A DNA stretch of 60,781 nt from Candidatus Bathyarchaeota archaeon (GTDB taxonomy: Archaea > Thermoproteota > Bathyarchaeia > TCS64), in NCBI GenBank assembly GCA_018652685.1, contig JABIBQ010000057.1, forward strand, positions 1 to 60,781. Reading direction: 5' to 3'. This document shows, piece after piece, positions 1-60,781 of the stretch. Numbering within the stretch: position 1 is the first letter of the stretch; every line of letters begins with the position of its first letter. Below the pieces are notes generated by a model. The model had not been told where the DNA came from and did not search any database. It saw only the letters and a list, made by a program, of their open reading frames with translations. A program made the translations under genes and the position numbers.

Positions 1-1
1 G

Positions 2-772
2 AAGACAAGCGTCCACGACGTTGACATACTCATCGGGGGTGGCGTGGTGGACAGGATTGACTGCGCATACGCCCACGGCCACGAACTCAGGGGGCTCTCA
101 CCTTGCGGGAGGAGGGCCACGGAGTCAGGAAGTGTCAAGATTGTGGGAGAGCTCAGCAACGCAGCGTTCCAGTGGAGGTTCAGGGCAGCCGCCCTGGGGC
201 TCCCGTGGTACCCCGCGAGGATCATGATGGGAACTGACACGTTCAGGTACAGCTCGGCCAAGATCGTCGAGGACCCGTTCACAGGGAGCCCCATCACACT
301 CCTACCTGCCTGTTACCCGGATTTCGCGTTCATCCACGTCCACAGGTGCGACAGGTACGGGAACTGCCAGATTGACGGCACCACGATGGAGGACGTGGAA
401 CTGGCCAGGGCCGCGAAGAGGCTGATAATCACTACTGAGAAAATCGTTGACGACGATGTTATCACCTCTGAACCGGGTCGTACCGTGATCCCCCACTTCA
501 TTGTTGATGCCGTTGTTGAATCCCCCAATGGTAGCCACCCGGGCAACATGCCGGGTCTATACTACAGCGATGAGGGTCACATGGCTGAGTGGCTGAGTCT
601 AAGCAGGTCCGACGAGGGGGTCAAGGAGTACATGAGTAGGTACGTGTATGGAGTGGAAGACTTCGAGGAGTATCTGGGCCTGATCGGTGGCGACTCGAGA
701 ATGGAATACCTAGCTAAGCTGGAACGGCTTGAGGTGTCCCTTGATGCGCCATGGTCGAGGAGGGGAAAGTAA
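2..772 (+). CDS. Family I CoA-transferase, subunit A (5' end outside window)
   Basis: The reading frame is open from the left edge and shows 256 residues, so the true start lies outside the window. The sequence resembles the alpha subunit of glutaconate/3-oxoacid-type CoA-transferases (GctA family), which work with a beta subunit to move CoA between carboxylic acids in the cytoplasm. Family-like stretches include IGGGVVDRID near the visible start, LSPCGRRATESGSV, PACYPDFAFIHVHRCDRYGN in the middle and an acidic C-terminus. Its TAA stop shares one base with the ATG of the next gene (TAATG), so the two subunits are probably translationally coupled. The acyl substrate cannot be read from the sequence; an IpdAB-like ring-cleavage role is an alternative within the same fold. 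Confidence 0.85.
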   Translation, partial: KTSVHDVDILIGGGVVDRIDCAYAHGHELRGLSPCGRRATESGSVKIVGELSNAAFQWRFRAAALGLPWYPARIMMGTDTFRYSSAKIVEDPFTGSPITLLPACYPDFAFIHVHRCDRYGNCQIDGTTMEDVELARAAKRLIITTEKIVDDDVITSEPGRTVIPHFIVDAVVESPNGSHPGNMPGLYYSDEGHMAEWLSLSRSDEGVKEYMSRYVYGVEDFEEYLGLIGGDSRMEYLAKLERLEVSLDAPWSRRGK

Positions 773-1533
773 TGTCGTATAATACAACCGAGCTTATGGC
801 CTGCGTTGCTAGCAGGGTATTAGAGAACGGGAAATCAATCTTCGTTGGGACAGGTTTGCCTATCATAGCCACCATGCTGGCCCAGAGGCTCCACGCACCA
901 GACCTGCTGGTGGTCTTCGAGGCGGGGGGGATAGGCCCCAAGCTGCCGACGATACCCATCAGCGTTGGGGACAGCAGGACGTTTCACAAGGCGGTGATGG
1001 CGGCCAGCATGGACTACACCATGGGCATGGCTCAAGCGGGGCTTGTTGACTACGGGTTCCTAGGTGCAGCCCAGATAGACAAGTACGGGAATCTCAACAC
1101 CACGGTGATCGGTGACCACGAATCGCCAAAGGTCAGGCTTCCCGGCAGCGGAGGGGCAAACGACCTTGGTAGCCTCTGCCACCAGACGATCACACTGATG
1201 CGGCAGGACAAGCGCAGGTTCATGGAGAAGCTGGACTACCTCACAACCCCGGGCTACCTAACGGGCCCCGGTGCGAGGGCGGCAGCCGGTTTGCCGACAG
1301 AAACTGGCCCGTATAGGGTGATAACCCAGCTGGGTGTCATGGGCTTTGATAAGGAGACAAAAGAAATGATGCTGATCCAGGTGCACCCAGGGGTCACCGT
1401 TGATGATGTCATCGAAAATACCGGGTTTGAACTCCTTTTAGGAGATGTGAGGGAGACTGATGCCCCCACCGACGAGGAGTTAAAGTTGCTCAGGGAGGAG
1501 ATCGACCCCTCCGGAATCGTCATCGGGAAGTAG
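772..1533 (+). CDS. Family I CoA-transferase, subunit B
   Basis: This 253-residue protein is the beta subunit partner of the preceding gene. In this family the beta subunit carries the glutamate that forms the glutamyl-CoA intermediate; here Glu50 in VVFEAGG is the likely candidate. The GFLGAAQIDKYGNLNTT stretch is characteristic of GctB-like subunits. I chose the ATG at 772, which overlaps the upstream stop by one base; an in-frame ATG at 751 lies inside subunit A and would add seven atypical residues. The gene ends with TAG directly against the convergent creatininase gene, with no spacer, leaving no room for separate terminators. The substrate is unknown. Confidence 0.88.
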   Translation: MSYNTTELMACVASRVLENGKSIFVGTGLPIIATMLAQRLHAPDLLVVFEAGGIGPKLPTIPISVGDSRTFHKAVMAASMDYTMGMAQAGLVDYGFLGAAQIDKYGNLNTTVIGDHESPKVRLPGSGGANDLGSLCHQTITLMRQDKRRFMEKLDYLTTPGYLTGPGARAAAGLPTETGPYRVITQLGVMGFDKETKEMMLIQVHPGVTVDDVIENTGFELLLGDVRETDAPTDEELKLLREEIDPSGIVIGK

Positions 1534-2379
1534 CTAGTCCTTGTACCCCTTGGGGACCGGGACCGTCTTCCACAGCTTGATGAAGTCAACCGCGAACTGG
1601 ACTGATTCCTCCATGGACGCCGCTGCCTCCTCGGGGTCAGCCTTTCGGGGGTCACTTGTCGCGTACTGGCCGTTACGAGTGATGTCCTCGGTGTTCGAGG
1701 GCAGGCTCGCCATGAATACCTGGTTCACAAGCTCATAATCCTCCCTGTCGGGGTCCATGTACTCCCTCAGCTGGTCTGGTATGATGACGCCGCTCTCCCA
1801 GTTCTCCAGCCGCCACATCTCCACCAGATCGGGGAAGTAATGGAGGGCATAAGCCGTCTCCCTGGGGCCGCTGTGGACCTCGAAATATCTGGCCATTCGG
1901 TCCTGTATCTTCTTGGCCAGCTCCGTTTTCCTGGGACCGCTTGGTGTGCCAATCATCACCTTGTACTTTCTCTTGGCGATCTGGGCGGCCAGGTTCATTG
2001 TTTGTGTGTTGCCGCCGTGGTGGTTGATCAGGATGAAACGTTTGACGCCGTGGTGGGCAAAGCTCTCGATGGTATCAAGGAGGATGTTCAGGAGCGTCTC
2101 CGCGGAGAAGGTAACTGAACCGGGGAACGCCATGTGATGGGGGCTGAACCCTGCCCAGCACGGGTGGATGCAAACGCTGTTGGTCCTGCTTGCTATCTCG
2201 TGGATGAACTCGTGGACACCCAGGCTGTCGGTGCCCAGCGGGAGGTGGATTCCGTGCTGCTCGATGGCCCCGATTCCGATGATTACAATGGGCTCTGGCT
2301 CGTTCGCCATCCAGTCCTCGAAGGCGGGGCGGGTGAGTTCCTGTACCCAGAATCTTGAAAGTATACCGTTTTCAGACAT
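1534..2379 (-). CDS. Creatininase-family amidohydrolase, copy 1
   Basis: The 281-residue product belongs to the creatininase family of metal-dependent amidohydrolases, which open cyclic or linear amides and include creatininase, MftE-like peptidases and FAPy deformylase. Family metal-site features are visible: Glu40 and His42 in IEQHG, Asp51 in LPLGTDS, the NHHGGN block at about 119-124 and an acidic RETA stretch near 195. A second creatininase of exactly the same length lies at 13070-13915 and shares long stretches, including TRPAFEDW and IGIG.IEQHG, so they are paralogues. The gene is divergent from an MFS transporter, which could import its substrate. The exact substrate is not predictable. 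Confidence 0.88.
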   Translation of the reverse strand: MSENGILSRFWVQELTRPAFEDWMANEPEPIVIIGIGAIEQHGIHLPLGTDSLGVHEFIHEIASRTNSVCIHPCWAGFSPHHMAFPGSVTFSAETLLNILLDTIESFAHHGVKRFILINHHGGNTQTMNLAAQIAKRKYKVMIGTPSGPRKTELAKKIQDRMARYFEVHSGPRETAYALHYFPDLVEMWRLENWESGVIIPDQLREYMDPDREDYELVNQVFMASLPSNTEDITRNGQYATSDPRKADPEEAAASMEESVQFAVDFIKLWKTVPVPKGYKD

Positions 2380-2447
2380 AGTTTGAGATTGTTTTTGGTA
2401 GCTTTAACGTTTTCATGGGTAGTGTTATCAGCCTTTAGGCACCTATC

Positions 2448-3659
2448 ATGCAAATGCTCAACTGGGTAAACAGGAACGGGAAAATCCTGCTAGCGGTGCG
2501 CCCCATACAGGCGTTCGCGGGTAGCTTTGTCAGTATCTTCTTTGTAATCTATCTCAACTCCCTGGGGCTGCCGCTGTGGCAGACCGGGCTGGTGCTGTCC
2601 GGTGGCTTGACCACCTCAACTCTGTTCAACCTGATCGCGGGGTACCTTGCTGACCGCATGGGAAGACGAAAGCTGCTCATGGTCTTCGGCCTCCTTTCAA
2701 CTGCTGCCGGACTGGTCTTCACGATAACCAATCAGCCAATCCTCCTAGTCATCACGGCTGTGATCGCGTCAATGGGATATGGAGGGGGTTTCGGTGCAGC
2801 CCAGATGATCGAACGGGTCATCCTCGCCCAGTGCTGCGTGGACGAGGAGAGGACTAACCTCTACGCCATCAGGAGCACCATCGGCTCACTGGCGACGGCG
2901 GCCGGGTCACTGTTCACGGGGTTACTGGTAGTCATCCAGGGATGGGGGTACGTGGAGGGCACGGCCTACAGGATGATGTTTGGGGTCTTTACCGCGCTGA
3001 ACCTGGCCGTCGTGCTCCTGTACCTGATGCTTGACGAAGAGGCAGAGATCGAGGAGGAGAAGGCGGCCCAGGTCGAACTCAGCCCCGAGACAAAGAGGTA
3101 CGCGGTGCTTCTCTCCATCCTTTTCAGCATGGACTCACTAGGGGGCGCGTTTATAGGACAGGGCCTTGCAGCTTACTGGTTCTTCGAGAGGTTCGGTCTT
3201 GGCATGGACAGGATCGGCATGATCTTCTCGGCTTCCAGCCTATTGGCAGCGGTCTCCTTCATGTTAGCCGCTAGGATCAGCAAGCGTATCGGGCTAATCA
3301 ACACCATGGTATTCAGCCACCTGCCCGCAAACATGATGATGGCGGTCATCCCCTACATGCCCACCCTTGAAACCAGCCTATTCTTCTACCTCGGCAGGAG
3401 CCTGCTGAGCATGATGGATGTGCCCACGAGGCAGAGCTACACAATGGCGATAGTGAAACCCGAGGAACGGAGCCGTTTCCAGGCATTACTGAACCTGCCA
3501 AGGAGTCTGACCATGGCAATCGGGCCAAGCATAGCCACGTACATAATGCAGTTCGTCGGCATCAGCATGCCATTCCTCATTGCGGGGGTCATCAAGGGAT
3601 TCTATGATATCGCGCTGTGGTTCACATTCAAAGACATCAAACCACCCGAGGAAGAGTAG
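2448..3659 (+). CDS. Major facilitator superfamily transporter
   Basis: This 403-residue polytopic membrane protein has the MFS signature loop between helices 2 and 3 (GYLADRMGRRK, residues 65-75). The N- and C-terminal halves are joined by an acidic cytoplasmic linker at about residues 195-217, consistent with a 12-helix transporter. It is divergent from creatininase copy 1 across a 68-base spacer, so the two may share regulation. ATG at 2448 is the first start; a second ATG two codons later would serve equally well. The family cannot be narrowed to a substrate; uptake or efflux of a small organic compound is inferred from the catabolic neighbours. Confidence 0.85.
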   Translation: MQMLNWVNRNGKILLAVRPIQAFAGSFVSIFFVIYLNSLGLPLWQTGLVLSGGLTTSTLFNLIAGYLADRMGRRKLLMVFGLLSTAAGLVFTITNQPILLVITAVIASMGYGGGFGAAQMIERVILAQCCVDEERTNLYAIRSTIGSLATAAGSLFTGLLVVIQGWGYVEGTAYRMMFGVFTALNLAVVLLYLMLDEEAEIEEEKAAQVELSPETKRYAVLLSILFSMDSLGGAFIGQGLAAYWFFERFGLGMDRIGMIFSASSLLAAVSFMLAARISKRIGLINTMVFSHLPANMMMAVIPYMPTLETSLFFYLGRSLLSMMDVPTRQSYTMAIVKPEERSRFQALLNLPRSLTMAIGPSIATYIMQFVGISMPFLIAGVIKGFYDIALWFTFKDIKPPEEE

Positions 3660-3754
3660 CCTCTCAAAGGCCCCTCAATTTGGAATAGATTATTTTTAAT
3701 TGATTAGAAATTGAAATGCTAACCCAAAATATCGCCGTATTTTGAATATTCGTA

Positions 3755-3763
3755 CATATATAG
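3755..3763 (+). promoter_or_regulatory. TATA box of the PEP carboxykinase gene
   Basis: CATATATAG lies about 35-43 bases before the ATG at 3798. This implies transcription starting roughly a dozen bases before the codon. The surrounding 100 bases are strongly A+T rich compared with the flanking genes. Confidence 0.6.
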
Positions 3764-3797
3764 GGGGTAGTCACCGATAAGCCTAAAATCCTATCAA

Positions 3798-5675
3798 ATG
3801 ACCTACAGGCGAGGTACATTGGATTCACTATCAGAATACATGGACAGGGAGAACCTTGAGAAGCTCAAGGCGATAAACAACCCCCATGTTGAGAAGCAAG
3901 TAGAGAGGTTTCTCACGCTCTGTAAACCGGACAAGGCGACGGTCATCACGGATGATGACGCCGACATTGATTACGTCCGACAGCTATCCATCGATAACGG
4001 AGAGGAGCACCTCCTGGCAATGGAGGGCCACACCATCCACTGGGACGGCTACCAGGACCAGGCAAGGGACAAGGGAAACACCAAGGTGCTTGTAACCCCC
4101 GAGATGCAGATGAGCAAAGGAATCAACACCATTCCACGGGAAGAGGGGCTGGAAGAGATCCTCGGCTACATGGACGGGATCATGAAGGGGAAGGAGTGCA
4201 TCATCAGGTTCTTCAGCCTTGGCCCAACCGATAGCAGGTTCACGCTATGCGCCCTCCAGATAACGGACAGCGCGTACGTCGCCCACAGCGAGGACATCCT
4301 TTACAGGAAGGGCTACGAGCAGTTCAAGAAGCTTGATGGAAGCAAAGAGTTCTTCACGTTCATACACAGCGCAGGCGAGGTTGATGAGCGCAAAACCACG
4401 GTCAACATCGACAAGCGTCGCATCTACATTGACCTTCTCGACAACAAGGTGTACACAGTCAACAACCAGTACGCTGGAAACAGCCTGGGCCTCAAGAAAC
4501 TAGCGCTAAGGCTGGCAGTTTACAAGGCAAACAACGAAGATTGGCTCTCTGAGCACATGCTCATCATGGGAGTCAAGCCCGAGGGAAAGGACAGGACCAC
4601 ATATTTCACAGGGGCATACCCCAGCGCGTGCGGTAAAACAAGCACAGCAATGATTCCAGGTCAGTCCATCGTAGGCGATGACATCGCATACCTGAAGATG
4701 GATGACAAGGGAAACTGCAGGGCAGTGAACATTGAGCAAGGTGTCTTCGGAATCATCACTGACGTGAACCCCGTTGATGACCCGTTCATCTACAAGACGT
4801 TGACATCTCCACGCGAGATGGTGTTCAGCAACGTAATGGTCAAGGATGGGAAACCATACTGGCTGAATATGGGCATTCCTGAGGAAAAATACCCATCTGA
4901 CGGTCTCAACCACATCGGAAAATGGGAGAAGGGCATGAAGGACGCCAACGGCAAAGAAATCGGAGTCGCCCACAAGAACGCGAGGTACACCATCCGCATC
5001 AACGAGCTGGAAAACGCTGACCCACATTTCAATGACCCAGAGGGACTTGTCATTGATGGGGTTCTCTACGGCGGTAGGGACAGCGACACAAACGTACCCG
5101 TGAGCCAGGCGTTGAGCTGGGAGCACGGCGTCTATATGGGTGCAATCATCGAGTCCGAGACCACCTCGGCGACCCTTGGACAGGCGGGCGTCAGGAAGAG
5201 CAGCCCCATGGCTATCATGGATTTCATGGTAATACCATTCGGAAGGTATCTCAACAACCATATCGAGTTCGGGAACAAGCTGACAAGAACTCCATTAGTG
5301 TTCAGCACCAACTACTTCCTGAAAAACGAGGGAAAATACACCAACGAGAAGGTGGACAAGAAGGTCTGGCTCCTGTGGGCGGAAGGAAGGGTCCACGGAG
5401 AGTACGATGCCATTGAGACACCCATCGGGTACATCCCCAAGTACGATGACCTGAAAGCGTTATTCAAGCAGGTCTTTGACAGGGAGTACACCGAGGAGGA
5501 TTACCACCAGCAGTTCAGCATCAGGGTGACAAAACACCTGGAAAAGCTGGCCAGGATGGAGGAGCTCTACAGTGACGAGGACGGTATCCCCGAGGGTTTC
5601 TGGGCTGTACACAACGGCATCAAGGACGGCTTGAAGAAACTAGGGAAGAAAACACTCCCACCAAGCCATTTCTAA
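3798..5675 (+). CDS. pckG: Phosphoenolpyruvate carboxykinase (GTP)
   Basis: The 625-residue enzyme interconverts oxaloacetate plus GTP with phosphoenolpyruvate, CO2 and GDP, the entry to gluconeogenesis in the cytoplasm. It is of the GTP-dependent type: the kinase P-loop reads YPSACGKTS at residues 274-282 and contains the reactive cysteine (Cys278) typical of that class, followed by GDDIAYL near 293 and NIEQGVFGI near 314. Length matches the family (about 600-640). It has its own promoter and no operon partner. GTP-type PEP carboxykinase is common in archaea such as Thermococcales and Sulfolobales. The gene is intact; a fragment of another gene abuts its 3' end on the opposite strand. Confidence 0.97.
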   Translation: MTYRRGTLDSLSEYMDRENLEKLKAINNPHVEKQVERFLTLCKPDKATVITDDDADIDYVRQLSIDNGEEHLLAMEGHTIHWDGYQDQARDKGNTKVLVTPEMQMSKGINTIPREEGLEEILGYMDGIMKGKECIIRFFSLGPTDSRFTLCALQITDSAYVAHSEDILYRKGYEQFKKLDGSKEFFTFIHSAGEVDERKTTVNIDKRRIYIDLLDNKVYTVNNQYAGNSLGLKKLALRLAVYKANNEDWLSEHMLIMGVKPEGKDRTTYFTGAYPSACGKTSTAMIPGQSIVGDDIAYLKMDDKGNCRAVNIEQGVFGIITDVNPVDDPFIYKTLTSPREMVFSNVMVKDGKPYWLNMGIPEEKYPSDGLNHIGKWEKGMKDANGKEIGVAHKNARYTIRINELENADPHFNDPEGLVIDGVLYGGRDSDTNVPVSQALSWEHGVYMGAIIESETTSATLGQAGVRKSSPMAIMDFMVIPFGRYLNNHIEFGNKLTRTPLVFSTNYFLKNEGKYTNEKVDKKVWLLWAEGRVHGEYDAIETPIGYIPKYDDLKALFKQVFDREYTEEDYHQQFSIRVTKHLEKLARMEELYSDEDGIPEGFWAVHNGIKDGLKKLGKKTLPPSHF

Positions 5676-5806
5676 ATCCCCATCCTTTCCCTGAACCTTT
5701 TCAGGTAGTAATCAAACCCTCCTGGACAGGTCTCCATTGATGACGGCCCATACCACCACTCGTAAGCCACGCGAAAACGGTATCCTTGACCTTTGAACTC
5801 ATGGAT
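5672..5806 (-). pseudogene. C-terminal remnant of an unidentified gene
   Basis: Reading the minus strand gives a protein-like stretch of 44 codons ending in TAG, with pieces such as GYRFRVAYEWWYGPSS and GGFDYYLKRFRERMGI. It has no ATG in frame and is closed upstream by TAA. The aromatic-rich, charged C-terminus does not look like random translation, so I read it as the surviving tail of a deleted gene. Its stop overlaps the last bases of the PEP carboxykinase gene. I do not recognise the family. Confidence 0.35.
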
Positions 5807-5819
5807 TTACGCATGAGTT
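5796..5819. repeat. Inverted repeat AACTCATG / CATGAGTT
   Basis: A perfect 8-base inverted repeat with an 8-base spacer lies just before the AstE-like gene. It could be an operator or a hairpin; nothing in the sequence decides between these. Confidence 0.4.
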
Positions 5820-5861
5820 TTGAGGAAAAAAGCCTTCAAACACGAGCCCCTTAGTTCACCC

Positions 5862-6848
5862 ATGAAGGTATTCAATAAATCGGTGGAAAAGGGCTCAAAA
5901 ACGAGTTTCAGGGTCGAGCTCGCCAGCTACCCCGACGGTTCACCTATCGGGGTCTGGGTCAGAGCGATAAACGGGGCAAATGATGGACCCACATTGACTC
6001 TCCTCGGTGCACAGCACGGGGACGAGTACAGCGGTATCGAGATCATCAACAGGATAATGGACAGCGTTGATCCGGGGGAGTTATCAGGGAAGATACTGGC
6101 GGTGCCGATCTCAAACCCGTTGGCCTTCAACACCGGGCACAGGATAACCCCGCCAAGCATCGGCTACGAGAACCTCAACATGAACAGGGTCTGGCCCGGA
6201 AACCCCAAGGGGCTGCTGACTGAACGGATTGTGTCAGGTCTATGGGAGAACCTTGTCAAGGACTGCACCGTGGTGCTTGACATGCACGAGGGAGGCAAGG
6301 CGTTCATGGCCAGGTACATCCACGCACGCGGAACCGAGGAGACTGACAGGATCGTAGGTGACAGGAACAGGGAGCTGTACAAGTGGTTCGGCCAGGGCAT
6401 CCCTGTCCTTGGAGGGGTACGGACCAGGAGCCACATGATGGGCAGCCTCAGCATCCAGACGGGCATCAAGGACATCCCGTGCATTGGCGTCGAGGTTGGT
6501 GGCGGTGGCAGGCTGTGGGAGAAACTCGTCCAGGTAGGTACTCGGGGGGTACGAAACGTCATGATAGGTCTCGGCATGCTCCAGGAAGAACCAGTGGGAC
6601 AGCAGATGAAGCAGTACGTGGCCCAGGAGAGCAGCTGGCCCAAAACTAGCAGGGGCGGCCTGTTCACAAACACGTGCGAGCTCAACGCCGTCGTCGAGAA
6701 GGGCAAGAAGGTTGGGGAGCTGAGAAACCCCATCGGCGAGCTCATCGAGGAGGTGCACGCCCCCTACAGGTCGGTGATCTTCGATACAAGGTTCCAGCCC
6801 ACCGTGTACCCCGGTGACTGGACTGTACATTGCGGCAAGATCAGTTAA
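5862..6848 (+). CDS. Succinylglutamate desuccinylase/aspartoacylase-family deacylase
   Basis: The 328-residue protein is an M14-like zinc hydrolase of the AstE/AspA family, which removes acyl groups from N-acyl amino acids. Zinc ligands are visible as His52 and Glu55 in QHGDEYSG and His142 in LDMHEGG. The C-terminal third (GGLFTNTCELN... to the end) resembles the small beta domain found in this family. I start it at ATG 5862, which gives the usual short lead-in before the zinc motif; an upstream TTG at 5820 would add 14 residues. It stands alone between PEP carboxykinase and cysS. The acyl-amino-acid substrate is not predictable. Confidence 0.82.
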   Translation: MKVFNKSVEKGSKTSFRVELASYPDGSPIGVWVRAINGANDGPTLTLLGAQHGDEYSGIEIINRIMDSVDPGELSGKILAVPISNPLAFNTGHRITPPSIGYENLNMNRVWPGNPKGLLTERIVSGLWENLVKDCTVVLDMHEGGKAFMARYIHARGTEETDRIVGDRNRELYKWFGQGIPVLGGVRTRSHMMGSLSIQTGIKDIPCIGVEVGGGGRLWEKLVQVGTRGVRNVMIGLGMLQEEPVGQQMKQYVAQESSWPKTSRGGLFTNTCELNAVVEKGKKVGELRNPIGELIEEVHAPYRSVIFDTRFQPTVYPGDWTVHCGKIS

Positions 6849-6974
6849 ATGCCAGAGCGGGCGAGAAGCCCATCCACTAAGTTTTAAATATATCTAAAAT
6901 ACAGCACTAACCAATAATCAAAAAAAAGCCCGAAGGAACAACCTACAGGGCCAAAACAAAGGAAAAGAGAGGGG

Positions 6975-8414
6975 TTAGCTAAATTTCCAGGTAGCCCCGT
7001 CGGGGGTGTCCTTTAGCTCAACACCGATCTCCTTGAGCTTGTCCCTAATCTCGTCGGCCAGGGCCCAGTTCTTTGCATCCCTCTGGCCCTGCCTCAACTC
7101 TGCTATGAAGCCCATCAGCTTGTCAGCCACCTCGCTTCCTCCCGTATTCCTCTTCTCAAAGAGGCCCAAGATTGAAAGGAGTTCACCGTATGCCTCATAC
7201 GCTGTGGTCAAGACCCCCTTGTTGGCAGTCTCCAACACGTACTCGTTTATCGCCCCAGCCAAGTTGTGCAGATGCCCGAGGGCAATCGGCGTGTTGAAGT
7301 CGTCGTCCATTGCCTCGATGAAGCTCCTCTTCTCGGTACGGACGGCTGAGATCAGTTTCTCCTCACGCTCAAAGTAGTCGATGTTGGTATCCCCACCTTT
7401 CAAGGCATTCTCCGCCAGGCTCAGAGTGTTTTCCAGCCTCTTCGCCGTGTTCTCCGCAGTCTCCATGGCGCTCCACGTGAAGTTCAACGGCCGCCTGTAA
7501 TGGGTGCTGATATAGAAGTACCTGAACGCGTCCGGGCTGTGCTTTTCCAGCACCTCGTCGAAGGTCACGTAGTTACCCAGGCTCTTGCTCATCTTGCCCC
7601 CGTCTATCAGCAGGTGCCTCATGTGTACCCAGTAACGGACGAACTGTTTCTTGTTCGCAGCCTCGCTCTGGGCTACTTCGTTCTCGTGGTGCGGGAACGC
7701 CAGGTCCTCGCCTCCCGCATGGATGTCGATGGTCTCTCCCAGTAGCTCCTTGCTCATTACGCTGCACTCGATGTGCCACCCCGGCCTACCGTAGCCCCAC
7801 GGGGATTCATAGTAGATCTTTCTCTCTATCTCCTCGGGAGTCGCCTTCTTCCATAGGGCGAAATCCTGGGCGTTCTCCTTGTCGTACTCGTCAGCGGCGA
7901 CCCTCTCAGTCTGCTCGACCTGTGAGAGGTCCATACCACTAAGCTTGCCGTAGCCCTCGAATTTCTGGATGTTGAAGTAGACGCCGTCATCAGCGTCATA
8001 GGCGTAGCCCAATTCCTCAAGTGTCTTGATGAAGTCAACCATCTGCTCAACGTACACCGTTGCACGTGGATGCGAGGTAGCCCTCTTGATGTTCAGCAGA
8101 TCCAGTCCTCTGAAGAAAACGCCGGTGTAGTGCTCGGTGAAATCCTTCAGAGTCTTGCCCTCCGCGCCGCTGTCCCTGATTGTCTTGTCGTCTATATCGG
8201 TGAGGTTCATGATGTACTTGACATCGTATCCCCTATACTCCAGCCAACGCCTGATGAGGTCTCCACTTGTGAAGCTGCGTATGTTGCCGATGTGGGGAGC
8301 CCCGTAGACTGTGGGGCCACAGACGTACATCGTGACCTCCGGTGGATTAAGTGGGTCAAACCGGAGCTTGCTCCGGGTCATGGTATCATAGATCTCGATG
8401 GGGTTATCTGTCAT
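6975..8414 (-). CDS. cysS: Cysteinyl-tRNA synthetase
   Basis: The 479-residue class Ia synthetase attaches cysteine to tRNA-Cys. The N-terminal zinc cysteine in MYVCGPT (Cys32), the HIGN nucleotide motif (41-44), the [13 protein letters not shown] block and the KMSKS loop (274-278) are all present, and the length is normal. The ATG at 8412-8414 is supported by a good Shine-Dalgarno sequence eight bases upstream. This archaeon therefore uses direct charging rather than depending only on the SepRS/SepCysS route. The gene stands alone, with a 126-base A-rich spacer after its stop shared with the convergent deacylase gene. Confidence 0.97.
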
Positions 8415-8420
8415 TGTTTT

Positions 8421-8426
8421 TCCTCC
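8421..8426 (-). promoter_or_regulatory. Shine-Dalgarno of cysS
   Basis: The minus strand reads GGAGGA a few bases before the cysS ATG. It is one of the few clear ribosome-binding sites in the window and fixes the start. Confidence 0.7.
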
Positions 8427-8547
8427 ATAGAATCGACTAGACGGGGTAGTGTTTTCTTTTCGGTTAAATTAGAGTACACAATAGTCTCAATCTTCCCTTT
8501 CTAGCAGAGTAGGGATTGATGTTGGGTAATATAAATGATATGCGGGT

Positions 8548-9174
8548 TTATTCCAGATTCTTCTCCCCAAATTCGGCCAACTGCTTCCTGAGGCGCTCCC
8601 TGCTCACTTCGGTGGTTATCTCGGACCGAGTTCTCTCATTGACCATCCTTACCACGTCCAGCTTCCTCCTGAGTCCCTTGAGGAGCAAGCAGGCCTCCTC
8701 CATCCCAGTAAGGTGGAGGAATATGGCCTCCATCTGGTCTAAGTTCGCCTCGGCCGCACCTAAGTCACCCGCCCTCAGCAGGTCAAGTGTCTGGCGCCTC
8801 AACTCCCCCGGGACATCGGCGAGTCCGAGAATGTAGTCCTTGTATTGTAACCCGAGAGCCTCGGGCGATGGGAACTCCTTCCTGGAGTTTAAGCCGTGGA
8901 GTATGCGCGCCTCGGCATATTCCTGTTTAGCTGCTTCAACTGCGTCGTTGAATCCTATCTCAGGAAACTCCTCCGAGTAGGTCTTGATTTCATCGAGGAG
9001 CCCCCTTGCTTCATCAAAATTCGCTGAGGCCTTCTCGTTGTCCCCGTTGTGGAGCAGCAGTATGGCCTGTTTGCTGAGCATCCTAGCCCTCCTCGCCCTG
9101 CCGTAAGCCTCGTTCCTTGCCTTCTCCCGGTTCCGAAGATCCTTCGTAGACTTCCGGATTATATCCTCGATCAT
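8548..9174 (-). CDS. Translin-family nucleic-acid-binding protein
   Basis: The 208-residue, almost all-helical protein matches translin. The family signature is seen as GLQYKDYILGLADVPGELRR at about 108-127, and acidic clusters lie at 53-75. Translin-family proteins form octameric barrels that bind single-stranded RNA and DNA; archaeal members can form C3PO-like endoribonucleases that process small RNAs. The ATG lies only four bases after the stop of the threonine dehydratase gene, so both are probably transcribed together. Whether it is catalytic (TRAX-like) or only binding (translin-like) cannot be settled without a structural alignment. Confidence 0.88.
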   Translation of the reverse strand: MIEDIIRKSTKDLRNREKARNEAYGRARRARMLSKQAILLLHNGDNEKASANFDEARGLLDEIKTYSEEFPEIGFNDAVEAAKQEYAEARILHGLNSRKEFPSPEALGLQYKDYILGLADVPGELRRQTLDLLRAGDLGAAEANLDQMEAIFLHLTGMEEACLLLKGLRRKLDVVRMVNERTRSEITTEVSRERLRKQLAEFGEKNLE

Positions 9175-9178
9175 CAGA

Positions 9179-10135
9179 TCACTTCAGGCACTTTATGAGC
9201 TCCTCGTAAGAGAGGTTGCCCCCGCTGAGGACGAGAACCACTTTCTTCCCCCTGAGTTGCTCCTTTAGCTTGATGGCCCCTGCAAGGGTTGCGGCCCCCG
9301 CTCCTTCCGCGATTGTGTGGCAGTGCTCTGCGTAGAGCCTTATGGCGTTCCTCATTTCGTCCTCGCTGACCAGCATGAAGTCGTCGACGTGCTCTCTGAG
9401 GATCCCGAGGGGGAGCTCGAATGCGTTTCTGGTGGCGAGGCCATCCGCGAAGGTGTTTGCGGTTGGAGTAGACTCTGGTTTGCCGCTAAGGTAGCTCATG
9501 TGAATACTGGGGGCATTCACAGCTTGAATCGAGATAGTCTTGACACCGGGTTTCAGTGACTTGACGGCGGTGGCAGTTCCTCCAGCTCCCGTGCCTGAGC
9601 CGACGGGGCTAACGACCACATCAACATCGGGGAGCTGCTGTATTATCTCTAGCCCGATGGTCCCGACGCCCGCGATAAGGCGGGGCTCGTTACCGCTGTT
9701 TATGAAAAGGTAACCGTGTTCCTCAGCTAGGCGTATACCGTTCTCGACGGCCTCGTCAAAGTCCCTGCCATACTCGTGTATCTGGGCCCCGTGGCTCCTG
9801 ATGGCCGCGATCTTACCCGGGTTTGCCCCTACGGGCACGCAGATGTGGACCTGGACTCCGAACATCTTGCCAGCGAGGGCTATGCTCTGGCCGTGGTTGC
9901 CTGTGCTTGCAGTTATTACACCCTTTTCTTTCTCCTCGGGGGTGAGTTGGCTGACGAGGTTTATACCTCCTCTGATCTTGAACGCGCCTGTGGGGTTGTA
10001 GTTCTCGTGCTTGATGTACGCCTTGAATCCCAGGTACTCGTTCAGCGTGGGGTACGTTAACAGAGGAGACGGGTTCAGGTATGGCTTGATCCGCTGCTGG
10101 GCAGATATGATGTCAATTAACTCAGGGGCTTTCAT
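9179..10135 (-). CDS. ilvA: Threonine dehydratase (fold-type II PLP enzyme)
   Basis: The 318-residue enzyme belongs to the threonine ammonia-lyase/serine racemase family. Lys53 in GAFKIRGG is the PLP-binding lysine, GSGTGAGGT at 179-187 is the phosphate-cradling loop, and SGGN near 302 binds the pyridine side. It has no C-terminal ACT domain, so it is the short catabolic-type form rather than the allosteric biosynthetic one. Expected reaction: threonine to 2-oxobutanoate plus ammonia. It is followed four bases later by the translin gene, an unusual pairing. Serine dehydratase or racemase activity is an alternative. Confidence 0.88.
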   Translation of the reverse strand: MKAPELIDIISAQQRIKPYLNPSPLLTYPTLNEYLGFKAYIKHENYNPTGAFKIRGGINLVSQLTPEEKEKGVITASTGNHGQSIALAGKMFGVQVHICVPVGANPGKIAAIRSHGAQIHEYGRDFDEAVENGIRLAEEHGYLFINSGNEPRLIAGVGTIGLEIIQQLPDVDVVVSPVGSGTGAGGTATAVKSLKPGVKTISIQAVNAPSIHMSYLSGKPESTPTANTFADGLATRNAFELPLGILREHVDDFMLVSEDEMRNAIRLYAEHCHTIAEGAGAATLAGAIKLKEQLRGKKVVLVLSGGNLSYEELIKCLK

Positions 10136-10157
10136 AGGTTGAAGGAGTCGCCTGGGC

Positions 10158-10859
10158 TTATCTTCGTTTCCTAGGCGGCTGGTAGACGTGTATACTGGGC
10201 CTTCCCTGGAGGGAATCCCGTGTGTATGTGTGGTCCTCGCCTACTTGCTCCACATCGCTCTTGCCGTCGGTGAAATCAAGGACTGTCTTCATATGAAAGT
10301 ACGGAAAGTCGATGCCGGGAGTATAGTAGTGCATGGGGATGATGACCCGGGGACCAAGGAGCGCTATGTTGTCCTCGGTGAGGGCGATGTTTGCGCCCGT
10401 GTTGGAGATGAGGATATCGGGTACCCCTATCTGGAACATCTGTGCGGGGCTCAGGTAGTGTCCCAGATCCCCCAGATGGGTCACCTGTATGCCTCCCATG
10501 GTTATGCTCCAAACGATGTTGGTGCCTAGACGCTTGCCCCTGTCGTCGTCGTGGTAGCAGGATACACCCCTGAGGCGTGCGGTGCCCACAGTGGCGTCCA
10601 CGGGCTCCGTGAAGTGATCGCACTCGAAGAGATGGAGACCGTTTGCGTGGTCCTGGTGGTCGTGGCTCACCGTCACTGCATCGGCACTGAACTCGGGTGT
10701 CGGCAGGTTTAGACTTGCTCCGTCGTGGGGGTCGGTGGCAATGGTGGTGAAGCCGTCTGTTACCTGGAACAGGCTGTGTCCGTGCCACCTTATGCGGAGC
10801 ATGGGTTTGATGTATCTTGCATGTTTTTCTGTGTTGCGCAAGTATGGGGATACTCCCAT
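10158..10859 (-). CDS. MBL-fold metal-dependent hydrolase
   Basis: The 233-residue protein has the metallo-beta-lactamase fold of the UPF0173-like group. The zinc motif HDHQDH occupies residues 66-71 and further ligands appear in THLGDLGH and IPMHYY. Such enzymes are cytoplasmic hydrolases of largely unknown substrate. I keep the ATG at 10859 because the TATA box at 10889-10898 lies 30-40 bases upstream; an internal ATG at 10802 (MLRIRWHGHS) matches the family's usual N-terminus and remains possible. It is divergent from the DUF2178 gene and shares its palindromic TATA box. Confidence 0.8.
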   Translation of the reverse strand: MGVSPYLRNTEKHARYIKPMLRIRWHGHSLFQVTDGFTTIATDPHDGASLNLPTPEFSADAVTVSHDHQDHANGLHLFECDHFTEPVDATVGTARLRGVSCYHDDDRGKRLGTNIVWSITMGGIQVTHLGDLGHYLSPAQMFQIGVPDILISNTGANIALTEDNIALLGPRVIIPMHYYTPGIDFPYFHMKTVLDFTDGKSDVEQVGEDHTYTRDSLQGRPSIHVYQPPRKRR

Positions 10860-10888
10860 CGTCGTGGTTTCAGCGTTTCTACGTTAGG

Positions 10889-10898
10889 TTTATATAAC
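10889..10898. promoter_or_regulatory. Shared bidirectional TATA box
   Basis: TTTATATAAC is nearly palindromic and sits between the divergent MBL hydrolase and DUF2178 genes. It can be read as a TATA box on both strands, with suitable distance to the start on the minus side and a short leader with a Shine-Dalgarno on the plus side. Confidence 0.5.
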
Positions 10899-10940
10899 AT
10901 AGTGTGTGTTTAATCGTACATGGTGTGTAGTAAACATCAC

Positions 10941-10945
10941 AGGAG
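10941..10945 (+). promoter_or_regulatory. Shine-Dalgarno of the DUF2178 gene
   Basis: AGGAG lies nine bases before the ATG at 10955 and selects that start over ATG codons a few bases upstream in other frames. Confidence 0.55.
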
Positions 10946-10954
10946 AAATGGGAT

Positions 10955-11359
10955 ATGAGGACAAGAAACATAATAACGGGAGTCACAGCGGTCATCGGCG
11001 GTGTATACGCGGTGTCCCAGCTTGGGACGGGGATGTTCGGTATAATCAGCGGGGTGAATGTTGCAGTGATAATAACAATAGCTGGACTGTTCATCGGTAA
11101 ACGCCTAGATTGGAAAGAGGAGGAGGAGATGGGATTCAAGGTCGAGGACGAGAGGACCCAGCTGATCGATGGCAAGGCCAGCAAGGTGGGGTTCAAGTTC
11201 GGTAACTACGTGTGGCTGGCGCTGATCTACTACGATTTCACCGCGGAGAGGTACATGCCATGGCCAAAGTTCAACTCCCAAGAGATGCTGCTGTTCGGAC
11301 TACTCTTCAATCTGGGCATCTACTTCGCGAGCATGCTCTATTACAGGAAACAGGTGTAA
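10955..11359 (+). CDS. DUF2178-like membrane protein
   Basis: The 134-residue protein has two N-terminal hydrophobic helices (about 6-25 and 30-48), then the conserved DERTQLIDGKAS-type segment, and two more hydrophobic stretches to the end. This is the layout of DUF2178 proteins, which in archaea and Firmicutes commonly sit directly before a small XRE repressor gene, as here. The function of the family is unknown. The next gene starts three bases after the stop, so they form a two-gene operon. Confidence 0.75.
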   Translation: MRTRNIITGVTAVIGGVYAVSQLGTGMFGIISGVNVAVIITIAGLFIGKRLDWKEEEEMGFKVEDERTQLIDGKASKVGFKFGNYVWLALIYYDFTAERYMPWPKFNSQEMLLFGLLFNLGIYFASMLYYRKQV

Positions 11360-11362
11360 AGG

Positions 11363-11572
11363 ATGCGGACCATAATCAAGATGCTCAGGGCGAGGGACGG
11401 CCTGACCCAGGCAGACCTTGCCAAGAAGGCGGGTGTCCGCAGGGAGACCATCAGCTTCGTGGAGAACGGGGAGTACAACCCGTCGCTTCTCCTTGCGGTG
11501 AGGATCGCCAGGACCTTCGGGGAGCCCGTGGAGGAGATCTTCCTCTATGAGGACGAGGAGCTAGCCCTGTAG
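11363..11572 (+). CDS. Small XRE-family HTH regulator
   Basis: The 69-residue protein is essentially one helix-turn-helix domain: LTQADLAKKAGVRRETISFVENG is the canonical recognition segment, followed by the YNPSLLLAVRIA dimer helix and an acidic tail. It resembles YozG/Cro-like regulators. It is cotranscribed with the DUF2178 membrane protein and probably controls the operon, possibly through the shared palindromic promoter at 10889-10898. That last point is inference. Confidence 0.9.
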   Translation: MRTIIKMLRARDGLTQADLAKKAGVRRETISFVENGEYNPSLLLAVRIARTFGEPVEEIFLYEDEELAL

Positions 11573-11595
11573 CCTGTGCTAGCTGTAGCTATATC

Positions 11596-11610
11596 GGGTA
11601 ACGGTTACCC
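11596..11610. repeat. Perfect palindrome GGGTAAC-G-GTTACCC
   Basis: A 7+1+7 palindrome lies between the convergent XRE gene and the small membrane protein gene. It may act as a terminator hairpin for both or as a binding site. A related inverted repeat with the same GGTAAC core occurs at 19222-19252. Confidence 0.45.
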
Positions 11611-11622
11611 TGGCCCCAATTC

Positions 11623-11853
11623 TTATTCGGTCATACACGTGTTTTTTACGTGGCCATGGTGTAACTCGGTCGTCTCAATGACATATTGTTTCATTGGGAT
11701 GAATACGCCTGTGTAGATGACCGTGTTCTGCTCCCACTTGTTGATGACGGTTGTCTCGTAGGTGCCGGTGGGTTTCGCGAACACTGTGGGTCTGAGTACC
11801 AGTGCCAGGGTGAAAAGGACGACAATAGCCGTCAAGATTAGGACGTTGATCAT
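11623..11853 (-). CDS. Small single-pass membrane or secreted protein
   Basis: The 76-residue protein has an N-terminal hydrophobic helix (about 3-21) followed by a short polar domain of about 55 residues with a HHGH cluster near the C-terminus. I do not recognise it. A TTAATA-like box about 25-30 bases upstream of the ATG and its position in a gap between two clear genes favour a real gene. Its orientation matches the arsenite exporter upstream, but a 75-base spacer separates them. Confidence 0.45.
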   Translation of the reverse strand: MINVLILTAIVVLFTLALVLRPTVFAKPTGTYETTVINKWEQNTVIYTGVFIPMKQYVIETTELHHGHVKNTCMTE

Positions 11854-11928
11854 AATGTTTTCTGGTGTATCAACGAGTATTAATCAATCCAACTATGAGT
11901 GGAGGTTTTGAGTCATGGATTCCAGTCT

Positions 11929-12945
11929 CTACTTGTCCCAGAACCCTCTCGCGTCCAACCATTTACCGATTTGGACGAGTCCCAGCATGATGGGGACCTC
12001 CCAGAAGAGCCCCATAGTTGTCCCGAGGGCTGCCTGTGAGCCGACTCCGTATAGGCTGATGGCTGTTGCGATGGCGATCTCAAAGTGGCTGCTGCTACCA
12101 ATGATGACGCTGATGATGGCCTCGCGATAGGCAAGCCCGAGGATCTTGGTGGCCAGGAGGTTGAACCCGACCACGATTACAAAGCCCAGGATCAGTGGCG
12201 TGCTCACCTTGACCATGAGGCCAGGGTTGTTGAGCAGGACATCGCCGTTCAGGCTGAAGAGAACAATCAGGGTCGTTAAGAGCGCAACCATGCTGACCTT
12301 GCCGATGATAGGCTTGTAGGTTTCGTTGAACCAGGTCTCACCCTTGGACTCGGTAAGGTATTTCTTGCTGATGTAGCCTACGAGCATGGGGAGGCCGATG
12401 AACACGATCACTGAGAGCGCCAACAAACCCCTGTCGATGGGAATGTTCTGGATCCCAGTTAGGAGCGTGACGATAGGCGCGTAGAGAATCATGATGGTGA
12501 CAGTGTTCAGGCTCGTGTTGATGACGTTCTGTTCCTGATTCCCGTCTGCCAGAGAGCCCCAGATGAGTACCATAGCGGTGCACGGACTGGAGCCTAGTAG
12601 TATCAGGCTTACGATGAGCTGGTTGTAGCCGACTAGGAAGTACCTGGCGAGGAGGACCGTGACTATGGGGGCAATTATCCAGTTGCTGAAGATGGTTAGG
12701 AAGATTGGCTTCGGGTTCCTCATCAGCTTGCGTAGCTCGGATATCTGGAGGTTGAGGACAGCGGGGTACATCATGAGGAAGAGGCAGATGCCGATGGGCA
12801 CGCTTATCCCTCTAATCTGCCATGCGTTCAGTGCTGTGCTTATTCCCGGCATGGTCTGGCTCAGGATGAGACCTGCCGCCATGCAAGCGGCTACCCATAC
12901 TGCCAGGTACTTTTCGAAGGTGTTTAGGCTCTTCTCCTCAGACAT
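11929..12945 (-). CDS. acr3: ACR3-type arsenite efflux permease
   Basis: The 338-residue, ten-helix membrane protein matches the ACR3/ArsB-III family of the bile acid/arsenite permease superfamily. It carries the essential cysteine (Cys122) in SSPCTAMVLIWGSLADGN and the conserved acidic residue in SSHFEIAIATA near 298. ACR3 exports As(III) using membrane potential. I start at ATG 12945 (MSEEKS); an upstream ATG at 12993 would add 16 residues not seen in the family. There is no ArsR or ArsC gene next to it. A different anion substrate is possible because the family is broader than arsenic resistance. Confidence 0.83.
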   Translation of the reverse strand: MSEEKSLNTFEKYLAVWVAACMAAGLILSQTMPGISTALNAWQIRGISVPIGICLFLMMYPAVLNLQISELRKLMRNPKPIFLTIFSNWIIAPIVTVLLARYFLVGYNQLIVSLILLGSSPCTAMVLIWGSLADGNQEQNVINTSLNTVTIMILYAPIVTLLTGIQNIPIDRGLLALSVIVFIGLPMLVGYISKKYLTESKGETWFNETYKPIIGKVSMVALLTTLIVLFSLNGDVLLNNPGLMVKVSTPLILGFVIVVGFNLLATKILGLAYREAIISVIIGSSSHFEIAIATAISLYGVGSQAALGTTMGLFWEVPIMLGLVQIGKWLDARGFWDK

Positions 12946-13033
12946 GATTATCCAATTCCCTTGGGTTTTACGGCATAAAAGTTGGACGAACACCTTCTTG
13001 GAAAAAAGATGTTTTTCAATGCTCAGGGAGGTG

Positions 13034-13039
13034 TTTTAT
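13034..13039 (+). promoter_or_regulatory. TATA-like box of creatininase copy 2
   Basis: TTTTAT lies 22-27 bases before ATG 13061 and 31-36 before ATG 13070. The same TTTTAT(C/T) box occurs before several other genes here. Confidence 0.5.
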
Positions 13040-13069
13040 CCTACTTTGATTAACTCCAATATGGTTTCT

Positions 13070-13915
13070 ATGTCAATTAACGGTAAACTTGAAAAATTCT
13101 GGATAACGGAGCTCACAAGGCCGGCCTTCGAGGACTGGCTTGAACATGAGGTACATCCGGTGGTCATCATCGGGATTGGGAGCATCGAGCAGCATGGTCC
13201 ACATCTTCCATTAGGAATGGACTCGCTGGCCGTGAAGGATATCATCCACATGGTTGCGAGCAGGTCGAACAGCGTCTGTGTTCACCCTTCCTGGTCGGGT
13301 TACAGCCCCCATCATATGGGGTTCAAAGGGACAATCACGTTCAGCTGGGAGACTTTGATGGGGGTTATGATGGACACCATCGGGTCCCTGGCGTATCACG
13401 GCGTTAAGCGGTTTATAATAGTGAATGGCCACGGGGGTAACACCCAGATCATGAATTTGGTTGTGCAGCAGGCGAAAAGGGAGTACGATGTTATGGTTTA
13501 CGTGCCCACGGGCCCCGTTGGCACAGACCTGGCCAAGAAGCAGACGGACAGGAGCAAGAGGTACTGGGATGTCCACAGCGGCACAAACGAGACTGGGGCT
13601 GCGCTAGGTCTGTTCCCGGAGCTTGTTGAGATGTGGCGTGTTCCGGAGGACTGGAAGCCATCGAACAACATAAACCCGGACGTGAAGGCGTACCTGGACC
13701 CGGATAGGGAGGACTATGAGATGGTCAACCAACTGTTCAGGGCTTCGTCTCAGCCAGATACTGATGATTTCACCAGCGACGGTATCTACGGTATGAACAG
13801 CCCCCACGACGCTAATCCTGATGAATTCAAGGCTCGTCTGGAGGAGCGGGTGGAGTTCATGGCCGAGTTCATCCGCAAATGGAAGGAAATCCCTACTCCT
13901 CCGGCCTTCCAATAA
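13070..13915 (+). CDS. Creatininase-family amidohydrolase, copy 2
   Basis: The 281-residue product is a paralogue of the gene at 1534-2379, with identical length and the same metal-site layout: Glu40 and His42 (IEQHG), Asp51 and NGHGGN at 119-124. The N-terminus MSINGKL matches MSENGIL of copy 1, which is why I start at 13070; an ATG at 13061 adds three residues and better fits a leaderless transcript from the TTTTAT box. It should hydrolyse an amide bond in a small molecule. It stands alone between the arsenite exporter and an SRPBCC protein gene. Having two diverged copies suggests two related substrates. Confidence 0.88.
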   Translation: MSINGKLEKFWITELTRPAFEDWLEHEVHPVVIIGIGSIEQHGPHLPLGMDSLAVKDIIHMVASRSNSVCVHPSWSGYSPHHMGFKGTITFSWETLMGVMMDTIGSLAYHGVKRFIIVNGHGGNTQIMNLVVQQAKREYDVMVYVPTGPVGTDLAKKQTDRSKRYWDVHSGTNETGAALGLFPELVEMWRVPEDWKPSNNINPDVKAYLDPDREDYEMVNQLFRASSQPDTDDFTSDGIYGMNSPHDANPDEFKARLEERVEFMAEFIRKWKEIPTPPAFQ

Positions 13916-13936
13916 TTTCCTTTTTTCAGGGTCTAA

Positions 13937-14374
13937 TTAATTCAGATATTTTTCAAGAGCGGCGAGGACGCCTTCCCATGCACGAACGTGCCATGCCTTG
14001 GCCTCTTCCCATTTCTCCCCCTTTCCCCAGCCTCCGTGGTTCACTTTCAAATTGGTTTTTTCGCCATCCTCCTCGAATGTGACGTGAACGAATGTAATGG
14101 GGGCAGGCTTGTTCATGGTCTCTTGGTACATGTCGGGACCCTTCCACTGGAAGCCCAAGCTCGTCATTGATTTGATCTCTAAGATCTTGCAGCCTTTTGT
14201 GCTCTGGTGGTCGTTGTTTGAGGGGTCGAAGTAGAGCTCGTATGGACCTCCTAGCCTGGCCTCGATGTGCGCCTCTGGGCTGAACCAGTTTGTGATATCC
14301 TTGGAATCTGTCCAGGCGTGCCATACCTTCTCTATGGGAGCGTTTAGGGTTAGCTTGAACTCCATTGTGCTCAT
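13937..14374 (-). CDS. SRPBCC/AHSA1-type START-domain protein
   Basis: The 145-residue protein has the hallmarks of the AHSA1 branch of the SRPBCC fold: an N-terminal strand FKLTLNAPIEKVWHAWTD, the DITNWFSPE segment, GGPYELYF, and a long C-terminal helix with WEGVLAALEKYL. These proteins bind hydrophobic ligands in a deep cavity; most archaeal members have no known ligand. Ten bases further in, a second ATG (14365) could be the start. It is convergent with creatininase copy 2. Confidence 0.8.
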   Translation of the reverse strand: MSTMEFKLTLNAPIEKVWHAWTDSKDITNWFSPEAHIEARLGGPYELYFDPSNNDHQSTKGCKILEIKSMTSLGFQWKGPDMYQETMNKPAPITFVHVTFEEDGEKTNLKVNHGGWGKGEKWEEAKAWHVRAWEGVLAALEKYLN

Positions 14375-14473
14375 GTATTGGAGTCGGAGAGGGTTTACTT
14401 AACGGTAATGACAGCGTTTTCTGTCCTAGGTAAAAGTGGGCAGTAAGTTTACGCGTGACCAATCGATAGCATG

Positions 14474-14480
14474 TTTTATT
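14474..14480 (+). promoter_or_regulatory. TATA-like box of the first M20 peptidase
   Basis: TTTTATT lies 24-30 bases before ATG 14504, which selects that start over the two ATGs further upstream. Confidence 0.5.
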
Positions 14481-14503
14481 CTTACCTAGCCATGATTATT
14501 CTT

Positions 14504-15748
14504 ATGAACGCTCAGAAGAAGCAGCTATTGAAATGGATTGATGATGATAGGGATAAGCTCGTAGACTACCTGAGCAAGTTTCTACAAGCAAAGAGCCCGA
14601 ACCCGCCTGGGGACACTAGGGAGGCAGCAAAACACGTCACAAATTTTCTCGATGAAGAAGGGCTCCCATACAGGATAATAGCCCCCAAGGAGGAGATGGT
14701 GAACATTGTGGGCTCCTTTGAGGGAGGTTCTGACGGGAAACACCTAGTTTTGAACGGGCATATTGATGTTTACCCGGTGGGGGACGCTAAAGGATGGAAG
14801 TACGACCCGTGGGGAGGTACCGTCGAGGACGGCAAAATCTATGGCAGGGGCTCCAACGACATGAAGGCGGGAACAACTACCAGCATATTCACCTACCATT
14901 ACCTCCACAAGATCAGAGATCAACTGAAGGGAAAGCTGACCCTAACATGTGTCTCCGATGAGGAGACCTTTGGCCCCTGGGGGGCGCGGTATCTTATGAA
15001 GCACCACCCAGAGGTCCACGGGGACACACTGCTTAACGGGGAACCGTGTGCACATCAGATCCGGTTCGGGGAAAAGGGAATCCTGTGGTTGAAGTTCACG
15101 GTAAGCACTCCAGGTGCTCACGGTGCCTACGAGCACGCTAGTCCAAGCGCCACCAAGGTAGCTGCCAGATTTATGCTGGAGCTTGACGAAGCGATATCGG
15201 AAATAGAACATTCTGCCCCCGGAAACGTCAGGGAAGCCCTTGAGAAGGCTAAGGATATCATAGAAGAGGGTTACGGTGAGGGGGCGTTCGAGACTCTCCA
15301 GAAGACCACGATAAACTTCGGTACAATCCATGGAGGATTAAAGGTGAACATGATACCGGGGGAAGTGGTCATCGAGGCGGATATCAGGCTGCCTGTAGGT
15401 CAGATGAAGGAAGATATTCTACCTGTGATTGATACGGTTCTGGAAAACTATCCCCACGTTAGCTATGAGGAAGTGAACTACACTGCGCCAAGCCACTGCG
15501 ACCCCAACGGGGAGATGGTGGGTATATTGAAGAAGAACATCAAACTGGTGGAGGGCAGGGAGTCAAAGACCCTAATAGCCATGGGAGGAACCGATGCTCG
15601 ACTGTGGAGGTATGCGGGGGTGCCAGCGTACGTGTACGGTCCATACGCGAAGGGTATGGGGGGAAAGGATGATTATGTGGAAGTGGACGAGTTCATCGAC
15701 ATAGTGAAGGTTCACGTATTGTCTGCCTATGAATACCTTAGCGCATAG
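14504..15748 (+). CDS. M20-family metallopeptidase/deacylase (ArgE/DapE-like)
   Basis: The 414-residue enzyme belongs to the M20 family, di-zinc hydrolases acting on N-acyl amino acids or dipeptides. Ligands are visible: His86 and Asp88 in NGHIDVYP, the bridging Asp119 in GRGSNDMKAG, and the catalytic Glu pair at 153-154 in SDEETFG. A dimerisation domain occupies the middle (about 180-300). The start at 14504 is set by the TATA-like box; codons from 14471 would add a hydrophobic-looking extension of 11 residues. A second M20 gene lies at 52640. The substrate is not predictable; acetylornithine and succinyl-DAP deacylases are relatives. Confidence 0.85.
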   Translation: MNAQKKQLLKWIDDDRDKLVDYLSKFLQAKSPNPPGDTREAAKHVTNFLDEEGLPYRIIAPKEEMVNIVGSFEGGSDGKHLVLNGHIDVYPVGDAKGWKYDPWGGTVEDGKIYGRGSNDMKAGTTTSIFTYHYLHKIRDQLKGKLTLTCVSDEETFGPWGARYLMKHHPEVHGDTLLNGEPCAHQIRFGEKGILWLKFTVSTPGAHGAYEHASPSATKVAARFMLELDEAISEIEHSAPGNVREALEKAKDIIEEGYGEGAFETLQKTTINFGTIHGGLKVNMIPGEVVIEADIRLPVGQMKEDILPVIDTVLENYPHVSYEEVNYTAPSHCDPNGEMVGILKKNIKLVEGRESKTLIAMGGTDARLWRYAGVPAYVYGPYAKGMGGKDDYVEVDEFIDIVKVHVLSAYEYLSA

Positions 15749-16030
15749 GCAGCTAGCCTGTGTGTATCAGATTGACGCCCCCACGTGAATTTATGCAATG
15801 ATGGCTCTAAATCTTCCATGGAGTCTGTGATACCGTGTAGTGGGTTCTATTACGAGCGCGCGCCTGGGGGTTTTGATGTAAAACGAGGTTTTCATGGGGA
15901 TATGAGTTGAAAAAACTAGCGTGAATCGATCTTGTTTTTCTACTATCATGCGCCTGCTGTTAGGTGCCTTGTTTGGGGAGACTGTGCTGGTACTTATCAT
16001 CGGCTCGTTCCTGGGCACGGATATAGAGTT
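15749..16030. other. Spacer with a GCGCGCGC tract, no gene seen
   Basis: This 282-base spacer lies between the M20 gene and the convergent MFS gene. It holds the alternating GC tract at 15856-15863, followed by GGGGGTTTTGATGTAAAACGAGG, a degenerate relative of repeats at 57391 and 58198. I see no convincing gene; a 28-codon hydrophobic reading frame at 15948 is too short to support. Confidence 0.4.
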
Positions 16031-17188
16031 CTAAAATTCCCGTGTCCAAGCGTAGAAAGTAGTAGTGGCTGCAAGGCTTATTGTGAACATTATTGCACCG
16101 TATCCGGTGAACCCGAGGCGGCTTATTGCGACTCCTCCGATGACAGTGCTTAGCATGCCCCCTGTGTTCATGGCGGCGGAGTTGAGGCTCATCATGGTAC
16201 CCCTACTTTCTGGTACTTGCTCCAGTGCCAGCGTTGCCATGGTGGTCATGGTGGTACCCGCCATTCCGGTACCTATCGCCGAGGCGAGTATTGCGAGTGC
16301 TACGGGTAGCTTGACGCTGAAGTAGAGGAAGAGACTGATGCCTCCTATGAGCGTGGAGAGCCAGGTTGTGGTCTTTATGCCGATTCTGTCGGCAAATGTC
16401 CCGCTTAGTACTTGTCCTACGGCGACGGCGATGAAAGTCACGGACATGGCGATGCTAGCGGTCTCAAGGCTTAGGCCCAGGGTGTTCCTCATGTATGTGC
16501 CGTTGAACACCATGAGGCTGTTGAAAAAGGCCAGGCTCAGAGCGGCCCCTGCGATACAAGCCAGTGCGCTGCGGTTGGCGGCCACCTTCCTGAACCCCCT
16601 CATGAGGTCAACGTTTCCCTCACTCGTGGGCTGTTCCGGTATCTTGGCGGTCACCATGATGGCAGCGATGAGGATGAGGGGGGCCCCGAACCCGATATAC
16701 CCCGTCCTCCACCCGTAGAGGGCCGCGATGAAGCCAATAATGGGAGTCGCAAGTATGCTTGTGATGCTCCTGCCTGAGTAGATCCTGCCCAGGGCCGTGG
16801 TCCTCTGCTCCTGTGGGTACAAGGTCAGCAATATGCTCACGATGGGCAGGGTCAGGCTGGTACCCACGCCATAGAAGACGAAGAACAGGACCATCTGCGT
16901 GTATCCTGTGCTTAGCGATGTTCCGATTATACCGATGAGGAGTGCTGTTATTCCGGTGACGAGGAGCCGTTTGGGTGGGTAGCGAACGGTTATGGCTCCC
17001 ATGACTATTGAACCGATGATGGCAACTACACTGAACGCGGTGTTTAACTGGCCTAGCTGGGGGACCGTGGCCTTGAGGGCGACGATTATCTCGGGCATGA
17101 GCAGACTTAGGGCCACAATCTGAGGTCCTGTTGATGCCGTGGAGAGGGCCAATGCTACGGTGATCCACTTGGTGTCGCGTTGAGGCAT
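16031..17188 (-). CDS. Major facilitator superfamily transporter 2
   Basis: The 385-residue protein is a 12-helix MFS transporter with a degenerate loop-2/3 motif (TVRYPPKR, near 70) and a second half opening with another conserved loop (GTFADRIGIKT). I start at ATG 17188 (MPQRDTKW), which begins just before helix 1; the longer frame from 17293 adds a basic, non-family leader overlapping the upstream promoter region. It follows the D-aminopeptidase gene on the same strand after 83 bases, so it may import peptides or products related to that enzyme. Substrate unknown. Confidence 0.82.
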   Translation of the reverse strand: MPQRDTKWITVALALSTASTGPQIVALSLLMPEIIVALKATVPQLGQLNTAFSVVAIIGSIVMGAITVRYPPKRLLVTGITALLIGIIGTSLSTGYTQMVLFFVFYGVGTSLTLPIVSILLTLYPQEQRTTALGRIYSGRSITSILATPIIGFIAALYGWRTGYIGFGAPLILIAAIMVTAKIPEQPTSEGNVDLMRGFRKVAANRSALACIAGAALSLAFFNSLMVFNGTYMRNTLGLSLETASIAMSVTFIAVAVGQVLSGTFADRIGIKTTTWLSTLIGGISLFLYFSVKLPVALAILASAIGTGMAGTTMTTMATLALEQVPESRGTMMSLNSAAMNTGGMLSTVIGGVAISRLGFTGYGAIMFTISLAATTTFYAWTREF

Positions 17189-17271
17189 GCTATGCAATGT
17201 GACCGTTCTAGGTATTAAGCGATGGTCTGGACACAGGTGTTCGTATCTAGTGACTGGATTAAGGGAAAAAA

Positions 17272-18090
17272 TTATGAGACGGCGGTTCCGCATAGCACTG
17301 CTGCGATGAAGCCGTGGTAGGCGACGATCATATCCGGTGCCACTAGGCGTATGGTCTTTCCGTCAACCCGCTCGGTGGTGGGTATGAATGCTGCCGCGTC
17401 TGCCCGTCTGGCGTCTGTGAACCGTATGAGGAGCTCGACTGGGGCTTTGATCGCCATGGGTTTCAGCTTGAGCCTAGCAGCGTTTGCTGCTCCCTTCCTG
17501 ATCTCCTCGCGAGCTACTTCCGGGTGGAGGCACTTGGCAGACATGCGGCCGATGGCGTCCTTTACGGCCACCGTTACGATCCCAGGGTTAACCTCCTTCG
17601 CCTCCTTCGTTGTGGCTACGTCACCCGCCAGGAAGGCCAGTGGTACGCCGTGATGGGCAGCTATCCTAGCGTTAAGACCGGTCTCCCCGACTTCCATACC
17701 ATTAACGTGTAGGGACTCGATGTTGCCACCCGAATAGGTGTGGCTCATTACGCCCTCAAGGGTACCCTTCTTGGCGTGGTACCCCACGAACATGCAGGCG
17801 TCGTAGGATGAGTCTATCCCCGCCATCTGGGACTGGGGCTTAGGTGAGCCTCGTACTAGTACGGCCCTCTTGTCGAGGTCGGTTGGGTCAATGTTGTTCA
17901 TGCCTCCGTGGGCGTCCGATACGGTGATCTCTGCTTTGGGGTAGGAGTCCAGTATCCCCTCGATGCAGGCGTTTGTGTCAAAGGCCATGAGCTTCCTTCC
18001 CCTCTCGTAGTCGCCCTGCTTTCTGCTTACCATGGTGCCATCAACAATGCCGCTGATGCCCTCCATATCTACGCTGATGAAGAACTTCAT
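17272..18090 (-). CDS. dppA: DppA-type D-aminopeptidase (M55)
   Basis: The 272-residue protein matches peptidase family M55. The zinc ligands line up closely with Bacillus DppA: Asp8 and Glu10 in SVDMEGISG, His61 in SDAHGG, His105 in GYHAKKG and a histidine near 117 in SHTYSG. DppA is a decameric ring that cleaves short D-amino-acid peptides in the cytoplasm. The following MFS gene may be its transporter, in place of the ABC system seen in Bacillus. Catalysis on D-peptides is family knowledge; the natural substrate in this archaeon is unknown. Confidence 0.9.
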   Translation of the reverse strand: MKFFISVDMEGISGIVDGTMVSRKQGDYERGRKLMAFDTNACIEGILDSYPKAEITVSDAHGGMNNIDPTDLDKRAVLVRGSPKPQSQMAGIDSSYDACMFVGYHAKKGTLEGVMSHTYSGGNIESLHVNGMEVGETGLNARIAAHHGVPLAFLAGDVATTKEAKEVNPGIVTVAVKDAIGRMSAKCLHPEVAREEIRKGAANAARLKLKPMAIKAPVELLIRFTDARRADAAAFIPTTERVDGKTIRLVAPDMIVAYHGFIAAVLCGTAVS

Positions 18091-18153
18091 GAATATGGGT
18101 TCGCAATGGGATAATTAAATGATAACAATGGACCGTAACTTTGGTTTTTTTTG

Positions 18154-18867
18154 TTAACGGGGCTTGATGGCCCCGAACGCGGCGTAGCAGATGTTCTTGT
18201 GGAGGACGATGGGGTCGGTGAACCCGACTTTCCTCATTATGTCAACTTGGAACAGAAGGGATCTTGGCGTGTCTTCCTTTATGATGTAACCGTAAACGAA
18301 CTTGCGGAACTCCTCATCCTTGAAATCGACAAGGTACTCGCCGTAACGCTTCCACATTAGCTCCTGCACGGCGGGATTGTCGTGCTCAACAAGGTCGAAG
18401 ACCCAGAGGCTACCGCCAGGGGTGAGGGCATCGTACAGTTTGTTGAAGACATGGAGCCACTCGGGTTCATCTCGTAGATGGTGTAGCACTGCTGCGGCGA
18501 GGATGATGTCGTAACGTTCCTCGCCGATGTCCAGCTCCCGTATATCTCCCTGCAGTGTGGTTACCTCTCCCTCGGTAACCTCGCCTACCCGCTGCCTTGC
18601 CCGGTCTAGCATGGGCTTGCTGAGGTCCACGAGGGTGATGTCCAGGTCGTACTGCCTCTGGAGGAGCTTGAGTGTGTAGTTGCCGGCTCCGCAGCCCACG
18701 TCCAGGACGTGTCTTGCATCGGGATTGACGAGGGAGGCTGCCTGGGCGATGAGGTCCATGGCGAGGACGGCATCCACCGTGGTGGTTTGACCGATGGCTA
18801 GGGTGCTGAACCGCTCGACGTCGTTGTCGAACCGCTCCCTGATCTCGTCGACGGATGACTTTCCCAT
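18154..18867 (-). CDS. Class I SAM-dependent methyltransferase
   Basis: The 237-residue protein has the Rossmann SAM-binding motif VLDVGCGAGNYT at 54-65, an acidic residue after strand 2 (ITLVDLSKP) and the strand 4 region (YDIILAAAVLHHL). These features place it among small-molecule class I methyltransferases. The substrate cannot be inferred. It is convergent with nothing and lies 63 bases downstream of no obvious partner; the dppA gene follows on the same strand. A divergent small coiled-coil gene starts 123 bases away. Confidence 0.85.
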   Translation of the reverse strand: MGKSSVDEIRERFDNDVERFSTLAIGQTTTVDAVLAMDLIAQAASLVNPDARHVLDVGCGAGNYTLKLLQRQYDLDITLVDLSKPMLDRARQRVGEVTEGEVTTLQGDIRELDIGEERYDIILAAAVLHHLRDEPEWLHVFNKLYDALTPGGSLWVFDLVEHDNPAVQELMWKRYGEYLVDFKDEEFRKFVYGYIIKEDTPRSLLFQVDIMRKVGFTDPIVLHKNICYAAFGAIKPR

Positions 18868-18960
18868 GGGGTAGCAAAGGTGGGGAGGGATAATTGACGG
18901 TTTGCATCAAGCAACCTGACATAAGGGAAATAATATTGGTACTGTACGGCGGGTCTACCG

Positions 18961-18968
18961 TTTATTAA
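18961..18968 (+). promoter_or_regulatory. TATA-like box of the small coiled-coil gene
   Basis: TTTATTAA lies 23-30 bases before ATG 18991 and supports that start. Confidence 0.5.
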
Positions 18969-18990
18969 TCCCCGCGCTGGCTTTGTGGGC

Positions 18991-19212
18991 ATGAGCGAGG
19001 AACGTGTCATGGCGCTTAGCGCCGAGATGGCGGGGAAACAGGTCAGGCAGGCTATTATCAGGCGGGAGAAGGGCAGCATGGCCGAGGTCGTTAAACTTGA
19101 CTCGGAGATCATGGGCCTGAAGCGGGAAATCAACGCGGAGCTGAGGATAATCAGCGAGGAGCAGGTCCACGAGCTGGACATCGAGACCGATGACACCCGA
19201 AGGAACAGGTAG
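18991..19212 (+). CDS. Small coiled-coil protein of unknown function
   Basis: The 73-residue protein is predicted to be nearly all helical, with an alternating charged pattern (MALSAEMAGKQVRQA, then RREKGSMAEVVKLDSE) ending in a very charged tail. I do not recognise a family. The start at 18991 is supported by the TATA-like box 23-30 bases upstream; a GTG-ATG pair six bases earlier is less likely. The gene is followed by the inverted repeat at 19222-19252, which could terminate its transcript. Confidence 0.6.
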   Translation: MSEERVMALSAEMAGKQVRQAIIRREKGSMAEVVKLDSEIMGLKREINAELRIISEEQVHELDIETDDTRRNR

Positions 19213-19221
19213 AGGTTTGCG

Positions 19222-19252
19222 CAGTTACCGGTGCGTTTTGCGTCGGTAACTG
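19222..19252. repeat. Inverted repeat CAGTTACCG / CGGTAACTG
   Basis: A perfect 9-base inverted repeat with a 13-base loop lies after the coiled-coil gene and before the methyltransferase-like gene. It could be a terminator hairpin or an operator, and its GGTAAC core is shared with the palindrome at 11596. Confidence 0.5.
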
Positions 19253-19287
19253 GGTGCTGGAAAGACAGGACGAGTCCAAACTAGTTG

Positions 19288-19293
19288 TTAATA
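19288..19293 (+). promoter_or_regulatory. TATA-like box of the ICMT-like gene
   Basis: TTAATA lies 24-29 bases before ATG 19317 and supports starting there rather than at the upstream GTG. Confidence 0.45.
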
Positions 19294-19316
19294 CCGTGTT
19301 TGCACACAGGGACAAC

Positions 19317-19868
19317 ATGGAGAGTTGGCCCTGGGTAGCGACCTTTATAGTGATATTTGTCGCGGTTGTCCTGCCTTATCTCAAAAAGATGCCGGATGGC
19401 AGCCCGCGTAAAAAAGACGTGGTCTTCCAGGTCTCGGGGTTACTGCTCTTGATAGCGATACTTGTCGCTTCAGTAGAGCCTCTCTATACTCCAGGTAGCC
19501 TGTTTCTATCCCCCATGATCGTCGTAGGGACAACGATGTTCGTAATCGGGTTGATAATCACCGTCAGGGCCCAGATGACTATAAGCACTAACTACTCGTG
19601 GACCCTTGAGATAAGAGATGGACACACGCTCGTGGAGAGCGGACTGTACAAATATGTTAGACACCCCATCTATACGGGTACGATAATTAGACTCATCTCT
19701 ATCCCCGTCTTCACATCAAGCTTACCCGGTTTCATCCTTAGTTTACTATCCATCCCAGTGCTGAATTATAGGATAGGGCTTGAGGAGGGGATGCTCATCG
19801 AGGAGTTTGGCGAGGAATACGAGCGGTACAAGGAGCGCACGTGGAGGCTCTTCCCCTACATCTACTAA
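19317..19868 (+). CDS. Isoprenylcysteine carboxyl methyltransferase-like membrane protein
   Basis: The 183-residue protein has four to five membrane helices and the C-terminal signature of the ICMT/PEMT family: GLYKYVRHPIYTG, then the conserved glutamate and FGEEYERYKERTWRLFP. Members methylate prenylated cysteines or phospholipid head groups using SAM at the membrane. The archaeal substrates are mostly unknown. ATG 19317 is preferred because of the TATA-like spacing; a GTG at 19254 would add 21 polar residues. Its last four bases overlap the end of the broken rhodanese gene on the other strand. Confidence 0.85.
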   Translation: MESWPWVATFIVIFVAVVLPYLKKMPDGSPRKKDVVFQVSGLLLLIAILVASVEPLYTPGSLFLSPMIVVGTTMFVIGLIITVRAQMTISTNYSWTLEIRDGHTLVESGLYKYVRHPIYTGTIIRLISIPVFTSSLPGFILSLLSIPVLNYRIGLEEGMLIEEFGEEYERYKERTWRLFPYIY

Positions 19869-20368
19869 GTAGTGATGGGGTACCCCTTCTCGTGCCATGC
19901 ACCGGTACCGCCGCTCAGGCTCTTGACGTCTGTGAATCCTGCCCCGTTCATGATTTCAACCGCTACCAGCGACAACTCGCCGCCTAGACACATTGTTACA
20001 ACTACCTTGTCCTTGTAAGAGGCAAGTCACTCCAGGGCGGGTTCAAATTCCAGGATGGGGATTGACCTGGAGTCATGGATATTACCGTACTTTGTAAGCT
20101 CGTCAGTCCCGTCGTACTCCTCGTGGGACCGGACATCGATCATTAACGGTGGCTAGCCCGAGTTCACGAGGTCGTGTATTTCATCCACGGTGATCTCGGA
20201 TAGGCTCGTTTTGCGAAGGTCCGCGTAATGTAGCAGCATCTTGAAGGTGGGTCTCCAGTATTTTACAAAAACGATACGCATGGTCTCTCGGTAGTACTCC
20301 TCGTTTAGCGTAGGAGAGACCTTGGCGTTCCCCATCCTGCTCCTGAGGTAGAGAAATGATACCACCAA
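19865..20368 (-). pseudogene. Membrane-anchored rhodanese gene with two in-frame stops
   Basis: Reading the minus strand straight through gives 167 codons. They encode a hydrophobic N-terminus (SFLYLRS, continuing upstream without a start codon as FWLYAVVLVV), a linker, and a recognisable rhodanese domain: ITVDEIHDLVNSG, then PPLMIDVRSHEEYDG, then VVTMCLGGELS with the active-site cysteine, and GGTGAWHEKGYPI at the end. The frame is broken by TAG at 20153-20155 (between NSG and PPL) and TGA at 20027-20029 (between EPALE and LASYKDK, where homologues usually have an aromatic residue). The intact start codon also seems lost: only TTG 20368 remains. I read it as a recently decayed gene; the frame itself is undamaged by indels. 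Confidence 0.75.
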
Positions 20369-20410
20369 AACGACGGCGTAGAGCCAGAAAGAAGCCGTAC
20401 TTTATGGTTC

Positions 20411-20440
20411 TGGTGAAGTGAGGATAATATTATAGATTAG
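20411..20440. repeat. Short intergenic repeat, copy A
   Basis: TGGTGAAGTGAGGATAA followed by TATTATAGATTAG. Copies B (21796) and C (22805) match at about 26 of 30 positions, and a degenerate copy lies at 20822. It is followed at once by the GCGCGCG tract at 20444-20450. On the minus strand it contains a TATA-like ATTATCC. Confidence 0.6.
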
Positions 20441-20450
20441 GTTGCGCGCG

Positions 20451-20768
20451 TTATTTCACTCGTTCAATCTTGAAGATGACAGGTCTCATACCATCCGTAC
20501 AGCTATTTATCGCGACATTCGTCTCTTCAAAGAAGGGAAGGCTCCCCCCGTACCCTAACGTCCTGATATTGTGGTAAAAGTTCTTCCAAGCTGTCTCGCA
20601 GAACCCATCAGGCATTCTGAGGGACTCATTAACATGTATTACCTGTCCATCGTGGAAAACGGAACAGGGGCCCATTGGATTTTTCAGGGTCACAGGAAGT
20701 GGATCGAATAATTCATGGGGGTCAAGTCTCTTGATTACCGTTATCTTGAGTTTTGGCTTGTTAGACAT
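20451..20768 (-). CDS. TIGR04076-family protein 1
   Basis: The 105-residue protein resembles the TIGR04076 family: an N-terminal LKITVIKRLDP strand, a central MPDGFCETAWKNFY segment, a glycine-rich turn and the C-terminal CTDGMRPVIFKIERV ending that is typical of the family. The function is unknown; conserved cysteines hint at metal or redox chemistry. A second member lies at 21822-22163, with an anchored MBL gene between. A degenerate copy of the intergenic repeat and a CGCGCGCGC tract lie upstream of its start. Confidence 0.75.
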   Translation of the reverse strand: MSNKPKLKITVIKRLDPHELFDPLPVTLKNPMGPCSVFHDGQVIHVNESLRMPDGFCETAWKNFYHNIRTLGYGGSLPFFEETNVAINSCTDGMRPVIFKIERVK

Positions 20769-20811
20769 GGAAAATAAGTTGTGGAATGGATAGAAAAAAC
20801 TTCGTGTATAC

Positions 20812-20853
20812 CGCGCGCGCTTGGGATGAAATGAGAATAAAATATTCGATAAG
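20812..20853. repeat. CG tract with degenerate repeat copy D
   Basis: CGCGCGCGC at 20812-20820 is followed directly by GGGATGAAATGAGAATAAAA and TATTCGATAAG, recognisably related to the repeat at 20411, 21796 and 22805. Confidence 0.45.
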
Positions 20854-20910
20854 TGTGTCTAGTAGTAGTATTTGATTACTTGTTTAGCACGCGCGAATAT
20901 GCCTGAGGCG

Positions 20911-21714
20911 CTACCTTGCCTCGAAAGCGTGGGTTGTGAAATGGTCCAGGTTGACTATCTCACACTCGGTTACTGCCTCGATAGTACTCCTAAAACTTGA
21001 ACAAAACTGATCGTTCTGTCCATCAGTGAAGTGAATTGGGATGAAGTATTCGGGCTCAATTACATTTAGGGCCGCCACCACTTCTTCATCTGCCATTGTC
21101 TGGCATCCTGGACCTAGAGGCAGCATCGCAACATTGATGGCGCCCGTTAGGTCATCGTACTCCGGCAGGTTCTTGGTGTCCCCTGCATGGAAAAGGGTGA
21201 AACCATCTATGTCAATAATGTAACTGGTGTAATTGTCCTCTGCTGGATGAGATGCATCTTCCCCTAATACAGGGGAGAATGTGTACATGTAGAAAGGAGT
21301 TATCTTCATGTTTCCTACCATAAACTCATCCTCTGGGTCAACTCCCACGCCATCATGTCGGGCGATCTCTATGCTCATTACCTCGGGAAATATGTTCACT
21401 GTCCCCTCTTTCTGCAGCATATTGATCATAGAGGTTTGGTAATGGTCCCCGTGGCTGTGGGTTATTAGAATGGCGTCCGCGGGATATTCACTGTAATAGT
21501 CTGGGAGATCAATGGGATCGATATAGATTCGCATATCATTTGCTTCAATCATTACGCCCGCATTGCTCAGAAGGGTCACGTTAACGTCACCGTATATACC
21601 GCCAACCATACTAGTCGTTGGAGTTACTTGATCTTCTGAGTATTCTATGATAACAACAACTAGTAACAAAGCGATTACTGAGCCCAAAACAATTTTTTCC
21701 CTCATTCTACTCAT
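20911..21714 (-). CDS. Membrane-anchored MBL-fold hydrolase
   Basis: The 267-residue protein starts with a basic stretch and one hydrophobic helix (about 8-24), so the catalytic domain is predicted to lie outside the membrane. The metallo-beta-lactamase motif HSHGDH is at 86-91 and further ligands occur in LFHAGDT near 184 and IPIHF near 230. It resembles the UlaG-like/UPF0173 group. Placement between two TIGR04076 genes and below an iron-sulfur flavoprotein gene suggests an accessory redox or detoxification cluster, but each gene has its own spacer. Substrate unknown. Confidence 0.82.
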   Translation of the reverse strand: MSRMREKIVLGSVIALLLVVVIIEYSEDQVTPTTSMVGGIYGDVNVTLLSNAGVMIEANDMRIYIDPIDLPDYYSEYPADAILITHSHGDHYQTSMINMLQKEGTVNIFPEVMSIEIARHDGVGVDPEDEFMVGNMKITPFYMYTFSPVLGEDASHPAEDNYTSYIIDIDGFTLFHAGDTKNLPEYDDLTGAINVAMLPLGPGCQTMADEEVVAALNVIEPEYFIPIHFTDGQNDQFCSSFRSTIEAVTECEIVNLDHFTTHAFEAR

Positions 21715-21785
21715 CCTCTGAACACTGGGGAATGATTCTGGATAACTTATTACTACACTATATGAAACCAGTTGCCAATTACTAC

Positions 21786-21824
21786 ACGCGCGTTATGGTG
21801 AAGCGAGGATAACATTATGGATTA
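21786..21824. repeat. CG tract and short intergenic repeat, copy B
   Basis: ACGCGCG at 21786-21792 is followed by TTA and then TGGTGAAGCGAGGATAA / CATTATGGATTA at 21796-21824. The arrangement (CG tract next to the repeat) mirrors copies A and D. Confidence 0.6.
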
Positions 21825-22163
21825 TTTATAGATCTTTTTTAGCTCCCAGACTGAGCCCTTCTTCGCTGGGCAGTGAATCATATGTGCCTTTCTGTCCTTT
21901 GGCTCCCAGGATGGGAAACCGAGGGCTGTTCTCCAGGTGTACAGGTCCAAAACATGGAGTAGTGCAGGGCATACGCCCTCTGGTTTGTGGTACGGGTCGT
22001 CATAGTAGTATGTATCTCCGACCTCGTGGCTGCATTTACCGATTTTTTCGACCATTCTTATCCTTAGTCGCCCCATGCGTTTCCATAGGTCGTGATAATC
22101 GTCATCAGAGAGGCCTGATACGTCGACGTTTAGATCGAGTTTCTTTTCTGACATGATGTTCAA
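21822..22163 (-). CDS. TIGR04076-family protein 2
   Basis: The 113-residue protein shows the family pattern clearly: MVEKIGKCSHEVGDTYYYDDP, PEGVCPALLHVLDLYTW, GFPSWEP and HCPAKKGSVWEL, including four spaced cysteine/histidine positions. The family is widespread in anaerobes and archaea and has no assigned function. The first M in frame is at 22163, but MSEKKLDL three codons later is an equally good start. Its stop lies within copy B of the intergenic repeat. Confidence 0.78.
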   Translation of the reverse strand: MNIMSEKKLDLNVDVSGLSDDDYHDLWKRMGRLRIRMVEKIGKCSHEVGDTYYYDDPYHKPEGVCPALLHVLDLYTWRTALGFPSWEPKDRKAHMIHCPAKKGSVWELKKIYK

Positions 22164-22221
22164 TGAGGCTGTTCTGAACGTAAAAAGAACATCTACGCAT
22201 AGGTTAGAAGTGGGTATTAAA

Positions 22222-22785
22222 TTACTGGAGTTTTTCCAATAACCAAGCCATGTTTTTACCTAGCTGTCTGAAGATGCCGATTCCTTCAGAGTCCTCAGAG
22301 ACAGCGCCCTTGGCTCCAGCGATACTCATGTTCCAGTAGGAAGAACCTGGGACGATGAACTGGCAAACCAACAAAGCGCTGTTCATTGCCTGTAAAGTCG
22401 GTAAATGACCAGCCCTCCTGCCAACGGCAATACTCGAACCCACTTTGCGGGCATTCGGGTCATTATTTGCCTTCGATACTATGGCTAGTTTGTCAAGGAA
22501 CAGCTTCATCTGACCCGTAACACTTGCAACGTAAACGGGTGAGCCGAGGATTATCCCATCAGAGTCGAGGATTTCTTGGTATAGTTTGTTGAAATCCGCG
22601 TCATGGGCGCATTTGCAGTCTTTGTTGTTGACGCAAGCCGAACATGCTGTGCACGGCTTGATCTCATAGTCGTAGAGATAAATTTGGTTGGTCTCTATGT
22701 TCTTCAGTTCCTCGAACACGGTGTCGATTGCGATACTTGTGTTTCCGTCTTTCCGGGGGCTTCCGTTGAACGCTATTATTTTCAA
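22222..22785 (-). CDS. Iron-sulfur flavoprotein (NADPH-dependent FMN reductase family)
   Basis: The 187-residue flavodoxin-fold protein begins with the FMN phosphate loop GSPRKDGNT (8-16) and contains GSPVYVASVTG near 85. A compact cysteine motif, Cys45, Cys48, Cys51, Cys57 and Cys59 (CTACSACVNNKDCKC), is the signature of iron-sulfur flavoproteins (Isf), which bind one FMN and one [4Fe-4S] cluster and transfer electrons from ferredoxin, for example to O2 or quinones. Repeat copy C lies 20 bases upstream of the start and supplies an ATTTTATC box. Electron donor and acceptor here are unknown. Confidence 0.87.
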   Translation of the reverse strand: MKIIAFNGSPRKDGNTSIAIDTVFEELKNIETNQIYLYDYEIKPCTACSACVNNKDCKCAHDADFNKLYQEILDSDGIILGSPVYVASVTGQMKLFLDKLAIVSKANNDPNARKVGSSIAVGRRAGHLPTLQAMNSALLVCQFIVPGSSYWNMSIAGAKGAVSEDSEGIGIFRQLGKNMAWLLEKLQ

Positions 22786-22804
22786 AATATATCAGACTCT
22801 ATAA

Positions 22805-22834
22805 TGGTGAAGTGGGGATAAAATTATGGATTAG
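22805..22834. repeat. Short intergenic repeat, copy C
   Basis: TGGTGAAGTGGGGATAA followed by AATTATGGATTAG. It differs from copy A at four or five positions. No CG tract adjoins this copy. Confidence 0.6.
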
Positions 22835-22930
22835 TTTTTGATATGCAGGATTCTGCGTCTAACCAGAATAGTTTCACTCGTACATGTTCGGGGAGGCGGG
22901 CAGGCTTACGAAGCGCGTGCCGAAATCGAA

Positions 22931-24358
22931 CTATGCGTCCCATTCGTTGTAGCTAAAAGGTGATATATCCTCCGCCCTCTTTCCCTCCCTGTTCCTGCCC
23001 GGTATGGCGTCTATGAAGTGTTCCCCGATGCGCTGGAGGTCCCTAGCCATCAGCCTCTCATCCATCCCTACCACCACACCGCGGATCACGACCGTCTTTC
23101 CGTCTATTATCACCCTGTCCACGTCCTGACTCGTGGCCCCGTAGACCAGGTTCCTGATTGGATCCCTGATGGGGCTCATGCGGACGGTGTTCAGGTCGAT
23201 AAAGACAATATCAGCTTTAGCACCAACCTCTATCCTGCCAAGATCCCTCCTGCCCAAGGCATTCGCCCCATAGACGGTTGCAGAGTTGAACAGGTCAGGG
23301 GCGGTACCAGCCACACTGTCACAGTCAATGACCTTGCTCAGGATCGCGCCCCACCTCATCTCATTAAGCATATCTTGGGGGAAGATATCCGTCCCTAACC
23401 CGATGTTGACGCCCCTGTCCATGTACTTGCTGTAACTCTCCAGCGCACGGCCAACACGGGCGAACACGTACGGGCAATGAGCCACTGTGGAGCCACCGCC
23501 AGCGATCAGGTCCAACTCAGGGGCATCCACCGTCTCCCCTATCTCCTGGTGGCTCGTCACGTAGATGACGTGACCAAGGATCGTCCTCGGTTTCAACACT
23601 CCGAGGTCATGGAGGTATGTAATCGGGTCCACCCCGTAGAGCTTCTTTATGTCCCGCAGTTCCCCGTAAAACTGGGCCGCGTGGGTTTCAACGGGTAGGG
23701 CCCTCTCCTCGGCAACCCTCATAGTCTCCCTGAACAGCTCGGGCGAGACAAGGTCAGCCGTCCTCGGGTACAGGATGAACCTCATCCTGTCGTCGTGGCT
23801 CCCCTCCAGCTCCCTCTGGTAACGCAACGCGTTCTCCATCTGCTTGAACCCCATATCGTTGTCATGACTCAGCTCGCCCTCAACCCTGACGCCACTCCTA
23901 TACCCTGCACTCATGTACGTCCTGATACCGAGGCCACCGATGATGTCCACGCTCTCCCTGTACCCCAGCCAGTCAGGGGCACCGAGCTCAACAAGCGTCG
24001 TGACACCGCTCTTCAGCAGCTCGTACACGCTGCTCCTTGCCATCGCCTCCCCCATCCAATCCTCCGGCACCCAGGGGTTAGCCGACAACGTGCCCGAGCC
24101 CGGTATCCTGGCGCCCCGCGGCATGTCCTCCTTCATCCCCATGCTCAGTGGGCTCTGTGTGATGTGGGCATGGAGGTTGATGAACCCGGGGATCACCATC
24201 TTGCCCCGGGCGTCAATCACCTCGTCCGCCTGGCCACTGTACGATTTACCGACATGGACGATGGTGTTCCCCTCGATGACAACAACACCGTCCCTGAGAA
24301 TGCGGTGGCTCTCACCGTCAAAGGCTATCACAAAGCTCGCGTCGACCCTGGTAGTCAT
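22931..24358 (-). CDS. Amidohydrolase (TRZ/ATZ, cytosine-deaminase-like group)
   Basis: The 475-residue enzyme has the amidohydrolase-superfamily layout: a small beta domain at both ends around a metal-binding barrel. Ligands visible are His63 and His65 (NLHAH), a histidine in ETHAAQF, one in LGHVIYV, and the catalytic aspartate in LGTDIFPQ. The closing GADIVFIDLN-type segment is GAKADIVFIDLN. Deamination or dechlorination of heterocycles such as S-adenosylhomocysteine, cytosine or triazines is typical of the group. I start at ATG 24358; an upstream TTATAA box near 24405 gives a leader of about 20 bases. Divergent from the alcohol dehydrogenase gene. Confidence 0.82.
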   Translation of the reverse strand: MTTRVDASFVIAFDGESHRILRDGVVVIEGNTIVHVGKSYSGQADEVIDARGKMVIPGFINLHAHITQSPLSMGMKEDMPRGARIPGSGTLSANPWVPEDWMGEAMARSSVYELLKSGVTTLVELGAPDWLGYRESVDIIGGLGIRTYMSAGYRSGVRVEGELSHDNDMGFKQMENALRYQRELEGSHDDRMRFILYPRTADLVSPELFRETMRVAEERALPVETHAAQFYGELRDIKKLYGVDPITYLHDLGVLKPRTILGHVIYVTSHQEIGETVDAPELDLIAGGGSTVAHCPYVFARVGRALESYSKYMDRGVNIGLGTDIFPQDMLNEMRWGAILSKVIDCDSVAGTAPDLFNSATVYGANALGRRDLGRIEVGAKADIVFIDLNTVRMSPIRDPIRNLVYGATSQDVDRVIIDGKTVVIRGVVVGMDERLMARDLQRIGEHFIDAIPGRNREGKRAEDISPFSYNEWDA

Positions 24359-24443
24359 GAAGAACCCATACCCCACGGGTTTTTGAGGTTTACACAGCGT
24401 CCATTTATAATCAACGGACATCAACAACTCAGATACATAGATC

Positions 24444-24448
24444 GGAGG
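24444..24448 (+). promoter_or_regulatory. Shine-Dalgarno of the iron alcohol dehydrogenase
   Basis: GGAGG lies nine bases before ATG 24458 and confirms that start; the very long open frame upstream is antisense to the amidohydrolase. Confidence 0.65.
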
Positions 24449-24457
24449 ACTCAGACA

Positions 24458-25618
24458 ATGGCAACACCGTTCAATATCCCCGCAACCATAATCGTGGGCG
24501 CCGGGGCAAGCAAGAAGGTAGGAGAACAGGCAAGGAGGCTCGGGGTCAAGAGCGCCCTCCTCGTTACGGATTCATACATGGTGAGCAGCGGGCTCGCAGG
24601 TAGAATAGCCGATTACTTGAGAAGGGCAGGCGTCTACGTCACCATCTACTCAAATGTCCAGCCCGACCCCACCGACCTCAACGTCATGGAGGGCCTTGAA
24701 ATACTGAGGGAGAACCGCTGTGGCATGGTTGTGGGCCTGGGCGGCGGTAGCCCAATGGACTGCGCCAAGGCCATCTCGGTCATGAGCGCCAACCCCCAGT
24801 CCATCAACCTGTACGCGGGGCTCCACAAGGTGCCTAACAAGGGAGTGCCAATTATAACCATACCCACCACCGCCGGGACAGGGGCAGAGGTAACAAAGGT
24901 CGTCGTAATAGGGGACACCACCAGGAACGTCAAGATGATGATACTGGACCTCAACCTCATGGCTGACGTGGCCCTGGTTGACTATGAGCTCACCATGAGC
25001 TGCCCGCCTCAGCTCACCGCCAATGTGGGCGTTGACACATTAGTACACGCAGTCGAGGCGTACGTCTCGGTGAAGGCGAGCCCCATGACTGACCCATACG
25101 CCCTGTCATCAATCAGACACGTCTCCGAGAACCTACTCACCGCGTACAACGAGCCAAACAACAAGGTAGCCCGTGAGGGCATGACCCTGGCCTCATTACA
25201 AGCCGGCATCGCGTTCCCCAACAGCAGCGTCTGCCTGGTACATGGGATGAGCAGACCCGTCGGTGCCCTCTACCACGTGCCCCACGGACTATCAAACGCG
25301 GTCCTGTTCCCAGCCGTAACCGAGTTCTCCATATCAGGGGCATATGTGCGCTACGCTACGGTATCCCGCACAATGGGCTACGCCACCGACTGGGACACCG
25401 ATAAGGTCGCAAACGAAAAGCTAGTAACAGGACTGAGGAAACTCAACAAAGATCTCAGAATCCCGCGGCTCGGCGATGTCTGCAACGTAGACCTAACAAT
25501 CTTCGACGAGAGCGTGCTGAAGATGGCCGAGGACAGCCTCGCCTCGGGGAGTCCCGGCAACAACCCCGTAGTGCCCACTGCGGAACAGATCGTTGACCTC
25601 TACCACCGGGCATGGTAG
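24458..25618 (+). CDS. Iron-containing (group III) alcohol dehydrogenase
   Basis: The 386-residue protein has the group III alcohol dehydrogenase fold: an NAD(P)-binding N-terminal half with the GGGSPMD motif at 95-101 and a helical metal-binding half with VDTLVHAVEAYVS and CLVHGMSRPVGALYHVPHG, which supply the aspartate and histidine ligands. It should interconvert an alcohol or lactaldehyde-type compound with an aldehyde using NAD(P). Start is fixed by a Shine-Dalgarno sequence. It could work with the downstream F420-type oxidoreductase or with the deoxy-sugar genes near 59 kb (lactaldehyde reduction), but neither link is shown by the sequence. Confidence 0.9.
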   Translation: MATPFNIPATIIVGAGASKKVGEQARRLGVKSALLVTDSYMVSSGLAGRIADYLRRAGVYVTIYSNVQPDPTDLNVMEGLEILRENRCGMVVGLGGGSPMDCAKAISVMSANPQSINLYAGLHKVPNKGVPIITIPTTAGTGAEVTKVVVIGDTTRNVKMMILDLNLMADVALVDYELTMSCPPQLTANVGVDTLVHAVEAYVSVKASPMTDPYALSSIRHVSENLLTAYNEPNNKVAREGMTLASLQAGIAFPNSSVCLVHGMSRPVGALYHVPHGLSNAVLFPAVTEFSISGAYVRYATVSRTMGYATDWDTDKVANEKLVTGLRKLNKDLRIPRLGDVCNVDLTIFDESVLKMAEDSLASGSPGNNPVVPTAEQIVDLYHRAW

Positions 25619-25641
25619 GCTAACCCCAACATCCGTCCAAC

Positions 25642-25648
25642 TTTTTAA
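25642..25648 (+). promoter_or_regulatory. TATA-like box of the LLM oxidoreductase
   Basis: TTTTTAA lies 22-28 bases before ATG 25670, leaving no leader. Confidence 0.5.
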
Positions 25649-25669
25649 CTTCACATACAACGGTCATCC

Positions 25670-26488
25670 ATGAAGTACGCCATCAACGTCCCCAACTTCG
25701 GTGACTACCACCACCCCGATACCGTTGCCGAGCTCGCCGCGGACGCAGAGGATGCCGGCTGGGACGGTTTCTTTACATGGGACCACCTCCAGTGGGACGG
25801 CCCCATGGGTGACACCGCCGTCAACTTGGCTACCGTAGCCACCATGACACGCAGGATCAAGATCGGCCCCATGGTCTGCCCCCTGCCCAGGAGGCGGCCG
25901 TGGAAGGTAGCCATGGAGGCGATCAGCCTTGACCACCTCAGCAAGGGCAGGTTCATACTCGGGGTAGGGCTAGGAGCTCCCCCCGAGGAGTACACCAAGT
26001 TCGGCGAGGACGCCAACGCGAGGTTAAGGGCAGACAAGCTTGACGAGTCCTTGAACATCATCAAGGGGCTGTGGAGCGGGGAAACCTTCAGCTTCCGGGG
26101 CAAGCACTACCAGCTCGACGAGGTCACCTACGGCAAGCCCTACCAGGAGGAGATACCCATCTGGGTGGCCGGTTTCCTGCCCAGCACACGTCCCCTATAC
26201 AGGGCGGCGCGGTACGACGGCGTCAGCCCAGGCAGAAACTGGCCTGAGGCGTTCACCGTGGAGGATCTGGGAAAGGTCATCAGGATTATTGAGAAGCGGA
26301 GGGGGAGTATGGATAACTACGACATCGTGGTGAGCGGCGAGTCCCCCGGTGACCCCGAGAAGGGGGCAGAGACGCTGGCACCGTGGATAGATGTTGGGGC
26401 TACTTGGTGGTCCGAGAACATCAATACGTGGAGGGGCTCAGTTGAGGAGATGCGGGATCGCGTCGAGGCAGGCCCTCCGAGGGCGTAA
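25670..26488 (+). CDS. Luciferase-like (LLM class) F420-dependent oxidoreductase
   Basis: The 272-residue TIM-barrel protein matches the bacterial luciferase-like superfamily: MKYAINVPNFGDYHHP at the start, AGWDGFFTWDHL, the LDHLSKGRFILGVGLG segment and GRDKLDES-like ADKLDESLNIIKGLWSGE. In archaea this class mostly uses coenzyme F420. It is shorter than typical members (about 300-350), lacking part of the C-terminal helices, but begins and ends cleanly. The hydride acceptor is unknown. It is transcribed from its own leaderless promoter and followed by a hairpin-capable sequence at 26498-26519. Confidence 0.85.
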   Translation: MKYAINVPNFGDYHHPDTVAELAADAEDAGWDGFFTWDHLQWDGPMGDTAVNLATVATMTRRIKIGPMVCPLPRRRPWKVAMEAISLDHLSKGRFILGVGLGAPPEEYTKFGEDANARLRADKLDESLNIIKGLWSGETFSFRGKHYQLDEVTYGKPYQEEIPIWVAGFLPSTRPLYRAARYDGVSPGRNWPEAFTVEDLGKVIRIIEKRRGSMDNYDIVVSGESPGDPEKGAETLAPWIDVGATWWSENINTWRGSVEEMRDRVEAGPPRA

Positions 26489-26799
26489 AAAACGGGTCCC
26501 ACCCTTCAAGCCGAGTGGGGAGAGATGAGTTTAATCGTCAAGCACTACTTGGCTTGAAAGGAGCTTTCCTGAGTGCCTTTGAACCTGGACCTCACTGAAT
26601 GGCTGTTCGGCTGTACCCTCGAAGGCACAGTGCTTGAGGCTCGTGCACGGGCTCGTGCTGTAAACCTTGATACATGTTTTACACGGGTTCATTATCGTTC
26701 TAGCCTCTTTGCCAAACCCTTGAATATAAGAGATGCGACATATATGTACCAGAATAAGGTAAACATGTCTCAGATAAGTCATAGGTAAAATTGGGGTTA
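26489..26799. other. Spacer without a supported gene
   Basis: It begins with a CCCAC/GTGGG hairpin (26498-26519) likely to end the LLM transcript. The remaining 280 bases hold a direct repeat GGCTCGTGC twice (about 26636-26655) and TATA-like sequence. Two overlapping 70-90 codon frames on opposite strands have no protein-like features. Confidence 0.4.
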
Positions 26800-28167
26800 T
26801 CACGAAAACGCCTGCTTCAAGTAGTACACTATTAACCCAAGTAGGATAGCCTCAAGATAGAACCCAGAGATTCCGTCAGCCTCTGACTCGGGTTCTTCCG
26901 GCTCTGTTTCCTCTCTTACGATAATCTCTGTGACCTCACTGGTTGATTCACTATGGCCAGAGTCACCCTCCCAGCTAGCCTGAGCCTCCCACACTCCGTG
27001 TTGGTCAGGTTTGATGTCCAATACGTAGTTCCCTTCATCGGTTACGACATCATGAATATCATCGCTCCCGTCGGGTCGCGTTACCGTTACCTGGACAAAC
27101 ACTGATTCAACTAGAGGCCCCAGGGAACCAGAAATAGTTACAGTATCACCAAGGTCAATCTGCGGTGATGTAAACGAACACGTTAGCACGCTATCAAAAA
27201 TTTTCCAATCCCACCAATTACCAATGAAATAGATGCTGGAGTCGTTCATCGAGAAAATCGCGGAGTTGGCCATGAACCCGGGTGGGAAAATCTCAGATGT
27301 GACGTCCTCCATGCCTGACCCATCAGGCTCAATCAGGAAAAGGTCATATCTGCCCTCCAGGCCCACAGCTGAAACGGTATAAACCAGCTTCTGCCCGTCA
27401 TTTGACCAGGAGACAAGTCCCTGAGTCCAGCCACTGTCCGTCAAACGGGTTTCAGAGGACTCGCCTATATTGATCAGGAACAGGTCATAGTTGCCATGAA
27501 TGGTGGAATCATCGACTAGGCGCTCGAAGACAATCTGAGAGCCGTCCGGGCTGACCCTCGGGTCATAGTCGCCGAAGGGGAGCACGGTCTCACCCCACTC
27601 ACCAGCCCTAGGCGGGTCTGTTAGTCTCCGGGCGTCGGTTCCATCGCTGTTCATCACCCAGATCTGGCTGTCCCGGGTAAACGCGATCACGTCGCCCACC
27701 CAGTGCAGGTCAGCGTCGTGCCCCCCCGAGTCATAGAGGAGCCTCTGGTTTTCCCCATCAGCGTCCGTCACCCAGATGTCCAGGGTCTGGTCCCGGAATG
27801 AGAGGAAACCAATCTCCTCACCGTCGGGTGACCACGAGGGGTAGAGGTCCCAGTACTCGTTATCGGTGAGCCTTGTCAAGTCGGCCCCATCGATGCCAAC
27901 CGTGTAAAGCTCGGTGTGTTCGTAACCTGTCCCACCGGTTTTCATGGAAACAGCAAATAATTCACTGGTTGGGTCGAGCCTGATAGTGGTTAACTCATCG
28001 GGGCCCGTGAATACCGGGGTCACTGTGCCGTCCTCCAGGTCTAGCTCGTAGATACCCCACTCGTCAAGATAATGGACACCTGCTGTGACGTTGGCAGTGA
28101 ATAGAATGCCTCCCATGAAAATGGTAACCAACAAGAGCCTACTGGAAACTCCATTTTTAAAAGACAT
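26800..28167 (-). CDS. Secreted TolB-like beta-propeller with C-terminal membrane anchor
   Basis: The 455-residue protein has an N-terminal signal (about 1-29). Several PD40/TolB-type propeller repeats follow, recognisable by PSWSPDGEEIGFLS, DPRVSPDGSQIVFE and VSWSNDGQKLVYT. An Ig-like domain at about 330-415 (GDTVTISGSLG, DGSDDIHDVV), an acidic EEPESEA linker and a C-terminal hydrophobic anchor (ISGFYLEAILLGLIVYY) complete it. This is a typical archaeal cell-surface protein. The ISGF-plus-helix ending resembles tails seen in archaeal surface proteins. An ATTTTATCC box lies 33-40 bases before the start. Binding partner or substrate unknown. Confidence 0.82.
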   Translation of the reverse strand: MSFKNGVSSRLLLVTIFMGGILFTANVTAGVHYLDEWGIYELDLEDGTVTPVFTGPDELTTIRLDPTSELFAVSMKTGGTGYEHTELYTVGIDGADLTRLTDNEYWDLYPSWSPDGEEIGFLSFRDQTLDIWVTDADGENQRLLYDSGGHDADLHWVGDVIAFTRDSQIWVMNSDGTDARRLTDPPRAGEWGETVLPFGDYDPRVSPDGSQIVFERLVDDSTIHGNYDLFLINIGESSETRLTDSGWTQGLVSWSNDGQKLVYTVSAVGLEGRYDLFLIEPDGSGMEDVTSEIFPPGFMANSAIFSMNDSSIYFIGNWWDWKIFDSVLTCSFTSPQIDLGDTVTISGSLGPLVESVFVQVTVTRPDGSDDIHDVVTDEGNYVLDIKPDQHGVWEAQASWEGDSGHSESTSEVTEIIVREETEPEEPESEADGISGFYLEAILLGLIVYYLKQAFS

Positions 28168-28228
28168 CTTCGATCAAGTGTAAAGACACTGAAGTTAGGA
28201 TAAAATCATCGATTGAAAAGAAGGATAT

Positions 28229-28262
28229 AGTGATATCACCACATGTACTGGGGTTCGAACCC
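28229..28262. repeat. Palindromic element: GTGATATCAC and GGGTTCGAACCC
   Basis: AGTGATATCACCAC (28229-28242) is identical to 14 bases at 55430-55443 and contains a 10-base palindrome. The second palindrome (28251-28262) resembles a tRNA T-arm core (GGTTCGA) but does not form a canonical T-stem. Confidence 0.45.
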
Positions 28263-28283
28263 AATTAGAGGAAATAACGGTTT

Positions 28284-28520
28284 TCAGGAATCCCTCAAAT
28301 ATACACTTTCACCGTTTACCATTGTCGTCTCTACTTTCTGGTTCAACAATTCCTCTGAAGGAAGATCGATGAAATCCTCAGACCAGATTACCAAATCAGC
28401 GTATTTTCCAAGTTCCAACGAACCAATCTGATTCTCCCAGAACATACAGTAGGCCGAATTAATTGTACATAGCCTCAAGGCCTGTTGGATGTCGAGACAC
28501 TCATCAACACCGAAAAGGAG
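28284..28520 (-). pseudogene. C-terminal remnant of a YtcJ-type amidohydrolase
   Basis: The minus strand encodes about 78 residues that match only the end of amidohydrolase-3 proteins: LDIQQALRLCTINSAY, GSLELGKYADLVIWSEDF and a final TTMVNGESVYLRDS. The intact relative at 45470-47083 has LKLYTVNSAYQ and GSLEEGKLADMVVLGEDI at the same place. Everything before this C-terminal segment, including all metal ligands, is missing, and the frame closes upstream at TAG 28521-28523. It overlaps the start of another gene fragment on the opposite strand. Confidence 0.7.
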
Positions 28521-28880
28521 CTAGAGTACTGCAGAAAACTGTACTGGCCCGAGTTCGCCGACGCGTTCATGGGAATCGTGGACGTGGATGCCATCAACAG
28601 AGCGAAACAACTGACCAAGTCAGTGAAAGGGATAGAAACTCTGGGCCACACGCCGAGCAGCATCACAGTACTAGCGGAGACGGATGAGAGGCTGGTCGCC
28701 TGTGTCGGTGACGCGGTTATCGTGAAAGAGGACCTGCTGGAATTGAAGGTCCCCCAGATGGTCACGCAAAACACCTCTGAAGAGACGTCAATCGAGAGCC
28801 TGGAACGGTTCACCTCTTTGACCCCAGTCCTGGTAATTCCAGGTCACGATGCCTCGTTCAAGCCCCCTTCCTCTAACTAG
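28485..28880 (+). pseudogene. C-terminal fragment of an MBL-fold hydrolase
   Basis: The 131-codon frame looks like the second half of a metallo-beta-lactamase protein: GIETLGHTPSS, LVACVGDAVIVKEDLLE, TSIESLERF and LVIPGHDASF. The N-terminal HxHxDH zinc motif and the strands around it are absent, and no TATA-like box lies at the expected place. It is therefore probably not a functional hydrolase. Start at ATG 28485 is nominal. Together with the preceding fragment it marks a decayed junction. Confidence 0.6.
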
Positions 28881-28917
28881 TTAGCATATGTTCGTGTTAT
28901 TTTCAACTGATTTCGAG

Positions 28918-28924
28918 TTAAATA
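28918..28924 (+). promoter_or_regulatory. TATA-like box of the UspA gene
   Basis: TTAAATA lies 23-29 bases before ATG 28947. Confidence 0.5.
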
Positions 28925-28946
28925 CCGCCATTCCCCTCCAGTTAGT

Positions 28947-29402
28947 ATGTGGAAAAAGATACTCGTCGCCGTAGACGGATCGGACCCAAGCCTACACGCC
29001 CTTGAAGTGGCAGCTGGCATGGCTGCCCAGAACAAGGCCGAACTCACAGTCCTGAGCGTGGTACCGCCACTTCCCCCCATAATGGAGGGAGACATGCCAC
29101 CATACGCACCCAAGTTCACAGCGGATCTCACCGAGAGTTACGAGAACATGGTGAATGCCAAGGCCGAGGAGGTCAGGGTGAAGCACAAGGATCTCAACGT
29201 TGTGCCCATCGTCATGACTGGCAGCCCGTCGAGAACAATAATCGAGGCGTCCAGGGCAAGGGGGTCGGACCTCATCGTCCTGGGCAACCGAGGAACAAGT
29301 GGCATCCTCAGCTGGGTGCTGGGAAGTGTTAGCAGACAGGTCACCGACGCCTGCACGGTGCCGGTGCTGGTAATAAAAGACCAGACGTACTGCGAGACCT
29401 GA
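28947..29402 (+). CDS. Universal stress protein (UspA family)
   Basis: The 151-residue protein has the Usp alpha/beta fold. It starts with KKILVAVDGSDPS and carries the ATP-binding loop GNRGTSGILSWVLGSVS near 112-128 and the closing CTVPVLVIKD. This places it in the ATP-binding MJ0577-like branch. It probably acts in the cytoplasm as a stress-related nucleotide-binding protein. It stands alone after two gene remnants and has a leaderless promoter. Confidence 0.93.
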   Translation: MWKKILVAVDGSDPSLHALEVAAGMAAQNKAELTVLSVVPPLPPIMEGDMPPYAPKFTADLTESYENMVNAKAEEVRVKHKDLNVVPIVMTGSPSRTIIEASRARGSDLIVLGNRGTSGILSWVLGSVSRQVTDACTVPVLVIKDQTYCET

Positions 29403-29435
29403 CCCGCGTTAAATGTAACAGGTCCCCAAACAAGG

Positions 29436-29660
29436 TCACCGAATATTCCTTGCAGTCGAGAGGATGTCGCTCATCTTGAACGGGAAACAATCGGCGAGCT
29501 CATCGGCCTCCACCGGTGGGACCCCTTGTTCGATGAGCTGTCGCCTGAACTCCCTCTTCGCACGATTGTAACTAATGCTGTAGTTCAGCGCCCATCCTGG
29601 CGCCCGAACGAGTAATCCTAGCATCGCCGGGACTGAGCGTAGATATGCCCAGGAGCTCAA
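29436..29660 (-). CDS. Small helical protein, tandem paralogue 2
   Basis: The 74-residue product begins with TTG three bases after the stop of the preceding gene. Its centre, AKREFRRQLIEQGVPPVEADEL, resembles VAAFRKTLIEGGIPEKEAMEM of that gene, so the two are tandem paralogues. There are no membrane segments of clear strength; it is predicted helical. An internal ATG (codon 13) is an alternative start. Function unknown. Confidence 0.5.
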   Translation of the reverse strand: MSSWAYLRSVPAMLGLLVRAPGWALNYSISYNRAKREFRRQLIEQGVPPVEADELADCFPFKMSDILSTARNIR

Positions 29661-29662
29661 TT

Positions 29663-30001
29663 CTACTCGTCCTTGTAGCGGTGCTCCCCGACCTTGATAT
29701 CGTTCACCATGCCCTTCCAGTTGGTGACGGTCTGCATGTACTCGCGGGTCATCTCCATTGCTTCCTTCTCGGGGATGCCACCCTCGATGAGGGTCTTCCT
29801 GAATGCCGCCACGCTGCTGGCCATGTCCTTGGCTGCCTCCGGGCTGAAGAAGGCCCCGATTATCCCCTTGATCATGCCTGGGACCTTGTCTGATACAGTG
29901 TCCAGGATGAACGCTATGTCCTCCGGGCTCTCAACTGCTTCTCTTCTGTGTCTTTTTGGTTGTTCGTCCATTTCTTTCACGAGTCTATAGGGGGTGGACA
30001 T
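29663..30001 (-). CDS. Small helical protein, tandem paralogue 1
   Basis: The 112-residue protein has a charged N-terminus, a moderately hydrophobic segment (VPGMIKGIIGAFFSPEAAKDM, about 40-60) and the FRKTLIEGGIPEKEAMEM block. I do not recognise a named family. An ATG at codon 11 (29971) may be the real start. It shares its block with the next gene, and the two probably form an operon. It is divergent from a winged-helix gene, which may regulate it. Confidence 0.6.
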   Translation of the reverse strand: MSTPYRLVKEMDEQPKRHRREAVESPEDIAFILDTVSDKVPGMIKGIIGAFFSPEAAKDMASSVAAFRKTLIEGGIPEKEAMEMTREYMQTVTNWKGMVNDIKVGEHRYKDE

Positions 30002-30091
30002 TGTACTTAGGCAGTCTGGGAAAAAGTGATCACTCTCTGATCAGTATTTCGCGGTACACTCAAAAACAGCTCCACGTATGGCATTTGTGAA

Positions 30092-30511
30092 TTGTCTGGT
30101 CTCGAAGATGAGTTGAAGGAACTCAACGAGAAGCTTGGGCTGATAGTGAGCAGATTGGACTATTTGGAAGCCGTGATGACCCAGGACAAGGAGTACCCAG
30201 AGCTGGCTCGCGTCATGGGAAGCCTGCGTGTCGGAACCAGCCTGTACACAGAGCCGCTGAAGCTGATACAGAGGCTCGTCAGCATGCAGAGGAAGATCAA
30301 GCGTAGAAAAGAGCCAAGGGACGAGATCAGCAGGATCATACTGAACGTGCTGGCCATCAAGGGACCTCAGAACGTGAGCGGTTTGACCCGTGAGGTACAG
30401 CACGAGCGAGGTACCGGCAGCAGGGTGACCGTTAGAAAGAAGCTACTGGAGCTCTTAGAAGAGACACTGATACGGAAAGGCGAAGGCCACGCCTACGAGT
30501 TAGTCGAATAA
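30092..30511 (+). CDS. Winged-helix protein with N-terminal coiled coil
   Basis: The 139-residue product has an N-terminal coiled coil (about 3-30, ELNEKLGLIVSRLDYLEAV) and a C-terminal winged-helix-like half (ISRIILNVLAIKGPQNVSGL, then TGSRVTVRKKLLELLEE), so it is probably a small DNA-binding regulator. The start is TTG at 30092; no ATG exists in frame nearby. It is divergent from the tandem small helical genes and convergent with the NHL gene. Ligand and target are unknown. Confidence 0.65.
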   Translation: MSGLEDELKELNEKLGLIVSRLDYLEAVMTQDKEYPELARVMGSLRVGTSLYTEPLKLIQRLVSMQRKIKRRKEPRDEISRIILNVLAIKGPQNVSGLTREVQHERGTGSRVTVRKKLLELLEETLIRKGEGHAYELVE

Positions 30512-30519
30512 ATAGCCCC

Positions 30520-31476
30520 CTAACCGACATGCTTGAACTTCTGGATAGTCCTAGTTCCTCTGTCCACCTTTCCGAAAGCCGTGGCGACCTCACCGACGTA
30601 CAGATCACCATGAGAATCAACGCATATGACATGCGGCCCAACCAGTAATGGGTCATCCATTCCATGGGACTCGTTCCCCCATCGGGCAAGCAGCTCACCA
30701 TCGTTAGAGAATATACTGATCCTCCTGCTGAGCTCCGAGACGTAGACATTCTCATCTTTGTCCATGTAGACGTGGCAGGGCCTCAGGAGGTCGATCCACT
30801 GGTCGAGCAGGTTCCCCTCGGTGTCGAATATCTGTATACGACTGTTCTCCCTGTCGGATATCCATATCCTGTCCTTTTTATCTACCCAGAGGTTATGGGG
30901 CAGCCTGAACTGACCCGGTCCAGCCCCCGGTTCACCCCACGACATAATCAGCTCGCCCTCGGGGCTGAACTTGTGAACACGTGCATTCCCATACCCGTCA
31001 GAGACGAAGATATCACCGTTTGATGTTACACCGACACCCGTTGGGAGGTTGAAAGGCCCGGCCCCCCTCTCGATGGAGGCTATCCTCTCGAATATGTCAC
31101 GCCCCATCCGGTACCCGGTATCAGAGGACTGGCCAACGTTCCCCAGCGTCATCAACAACTCGCCGTCCTTTGTGAACTTGTAGACGGCGTGGCTGTCATC
31201 ATCTGTAAGCAAGATATGACCCTCAGCAGTTAGGCAACTACCATGAGGTCGTTTGAACAGCCCCTCACCCCATGACGAGACTTCGTTGCCGTCCCTATCG
31301 AACACGATCATTGGCCGCTTTCCCCTGTTGAACACGTAGATATGATCTTTTGAGTCGATTGATATGCCCGTGACATCCACCAGTGAGTAGTCTTCAGGAA
31401 TCTTAGCCCAGTTCTCAACGAGCTCATAAGTGTGTTTTCCGCTTCCGTACTCCATCCTTGATACCCATCTCTTCAC
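30520..31476 (-). CDS. NHL-repeat six-bladed beta-propeller
   Basis: The 318-residue protein consists of NHL repeats with recurring blades such as ISIDSKDHIYVFNRGK, VGVTSNGDIFVSDGYGNARVHKF, LWVDKKDRIWISDREN and VYMDKDENVYVSELSRR. It has no signal peptide and resembles the propeller of peptidylglycine lyases and of vgb/SMP-30-like proteins. Propeller enzymes of this type can be lyases or lactonases, or simply protein-binding platforms. ATG at codon 8 (MEYGSGKHTYE) is an alternative start. It is divergent from the DUF362 gene. Confidence 0.8.
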   Translation of the reverse strand: MKRWVSRMEYGSGKHTYELVENWAKIPEDYSLVDVTGISIDSKDHIYVFNRGKRPMIVFDRDGNEVSSWGEGLFKRPHGSCLTAEGHILLTDDDSHAVYKFTKDGELLMTLGNVGQSSDTGYRMGRDIFERIASIERGAGPFNLPTGVGVTSNGDIFVSDGYGNARVHKFSPEGELIMSWGEPGAGPGQFRLPHNLWVDKKDRIWISDRENSRIQIFDTEGNLLDQWIDLLRPCHVYMDKDENVYVSELSRRISIFSNDGELLARWGNESHGMDDPLLVGPHVICVDSHGDLYVGEVATAFGKVDRGTRTIQKFKHVG

Positions 31477-31528
31477 CTTTTATTCAACGATAAAGCGTTT
31501 GTGACAACCAGGTGGACTGGAGCTACTC

Positions 31529-31537
31529 TTTTTATAT
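31529..31537 (+). promoter_or_regulatory. TATA box of the first DUF362 gene
   Basis: TTTTTATAT lies 33-41 bases before ATG 31570 and supports that start over one at 31501. Confidence 0.5.
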
Positions 31538-31569
31538 TCTGTCATTATCAGTCCAACTTGGTGACACTG

Positions 31570-32532
31570 ATGTCTGTTTTGCGTCATAGGTCGAGGGTAG
31601 CCATAGTCAAGGGCACTAACCATTACGAGACGACGAAACAAGCCCTGGGACTAGTGATTGATGAGGTTGACGTCGAGCCGGACGACAGGGTTCTCATCAA
31701 GCCAAACTGCGTGAGTTCCAAGCCGCCTAACACGGGCGTGACTACGGACTCAAGGGTCGTAGAGCCTATCATAGAGTTCCTCCGGGAGAAAGGGGTACAT
31801 GATATAGTCATAGGAGAGGGCGGTAACCCAGGCACCAAAAAAACGTTCAGGATCACTGGGCTGAAAGACCTAGCGAAACGACAAGGAGTCGAACTCATTA
31901 ACCTCAACAAGGACAAATGGGAAGAGTTACCCATCCCAGGCTCTGTGGCTATGAATAAGGTCAAGATCGCGAGGACCGTACTTGAATGTGACCGAATCAT
32001 CAACGTGCCGAAGTTAAAAATCCACCACATGGCCCAAGTCACCCTTTCATTGAAGAATCTGATGGGAGTGGTGGTTGACAAGAGGGGCCAGCTCATGCAC
32101 CACAAGCTCCACGAGAAGATAGTAGACCTGGCCTCGCTGTTCACGCCAGCGCTCAACGTAGTTGACGGCATTGTGGGGGCTGAAAGAGACGAGGTCGTCG
32201 GTTCACCCATTGAGTCCAACGTGATCATCGCTGGCGTGGACATGGTATCGGTTGACGCCATCGGCTCCGCCGTCATGGGCTTGGACCCGCTTAAGGTTAG
32301 TCATATCCAGCAGGCGGCTGAGAGAGGGCTGGGGATATCTAGTCTTAATTATATCGATGTTTTAGGAGACACACTAGAGTCAGTAAGAAGAAAGTTCAGC
32401 ACAGAGTACTCTGATGAAAAGCTGGAGAGCTACGGGTTGTCCCGTCCACTGTCTGAGGAGGACATCACCAACATGATGAGCAACTTTACCGAGCGGGACC
32501 CGCGTGTAAAGAACCCTTACGCGAAGAAGTAG
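31570..32532 (+). CDS. DUF362-domain protein without ferredoxin domain
   Basis: The 320-residue protein matches DUF362 (COG2006): VAIVKGTNHYETTKQAL, then VLIKPNCVSSKPPNTGVTTD and VVEPIIEFLREKG, the CDRIINVPKLKIHHMAQVTLSLKNLMGVV segment, and VDAIGSAVMGLDPLKV. DUF362 proteins are often fused to or encoded with [4Fe-4S] ferredoxins; this one lacks cysteine clusters. A second member with a ferredoxin domain is at 36126. The biochemical role is not established. I start at 31570 because of the TATA spacing. Confidence 0.85.
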   Translation: MSVLRHRSRVAIVKGTNHYETTKQALGLVIDEVDVEPDDRVLIKPNCVSSKPPNTGVTTDSRVVEPIIEFLREKGVHDIVIGEGGNPGTKKTFRITGLKDLAKRQGVELINLNKDKWEELPIPGSVAMNKVKIARTVLECDRIINVPKLKIHHMAQVTLSLKNLMGVVVDKRGQLMHHKLHEKIVDLASLFTPALNVVDGIVGAERDEVVGSPIESNVIIAGVDMVSVDAIGSAVMGLDPLKVSHIQQAAERGLGISSLNYIDVLGDTLESVRRKFSTEYSDEKLESYGLSRPLSEEDITNMMSNFTERDPRVKNPYAKK

Positions 32533-32656
32533 TCACAGGATTTTTTCATTAGCCCGTTGACTGCCCTATGATCATATCGTATTTCAAGTCATAACCACCA
32601 TCGAGAATGAGGTAGACTAACATATTATTTTTCATCCCCAGAACAGCAGATTATAT

Positions 32657-33140
32657 TTGTTTGTCCCTGGAAAATCCAATCTTAAAAGGACACCCCCAAC
32701 GGTAGCTGGCACGCCTCCTGAATATGAAAATCCCAAGAAGATCATCGGGAGGAGCCCCTTCGAGTTCGCCATAGACCAACAGTACATAGGAAATCATTTT
32801 GGATACTGGCACATCAATGAGGGAAGGGGTAGATTCGCCACTCTCAGTCGCAGGGACCTTGCGGTAAACATCAGGTATTCCCTCAGCGAAAAGACAGTTA
32901 TCACCGAGGTGCGGCGCCGTTGTGAACCCATCGCTGGACTGCAGGACATTCAGGTTCATCGAGGAATTCATGAACGAGGTCAAGACACTCATAGCCGTCA
33001 TCTAGGGATACACCGAATTCATCGAGGAGAAGCTCGGATACGACATGGATCCCGCGATTAAGAGGCACCTCCAAGTAGTAATGAGAAACATCGAGCGCCT
33101 TGAGGAGTCAACCAAGAGAGTATTGGAGAGCCAAGACTAA
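32657..33140 (+). pseudogene. Decayed gene with a helical, kinase-dimerisation-like tail
   Basis: No single frame spans this interval, but the end is protein-like. From about 32889 one frame reads KRQLSPRCGAVVNP, then TFRFIEEFMNEVKTLIAVI, then TAG (33003-33005), then GYTEFIEEKLGYDMDPAIK and RHLQVVMRNIERLEEST. The piece around the TAG resembles the helical hairpin of histidine-kinase dimerisation domains (PLTVI-x-GYTEL pattern) but the phosphorylated histidine is missing. The 5' part (from TTG 32657) is in another frame and not recognisable. I interpret it as a signal-transduction gene remnant. Confidence 0.4.
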
Positions 33141-33149
33141 AAGTCCGGC

Positions 33150-33986
33150 CTATTTTCGTGCAACGATGACAAGCAGCTCATCGTTGCGGCCCTCGTCCTC
33201 GCCTGTCAAGGAGTCGTGGAAATCGACCTCGCTGAAACCTGCTTCCTTGAACAACTTTACGTACTCGTCGTTGGTGTAAGCGGGCATCGTGGACGAGTGA
33301 AGCGTCACCTCGCTGGTCTCCGCATCCAGTATTATGTACCTGTTGATGGCAACCCGCTGCTCCTCGTTCCAAAAGCACTCCATCAGTGCCAGGTGCGGCC
33401 CCTCCATGAAAAGCTCGCCCTCGCCGCTGTACCACGATTTTGGAGCCTCACCAATGGCCTTCACCGCATCAAAGGTGTGGGGCTCGGTCACGAACACGCC
33501 GCCCTCCGCGAGTGAATCATAAGCCTTCCTCAAAACGGCCGCGATATCCCCCCTCCTGAAGACGTTGAACTCCCCGAAGACAAACAAGACCAGCCCGTAG
33601 CCCTCGCCGTAGTCGGCCGTCCTCATGTCCTCAAGGACGTAATCGATCTCCTGACCGGATTTCTCGGCCTGCCCTCTGGCGTACTCGATGGACGCTGGCC
33701 CAAAGTCTATCCCCCTGACCTTGTAACCCAGACTCGTGAACCTGCTGGCGTAGAGTCCGGGACCACACGCAAGATCCAGTACCTTCCTTGGTCCTTCAAC
33801 GAGCCCGTCTATGAAGCTGACGTGCATGTCGATGATCTTGAATCGCCTGCTGGCCATGTCGTGGTCCTGTGAGAGGTGGTATTTGAGCATCCGCCCGCTG
33901 AACCCAGGTTCGTCCCATGGGATCTTCTCACCCTCGGCCCATGGCTCTGGCTGCATAGTTCGCTTGACTATGTTCATCAAGTTCAT
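33150..33986 (-). CDS. Class I SAM-dependent methyltransferase 2
   Basis: The 278-residue protein carries VLDLACGPGLYASRF (motif I, near 84-98) followed by VRGIDFGPASIEYARG (motif II) and VLFVFGEFNVFRRGD, typical of small-molecule or lipid/quinone methyltransferases. An N-terminal extension of about 80 residues precedes the domain. I start at ATG 33986 because a CATATTATATGG box on the minus strand at 34008-34019 gives a leaderless start there; an upstream ATG at 34010 overlaps this box. Substrate unknown. Confidence 0.82.
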   Translation of the reverse strand: MNLMNIVKRTMQPEPWAEGEKIPWDEPGFSGRMLKYHLSQDHDMASRRFKIIDMHVSFIDGLVEGPRKVLDLACGPGLYASRFTSLGYKVRGIDFGPASIEYARGQAEKSGQEIDYVLEDMRTADYGEGYGLVLFVFGEFNVFRRGDIAAVLRKAYDSLAEGGVFVTEPHTFDAVKAIGEAPKSWYSGEGELFMEGPHLALMECFWNEEQRVAINRYIILDAETSEVTLHSSTMPAYTNDEYVKLFKEAGFSEVDFHDSLTGEDEGRNDELLVIVARK

Positions 33987-34027
33987 TGCAATCACGCCAA
34001 CGGGCGCCATATAATATGAAACCTTTG

Positions 34028-34243
34028 CTATGCGTTGGCTGCGCAGTCCACTTGGGTTTGGATGTCCTTCAGGATGGAAACTATAATGTCCATCTGCTGA
34101 AGGTACTGGTTTGTGGTGAGAAGTTCGTACTTCTGCACCTCGTCAACGCTCTTCCTGAGCGCCTCCATCTTCTCCGACAGCGGCTCTTCCTCAGGCTGAG
34201 TCCTTCCAATCAACCTTTCTAACACTTTGTTCACCGTTGTCAT
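34028..34243 (-). CDS. Small coiled-coil protein
   Basis: The 71-residue protein is a single amphipathic helix with heptad spacing (LSEKMEALRKSVDEVQKYELL, then QMDIIVSILKDIQTQV). No family is recognisable. A strong TATA box lies 15-25 bases upstream of its ATG, and it is divergent from the winged-helix gene at 34323, suggesting a regulator-partner pair. Confidence 0.55.
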   Translation of the reverse strand: MTTVNKVLERLIGRTQPEEEPLSEKMEALRKSVDEVQKYELLTTNQYLQQMDIIVSILKDIQTQVDCAANA

Positions 34244-34256
34244 TACATGTCAAACG

Positions 34257-34268
34257 TTAATATATAAA
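34257..34268 (-). promoter_or_regulatory. TATA box of the small coiled-coil gene
   Basis: The minus strand reads TTTATATATTAA just before the ATG at 34243. Confidence 0.5.
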
Positions 34269-34295
34269 GATAGTGGTTCACAGACCATAACAGAC

Positions 34296-34300
34296 ATATA
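34296..34300 (+). promoter_or_regulatory. TATA box of the winged-helix gene
   Basis: ATATA lies 23-27 bases before ATG 34323 and supports that start over the long upstream frame from 34227. Confidence 0.45.
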
Positions 34301-34322
34301 CAGCAAGCGACAAAACAAACCC

Positions 34323-34958
34323 ATGGGCGAGTACGAGGACTATATAATAGACAAACCGGAACGGTTCAAGCTCATGCCTGAAAGCGTTTTCTCCCGCGCA
34401 AAGGAGTATGGTATCATCATGGACGGTTTGGCAAGTGGAACAAGGACAGTCAAGGAGATCCACGACCTTTACTCGCTCCCAGACGGAAAGTACTCCAAGA
34501 CCCTCAAGACTATCTACAGGTACCTTGACACCTTGGAGCAGGTCGGGCTCGTCAAACTGGCGGGACATCGTAAGACCAAGGGAAAGAGGACACTTCAGAA
34601 GCTCTACTGCAGGACCGCCAAGGTATTCTTCAATGACGATGCCGCTCACAAGGAGGAGTGGCTAAAGACGGAAAAGGGCCACAGGTTCATCGACATGCTG
34701 ACAGCCCTCATCTGGCAGCTCCACGGCAAAGAGGGCAACTCAGAAGCCATTAGCGAATCCGTTTTCGCCTATTTCAGGGCATCCCAGATCCACATCAACG
34801 AGATCATCGACAAGACCATGACCGACGACAGATTCTCAGACACCATGGATAAGTACACTCTCAGTGAGATCAAAGGGGCCCTCACGTTCGTGAGCCACAT
34901 CCAGGCCATGCTGGATAGCGAAGAGACGATAGAAGAGATGAAGAAGCTACTTGGGTGA
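34323..34958 (+). CDS. Winged-helix transcriptional regulator
   Basis: The 211-residue protein has a winged-helix domain in its first half: a helix pair at IIMDGLASGTRTVKEIHDLY, then TLKTIYRYLDTLEQVGLVKLAGHRKTKGKRTLQKLY, which reads as recognition helix and wing. The helical second half (about 115-211) may bind ligand or dimerise. The protein is probably an archaeal ArsR/MarR-like regulator. Its target is unknown; divergent and convergent neighbours (coiled-coil gene, Fe-S gene) are candidates. Its last 12 bases overlap the convergent Fe-S gene. Confidence 0.72.
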   Translation: MGEYEDYIIDKPERFKLMPESVFSRAKEYGIIMDGLASGTRTVKEIHDLYSLPDGKYSKTLKTIYRYLDTLEQVGLVKLAGHRKTKGKRTLQKLYCRTAKVFFNDDAAHKEEWLKTEKGHRFIDMLTALIWQLHGKEGNSEAISESVFAYFRASQIHINEIIDKTMTDDRFSDTMDKYTLSEIKGALTFVSHIQAMLDSEETIEEMKKLLG

Positions 34959-35708
34959 GGGGGCCCTCTCCCGTTTCTCGAACCTTAGGTCATGGCCAAT
35001 AGGGCACGCCTTCTGGCACGTGTTACACATGAGCCACGTGTTCTCGGTAAGGCTCGGGCTGTGCTCCATGTAGATGTCCTTGAACTCCGGACTCATCCTG
35101 TCCTCCCACTTCATACCGAGTAGGCACTTGTCATAGTCCACCTTGTAGGGGCTCAACGCACCCACTGGGCACGCTTTGATACACTCCTCACACTCTCCGC
35201 ATTGATCCTCGATAACGGGCCCAGTCGGTACAAGCTCGGCATCAGTGAGGACGCTCCTGAGCCTCAACCACGGCCCGAACTCAGGGTTGACGATAAGACT
35301 CTGCTTGCCGAAGCTGCCGATACCACTCATCTGGGCCATCCGCTTCTTGCTCAGCAGGTCAGGCTCCAACTCGGTTCTGTAGCCGAGGCTGCCAAGGTGG
35401 CGCATCATGCGTCTTGCATAGTACCTGCCCCTCCACTCATCGGGGTACTCGTGGTGATCACCCACCTTAATGACCATGTCGAAGAGACTGTCCCATATCT
35501 GGACCCCCAGGATGATGAGGCTCTTGGCCCCATCCATGTAGTCGCCTGTCTTCCCCGTGTCGCACTTGTAACCCCTGTGACCGATGTAGTGGCCAGGATA
35601 GGCATCGTATTGCTCCGCAGAAACGATTCCTACGAGGGGGAACCCGTATTTGTGAGCCCTCTTGATAATATCCTCTGTGAACTTGACGGCCTCCTCGCTG
35701 TAGCCCAT
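34947..35708 (-). CDS. QueG-like protein with two [4Fe-4S] clusters
   Basis: The 253-residue protein resembles the catalytic half of epoxyqueuosine reductases and reductive-dehalogenase-like proteins: GIGSFGKQSLIVNPEFGPWLRLRSVLTDAEL is the characteristic central block, and the C-terminus carries CGECEECIKACPVGAL plus a second cluster CNTCQKACPIGHD with an isolated CLLG cysteine. It lacks the C-terminal HEAT-like domain of true QueG, so queuosine metabolism is doubtful. Corrinoid binding is possible by family analogy. ATG 35708 fits the bidirectional A+T box at 35735. Confidence 0.8.
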   Translation of the reverse strand: MGYSEEAVKFTEDIIKRAHKYGFPLVGIVSAEQYDAYPGHYIGHRGYKCDTGKTGDYMDGAKSLIILGVQIWDSLFDMVIKVGDHHEYPDEWRGRYYARRMMRHLGSLGYRTELEPDLLSKKRMAQMSGIGSFGKQSLIVNPEFGPWLRLRSVLTDAELVPTGPVIEDQCGECEECIKACPVGALSPYKVDYDKCLLGMKWEDRMSPEFKDIYMEHSPSLTENTWLMCNTCQKACPIGHDLRFEKRERAPSPK

Positions 35709-35734
35709 AGTAATCAAAGGGATTTAGTCGAGGA

Positions 35735-35745
35735 TATTTAAAAAA
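35735..35745. promoter_or_regulatory. Bidirectional A+T box
   Basis: TATTTAAAAAA lies 27-37 bases before the Fe-S gene start (35708, minus) and 26-36 bases before a possible short gene on the plus strand (35771). Confidence 0.45.
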
Positions 35746-35770
35746 TGCAGTGCCAAATCGGTTCACATTA

Positions 35771-35911
35771 ATGGGGACTGTAACTGAATGCCATTCCATT
35801 TCGCCTCACCAGGTGTATATGAGGTTTGTAGATTATTCGATAACCTTGATCAAGAAGGCAAATCCGATAGGTCAAATTATTACATACGAAGGCGACGAAA
35901 AAAATTGCTGA
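35771..35911 (+). CDS. Possible 46-residue protein
   Basis: An ATG at the right distance from the A+T box opens a frame with a mixed hydrophobic/charged content (YMRFVDYSITLIKKANPIGQ, ending in DEKNC). No homology is recognisable and its short length makes chance likely. It is the only candidate in the 417-base spacer between the Fe-S gene and the ferredoxin-DUF362 gene; the remaining A+T-rich sequence up to 36125 holds promoter sequence but no gene I can support. Confidence 0.25.
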   Translation: MGTVTECHSISPHQVYMRFVDYSITLIKKANPIGQIITYEGDEKNC

Positions 35912-36125
35912 TCATTACGTTACTAGTAAAATGAAAATAAACGCGAAGGTAGTATGAGCACACTAATTTTATGAGATATTCCTAGTGCACTGTGTTAAGA
36001 TTTTATCAATAACAGTTAGGCGCACGCGTCTGGACATAAGACTCGTTGGAATATTGAACAAGGATTTGTAATTCAGGGAGCCAAACACTAATGATTTATC
36101 AGCTCACCCCCCCCCTGACACTGAT

Positions 36126-37208
36126 ATGAAGCACAGGGTCGCCGTCGTCAAGACAGATATTGGCGTCAAAGAGGCAACAAAAAAGGCTGTGGAGCTCCTT
36201 GGCGGCATTGGCAAGTTCATAGAGCCAGGACAGGAGACGCTCCTCAAACCTAACCTATTCACAGTCAAGGGACCCGAGACTGGTGCAACCACTGACATGC
36301 GTGTCGTGTTAGGCGTCCACGAGCTCCTAATAGAGCAGGGAAGTCCGGCAACATTGGGGGAGTGCCCAGCCACTGGCTCCTATACTAGACCTGACATTGT
36401 GTTTGATGGGCTTGGCGTGAGGGAGATATGCGATGGGAACGGCATCGAGATTAGCGTTCTCGACAGGGAGGCCCCAATAAAGAGGACTGTTAAAGGGGTT
36501 GCGGTCAACGATTTCTGGTTCCCCGAGTCCTCCACAACAAAACCAGTCATCAACTTCCCGACCCTCAAGACCCACGTGCTCACCACCCTCACCTGTGCCG
36601 TCAAGAACCTGTTCGGTCTCCAGCAGGGGGGAACAAAGGCTCACCACCACGTCCAGATGAAGAACGACGGGGAGGCGTTCAGTCACATGCTACTGGACCT
36701 TTACACGGCTATCAAGGACCAAATCAAGCTCCATATAGTTGACGCACACGTCGCAATGGAGGGGGAAGGACCGGCAGCGGGAGACCCGGTGGAACTCGGA
36801 CTCATCATCGCGGGTGAGGACGCTGTCGCTGTGGACATGGTTGCCTCTGCGATCATGGGTTGGGATCCACTAAGTGTGGGGACAAACTACCTAGCAGCCC
36901 AGAGGAACATAGGACCCAAGGGAATGGATGAGATCGAAGTGGTAGGTGAATCAGTAGAGGATGTAATGCACCCAATGAAGAAGCCGGTGACACACCAAGA
37001 CCACCAAATGTTCCATGATATCAGGATGCCCATCGTTGTTGAACCGGAGAAATGCATCGCGTGCGGTGTATGCGTCAAGGTATGCCCTGCGAATGTGATC
37101 ACCATCACTGAGCTACCCGAGTTCAACATGGACAAGTGCATTCAGTGCTTCTGCTGCTGCGAGCTCTGCCCCCAGAGCGCCATGAAAGCCATCAGGCCTG
37201 ATGAATAA
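36126..37208 (+). CDS. DUF362 protein with C-terminal two-cluster ferredoxin domain
   Basis: The 360-residue protein combines a DUF362 domain (VAVVKTDIGVKEATKKAV, TLLKPNLFTVKGPETGATTD, VINFPTLKTHVLTTLTCAVKNLFG) with a C-terminal ferredoxin domain bearing CIACGVCVKVCP (about 310-321) and CIQCFCCCELCP (about 338-349). This is the fused form of the family. It is likely a cytoplasmic electron-transfer or metal-handling protein; the function of DUF362 is not settled. Its stop shares a base with the ATG of the HIT gene, so the two are coupled. A second DUF362 gene without clusters is 4.6 kb upstream. Confidence 0.88.
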   Translation: MKHRVAVVKTDIGVKEATKKAVELLGGIGKFIEPGQETLLKPNLFTVKGPETGATTDMRVVLGVHELLIEQGSPATLGECPATGSYTRPDIVFDGLGVREICDGNGIEISVLDREAPIKRTVKGVAVNDFWFPESSTTKPVINFPTLKTHVLTTLTCAVKNLFGLQQGGTKAHHHVQMKNDGEAFSHMLLDLYTAIKDQIKLHIVDAHVAMEGEGPAAGDPVELGLIIAGEDAVAVDMVASAIMGWDPLSVGTNYLAAQRNIGPKGMDEIEVVGESVEDVMHPMKKPVTHQDHQMFHDIRMPIVVEPEKCIACGVCVKVCPANVITITELPEFNMDKCIQCFCCCELCPQSAMKAIRPDE

Positions 37209-37627
37209 TGTGCATCTTCTGCCAGATAGTCGAGGGCGAGATACCCAGCTACAAGGTCTACGAGGACGAGTACACCCTGGCTTTCCTTGACATCGCGCCG
37301 ATAGCGGACGGACACGTGCTGCTCATCCCCAAGCACCACGAGCAGTTCGTGGAGGATCTGCCCGAAGAAATATACACCGCGCTCTTCGACAGCCTCAAGG
37401 GGCTTGTCAACCCCATTCAGGCGGTGTTCGACGCCCCTGCCAGCAACATCGGCCTCAACAACGGGCCAAACGCGGGTCAGATTATACCCCACGTCCATAT
37501 CCACATCGTACCAAGGCCTAAGAAGGCGGGGCCGACGTTGTCCAGCAGTGCAGGCAGGTTCAAGCCTAGAAACAAAGAATACTTCGAGGAAATAGCAGAT
37601 AAGATTAGGAAAGAGATTAAGAGGTGA
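37208..37627 (+). CDS. HIT-family nucleotide hydrolase/transferase
   Basis: The 139-residue protein shows MCIFCQIVEGEIPSYKVYED at the start and the histidine triad HVHIHI at 95-100 followed by VPR. HIT proteins hydrolyse nucleoside phosphoramidates or dinucleotides such as Ap4A. The gene overlaps the preceding DUF362-ferredoxin stop by one base (TAATG), an unusual partner. Its 3' end overlaps the convergent CoA-disulfide reductase gene by 11 bases. Confidence 0.93.
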   Translation: MCIFCQIVEGEIPSYKVYEDEYTLAFLDIAPIADGHVLLIPKHHEQFVEDLPEEIYTALFDSLKGLVNPIQAVFDAPASNIGLNNGPNAGQIIPHVHIHIVPRPKKAGPTLSSSAGRFKPRNKEYFEEIADKIRKEIKR

Positions 37628-39308
37628 GGTAACCAGGGAACGGCCAAGCCGCGAGGCTGCCGTCCAGTATCTTCACATTATCGTAATCGAGGCTCCTGAG
37701 AGTCCTCTCGGCGTTGTATGCCCTGATGCTAGTGGCACAGAAGATGATTACCTCCTTTTCCTTGGGTATCTCAGCCACGCGCTCCTTCAGGTCAACTACG
37801 GGGATGTGTAACCCTCTGAAGTCCTTGAAGTGAACACGGTTGTATTCTTCGTCCCTCCTGACATCAAGGAGCACGAACTCCGCGTCTCCGTCAAGCCTCT
37901 CCTTAAGCTCAACTGAGTTGACGCCGTGTGCTAACCCCTGCACCTTGTTCCTCATGACATTTGCCGCGTGGGCTACAGCGTCGATGGCCGTGCTGTAGGC
38001 CGGGGCGTATCCAAGGTCCAGGTCCGCGATGTTCTTCAGGTTTGAACCGAACTTCATTGCGGTGGCAACGACATCAATCCTCTTGACCCCATCACCGGGA
38101 CCGACGACCTGGCAGCCCAGCACCTTGCAGCTCTCCCTGTCCGCAATTAACTTGATTACCGTCGTCTTGTTACCGGGGATGTAGCCGCTGTAGTCAGACC
38201 GGGGGGCGATGGCCGTGACAACGTCATGGCCAAGCTCCCGTGCCTTTGATTCCGTGATTCCCGTGGTGCCGCAGTTCCAGTCAAGTATCTTGAAGACGGC
38301 TGTACCGTTTATTCCCTTGAACGTGGTTCCGCGTCCCGCGATGTTGTCGGCGATGATTCTGCCGTGCTTGTTGGCGGTACTGCCCAAGGGCGCATAGACC
38401 TTCTCACCCGTCAGGAGGTGGGTTGACTCGACACAGTCGCCCCCCGCGTAGATGTCGGGGTCGCTGGTCTGCATATGCTCGTTTACCGTTATTGCTCTTG
38501 TTGGGCCTGTCTCAAGCCCCGCCTTGACGGCTAACTCAGTGTTTGGGCGTACACCGATGGCGACAACCACCAGATCGGCGGTGATTACTCGACCATCAGC
38601 AGTCTCAACGGCCTTTACCTTGCCAACCCCGTCATCAATCATCCTGGCGACCGGACTCCCCTTTACAATGTTCACTCCCTTCCCCTCAAGGTAGTTCTCA
38701 AGCAAGAAAGCCATCTCGGGGTCAAGCAGGTTGGGCACGAGTGTCGGCATCATCTCGATGACTGACACGGAACAGCCCCTTGCCACAAACGCGCCGCAGC
38801 TCTCGATCCCTATCAAGCCACCGCCTACCACCACCACGTTCTTGGCCCCCATATCGACCTCGGTCCTGATGGCCTTGGCGTGGTGAGGGTTGTAGAGCCT
38901 GTGCACTCCCTTGAGGTCCACTCCCTCCATCCTTGGTACGAAGGGGCTCGCTCCTGTACCCAAGACCAGTTTATCGTATGGCATGTCCGTGACCTCCCCC
39001 GTCCTCAGATCCTCGAAGGTAACGGTCTTCGCCTCCCTGTTTATCATTGTGACTTCCGTCTGGTCAAGCACAGTGAAACCCCTGTTGGCCTTGAAATACG
39101 CCGCGTCCCTGATTGATGCGCCTCCCAGGAGCTCGTTCCACTCCTCTATGACGTTCTCGATATAGTACGGCATACCGCAGCCCGCGTAGCTCAGCAAGTC
39201 CTGTCTCTCAATAACTGTGATCTCGGACTCATGGTCAAGCCTCCTGAGCCTGGCGGCCGTCTTGGGCCCAGTTGCCACGCCGCCAATAATAATAATATTC
39301 CTAGGCAT
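37617..39308 (-). CDS. CoA-disulfide reductase/NADH oxidase fused to rhodanese
   Basis: The 563-residue flavoprotein starts with the FAD loop IIIIGGVATGPKTAARL and carries the single active-site cysteine Cys44 in LSYAGCGMPYY, the mark of the CoA-disulfide reductase/NADH-oxidase group. A NAD(P)-binding motif (VVVVGGGLIGIES) and a dimer domain follow. The last 100 residues are a rhodanese domain with its own cysteine (Cys524 in FCATSIRA). The fused CoADR-Rhd form is known to reduce CoA persulfides, linking CoA thiol and sulfane sulfur metabolism. An TTTTAAG box lies about 25-32 bases upstream. Confidence 0.9.
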   Translation of the reverse strand: MPRNIIIIGGVATGPKTAARLRRLDHESEITVIERQDLLSYAGCGMPYYIENVIEEWNELLGGASIRDAAYFKANRGFTVLDQTEVTMINREAKTVTFEDLRTGEVTDMPYDKLVLGTGASPFVPRMEGVDLKGVHRLYNPHHAKAIRTEVDMGAKNVVVVGGGLIGIESCGAFVARGCSVSVIEMMPTLVPNLLDPEMAFLLENYLEGKGVNIVKGSPVARMIDDGVGKVKAVETADGRVITADLVVVAIGVRPNTELAVKAGLETGPTRAITVNEHMQTSDPDIYAGGDCVESTHLLTGEKVYAPLGSTANKHGRIIADNIAGRGTTFKGINGTAVFKILDWNCGTTGITESKARELGHDVVTAIAPRSDYSGYIPGNKTTVIKLIADRESCKVLGCQVVGPGDGVKRIDVVATAMKFGSNLKNIADLDLGYAPAYSTAIDAVAHAANVMRNKVQGLAHGVNSVELKERLDGDAEFVLLDVRRDEEYNRVHFKDFRGLHIPVVDLKERVAEIPKEKEVIIFCATSIRAYNAERTLRSLDYDNVKILDGSLAAWPFPGYLTS

Positions 39309-39352
39309 GGCAGAAGGGAAGGTGAAAGTTACTTAAAACTGCGTTGAAAGAA

Positions 39353-40138
39353 TTAGAGGACCGAGAAGAAGATCCTCAGCTTATCCTCCATAGGCTTCCC
39401 CATAGCGTAGGTGTTGTGCTCCACCTCATCGAACAGCTCCAGCGTGACATCCCCGCCTGCATTCTCCAGAGCCGCGGCCAGCATCTTCGCGCTGGTGTCC
39501 GGCGGAATGTTCACGTCCTTCGCGCCGTGGTAGATGATAGTCTTCGGTAGACTCGTTCCTTTCTCAAGTGCCTGAAGTCCTGGCATGGGGTCGTACTTGA
39601 CGATACGCTTGATGGCCTCGTCATCCGGCGAGTCCTGGGGGATCCCGTATGCCTCCAGCATGACTCCCTTGAACTTCTGCTCAACGACTATTGTTGACAG
39701 GTTTGCCACAGCTTGCATCACCGCCACGGCCTTCACCTTGCCGGCGAAAGGCCCAAGCACGCTATTCCAGATCACGGCCCCTCCAAGCCCCCCGCCCATA
39801 AATCCCAGGCGACCGGTGTCAATGCCCTCGACCCCCTCAAGATGCTTGAGTAGTGCCGTGTTGGCCTCGACGCTACAGGGGTTCCCCCAGTGGTTCCCGC
39901 ATGCGTGGGTGCCAGCCACAACACAGCCTGAGTCATCCATTGCGGCCCTCAGGTAAGCCGCCTTACTGGGCGTGTCAACCCAGTCGGACTCACCTTCCCT
40001 GACATAGCCCCCTGCACCGTGGTGGTGAATCAGTACAGGTGCGGTCTTTCCCGGTTCAAACCCCGGTGGCGTCCAGATGTAGCACCACTCGCCCCCCGCC
40101 TTGAAGTAACGTTTCTGCTCTCCTTTCTCCAGTTTCAT
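39353..40138 (-). CDS. Alpha/beta hydrolase lacking the nucleophile
   Basis: The 261-residue protein has the dienelactone-hydrolase/esterase fold: oxyanion-type HHHGAGG near 38-44, a nucleophile elbow, an aspartate in HGAKDVNIPP near 218 and the histidine in EVEHNTYA near 244. At the elbow, GFMGGGLGG places glycine (117) where the family has serine or cysteine. Either it is a pseudo-enzyme that only binds a ligand or it uses another nucleophile. It is divergent from the Old Yellow Enzyme relative across 30 bases and precedes the CoA-disulfide reductase gene on the same strand. Confidence 0.78.
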   Translation of the reverse strand: MKLEKGEQKRYFKAGGEWCYIWTPPGFEPGKTAPVLIHHHGAGGYVREGESDWVDTPSKAAYLRAAMDDSGCVVAGTHACGNHWGNPCSVEANTALLKHLEGVEGIDTGRLGFMGGGLGGAVIWNSVLGPFAGKVKAVAVMQAVANLSTIVVEQKFKGVMLEAYGIPQDSPDDEAIKRIVKYDPMPGLQALEKGTSLPKTIIYHGAKDVNIPPDTSAKMLAAALENAGGDVTLELFDEVEHNTYAMGKPMEDKLRIFFSVL

Positions 40139-40144
40139 AATTAA
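40138..40144 (+). promoter_or_regulatory. TATA-like box of the OYE-family gene
   Basis: TAATTAA lies 25-31 bases before ATG 40169, overlapping the start of the divergent hydrolase gene. Confidence 0.45.
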
Positions 40145-40168
40145 CCGTCATCTGTAGATACTAAAAAA

Positions 40169-41275
40169 ATGTCTGAGGCAACCTTGAAAAAAGGCGGCGT
40201 ATGCATCTATGACATGTCAGACATTTTCGAGCCATATATGATCCGGGACATGCTGGTGAGGAATCGCTTCATGAGAAGCGCGACCACCAGCGCGTTCTCG
40301 GACGAGAACGGTATAGTCAACGACACCATCATCAAGCACTATGAGAAAATGAGCAAGGGAGAGTGCGGCCTCATAATCAAGGGCCACCTCTACATCATGG
40401 ACAGCGGGAAAGCTCACGACGGCATGGCGGGTATCAGCAAAGACGTCCAGATACCCATGCTAAAGAAGCTAACTGATGCAGTGCATGAGCATGGCGGTCA
40501 CATCGTGGCACAAATCAACCACGGAGGAGTGGTCCACTCGCCCGACAGAGCGGGGCCAAGCGTGTACGGCGAGGATGACTGGATAGCCAGAGCGTTCAGC
40601 GGCGACGAGATTGAGTCTATTATCGAGGGATACGGGGACGCTGCCGAGCGGGCCATGCAGGCTGGGTTCGACGCGGTCCAGATCCACGGCGCACATGGTT
40701 ACCTCATCAGCCAGTTCCTCAGCAAGCACGTCAATAAGCGCGAAGACAAGTGGGGTGGAAGCCTTGAAAACAGAATGAGGCTTCTGCTCGAGGTCTACGA
40801 CGAGGTGCGCGGAAAGCTGGGGAACGCACCGGTAATGCTCAAGATGAACAGCGATGACTTCAGCGATGATGGTTTCACCATTGAAGAGTCGGCCATCGTC
40901 GCAAAGGCGATCGCGGCCAAGGGAATCGACCTCATCGAGGTAAGCGGAGGAGGTAGGGGGAGAAGGGCAGACCTCAGAGAGAGGGCAAAGAACTCAGATT
41001 ACCCGGACCTTGACTTTGGCGGCCACGCCGTCAAGATCAGGGAGGCCACCGAGCCCACACCAATGGGACTCGTCCACGGTTACACCAACCTGGAGACCAT
41101 GGAGAAGACTATCGAGGCTGACCTGACAGACATGGTGAGCATGAGCAGGCCATTCATCAGAGAACCGGGACTCGTCAAGAGGCTCAAGGCAGGCGCAAAG
41201 GAGACAACATGCATCCGCTGCGATGCGTGCAGAGCAAACTTCGGTGTCGCTATGATGCAGTGCCTTCTTGAGTGA
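40169..41275 (+). CDS. Old Yellow Enzyme-family NADH:flavin oxidoreductase
   Basis: The 368-residue FMN protein matches the OYE family: NRFMRSATTSAFSDENG near 29-45, the catalytic-pocket QINHGG, and FDAVQIHGAHGYLISQFLS followed by NKREDKWGGSLENR. The C-terminus adds CIRCDACRANFG, which resembles the cysteine spacing of the larger, iron-sulfur-containing 2,4-dienoyl-CoA-reductase-like members but stops before their second flavoprotein domain. It probably reduces activated C=C bonds. It is convergent with the LivH-like gene, overlapping by 26 bases. Confidence 0.88.
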   Translation: MSEATLKKGGVCIYDMSDIFEPYMIRDMLVRNRFMRSATTSAFSDENGIVNDTIIKHYEKMSKGECGLIIKGHLYIMDSGKAHDGMAGISKDVQIPMLKKLTDAVHEHGGHIVAQINHGGVVHSPDRAGPSVYGEDDWIARAFSGDEIESIIEGYGDAAERAMQAGFDAVQIHGAHGYLISQFLSKHVNKREDKWGGSLENRMRLLLEVYDEVRGKLGNAPVMLKMNSDDFSDDGFTIEESAIVAKAIAAKGIDLIEVSGGGRGRRADLRERAKNSDYPDLDFGGHAVKIREATEPTPMGLVHGYTNLETMEKTIEADLTDMVSMSRPFIREPGLVKRLKAGAKETTCIRCDACRANFGVAMMQCLLE

Positions 41276-42833
41276 TCCCTAACATCTCCTTTATTCTGGA
41301 CCAGAGGTTGATGAGCCTCTGCTTGTCAATACCACCGGGCCCAGTGATCCCGTTGGGGAAGATGAAGAGAGCGACCACTAGGAACCCCATGGGGAAAAGT
41401 CCCTGCCAGTTCATTACCGCCAAACCAAACAATTCATAGAATACCTTGTTCAACACCACCTGAGACAAGGAAACGAAGAGGCCGCCGATTATCGCCCCGT
41501 AGACGTTATAGACACCTCCCATAATGGCGCCGCTCATGACGTTGACAATCATGTCATCGGTGCCCCCCAGTCTAGTCCCGCCGTGGATCGTCATGATGCT
41601 GCCTACCAGCGCGGATAAGGCTCCGGAGATAAACCAGCTGGCGTAGTGAGCTCTGTCGGTGTTGATCCCGATGGTGGCAGCCAGGGGCTCATTCTCGGCC
41701 ACTGCCCTGAGGCTCAACCCGATCTTGTTCTGTGTCAAAAAGTATCTGAGCCCGATGATGAGCAGTATGCATGTAGCGGTGCTGATGATAGCTATGCCCG
41801 GTATACCTTGGTAGTTGAAGTCATAATACCCGAGGTAGTACCCCTGTGCCGGTACATCCCCGAAGTACCTGGCCCAGTAGTTGAAGATCAGGTAAAGGTA
41901 GGGCAGTACCTGCGCGATCACGATGAACGTGAGTGTTAGGGTGATATCCTGGTAGCCACCGTGCGACCGGATGCGCTTGACAATGCCTACGTAAAGGATT
42001 ACACCGAAGATACCCCCGACAAGGGCCGCAAACGGCCAAGTATCATACGCGTTGAAGTTAAAGAATCGGGCAAGTATGAAACTCACCATGGCTCCCAACC
42101 CTGCATAGCTTGTGTGAGCAAAGTTGGGGAAGCCTTCCATCATGTACGTGAAGCTAAAACCAATGGTAAGCATTATCATCAATGCAACGTTGATGAGGGT
42201 GTTCACGTCGAAGGGCAGCTTAACGGAGCCCTCGGATCGCGGCCTCTGACCAGGGTAATGGTCAGTGATGGTTGCCCTGGTGTGGTTGAATATGCGGAAC
42301 AGGTCCGTGCGGTTGCCGTCAATGTCGTGCTCAACGATAACGGTGATTGTCCTGGCGCTGTTGGTGCAGTTCCAGTAACCTACGTATCCAGTGCGGTTAC
42401 CAGATTCACTGATCCTATCAAACTCGCTATACATCATATAGTGCTCGTGGACCGACTCGTTGACGGGATCTCCGAAGGTGTACACAGCCTCCACGTCTGA
42501 CCGGTTGTAGCTCATGTATGCCGCATCGCTCATGTTCATGGGAACGATGTCATCCCACGCAAAGGCGATGTTTGGTAGATGGGTCTCATTCTCGTACCTG
42601 ACCCGGAAGGAGTATCCTTCCTCATAACGAAGCCGCCCAGTCCCAAGAGTGCTGTAGTTGAACCTCATCCCGGCGTCTCCCTCAAAGTTCACGCCCGCCC
42701 GGTTGTACCACCATGTATCCTCCTCCACGACCTCGTAGGCGAGGGGGTTCATGATCTGGTTCGCTGCGGTTATGACTAAGATGATCCCTAGGATGGCGAT
42801 GAACGTGTTGCGGCTTATCTTGTCTCCCATCAC
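41250..42833 (-). CDS. LivH-type ABC permease with a large extracytoplasmic N-terminal domain
   Basis: The 527-residue protein ends in a normal branched-chain amino-acid permease domain (about 210-500, with EGFPNFAHTSYAGLGAMVSF, SLRAVAENEPLAATIGIN and GGTRLGGTDDM). The first helix (about 8-27) is followed by an extra domain of roughly 180 residues containing several N-x-S/T sites (NYST, NETH, NMSD, NRSD, NRTG, NCTN), predicted to lie outside the cell. No LivM, ATPase or binding-protein gene is nearby. The upstream DUF1624 gene ends six bases before it, so they form an operon. The extra domain may replace or dock a solute receptor. Confidence 0.82.
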   Translation of the reverse strand: MMGDKISRNTFIAILGIILVITAANQIMNPLAYEVVEEDTWWYNRAGVNFEGDAGMRFNYSTLGTGRLRYEEGYSFRVRYENETHLPNIAFAWDDIVPMNMSDAAYMSYNRSDVEAVYTFGDPVNESVHEHYMMYSEFDRISESGNRTGYVGYWNCTNSARTITVIVEHDIDGNRTDLFRIFNHTRATITDHYPGQRPRSEGSVKLPFDVNTLINVALMIMLTIGFSFTYMMEGFPNFAHTSYAGLGAMVSFILARFFNFNAYDTWPFAALVGGIFGVILYVGIVKRIRSHGGYQDITLTLTFIVIAQVLPYLYLIFNYWARYFGDVPAQGYYLGYYDFNYQGIPGIAIISTATCILLIIGLRYFLTQNKIGLSLRAVAENEPLAATIGINTDRAHYASWFISGALSALVGSIMTIHGGTRLGGTDDMIVNVMSGAIMGGVYNVYGAIIGGLFVSLSQVVLNKVFYELFGLAVMNWQGLFPMGFLVVALFIFPNGITGPGGIDKQRLINLWSRIKEMLGITQEGTAS

Positions 42834-42839
42834 ATCACC

Positions 42840-43967
42840 CTATATGTACTGGAGCACCGATCCACGGTGATTTCTCTTCAATATCTCGTATCTCTTGCAC
42901 AACTCGTAGAGGACATAAAGACCCAGAACCCAGAGAGCCAGAGTCGGAACCATAGGCATGTAGAACATCCCAGGCGCACCCGGCAGCCTCAGCCTGTACA
43001 GCCACAGGTGTGTCAGGTAGAAGAAAAGCGGAACTCGCCCGTACTGGTTAAGCACGCCCGTGACCCCCGTGTTGAAGGTGGACTTGTCCTGGTGCTTCAA
43101 CGCGTAAGACATGAACAGGCACATGCCCCCGAGGGTCCAGAGGAGGAACGCCTGGCTGGGCGGGTACTTGCTCACGTACAGCCAGTCCACGAGGCTCCAG
43201 CCCTGACGAGGCAGCAGATTACCGTAGCCGTTGATGCCCCTAACGAGGATGAATAATCCGATTGATGCTAGCCCTATCTTTCTCAGTGGCCCCTCCAGCC
43301 CCCTGATCTGCTCGGGGGTATAACCGCTGATGATTGACCCGAAGACCCATCCCATCCCCATGCCTCCAAGCCACGGCAGTATTGGGTATAGCCCCACCCA
43401 TGGCCTCATCTCGAAGTTGGGCTCGTGGAGAATCACCCTCAGGTAGTGGCCCCATGCCACGTCGTTGGGGATAAAGTCCAGATTGATGAAGTTGTGGTTG
43501 AATACGATGAACAGGCTCAGGGCCAGTATGAGCCAATTGGGCAGCTTCCTTGCGAAGCTGAATATGATAAAGTTGAGGCCGATGCACGCGATGACGCCGA
43601 AATAGGCCCACGGTGTCCCGAAGGCAGGGGCCACAATCAAGCTCTCCGCCACCAGTAGCACGATACCCCTGATGACTATCCTGCCGCTGATGTCGAACTG
43701 TGACTCTCCCCTTGCCTCGCGTTTGATTGTCGAGATGGCCAGCACCGTCCCCGCCAGGAAGATAAACGTGGGGGCGCAGTAGTGGCTCACAAACCGAACA
43801 AGGAACCACGTGGTGTTCATGAAGGGCCTCATGGCTCCCATGACGCCCTCGCTTCCCTGGTGGAACTGGTTCCAGAACCCAGAGACATGGTCCCATGCCA
43901 TTATCGCCATCACAAGCCCGCGGGTGAAGTCTATGAACTGGAGCCTACCTGCAGGTTTGGATGCCAT
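42840..43967 (-). CDS. DUF1624/HGSNAT-like membrane acyltransferase
   Basis: The 375-residue protein has about ten membrane helices and starts with RLQFIDFTRGLVMAIMAWDHVSGF, the characteristic DUF1624/heparan-glucosaminide N-acetyltransferase N-terminus with its acidic and histidine residues. PWVGLYPILPWLGGMGMGW and GRVPLFFYLTHLWLYRL are also family-like. Members are thought to transfer acetyl groups from cytoplasmic acetyl-CoA to external sugars. It is the first gene of a pair with the LivH-type permease; a link between surface glycan modification and transport is only an inference. Confidence 0.82.
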   Translation of the reverse strand: MASKPAGRLQFIDFTRGLVMAIMAWDHVSGFWNQFHQGSEGVMGAMRPFMNTTWFLVRFVSHYCAPTFIFLAGTVLAISTIKREARGESQFDISGRIVIRGIVLLVAESLIVAPAFGTPWAYFGVIACIGLNFIIFSFARKLPNWLILALSLFIVFNHNFINLDFIPNDVAWGHYLRVILHEPNFEMRPWVGLYPILPWLGGMGMGWVFGSIISGYTPEQIRGLEGPLRKIGLASIGLFILVRGINGYGNLLPRQGWSLVDWLYVSKYPPSQAFLLWTLGGMCLFMSYALKHQDKSTFNTGVTGVLNQYGRVPLFFYLTHLWLYRLRLPGAPGMFYMPMVPTLALWVLGLYVLYELCKRYEILKRNHRGSVLQYI

Positions 43968-44061
43968 GAACAGTATCCACTGAAAAGTTATATGAGGTTT
44001 TACTAGGTTAGATCATCCTAAATCATGAACAAGTAGGGAAGAATCCCGGGGGGTCAGGAGT

Positions 44062-45393
44062 TTAGACCGTTTCCCTGTCCGCTATCGCCAGGACCTCGTC
44101 AAGCACCGCAATCCCCTCATCGATCTCCTTCTCAGTGACGATGAGTGGGGGCGCTACGATGAAGTGGTTGATGATGTTCACCAGGTAGACGCCCTTCTCC
44201 ATTGCCGCCGCGCTCATCTTCTTCTGTATCGTTGGCAGGAACTTCTCCTTCCTCGTGGCGAACGGTTCCTTGGTCTCCCTGTCCTTGACGAGCTCAACTC
44301 CCCAGAACAGCCCCTTCCCACGGACCTCGCCTATTGATTTGTGTGACTCCATTAGCTCTTTGAGCCGTTTCTCCATGTACCTGCCCATCTTTGCCGCGTT
44401 CTCCACGATCTTCTTGTCCTCGTACTCCTTGATTGAGGCGATGGCGGCGGCGCAGCCCATGGGGTGCATGGCGTAGGTCTGACCGTGGCTGAAAAGGTTG
44501 CCCGGCTGGTCAAAGTGGTCGGCTATGGCGTGGCTGGTTATGGTGGCACCCACTGGCAGGAACGCCCCCGTGATGCCCTTTGCCATTGACATGATGTCAG
44601 GGGTCACGTCCCAGTGCTCCATGCAGAACATTTTGCCCGTCCTGCCAAAGCCCGACATCACCTCGTCGGCGATGAGTAGGATCTCGTGGTCATCGCATAT
44701 CTCCCTGAGCCGTGGGACATACTCGTCAACGGGCACCAGAATCCCGTTGCTGCCGACAATTGGCTCGATCACGACACCCGCGACGGAGTTGGGTCCCTCC
44801 ATCCTGATGATCTCGTCGATAATCTCAACGCACGTGATACCGCAACCGGGGTACTCCTTGCCGAAGGGACACCTGTAACAGTAGCAGTCGGGGGCCCTGA
44901 CGACGCCCCCCATGCCCACCGCGTGCTGGGTCCGGGGGTCGCCCGTAAGGGCTATCGCGCCCGAGGTTGCCCCGTGGTACGACCTGTACCTGCTGATGAA
45001 CTTGCCCTTGCCGGTGTACATCCGCGCGATCTTGATGGCGGCCTCGTTTGCCTCTGAGCCGCCGTTGGTGAGGAAGCTCTTGACAAGCCCCTCCTGTGTG
45101 ATCTCCTCAAGCTTCTTCCCGAGCATGGCAGCTGGGACAGTACCGAAGCCAGGTGCAACATAGCACAACTTGTTGGCCTGCTCGGTGATGGCGTCTATGA
45201 CAGCCTGGTTCTTATGTCCCAGGTTGCTGCACATGAGCTGGGATGAAAAGTCCAGGTACCGCTTGCCGTCCATGTCCGTAACATAGCAGCCCTCGCCTGA
45301 CTCCATTATCACGGGGTTCCACGTGTTCTCGTACCGCCATGTCCCGTAGACGTACTTCTTCTCCATCTCCCTGATCTCGGAATGCCTTGACAT
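44062..45393 (-). CDS. Class III PLP-dependent aminotransferase
   Basis: The 443-residue enzyme belongs to the omega-aminotransferase group: TNGGSEANEAAIKIAR at 109-124, YRSYHGATSGAIALTGDPR near 136, the PLP aspartate Asp243 in LIADEVMSGFGRTG and the PLP lysine Lys272 in MAKGITGAFLP. A cysteine-rich loop (Cys170, 172, 175, 184, 188) lies where taurine- and beta-alanine-pyruvate aminotransferases have a conserved DCYYCPFG segment. Substrate could be taurine, GABA or a diamine. The upstream amidohydrolase gene is divergent, across 76 bases. Confidence 0.88.
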   Translation of the reverse strand: MSRHSEIREMEKKYVYGTWRYENTWNPVIMESGEGCYVTDMDGKRYLDFSSQLMCSNLGHKNQAVIDAITEQANKLCYVAPGFGTVPAAMLGKKLEEITQEGLVKSFLTNGGSEANEAAIKIARMYTGKGKFISRYRSYHGATSGAIALTGDPRTQHAVGMGGVVRAPDCYCYRCPFGKEYPGCGITCVEIIDEIIRMEGPNSVAGVVIEPIVGSNGILVPVDEYVPRLREICDDHEILLIADEVMSGFGRTGKMFCMEHWDVTPDIMSMAKGITGAFLPVGATITSHAIADHFDQPGNLFSHGQTYAMHPMGCAAAIASIKEYEDKKIVENAAKMGRYMEKRLKELMESHKSIGEVRGKGLFWGVELVKDRETKEPFATRKEKFLPTIQKKMSAAAMEKGVYLVNIINHFIVAPPLIVTEKEIDEGIAVLDEVLAIADRETV

Positions 45394-45439
45394 GGTTTGC
45401 TGAGAGTTTCTTGGGAATATAATATTTAGGATAAGGGGA

Positions 45440-45447
45440 TTGTATTA
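45440..45447 (+). promoter_or_regulatory. TATA-like box of the YtcJ-type amidohydrolase
   Basis: TTGTATTA lies 23-30 bases before ATG 45470 and supports it over an earlier start at 45440. Confidence 0.45.
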
Positions 45448-45469
45448 CCGTCGATGGAAGGTCAATGAG

Positions 45470-47083
45470 ATGCACGCTGACATGGTTCTGGTAAACGGGA
45501 AGGTAGTGACGATGGATCCCAGTGATTCAACGGCAGAGGCGGTTGCGGTGAAGTACGGCAGGTTGCTCAATGTAGGATCAAATGAAGCCGTCAAAGGACT
45601 AGTCGGTGACGACACCAAGGTCATTGACCTGGAGGGAAGGACGGTCATCCCCGGACTCATTGACAGCCACTGCCACATGATGAACGTGGGGGCCGGGCGA
45701 CTGCTCTACGTTGACCTCAGCGAGGAGGCCGGCGTCCACTCGATACAGGATCTTGTGGGAAAGCTCAAGGAAAGGGCCTCGGTTACACCCGCAGGTGAAT
45801 GGGTCGTCGGTTACCAGGAGGACGACTCCAAGTTAGCGGAGAAGCGCCATCCCACGCGGTACGAGCTGGACGAGGCCAGCACGGAGCACCCTATAATTCT
45901 CTCTACGGTGGGTGGTCACTTCAGCATGGCCAACAGCCTCGCCTTCGAGAACGCGGGCGTCAGCAAGGACACACCTGACCCCGTCGGTGGAAAATTTGAC
46001 AGGGACGACAGCGGGATACCCGTGGGCGGGCTCCACGAGACGGCGATAGAGGCCATCAGGCCAGAGGGCAGATCGGTCCCAACGAGGGCACAGTCATACC
46101 AGGGGGCAAGGGAGATTCTGGAGGAGTGTGCCGAGAACGGCCTGACGTGCGTCTATGACACCGTGGGCCGCGCCGAGATCAGGGCGGCGTTGGACCTGAA
46201 GAACGCAGGCGAGCTGCCCATCAGGATGAGGATGGACGTGTACATTGACCTGTTCAAGGAGCTGGACGCGCTGGGCATATACAGGGGGCTGGGTGACGAC
46301 TGGCTTAGAATCGGCGGGCTCAAGTTCTTCTTCGACGGGGCAATCTCGGCGAGGACAGCAGCAGTCACCGAGGAGTACCTGAACAAGCCAGGCTTCTACG
46401 GGGTCATGGCAACAACACGGGAGATCGCCCCCGAGAAGATCATGTCGGCTTACAAAGAGGGTTACCGCATCTCGGCCCACGCCAACGGGGACAGGGCCAT
46501 AATCATGTACCTTGACATTATGGAGGAGGCACAGAAAAAGTACCCGCGGGATGACCCCCGGAACAGGGACATCCACTGCACGGTCATAACCTCCGAGCTG
46601 GTTGAGAGGATCAAGAAACTTGGGATACTTCCGACCATTTTCGGGCCATACGTCTACTATCACGGCGATAAGCTGATACCGGCGTTCGGCGAGGAGCGCC
46701 TTGAGCGGATGTTCGCCGCGAGGTCGTTCCTCGACGCTGATATGATGATAGCAGCACACAGCGACCACCCGTGTGCACCGTACCCGCCCCTGATGGCCAT
46801 CCACGGGCTGGTGAACAGGAAGACCAAGGCGGGGCGACCCATCGGCTCAAGCCAGAAGGTCTCGGTGATGGAGGCGTTGAAGCTCTACACCGTCAATTCG
46901 GCGTACCAGCAGCTGGACGAGGACAAACTGGGGAGCCTTGAGGAGGGAAAGCTGGCCGACATGGTGGTACTGGGGGAGGATATACTGACCGTGCCGACGG
47001 AGACCATCAAGGACATCTCGATTGACATGACCATTATTGACGGTCAGGTGGTCTTCTCCAGAGAGCCCGGACAAGACTCATAA
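45470..47083 (+). CDS. YtcJ-type amidohydrolase (amidohydrolase 3)
   Basis: The 537-residue enzyme has the amidohydrolase-3 architecture: MVLVNGKVVTMD at the start, the first metal pair His67 and His69 in DSHCH, HFSMANSLAFENAG, the FFFDGAISARTA segment, AHANGDRAI, AHSDHPCAPYPP with the catalytic aspartate, and the closing LGSLEEGKLADMVVLGEDI. It hydrolyses amides, N-formyl groups or similar bonds; the substrate is unknown. It is followed 30 bases later by alaX. Truncated fragments of a paralogue lie at 28284. Confidence 0.9.
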   Translation: MHADMVLVNGKVVTMDPSDSTAEAVAVKYGRLLNVGSNEAVKGLVGDDTKVIDLEGRTVIPGLIDSHCHMMNVGAGRLLYVDLSEEAGVHSIQDLVGKLKERASVTPAGEWVVGYQEDDSKLAEKRHPTRYELDEASTEHPIILSTVGGHFSMANSLAFENAGVSKDTPDPVGGKFDRDDSGIPVGGLHETAIEAIRPEGRSVPTRAQSYQGAREILEECAENGLTCVYDTVGRAEIRAALDLKNAGELPIRMRMDVYIDLFKELDALGIYRGLGDDWLRIGGLKFFFDGAISARTAAVTEEYLNKPGFYGVMATTREIAPEKIMSAYKEGYRISAHANGDRAIIMYLDIMEEAQKKYPRDDPRNRDIHCTVITSELVERIKKLGILPTIFGPYVYYHGDKLIPAFGEERLERMFAARSFLDADMMIAAHSDHPCAPYPPLMAIHGLVNRKTKAGRPIGSSQKVSVMEALKLYTVNSAYQQLDEDKLGSLEEGKLADMVVLGEDILTVPTETIKDISIDMTIIDGQVVFSREPGQDS

Positions 47084-47113
47084 ACCAGTCACTGTGCTTT
47101 CTGTACGAGAAAA

Positions 47114-47821
47114 ATGGAAGACAGCGTGCTCCTCTACACAGACAACCCCGAGCTCAAGGAATTCGACGCAGTTGTAATAAGGACAGGCCCCAAGTTCGTG
47201 GTACTGGACAAGACGGGTTTCTACCCCGAGGGAGGGGGACAGCCCAGCGACACGGGCAAGCTCATCGTTAATGGAGAAGAAGTGCGCGTCATCAAGGTGA
47301 TGAAAAGGGGTAAACAGGTCTTCCACTACCTGAGCGAGGACATCACCATCGACGAGAAGGTCCATGGGGTGGTTGACTGGAACCTGCGGTTCAAATATAT
47401 GAGACTACACAGCGGGGAGCACCTGCTAACGGGGCTATTCGAGGCCCTCGGCAGCGGTCCCAAGGTGTTCAGCAGCTTCAGCCAGCTTGACTTCAAGCCC
47501 AGCGAGATCGACGAGGAGATGGTGGAGACCGTCAGGAAGATGTTCAACGAGGCAGTCGAGCTTGACGCTCCCGTTGACATCTACTACACCAGCCGCGAGG
47601 AACTGGATGTGGGCGACGACAAACGCAAGCAGAGCTTCCTCGCCAAGATACCCAAGAACATCGAGACACTCCGGATGGTGAAGATTGGCCCCTTCACCGA
47701 GACGTTCTGCATGGGGACCCACGTAAAGAGCACGGGGGACATCGGCAAGCTCAAGGAACTCAGCATGGAGTCCAAGAAGAAGCGGAAAAAGATCGTCTAC
47801 TTCGAGTTTGAGGATATCTGA
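47114..47821 (+). CDS. alaX: AlaX-type alanyl-tRNA editing protein
   Basis: The 235-residue protein is the stand-alone editing module related to the AlaRS editing domain. FYPEGGGQPSDTG (37-49) and the zinc site His99/His103 in HSGEHLL with Cys199 and His203 in CMGTH are all present. It hydrolyses Ser- or Gly-tRNA-Ala made by mistake. Size matches AlaX-M. Its 3' end overlaps by 25 bases a fragment of a lysA-like gene on the other strand. Editing of mischarged tRNA is established for the family. Confidence 0.93.
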   Translation: MEDSVLLYTDNPELKEFDAVVIRTGPKFVVLDKTGFYPEGGGQPSDTGKLIVNGEEVRVIKVMKRGKQVFHYLSEDITIDEKVHGVVDWNLRFKYMRLHSGEHLLTGLFEALGSGPKVFSSFSQLDFKPSEIDEEMVETVRKMFNEAVELDAPVDIYYTSREELDVGDDKRKQSFLAKIPKNIETLRMVKIGPFTETFCMGTHVKSTGDIGKLKELSMESKKKRKKIVYFEFEDI

Positions 47822-48020
47822 CCCCGTAGAAGGTCGTCAAGGGTCTCACGTTCCCTGATTAACCTGCTTTTACCGTCCATGACTATGACCTCAGCGGCCT
47901 TCGGCCTTGAGTTGTAGTGGCTGCTCATGGAGAACCAGTACGCACCGGCATTCATTATTGCTAGAAGGGCGCCTTCTTCAACCTTGGAGATCACGCGGTC
48001 CCTCGCGAATGTGTCGCCTG
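47797..48020 (-). pseudogene. lysA: 3' remnant of a diaminopimelate decarboxylase gene
   Basis: The minus strand encodes about 74 residues that match only the C-terminal end of LysA: GDTFARDRVISKVEEGALLA, NAGAYWFSMSSHYNSRPKA and EVIVMDGKSRLIRERETLDDLLRG. The PLP-binding barrel is absent. Homology stops just after SGDTF at the CGCGCGCGC tract (48022-48030), and the opposite side of that tract begins a fragment of a different gene on the plus strand. The cell must make lysine elsewhere or scavenge it. Confidence 0.8.
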
Positions 48021-48021
48021 A

Positions 48022-48030
48022 CGCGCGCGC
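48022..48030. repeat. CGCGCGCGC tract at a junction of two gene fragments
   Basis: The alternating CG tract separates the lysA remnant (minus) from the next fragment (plus). Both fragments begin within a few bases of it. Confidence 0.6.
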
Positions 48031-48153
48031 ACATGGATACTGAAAAACACATACAATGGCAAGATGTGGGTGGACATCGAGGAGAAGCACAAGTCAAGCA
48101 AGTGGGTGACCCTTCGGGCATTTTATGTCCTCAAGAATTGGTTTGAATTCTGA
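48031..48153 (+). pseudogene. C-terminal remnant of an unidentified protein
   Basis: The frame starting at the CG tract reads WILKNTYNGKMWVDIEEKHK followed by SSKWVTLRAFYVLKNWF and TGA. The PSKWVTLRALRVLK-like wording is a familiar C-terminal motif of archaeal proteins of unknown function, but I cannot name the family. There is no start codon or promoter. The rest of the gene is missing. Confidence 0.5.
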
Positions 48154-48170
48154 TCAGATTCTGAATATCA

Positions 48171-48206
48171 TTTATAACCCTAGGTTCAATCAAACATACA
48201 AGGTGA
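48171..48206 (+). promoter_or_regulatory. TATA box and Shine-Dalgarno of the lemA-htpX operon
   Basis: TTTATAA at 48171-48177 is followed by a leader of about 20 bases containing AGGTGA (48201-48206), ten bases before the lemA ATG. Confidence 0.5.
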
Positions 48207-48216
48207 AACAAATCAA

Positions 48217-48765
48217 ATGATTTGGACAATAGTGGGAGCCGCCGTGGTAATCGGTGGAGCCCTAGTTCTAATTTATGTAAATTACTACAACAAAATCCAG
48301 ACCCTGAGCAACCGCATAGAGGAGGCCTGGGCACAGATAGACGTGCAGCTACAGAAGCGGTACGACTTGCTCCCCAACCTGGTCAACACGGTAAAGGGCT
48401 ACGCGAGCCACGAGAAGGAAATCTTCGAGGGCATCGCCAACGCCAGGGCCGGAATGGTCACTGGAAGCAGGCAGGCAAGGGTTGAGGCGGACAACATGGT
48501 CTCCCAGATGATGGGCAGGCTATTTGCAGTAGCCGAGGCATACCCTGACCTGAAGGCACAGGAGAACTTCAAGCTCCTTCAGGAGCAGCTAGAGGGCATG
48601 GAGAACAAGATCGCTTACGCGAGGCAGTTCTACAACGACACGGTGCTGGACTTTAACAACGTGGTGACCACCATCCCCGGCGTATGGTTCGCCGGCGGAC
48701 GAGGAAAGGAGGACTTCCTGGAGATCCCAGACGAGGCCAGGACGGCCCCGAAGGTAGAGTTCTAG
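48217..48765 (+). CDS. lemA: LemA-family membrane protein
   Basis: The 182-residue protein has one N-terminal transmembrane helix (about 3-20) followed by the long helical LemA domain: NRIEEAWAQIDVQLQKRYDLLPNLVNTVKGYASHEKE, then a second helix pair with QENFKLLQEQLEGMENKIAYARQFYND, and the conserved LDFNNVVTTIPG. LemA is commonly paired with HtpX-type proteases, as here (stop and next start are one base apart). Role: membrane-associated partner, details unknown. Confidence 0.93.
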   Translation: MIWTIVGAAVVIGGALVLIYVNYYNKIQTLSNRIEEAWAQIDVQLQKRYDLLPNLVNTVKGYASHEKEIFEGIANARAGMVTGSRQARVEADNMVSQMMGRLFAVAEAYPDLKAQENFKLLQEQLEGMENKIAYARQFYNDTVLDFNNVVTTIPGVWFAGGRGKEDFLEIPDEARTAPKVEF

Positions 48766-48766
48766 T

Positions 48767-49666
48767 ATGGAGAGAAGAAGCTTCCACGACGAGCAGTCCC
48801 GGAACAAGAGGGACAGCATCCTGCTGGCAATAGTGGTCAGCGCGGTGCTGTTCGCCCTCATCGTGTCAATCAGCTACCTGTTCGACCCGAGCAGCGTTGC
48901 GATAATGGTACCCCTGGGCATCATGTTCACGGGCATCTACACTTGGAGCAGTTACCAGTACGGCGACAAGGTCGTACTGATGTCAACCAATGCACAGCCA
49001 GCCGAGGGTAACAAGTACATCTACCTTAACGACACAGTCGAGGGGCTGGCGATAGCCGCCGGGATACCAAAGCCGGACGTCTACGTGATGCCTAGCATGG
49101 AGCTCAACGCGTACGCCACAGGCAAGGACCCGGAGAATGCATCCATAGCGGTCACACAAGGGCTCCTTGATACCCTCGACAGGCAGGAGCTTGAGGGAGT
49201 CATAGCCCACGAGATCAGCCACATCAGGAACAAGGACGTCCAGTTCATGACCCTGGTGGCGGTACTGGTCGGGATCGCGGGCATACTGAGCCATATGATC
49301 CTCCGCAGCTGGAGGTTCGGTGGAAAGAGGAGGAGCGATAAGAACAACGGCAGCATCGACGTGCTGATCCTTGGCATCGGTTTCCTGCTCGCCATATTTG
49401 CCCCCATACTCAGCCGTCTAGTCCAGATGGCTGTCAGCAGGAGCAGGGAATACCTCGCGGACGCATCGGCGGCCGAGATGACACGTTACCCAGATGGCCT
49501 CGCTGATGCGCTGGAGAAGCTGGGCAAGCACAACAGAGGTGATATGAAGGTAAGCGAGTCGGTGAGCCACATGTTCATCAGCGACCCAAACAAGACCGCG
49601 CTGGACGCACTGTACAGCACACACCCCCCGATAGAGGAGAGGGTGAAACGGCTACGCGAGATGTAG
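48767..49666 (+). CDS. htpX: HtpX-type M48 membrane metalloprotease
   Basis: The 299-residue protein has two N-terminal helices (about 18-36 and 43-60), the zinc motif HEISH with His148, Glu149 and His152 in GVIAHEISHIRNKDV, two further hydrophobic segments, and the third-ligand segment SRSREYLADASAAEMT near 223. HtpX proteases degrade damaged membrane proteins. Operon partner lemA precedes it directly. Confidence 0.94.
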   Translation: MERRSFHDEQSRNKRDSILLAIVVSAVLFALIVSISYLFDPSSVAIMVPLGIMFTGIYTWSSYQYGDKVVLMSTNAQPAEGNKYIYLNDTVEGLAIAAGIPKPDVYVMPSMELNAYATGKDPENASIAVTQGLLDTLDRQELEGVIAHEISHIRNKDVQFMTLVAVLVGIAGILSHMILRSWRFGGKRRSDKNNGSIDVLILGIGFLLAIFAPILSRLVQMAVSRSREYLADASAAEMTRYPDGLADALEKLGKHNRGDMKVSESVSHMFISDPNKTALDALYSTHPPIEERVKRLREM

Positions 49667-49690
49667 CCAAACTACCTTTTTTTCGTTTCA

Positions 49691-49697
49691 GTTAAAT
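49691..49697 (+). promoter_or_regulatory. TATA-like box of the CaiB-type gene
   Basis: GTTAAAT lies 24-30 bases before ATG 49721. Confidence 0.45.
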
Positions 49698-49720
49698 CCC
49701 CCAACATCCGTGTATCAGAT

Positions 49721-50851
49721 ATGACAGCGTTACAGGGAATCAGAGTACTGGACCTCACCCACGCACACGCAGGGCCCATTTGCACATTATACATGGCCGC
49801 GATGGGGGCTGACGTCATCAAAATCGAGCCAAAATGGGGCGAGATGACCAGGATGTTCCCCCCGTTAGTGAAGGGCCAAAGCCCGTACTTTTTGTTCCTC
49901 GGCAGGGGAAAGAAGGGAGTCACACTGGACCTCAAGAACCCGGAGGGCAACGACATGTTCAAAGAGCTTGTCAAGGACGCGGATGTGGTAATGGAGAACT
50001 TCAGCCCCGGCACCATGGACAGGCTTGGCCTTGGTTATGATGTCCTCAAGGAGATCAACCCAAAGATTATCTACGCCAGCATCAGCGGTTTCGGCCACAC
50101 GGGCCCATGGGTCAACAGGAAGAGCTTTGACCCCATAGCTCAAGCAGCAAGCGGATACATGTGGGTCACAAAGGACGCACTAGCACCTGACGGCCCGCCA
50201 CTGCAGTCACCCGAGGCTATTGCGGACACTGTCCCTGGTTTCACCGCGCTCATCGGGATACTGGCTGCAATCGTAAGCAGGAACGAGACTGGCAGGGGCC
50301 AGAAAGTTGACGTGGCCCAGATGGACAGCATGATCGGCACCATGCAGAGCTTTAGCTTCTGGAACCTCACCCAGATGTCATGGACGAGGGCGGGCAAATC
50401 GGGAAGGGTTGGTGTCTCGGGCCTAAGAGAAACCAGTGACGGTTACGTGATGTTCGCGTTGCCACCGGGAAGGATCACGGACAGCTTCACTGCGCTACTC
50501 GGGGTCGAGGAACTGACACCAGAGATAGTGGACGGTTGGGTCAAGGAGAAGACCACAGATGAAGTGGTGAATATCCTCGCGGAGACGGGCGTACCGGTTT
50601 CTGCTGTGTTGGACCTGGACGAGGTCCAGGCCAGCCCGCAGGCCGAGGCGCGTGAGATGTTCGTCAAGGTGGACCACCCGACAATGGGCGAGCTGGTCCA
50701 ACCTGGGTTCCCTATCAAGTTCAGCGAGACCAAAGGGGACATCTCGGCACCGTCCCCGCTATTGGGCGAGCACAACGTCGAGGTCTACACCAGACTCCTT
50801 GGCTACTCGGCGGAGAAGGTCGAGGAGCTCAGGAAGAAGGGCGTCATCTAA
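49721..50851 (+). CDS. CaiB/BaiF family III CoA-transferase
   Basis: The 376-residue protein belongs to the formyl-CoA transferase/CaiB family, which forms interlocked dimers and moves CoA between acids such as formate/oxalate or carnitine/crotonobetaine. Family features include GIRVLDLTHAHAGP at the start, GADVIKIE, the FLFLGRGKKGVTLDLKNPEG block, and ISGFGHTGPW. The catalytic aspartate corresponds to Asp169 in EAIADTVPG, the same number as in Oxalobacter Frc. It is shorter than Frc (about 425) and ends cleanly. Followed 67 bases later by the interrupted thiamine-diphosphate enzyme, with which it may have formed a pathway. Confidence 0.9.
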   Translation: MTALQGIRVLDLTHAHAGPICTLYMAAMGADVIKIEPKWGEMTRMFPPLVKGQSPYFLFLGRGKKGVTLDLKNPEGNDMFKELVKDADVVMENFSPGTMDRLGLGYDVLKEINPKIIYASISGFGHTGPWVNRKSFDPIAQAASGYMWVTKDALAPDGPPLQSPEAIADTVPGFTALIGILAAIVSRNETGRGQKVDVAQMDSMIGTMQSFSFWNLTQMSWTRAGKSGRVGVSGLRETSDGYVMFALPPGRITDSFTALLGVEELTPEIVDGWVKEKTTDEVVNILAETGVPVSAVLDLDEVQASPQAEAREMFVKVDHPTMGELVQPGFPIKFSETKGDISAPSPLLGEHNVEVYTRLLGYSAEKVEELRKKGVI

Positions 50852-50917
50852 CCATCGAGCAGCGTTGACTCGGTGGTTTTTTCTTCTCATCCCACGAAGT
50901 TTAACCCGTGAACCAGA

Positions 50918-52567
50918 TTGAAGATTAAAGCAGTAGAGGGACTAGTCGAGGCCCTGAAAACAGAGGGCATCAGGGGGGTTGCGACCTTCCCCACCACTCC
51001 TATCAACAACGCCATCGGGGCAGACCCTGACATCAACATATTCATGGTCAGGGACGAGCGGTACGCCGTCGCGGTAGCAGACGCTTACAGCCGGGTCATG
51101 GACGGAAAGGACTTCGGCGTTTGCACCGTCATGGGGGGCGTCAACGCGGCGGGAACACAGATGGCGTACGGTGCCCTCGCTCAGGCGTACGAGGACTCTG
51201 TGCCACTCCTCTGCCTGACCGATGGCGTGGAGGCCGTGGAGTACGGCAGGACGCGTTTCAGCATCGACGAGGGCTTCAAGTCCGTAACCAAGTGGTGCGG
51301 CTACATCAACAGGGCAGAGAGGGTGCCTGAGTACATGCGCAGGGCATTCACCAAGCTCAAGACGGGCAGGCCATCGCCGGTACTCCTCCAGCTCCCGAAG
51401 GACCTGGGCGACTACGAGACAGTGGATTACCCATACGCCAAGGTCAAGGGCTGGAGGAGCATGGGGGACCCCAAGGACGTCCAGAAGGCGGTAAAGGCAG
51501 TGAAAAAGGCACGAAACCCCATATTATTCGTTGGGCAGGGCGTCTTCTCGGCCGACGCCGCATCGGAGCTCAGGGAGTTCGCAGAGGCAGCTCAGCTACC
51601 GGTGCTCACTACACTGAAGGGAAAGAGCGTCTTCCCCGAGGACCACCCACTGTCGCTGGGAGTCAGGGGCGAGCCGGCGGAGCGGTTCCTCATGAAGGCG
51701 GACCTTGTGCTGACGGTGGGCATGGGGCACAACCCCTGCCACTTCATGCACAAGATACCCGACGCGGTCCACAAGAAGATCATACAGGTGACCATCGACG
51801 ACAGCGACCTCAACACCGAGTACCTTGTTGACCACGCCATCATGGGGGACGCCAAGCTTGTCCTTAGACAGCTCAACGGGGAGCTTGAGAAACAGGGGAC
51901 ATCCAAGCTCAACGAGGCGTTGCACAAGGAAATCGAGGACTCATGGGCCACCATGATGAAGACGTACACACCGCTCATGGAGTCCAATGAAACTCCCATC
52001 AACCCGTACAGGGTATACGGCGACCTCATGAAGGTGCTGGATATGGAGAAGAGCCTGGTCACCCACTAGTCGGGGAACACGCGAGACCAGCTGAGCGCGG
52101 TCTACAAGTCACAGGTACCCCACGGGTTCCTCGGCTGGGGCAACGTGACCACCCTCGGCTACGGCCTCGGGGGAGCCATGGGGGCAAAACTGGCGTTCCC
52201 GGACTGGCAGGTAGTCAGTGTCACGGGAGACGCAGGAGTTGGATACCAGATGGGCAACTGGGAGACAATGGTACGGTACGAGATGGGAATAACAACGGTC
52301 CACATCAACAATGATGGGTTCGGTGGCTACGGCCCAGGGTTCTGGGGAAAGGGCCACAGCCCGTACACCTGGGAGCTGACAGGCCACAAGGTCCAGAGCA
52401 GTGCCAAGGTAGCTGAGGCCCTCGGAATCCAATCCGAGAGAGTGGACGACCCAGACGAGGTGGCGCCAGCCCTAAGACGGGCTATGAAGGCAAACGCCTC
52501 GAACAGGCCGTACCTGCTGGAGTTCATCTGCAGCAAGCACCCCGTTTTCCCCGGATGGATCCGCTGA
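50918..52567 (+). pseudogene. Acetolactate-synthase-like ThDP enzyme interrupted by one in-frame TAG
   Basis: One uninterrupted frame of 550 codons, normal length for the family, runs from TTG 50918 to TGA 52565-52567, except for TAG at 52067-52069 (codon 384). The N-terminal part has the ThDP-activating glutamate (Glu47 in RDERYAVAVADAY) and the central domain; after the TAG come SGNTRDQLSAVY, FLGWGNVTTLGYGLGGAMGA and the ThDP/Mg motif GDAG (437-440) to NND (466-468). Related enzymes have an acidic residue at the TAG position. Both halves are well conserved with no frameshift, so either the nonsense change is recent, or it is read through, or it is a sequencing error. Reaction: decarboxylation or carboligation of a 2-oxo acid; substrate unknown. 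Confidence 0.8.
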
Positions 52568-52609
52568 TCCTCCCCCTTCTTTTCTTTCATCTTCTTGACA
52601 ACGAAACGA

Positions 52610-52614
52610 TTTAA
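52610..52614 (+). promoter_or_regulatory. TATA-like box of the second M20 gene
   Basis: TTTAA lies 26-30 bases before ATG 52640, selecting it over the ATG at 52595. Confidence 0.45.
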
Positions 52615-52639
52615 CACTCAAGGCATCATCAACTTGGAT

Positions 52640-53797
52640 ATGGTGACTCACGTCGACCCAACCAAGCTCACAGAACTACTCAAAGACATGGTTAAGATTG
52701 ACTCGGTGAACCCCTCCCTGGTACCTGGGGCAGCTGGTGAGGCCGAGATCGCGTCCTACCTCAAGGACTGGATGGAATCAGTGGGCCTGGTGACTGAGTT
52801 AGTCGAGGTGGAGCCTGGACGCCCCAACGTCATCGGTACACTCAGTGGCTCTGGCGGCGGAAAATCCCTGATGCTTAACGGACACACCGATGTAGTGGGT
52901 GTGGATTACATGACCATTGACCCCTTTGACCCGGTCATCAAGGAGGGCAAGCTCTACGGAAGGGGAAGCTTTGACATGAAGGGCGGTCTCGCGTCGAGCA
53001 TGGCCGCGGTCAAGGCCATCGTTGACTCGGGGGACCAGTTGAGGGGTGATGTCATCATCGCCGCTGTCTGTGACGAGGAGTTCGCCAGCATCGGGACGGA
53101 GCACCTCATGAAGGAGACCGTCGTTGACGCGGCAATAATCAGCGAGCCCACTTTCTTCAACGTCCAGGTCGCCCACAAGGGTTTCGCTTGGATCGACGTG
53201 ACTACACACGGCGTCGCGGCCCACGGCAGCGATTTCGGCCGGGGGGTTGACGCCATCGCCAAGATGGGACACGTCCTCATCGGAGTCGAGGCGATACAGA
53301 ACATACTGGGAGAGACAAAGCACTCCCTTGTTGGGCCGGGCAGTATCCACGCCAGCATTATCAGCGGTGGAGTCGAGCTCAGCACGTACCCTGACAGGTG
53401 CAAGCTGGAGGCGGAGAGGCGGCTCATCCCCGGCGAGACAAGAGAGGACGTGGAGGCCGAGATGGAGGGACTCCTCCAGAGCCTCAGGGAGGGTGACCCC
53501 AAGTTCAAGGCAGATTACGAGATCACGTTCTACAGGGGGTCAATGGAGATCAGCCCAGACGAGGAGATCTGCAAGGTGCTGAAACAGGGGAGCCTTGAGG
53601 TCCTCGGGAAGGAGCCACAGTGGGTTGGGGGAAGCGGCTGGATGGACACACAGATAATCCATGGAAAAGGCATCCCAGCAGTTGCGTTTGGCCCAATAGG
53701 GTTCGGGGCACACGGGGCAGAGGAGTGGATTGACCTGAACTCGGTCCACAAGGCCGCGGAGGTCCAGGAGTACGTCATCAGAAAGTTCTGCGCCTAA
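52640..53797 (+). CDS. M20-family metallopeptidase/deacylase 2
   Basis: The 385-residue enzyme has the M20 zinc-site sequence: His82 and Asp84 in NGHTDVVG, Asp112 in GRGSFDMKGG and the acidic pair in CDEEFASIG near 144. The lid/dimer domain lies at about 175-290. It resembles ArgE/DapE/acetylornithine-deacetylase-like enzymes more than carboxypeptidases, by length and motif spacing. It follows the ThDP enzyme by 72 bases with its own TATA-like box. Substrate: an N-acyl amino acid or similar amide. Confidence 0.87.
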   Translation: MVTHVDPTKLTELLKDMVKIDSVNPSLVPGAAGEAEIASYLKDWMESVGLVTELVEVEPGRPNVIGTLSGSGGGKSLMLNGHTDVVGVDYMTIDPFDPVIKEGKLYGRGSFDMKGGLASSMAAVKAIVDSGDQLRGDVIIAAVCDEEFASIGTEHLMKETVVDAAIISEPTFFNVQVAHKGFAWIDVTTHGVAAHGSDFGRGVDAIAKMGHVLIGVEAIQNILGETKHSLVGPGSIHASIISGGVELSTYPDRCKLEAERRLIPGETREDVEAEMEGLLQSLREGDPKFKADYEITFYRGSMEISPDEEICKVLKQGSLEVLGKEPQWVGGSGWMDTQIIHGKGIPAVAFGPIGFGAHGAEEWIDLNSVHKAAEVQEYVIRKFCA

Positions 53798-53833
53798 TGA
53801 ATTTAGAACTCCCCCGTTGTCAGAGGGGAAGCC

Positions 53834-53862
53834 GAGGGCTCAATTCCCTCTCAGTCCACTTT
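53834..53862. repeat. tRNA-like arm with direct repeat CAGTCCACTTT
   Basis: GAGGG-CTCAATT-CCCTC forms a perfect 5-base stem with a 7-base loop, followed by TCAGTCC and A, arranged like a tRNA T-arm plus 3' acceptor strand. No matching 5' part is present. CAGTCCACTTT (53852-53862) recurs at 57432-57442. Confidence 0.4.
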
Positions 53863-53896
53863 TCAACATAGATTAGATAAATAACATATACAAACA

Positions 53897-53904
53897 CGCG
53901 CGCG
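53897..53904. repeat. CGCGCGCG tract before the solute-binding gene
   Basis: An alternating CG tract lies in otherwise A+T-rich promoter sequence, 43 bases before the start codon. Confidence 0.5.
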
Positions 53905-53946
53905 GTCGCAAATATTATATCATTTATAATATTCTGGGTTCTATCT

Positions 53947-55380
53947 ATGACCAACTCCGTAAATATTTATCACAAACGTGTCCGAATCGGAGACCCACAC
54001 ACGAACAGCGACACCTCAACAAGGGTCAGTATGTTGTTCAGCATCTATGACGCACTAGTCCAACGGGATGGCATTGGGACTTTCAGACCCGGGCTAGCTG
54101 AGAGCTGGAGTGTATCATCCGACGCTAAGACATGGAAATTCAAACTCAGGAAAAGTGTCTCGTTCCACAATGGAGAAAAACTGGTTGCCGATGACGTTGT
54201 TGCCAACTTTAACAGGTTCAGGGATCCCTCCATGAAAGGTGAGGCAGGAACCAAGGGGGTCTACCCGAGCTACTTCGAGAAAACCGTGGCTAGTGCCCTT
54301 GATGACCAAACAGTAAAGATGGAATTGGAGACTCCAATGTCCGACCTACTTGATTTACTCATAGAAATGCCCATCGCTCCAAGGAATCACTTTGACACAA
54401 TCGAGGAGGACTTGACAGGCACAGGACCATATGTCCTTGAAGAAAGCTCCGATAAACATCTCGTCACGGTAGCCAACAAGGATTACTGGGGTGGAGAAGC
54501 CCAATACAAGACGGTGAATTGGATCAAAGAGACGAATGCTATGAAGAGGCTTGAGGCTTTGAATCGTGGCGAGGCCGATTTCATTCCATCACTGGACGTT
54601 TCATTACATGACCAAGTCAATCCAAGGGTCACTATTGTTGAGAAGGAGAGCAACGTCTGCATGATCTACTTCTTCAACGCCCAGAAGGGACCCTGTATGG
54701 ATAAACGAGTAAGGCAGGCACTAAACTATGGTATCGATAAGAAGCGACTCATCGATGAAGTGTTGAACGGGGCCGCTTATCCTCTAGAAAGCGTATTCTC
54801 CCCACTGAGCCTTGGCTACGTTCCCGATGTTCCAGGATATCCATACAATCAAGAGAAGGCAAAAAAGCTTCTCGCGGAAGCAGGATATGGTGATGGTCTC
54901 CAGATCTCTCTTAACAAGCCATTCGGAGACGGATGGGGTACCAAGGTACTCTCAGAGAACCTTCACGACCAGTATGAGCTAATTGGAGTAGACCTTAAGA
55001 TCAACTCCTATCCCAATGACAATCCCGGAGAGTACAGCGATTTCGTCAAGGCAAAGGAGATCGATGATATGGCTTGGTTCGACTCAAGTCCTCTCAGCAC
55101 ATATCGTGTCTGCAGGGAGAAACTCCACTCCGGGTACAAGGGTGCATGGTGGGAAGGATACTCGAACGCTACAGTTGACAGCCTAATTGATCAATCCGAG
55201 AGAACCCTTGATTTGGCAAAGAAAGAGGAGCTATTCAAGGGAGTCTACAGGGAGGCATGGGATGACCCACCGTGGTTATACCTCTATAGACCTAGGATGT
55301 TCTGGGGTGTCAGTGAAAAGCTGAAGAAATGGAAGCCTGCCAACGATGGGCTGACATTTCCCTTTTATTTTTCCAAGTGA
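53947..55380 (+). CDS. Family 5 solute-binding protein without a signal peptide
   Basis: The 477-residue protein matches the oligopeptide/nickel/dipeptide-binding family (SBP_bac_5): LFSIYDALVQRDGIGTFRPGLAESWSVSSDAKTWKFKLR, VSFHNGEKLVADDVVANFNRF, RVRQALNYGIDKKRL, and YNQEKAKKLLAEAGYGDG. Unlike typical family members it begins directly with the domain (NSVNIYHKRVRIGDPHTNSD) and shows neither a signal peptide nor a lipobox. No permease or ATPase gene is nearby. It lies in an A+T-richer patch bounded by short repeats. Either the true start and signal were lost or it works inside the cell as a binding protein. Confidence 0.85.
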   Translation: MTNSVNIYHKRVRIGDPHTNSDTSTRVSMLFSIYDALVQRDGIGTFRPGLAESWSVSSDAKTWKFKLRKSVSFHNGEKLVADDVVANFNRFRDPSMKGEAGTKGVYPSYFEKTVASALDDQTVKMELETPMSDLLDLLIEMPIAPRNHFDTIEEDLTGTGPYVLEESSDKHLVTVANKDYWGGEAQYKTVNWIKETNAMKRLEALNRGEADFIPSLDVSLHDQVNPRVTIVEKESNVCMIYFFNAQKGPCMDKRVRQALNYGIDKKRLIDEVLNGAAYPLESVFSPLSLGYVPDVPGYPYNQEKAKKLLAEAGYGDGLQISLNKPFGDGWGTKVLSENLHDQYELIGVDLKINSYPNDNPGEYSDFVKAKEIDDMAWFDSSPLSTYRVCREKLHSGYKGAWWEGYSNATVDSLIDQSERTLDLAKKEELFKGVYREAWDDPPWLYLYRPRMFWGVSEKLKKWKPANDGLTFPFYFSK

Positions 55381-55415
55381 GGGCGTCTTTCCATTTATTT
55401 CTACAGTTTTATCCA

Positions 55416-55443
55416 GCGCGCGCGATTTCAGTGATATCACCAC
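55416..55443. repeat. CG tract with palindrome, matching 28229
   Basis: GCGCGCGCG (55416-55424) is followed by ATTTC and AGTGATATCACCAC (55430-55443), the same 14 bases as at 28229-28242. A second GCGTGCGCG lies just after. Confidence 0.55.
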
Positions 55444-55487
55444 TGGTGCGTGCGCGTCGTGCTAAGGTTCTAAGGAAATCTCCTAAG

Positions 55488-56681
55488 TCAGTTTGAGTGT
55501 AACAGTTCTTTCTTTTTCTCGTAATATTGACTTATTGAGGCCGGCCTCCGAAGACCTTCTGAACCACAGATAGTAACACATCTCGCGCAGGACCACTCAG
55601 GGTACAAGTTAGCTAATTGCCCACGATCATCACAGCAGCTCCCATAATCAAACTGGATCTTATCCTCGTAGAACCTGTGCTCCTGCTCCTTCACCTCCTG
55701 ACTATAATCGCCACTGGGCAAAGGCGTCGAGTTCGCTTGAGCCCCAGACGGGCATATCGTTACGCATTTTCCACATCCCGAATCGCTCAAAGGAACATAA
55801 CTACAGAACCGATACTCATTGAGCCCCGGGTCAGTGAAATCGTACAACTTGAACAAAAATTGCCGCCATTCTTCCGATGGGTAGATCACACCGTCCTCCC
55901 CGTTCATCTTGAGCTCAGTTTTATCGAAGATGACGATTGACCTGATAGGCCCCATGTACCTCGATATCGCGCCGTCCTCAACCTCATCCCTGAAGACAAT
56001 TCTTGAGACCCCAAACTGCCCAAGCCCCAGCAACGCGGCTAAACTTTTCTGTGGATAATTTCCTCCCTTTGATGGTCCATGTGAGACCCCCTGCTGGGTA
56101 AGAGGAACGGCCTTCTTGGAGATGGCCTCGACCGTCTTGTCATCCATGGCGACAACCGCGTTATCCCCGTCAACAAGCTCTATCGCAGTCCTGACAATGG
56201 CCTTGTTGATCATCATGTTGACGTCGTTGTACATCCTGGCGAATCTGTGGGAGGAGGTTTTTGGGTTTTCCTTGATTGCTTGAATGTATTGCTGAACCAG
56301 TTTCTCAGAGAACGGGAGCATCACCGAGACAATGGTTGCTCTCTTGTAGTTCTCCTTGGCGAACTCGAAACTGCGTGGTATCTGGAAAACGGTTTGCCTA
56401 CCTGATTCATCTACACGCTCCTTTCGTATATTGGCGTAATAGGCCCAAATCTGCTCAAGGCCTACAGGGTGAAGGCCAATAACGGCTGGATTCCTTAAAC
56501 TTTTCCACAGATCATAGTCCAAGGGGACATTTCCGACCGCGATTTTTATCCGGGGTTTCCCCTGGTCATCTGTACTATAAGTGGTCCTGGTTGCGTCCCA
56601 TTGAAACTCCGGTTCCTCATGGAGTTCTAGGATCTTTTTCTGGATAATATCTGACAGGTGATTAACGGATAATGAGTTCAT
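55488..56681 (-). CDS. QueG/reductive-dehalogenase-like [4Fe-4S] protein 2
   Basis: The 397-residue protein has a long N-terminal domain and a C-terminal pair of iron-sulfur motifs: CGKCVTICPSGA near 320 and CARCVTICGSEG near 372. The block YPQKSLAALLGLGQFGVSRIVF resembles the SGIGSFGKQSLIVN region of the QueG-like gene at 34947, suggesting a distant relation. True QueG function is unlikely because of the different domain order and length. ATG 56681 is favoured by a GAATTTATC box on the minus strand at about 56710-56720; an upstream frame to 56756 includes repeat sequence. Confidence 0.7.
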   Translation of the reverse strand: MNSLSVNHLSDIIQKKILELHEEPEFQWDATRTTYSTDDQGKPRIKIAVGNVPLDYDLWKSLRNPAVIGLHPVGLEQIWAYYANIRKERVDESGRQTVFQIPRSFEFAKENYKRATIVSVMLPFSEKLVQQYIQAIKENPKTSSHRFARMYNDVNMMINKAIVRTAIELVDGDNAVVAMDDKTVEAISKKAVPLTQQGVSHGPSKGGNYPQKSLAALLGLGQFGVSRIVFRDEVEDGAISRYMGPIRSIVIFDKTELKMNGEDGVIYPSEEWRQFLFKLYDFTDPGLNEYRFCSYVPLSDSGCGKCVTICPSGAQANSTPLPSGDYSQEVKEQEHRFYEDKIQFDYGSCCDDRGQLANLYPEWSCARCVTICGSEGLRRPASISQYYEKKKELLHSN

Positions 56682-56727
56682 ATGAACAGCTCTCAAAGAA
56701 CCTTCTGTTGATATCAGATAAATTCTT

Positions 56728-56765
56728 CGCGCGTTAGAAGGATGTTTCGAACCCAACCGCGCGCG
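56728..56765. repeat. Paired CG tracts with GTTTCGAAC core
   Basis: CGCGCG at 56728-56733 and CGCGCGCG at 56758-56765 flank GATGTTTCGAACCCAACC, which on the minus strand has the GGTTGGGTTCGAA wording of the elements at 28251 and 57296. Confidence 0.5.
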
Positions 56766-56810
56766 TGCCAGATATAGTAGTTCATTATTATTCTTTATGG
56801 ACTATGTATA

Positions 56811-56814
56811 GGAG
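56811..56814 (+). promoter_or_regulatory. Shine-Dalgarno of the PPOX gene
   Basis: GGAG lies eight bases before ATG 56823. Confidence 0.5.
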
Positions 56815-56822
56815 AGAACAAG

Positions 56823-57260
56823 ATGAGCAGCAACAAGATGACCCCCGAGGACAAAGAGAGCCTATTCAAGAAAGCTTATACAACAATGTTTTGCAGTCAT
56901 AACAAGGATGGCACCATTCATGCTGCACCTATATGGTTCAATTACAAGGATGGAGTGTTCTACTTCGTCTCAATTAAGAAATCCAAACGAGTTGCCAACC
57001 TCAAACGCAACAATATAGTATCCCTAGCATTTCTAGAGCAAGGAACCAAGACAGGCGAGAAGGGAGATACCCCATCCAAATGTGCACTGGTCTACGGTAA
57101 GGCTGAGATGGGGTTTGAACCAGAGGAAGGATATGTAGCTTTCTCCAAGTGGGTTTTCAACAAATACTACTCCGACATGGATCAAACTTCTGACTTTGAT
57201 CACAGCAACTTTGTCACGGTGAAGGTAGTACCGGACAAAATAGTCCACTTTTATCCATAA
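56823..57260 (+). CDS. PPOX-class flavin-binding protein
   Basis: The 145-residue protein has the split-barrel fold of pyridoxamine-phosphate-oxidase-like proteins: MFCSHNKDGTIHAAPIWFNY, KDGVFYFVSIKKSKRVANLKRNNIVSLAFLE, CALVYGKAEM and the C-terminal VTVKVVPDKIVHFYP. In archaea this class often binds F420 or FMN and reduces xenobiotics or quinones. It shares its promoter spacer with the Fe-S gene on the other strand, with two CG tracts between them, so they may be regulated together. Confidence 0.83.
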   Translation: MSSNKMTPEDKESLFKKAYTTMFCSHNKDGTIHAAPIWFNYKDGVFYFVSIKKSKRVANLKRNNIVSLAFLEQGTKTGEKGDTPSKCALVYGKAEMGFEPEEGYVAFSKWVFNKYYSDMDQTSDFDHSNFVTVKVVPDKIVHFYP

Positions 57261-57491
57261 TCAAGTAGGGCTCAAACCCTCTGCTGTTTTATCCTAGTGG
57301 TGGAGTTCGAATCTTGCCCCCGTATTAAAATATGCAGTTTCAATAATATTGAATACTTTTGGAATAATATTTTAGGTGCATTCCATCAGCTGTGCGCTTG
57401 TTTGGAGCAAAACGAGGGAGTGAAACTATCCCAGTCCACTTTGCTATTTAAATAACATAAAAACATTCAACCAGAATGACCATGCCAGACG
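57261..57491. other. Spacer of repeat-like fragments
   Basis: The 231-base spacer contains AGGGCTCAAACCCT (57267-57280), TTTTATCC, GGAGTTCGAATC (57302-57313), a perfect palindrome TTCAATA-A-TATTGAA (57339-57353) and the repeat copy at 57391-57443. It has no gene. Confidence 0.45.
57391..57443. repeat. AGCAAAAC repeat, copy 1
   Basis: TGTGCGCTTGTTTGG-AGCAAAACGAGGGAGTGAA is followed by ACTATCCCAGTCCACTTTG. It aligns with the copy at 58198-58265 and ends in the same CAGTCCACTTT as the tRNA-like arm at 53834. Confidence 0.55.
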
Positions 57492-58145
57492 CTAGATAAT
57501 ATGTCGTGCTGTCTCAATTTTGTCACCGTAAACAGACTTTGAATACTGAGTTATTGTAGACAGATGCTCTTCAACCGTCTCATAAGCTATTCCAACTGGA
57601 CACCATGCAAAATAGAGAGGATTCACAGTCTCTTTATTGATAGATGTTCTCGCAGCCGGGCCGAAGAGAACGCTGGCTAACACACCTTCATCATCTCGGA
57701 GGATTACATCGTTTGTGACAAGAACTTGCTTTTTCCCGTTGAGTTTGACGTATTCAACTCCATTATCAGCGAGATCATATACAAGACCGCCCTGGATCGC
57801 ATCTCTATCATGTCCCGAAGTTAGTATCCTGTTTTCCAATTCAGCCATGAACATACAATCAACGTGGGTTGAAACCTGTGGGAATGATCTCCCCTTCTTG
57901 ATGCTTTTTATCTGAAACTCTATAGGATACGTTTTTCCCCACCTATCGAAATATCCTGCATAACTCTGAACTATGGGGTCTTCTTCTGGGTCAGGGAAGG
58001 TTTCCCTGATTTTCTTCTCTATGAGGCGTTTGGCTTGCTCTATGTTTGGATGTGTATTCATGTTCTGCTGGTTGGATATAGTTTGACTGCCGAAGATGGC
58101 TGTTGGGTAGAGTTTTATTACTTCGGACCTGACGCTGAATTCCAT
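57492..58145 (-). CDS. B3/4 tRNA-binding-like domain protein
   Basis: The 217-residue protein matches the B3_4 domain found in PheRS beta and as stand-alone proteins of unknown function: RSEVIKLYPTAIFGSQ at the start, QSYAGYFDRWGKTYPIEF, SFPQVSTHVDCMFMAELE, RDAIQGGLVYDLADNGVEYV and the final NPLYFAWCPVGIAYETVEEH. The domain binds tRNA or small amino-acid-like ligands. ATG 58145 is chosen because a CCTTTTAG box lies 27-34 bases upstream; the frame extending to 58328 contains repeat sequence with no protein-like content. Confidence 0.8.
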   Translation of the reverse strand: MEFSVRSEVIKLYPTAIFGSQTISNQQNMNTHPNIEQAKRLIEKKIRETFPDPEEDPIVQSYAGYFDRWGKTYPIEFQIKSIKKGRSFPQVSTHVDCMFMAELENRILTSGHDRDAIQGGLVYDLADNGVEYVKLNGKKQVLVTNDVILRDDEGVLASVLFGPAARTSINKETVNPLYFAWCPVGIAYETVEEHLSTITQYSKSVYGDKIETARHII

Positions 58146-58197
58146 ACATATCGTACTTGGGACAAGATGTACTAAAAGGAATGGATAACAGATATAT

Positions 58198-58265
58198 CGC
58201 GCGCTTTTTTGTAGCAAAACAAGGGTGTGAACGGAGGTGTGAAAATATTTCAGTCTACCAATTTT
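58198..58265. repeat. AGCAAAAC repeat, copy 2, starting with a CG tract
   Basis: CGCGCGC (58198-58204) runs into TTTTTTGTAGCAAAACAAGG and GTGTGAACGGAGGTGTGAA, then ATATTTCAGTCTACC. It aligns with copy 1 at 57391; a shorter relative follows the tract at 15856. Confidence 0.55.
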
Positions 58266-58434
58266 CTTTGTTCGAAGACGGTGTATAAACATCCTTTCGG
58301 AGTGGTCCCTTCCCGTTGGAGCTGTCAATTACCCATCCTCTAAAGGAAACTTCGCATTTCAGTTTGGCTCCCTCTGTTTCTACGCTAACAAATTCCAGTA
58401 TATTTAGATAATTACACGAGGAAAGGCAACTTGA

Positions 58435-58926
58435 TCAGAGTTCGCTTATCCACGCGAACCTTTTCTCGGTGTTAAGGAACGCGACAGAGCTTCTCCCAGT
58501 CAAGTAGCCGCAGACCTCGCCTGGGTTGACGACCAATATACCGTTCTCCTCTCGAACGGACGCCCTGTGAGAGTGGCCTCTGACCACGACATCATACTCG
58601 CCGCTCATAGCCCTGTCCATCTCGGATTTAATGTGACCGTGGGTGAGTGCTATCTTCAGCCCGCCTTCCTCGACCTCAGCGAAGTAGCCCCGGAGGTCTG
58701 CTCCAACACCGGAATAGACATTCTTCAGCTCCTCGGTCTCGGCGCAGTTGTTGCCGAACACCCCGATCATGGGCACGTCCAGTTCTGCGTATGGCTTCGC
58801 GGTGAACAGGGAGATATAGTCCCCCGCGTGGAGGACCAGTTTTACCCGCTCCTCCTTGAGCCGCTCGATAGCCCTCTCGATCAACGGTAGGCGGTCGTGG
58901 GTGTCCGATATCAGTCCTACTATCAT
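58435..58926 (-). CDS. YfcE/MJ0936-type metallophosphoesterase
   Basis: The 163-residue protein has the full calcineurin-like metal site: DTHD near 8-11, HAGDY at 35, FGNNCAE at 57-63, THGHIK at 94-99 and GHSHR at 116-120. Members hydrolyse phosphodiesters with manganese. Its start overlaps the stop of the kinase gene by four bases (ATGA-type), so it is coupled to the sugar-kinase operon. What it cleaves there is unknown, but a sugar-phosphate or a signalling nucleotide is plausible. Confidence 0.9.
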   Translation of the reverse strand: MIVGLISDTHDRLPLIERAIERLKEERVKLVLHAGDYISLFTAKPYAELDVPMIGVFGNNCAETEELKNVYSGVGADLRGYFAEVEEGGLKIALTHGHIKSEMDRAMSGEYDVVVRGHSHRASVREENGILVVNPGEVCGYLTGRSSVAFLNTEKRFAWISEL

Positions 58927-60350
58927 TGTCCTTTCAGCTCCATGAATCTCGTGTACGCCGTGTCCCAGTCAGCCCCGGACTGGGGCCTGTAGAACTGCTG
59001 GAGGAGCCTCTCGGCCAGGACTCCCCTTGCCTCCCAGACATCATCAAGCATTCCAATTCCCTTGAGCTGCATGATGGCGTTCCCTATCGCTGTTGCCTCG
59101 ATGGGCCCCGCGATCACGGTCCTGTCCGTGGCGTCGGCGGTGAGCTGGTTCATCACCTTGTTCTGAGATCCTCCGCCGATGATGTGAATATGCTCGTAGG
59201 TCTTTCCCGTGATTGATTCAAGCTCACTCAGGGTGTGTCTGTACAGGACGGCGAGGCTGTCATAGACGCACCTGATGTGCTCGCCCATGGACATTGGCTC
59301 GCTCTGGCCCGTGTCCCTGCAGTACTTGACTATCCTGGGCGTCATCTCCCCGGGTGCCATGAATAAGGGGTCCCAGGGATCGATGAAGCACCTGAAGGGC
59401 TCCTCGTTGACCGCCATCTCCTGGAGGTCCTCGTTTGTGACCGCCTCACCCTTGCCCACCCACTCCCTGAGCAGCTCCTGCTGGAACCAGAACCCCGGCA
59501 GGTTCCTGAGGAGGCGGGTCGTTCCCTCGACTCCCCCCTCGTTTGTGAAGTTCAGGTCATAAACAGCGTCGTTGATGACCGGTGAAGGCACCTCAGTCCC
59601 CAGCAGGCTCCATGTGCCGCTACTGATGTAGCAGAACTTTGTCGCCTTCGTGGGCACGGCTGCAACCGCGCTTCCCGTGTCGTGGCATGCTGGTGCAGTG
59701 ATGCTGACGCTGTTCATCGCCCCCAGGATGGTGCCTGGTTTCACGATTGGCGGAAATAGGTCAACGGGAAGCCCAACGGCCTCGATTATCTCCTCGTCCC
59801 ACGTCCCCTTGACGGGGTTGAACAACTGGGTCGTTGTGGCGTGGGTCAGCTCGCACCTCTTCTCCCCCGTTAGCCAGAAGTTGAACAGATCTGGGAAACC
59901 AAGGTAACCGCCCGCCTTGTTCAAGGTCCGTTTCCTCCTCTTCACGAGGCTGGCCAGCTGGTACAGGGTGTTCAGTGGCAGGAACTGGACGCCAGTCCTG
60001 TCGAATATCTCCCGCCTGCCCATCCGATCGAAGACCCACTCCATCATACCCTCGGTGCGCTGGTCCCTGTAGTGGAACGGGTCCTCCATGAGGTTGCCCT
60101 GGGGGTCAAGGAGGCCGAAATCAACTCCCCAGGAGTCGATGCCGATACTCTGGGCCCCCTCGCTTGCCCACTCCACTCCCTTGATTGTCTCCCGCCACAA
60201 CTGCTGGATGTCCCATGAAAGTTTCCCGCCCCTCTGGACGGGTGTGTTTGGGAACCTATGAACCTCGTGGATGCTGAAGGCGTCACCGATGTACTCGACC
60301 TTCATGACCCTCCCGTTGCTTGCGCCCAGGTCAACGGCTATGACGTGCAT
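58923..60350 (-). CDS. rhaB: FGGY-family sugar kinase, rhamnulokinase-like
   Basis: The 475-residue protein has the RhaB pattern of the FGGY family: VDLGASNGRVM at 6-16, SIGIDSWGVDFGLLD near 67-81, YRDQRTEGM, the ATP region IHIIGGGSQN near 390-399 and QLTADATDRTVIAGPIEATAIGNAIMQ. It should phosphorylate L-rhamnulose (or L-fuculose), giving a 1-phosphate for an aldolase. The isomerase gene lies three bases upstream. No aldolase is visible in the window. The kinase precedes the phosphodiesterase gene in the operon. Confidence 0.9.
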   Translation of the reverse strand: MHVIAVDLGASNGRVMKVEYIGDAFSIHEVHRFPNTPVQRGGKLSWDIQQLWRETIKGVEWASEGAQSIGIDSWGVDFGLLDPQGNLMEDPFHYRDQRTEGMMEWVFDRMGRREIFDRTGVQFLPLNTLYQLASLVKRRKRTLNKAGGYLGFPDLFNFWLTGEKRCELTHATTTQLFNPVKGTWDEEIIEAVGLPVDLFPPIVKPGTILGAMNSVSITAPACHDTGSAVAAVPTKATKFCYISSGTWSLLGTEVPSPVINDAVYDLNFTNEGGVEGTTRLLRNLPGFWFQQELLREWVGKGEAVTNEDLQEMAVNEEPFRCFIDPWDPLFMAPGEMTPRIVKYCRDTGQSEPMSMGEHIRCVYDSLAVLYRHTLSELESITGKTYEHIHIIGGGSQNKVMNQLTADATDRTVIAGPIEATAIGNAIMQLKGIGMLDDVWEARGVLAERLLQQFYRPQSGADWDTAYTRFMELKGQ

Positions 60351-60353
60351 CTC

Positions 60354-60781
60354 TTAACCCACCTTGACGTCGCCGCAGATGTGCACGGCCAGCCCCAGCT
60401 CGTTGAACATGGCTGCCTTTCCAGCCAACGCCTTGTCTGCGGCCCCTGCAGATGGTGCATAGACCACCTGGATGTGGTTCGCCTTGTGCTGGGCCATAAA
60501 CTGGTCACGGGACACGCCGTGTAGCACCGCGCTCATGATGGGCCAAGCCGGTGTGGTCGCGTCCCACCGCCTCTGAGTTTCCTCGTCGGGTAATGAGACA
60601 ACTGATCCCCTGCCGATATCAACGTGCAGGCCATCGGTTTTCACGTAGACCCTGCTCCACACTATCTCACCGGGCTTGCTGTCTCCCTTCAGGCTACCCC
60701 CGCCCAGTGGGAAGTACATGGGCGGCTGCCTTTCGCTGCTTGCACCCTCGTACCCACCCTTGAAGTGGGACGGTGGTGCAC
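60354..60781 (-). CDS. L-fucose/L-arabinose-isomerase-like protein (5' end outside window)
   Basis: The frame is open to the right edge and shows the last 141 residues. YFPLGGGSLKGD and the C-terminal KANHIQVVYAPSAGAADKAL with LGLAVHICGDV match the fucose/arabinose isomerase family rather than RhaA, in which the last strands differ. With the kinase next to it, it probably supplies the ketose from a deoxy-sugar or pentose aldose. The kinase start lies only three bases after its TAA stop, so the genes are cotranscribed. Confidence 0.75.
   Translation of the reverse strand, partial: APPSHFKGGYEGASSERQPPMYFPLGGGSLKGDSKPGEIVWSRVYVKTDGLHVDIGRGSVVSLPDEETQRRWDATTPAWPIMSAVLHGVSRDQFMAQHKANHIQVVYAPSAGAADKALAGKAAMFNELGLAVHICGDVKVG

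Follow-up and report, generated by a model that had tools for sequence, protein, structure and literature searches.

A single in-frame TAG in the gene of a ThDP-dependent enzyme from a Bathyarchaeota genome, probably a very recent nonsense allele

A gene for a ThDP-dependent enzyme in a Bathyarchaeota genome raises the question whether the one TAG within its reading frame is a mutation that breaks the gene, a wrong base in the assembly or a codon that is read through. The gene is located on the plus strand at 50918–52567 of a 60,781-nucleotide contig (contig C87; JABIBQ010000057.1), referred to below as the window. The source genome is a MAG of 2.38 Mb in 99 contigs, with 94.9% completeness and 8.66% contamination, and as it was the single genome of its species in the comparison, the TAG has been observed once. 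The original prediction described a ThDP frame of 550 codons, split at codon 384 by a TAG that had either arisen recently or was read through.

The frame was found to start with TTG and to consist of 549 codons followed by TGA, with the TAG at codon 384 (52067–52069) as its sole interruption. The TTG start was backed by the close orthologues of the genus, which have the same TTG-AA[GA]-ATT beginning. When the two pieces were searched separately against Pfam, the part upstream of the TAG (50918–52066; 383 codons) matched TPP_enzyme_N (PF02776) and TPP_enzyme_M (PF00205), corresponding to the PYR (N) and middle domains, and the 165 residues downstream of it (52070–52564) alone matched TPP_enzyme_C (PF02775; E = 1.7e-25), the ThDP-binding C domain with its GDAG...NN motif. 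Reading through the TAG gave all three TPP_enzyme domains in order and above the Pfam cut-offs; with the TAG read as a stop, the C domain is not part of the same translated product, since the TAG precedes it, at the very boundary between the middle domain and the C domain. No frameshift, no further stop and no surplus of amino-acid changes were found in the frame, and the nearest orthologues were of equal length with no indel, so the predicted normal length and single interruption were both borne out. The C-domain match, the equal length of the orthologues and the acidic codon of the relatives described below show that the in-frame continuation past the TAG is not due to chance.

Among solved structures, the best matches were oxalyl-CoA decarboxylase / 2-hydroxyacyl-CoA lyase (PDB 8vzj, 8vzc, 8vza; residues 9–527, approximately 180 bits). 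These share with the window enzyme the three-domain layout and an acidic residue at the position matching codon 384, but the similarity is remote and the window copy is interrupted. In NCBIfam, NF004807 (PRK06154, thiamine pyrophosphate-requiring protein) gave the best match and covered the full length, but its 481.7 bits fell below the curated cut-off of 607, so that the enzyme does not qualify as a formal member. A further likeness to the oxalyl-CoA decarboxylase systems is the adjoining gene for a class III CoA-transferase (CaiB/BaiF; PF02515) at 49721–50851 on the plus strand. However, among the loci examined, three relatives from the genus were the only ones in which this gene adjoined the ThDP gene; it may thus be a late neighbour, and its confinement to the genus makes it weak evidence for an oxalate-type pathway.

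The other side of the ThDP gene is occupied by a gene for an M20-family peptidase (52595–53797, plus strand; PF01546, PF07687), and a lemA-like and an htpX-like gene, named from sequence, are located at 48217–49666 on the same strand. The order amidohydrolase-alaX-lemA-htpX-CaiB-ThDP-M20 peptidase was kept in genome G007 and also, apart from some insertions, in G002, and the order lemA-htpX-ThDP was retained in more distant genera. This conservation of gene order shows that the ThDP genes compared are orthologues and not paralogues. Replacement of the enzyme's function by a paralogue was considered and rejected, since identity to the genome's remaining ThDP matches was just 28–32%.

A clear orthologue was present in six of the eight genomes of the genus, the window's own included, and a seventh genome (G005) contained the first 151 residues, cut by the end of its contig. 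Full-length open frames were found in G007, G001 and G002 (93, 91 and 90% identity, respectively); the frame was also open in G004 (74%) and, across the 480 residues present on its contig, in G006 (73%). In a codon alignment, the equivalent of codon 384 was GAG in G007, G001, G002, G004, G020, G010 and G018 and GAA in G006. Asp was found at this position in L011 and L016, and the remaining family orthologues that span the site contained Glu or Asp within the block [VI]TH[ED]SG[NGS]TR. A TAG at this codon was absent from all family orthologues covering the site. The TAG is therefore a single G-to-T step away from the GAG of the four close orthologues (G007, G001, G002 and G004), and the expectation that relatives have an acidic residue here, one step from TAG, was confirmed by the alignment.

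An apparent natural split of the ThDP gene in G022 was rejected, as the half gene adjoins a scaffold gap of N, and ThDP matches with an internal TAG in G002:C99 and G001:C78 were rejected, as these alignments belong to a remote paralogue and extend beyond its normal stop at the end of the gene. The syntenic ThDP orthologue of a different genus of the family (L043:3490-5120; G014:C2), which also lies beside the M20 peptidase gene, is broken by a frameshift and by several stops, both TGA and TAG, and is clearly a pseudogene. Decay of the gene in that genus was an independent event, which indicates that some members of the family can do without the ThDP enzyme.

Within the window, TAG was found to be an ordinary stop. 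It terminates 17 of the 47 long non-overlapping ORFs when the ThDP frame is counted (16 others), and both lemA and htpX end in TAG, at the same residue as their relatives, which stop with TAG or TAA. This stop usage and the gene ends matching those of relatives led us to reject a genome-wide reassignment of TAG, in agreement with the original prediction. On the minus strand at 41250–43967, an HGSNAT-like acyltransferase gene is followed in the same frame by a BPD_transp_2 permease gene, with TAG and six bases between them; as the two matched different families, they look like neighbouring genes and not one split gene.

The age of the TAG was estimated from the selective constraint on the gene. 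Between the window and G007, dS was approximately 0.59 on either side of the TAG, and dN/dS was 0.078 upstream and 0.031 downstream of it. A parsimony count on four sequences, which gives rough figures, assigned 52 synonymous and 12 nonsynonymous changes to the window lineage compared to 98 and 17 for the three relatives (Fisher p = 0.53), and the unconstrained share of the window lineage came to approximately 2%, with an upper limit of approximately 8% when the neutral ratio is taken to be near 3. Purifying selection is thus undiminished on both sides of the TAG, from which it follows that the TAG is younger than approximately 8% of the lineage or is absent from the real genome. The ThDP gene either lost its function only a very short time ago or still has it, the TAG then being an erroneous base or a codon at which translation continues.

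The best reading of these results is that the window probably contains a very recent null (nonsense) allele of a functional ThDP enzyme, and we infer that the TAG base is real in the organism. The starting state would have been a functional enzyme of the oxalyl-CoA decarboxylase / 2-hydroxyacyl-CoA lyase / acetolactate synthase superfamily, in which one very recent G-to-T change would have converted the conserved Glu384 codon GAG to TAG. Translation would then halt after the N and middle domains and give a 383-residue product. In this family the C domain, with its GDAG...NN motif, holds the diphosphate of ThDP and the metal, and since the whole C domain is lost at codon 384, the product should not bind ThDP and would be predicted from family knowledge to be inactive. 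That the enzyme can be lost is supported by the G014 pseudogene. The gene resembles recent nonsense pseudogenes of prokaryotes in having one premature stop in a conserved gene with intact relatives, but differs from them in that it has not yet decayed further.

This missing second sign of decay counts against a null allele, and a wrong base would leave the gene looking just the same. The main rival is accordingly that most cells carry an intact gene, the TAG having entered the assembly as an artefact of consensus calling, sequencing or binning or, if the metagenome assembly is a composite, from a minor strain, and this we regard as possible, though on balance not the expected outcome. It is favoured by the draft state of the genome, with its many contigs and its contamination, by the TAG being the lone defect in a fully constrained gene and known from one assembly only, and by G-to-T being a common type of damage error. 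Against it, the frames of the six syntenic neighbours compared were all unbroken, and the window showed no further split gene that was convincing; besides, consensus base errors are rare in short-read contigs, provided that these are well covered.

That pyrrolysine or some other suppressor lets translation pass the TAG and yields the full-length enzyme is very improbable. A review of recoding in archaea describes demonstrated read-through of stop codons there for the incorporation of selenocysteine and pyrrolysine (PMC8211752). In the present gene, the strong purifying selection both before and after the TAG would fit read-through. A genuine PylS (279 bits) is encoded at G054:C1:350087-350806 in another family of the class, so the trait is present in the class and some of its members may use pyrrolysine. 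However, the best PylS match in the window's own genome reached 21 bits compared to a cut-off of 178 and lay inside a 505-aa frame; matches below the cut-off were likewise obtained in 13 of 14 control genomes, and across the family's 26 other genomes no PylS match exceeded it. PylD matches in the own genome were noise (best 23.7 bits, cut-off 150), and neither a PylB match, nor a Pyl-type MttB (trimethylamine methyltransferase), nor a pylT-like anticodon pattern was found in this genome. No CUA anticodon occurred among its 47 tRNA matches, the intron-containing genes (Met, Tyr, Leu) being resolved separately; two of the 47 probably represent a single gene where contigs overlap, and the survey is incomplete in that tRNA-Trp and tRNA-Leu(CAA) were missing and a divergent pylT could evade RF00005. 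An identical intron-containing tRNA-Leu(TAA) was present at G000:C9:1-107 and G000:C60:133758-133862, both contig ends, which suggests that these two contigs overlap or join there. The 100 nt following the TAG folded no better than shuffled sequences (z 0.13), TAG serves as an ordinary stop for other genes of the window, none of the relatives carries it at codon 384, and a Lys-like residue at a Glu/Asp site would probably not be neutral. The gene resembles the UAG-recoded MtmB, MtbB and MttB in being an archaeal enzyme gene with one in-frame TAG; unlike those, it comes from a genome in which no Pyl machinery was found, is no methylamine methyltransferase and has a TAG that is unconserved in relatives. 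Of the two alternatives originally proposed, recent origin was thus supported by the GAG of the relatives and the intact selection, and the search for pyl genes and a CUA tRNA spoke against read-through. To a gene-specific, PylS-independent suppression of UAG that restores the full-length enzyme where TAG is otherwise a normal stop, we give hardly any credence.

A two-subunit enzyme with a C domain made separately by re-initiation is extremely unlikely: natural two-subunit ThDP enzymes exist and the stop falls exactly at the domain junction, but the first common start after the TAG is a GTG at 52145, approximately 25 codons into the C domain, and no relative is split, the half gene of G022 adjoining its run of N.

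The in-frame TAG looks like an ordinary gene-breaking mutation of very recent date or a single wrong assembly base; nothing directly useful was found in the literature on premature stops in archaeal MAGs. It provides a useful negative control for pyrrolysine screens based on in-frame TAG codons, as a lone TAG with conserved flanks does not count as evidence for recoding where a sense codon is present in close relatives. If the nonsense allele is real, it would be one more instance of an uncultured archaeon having recently lost a gene, here for an enzyme that is conserved in the family and yet has been lost elsewhere in it at least once.
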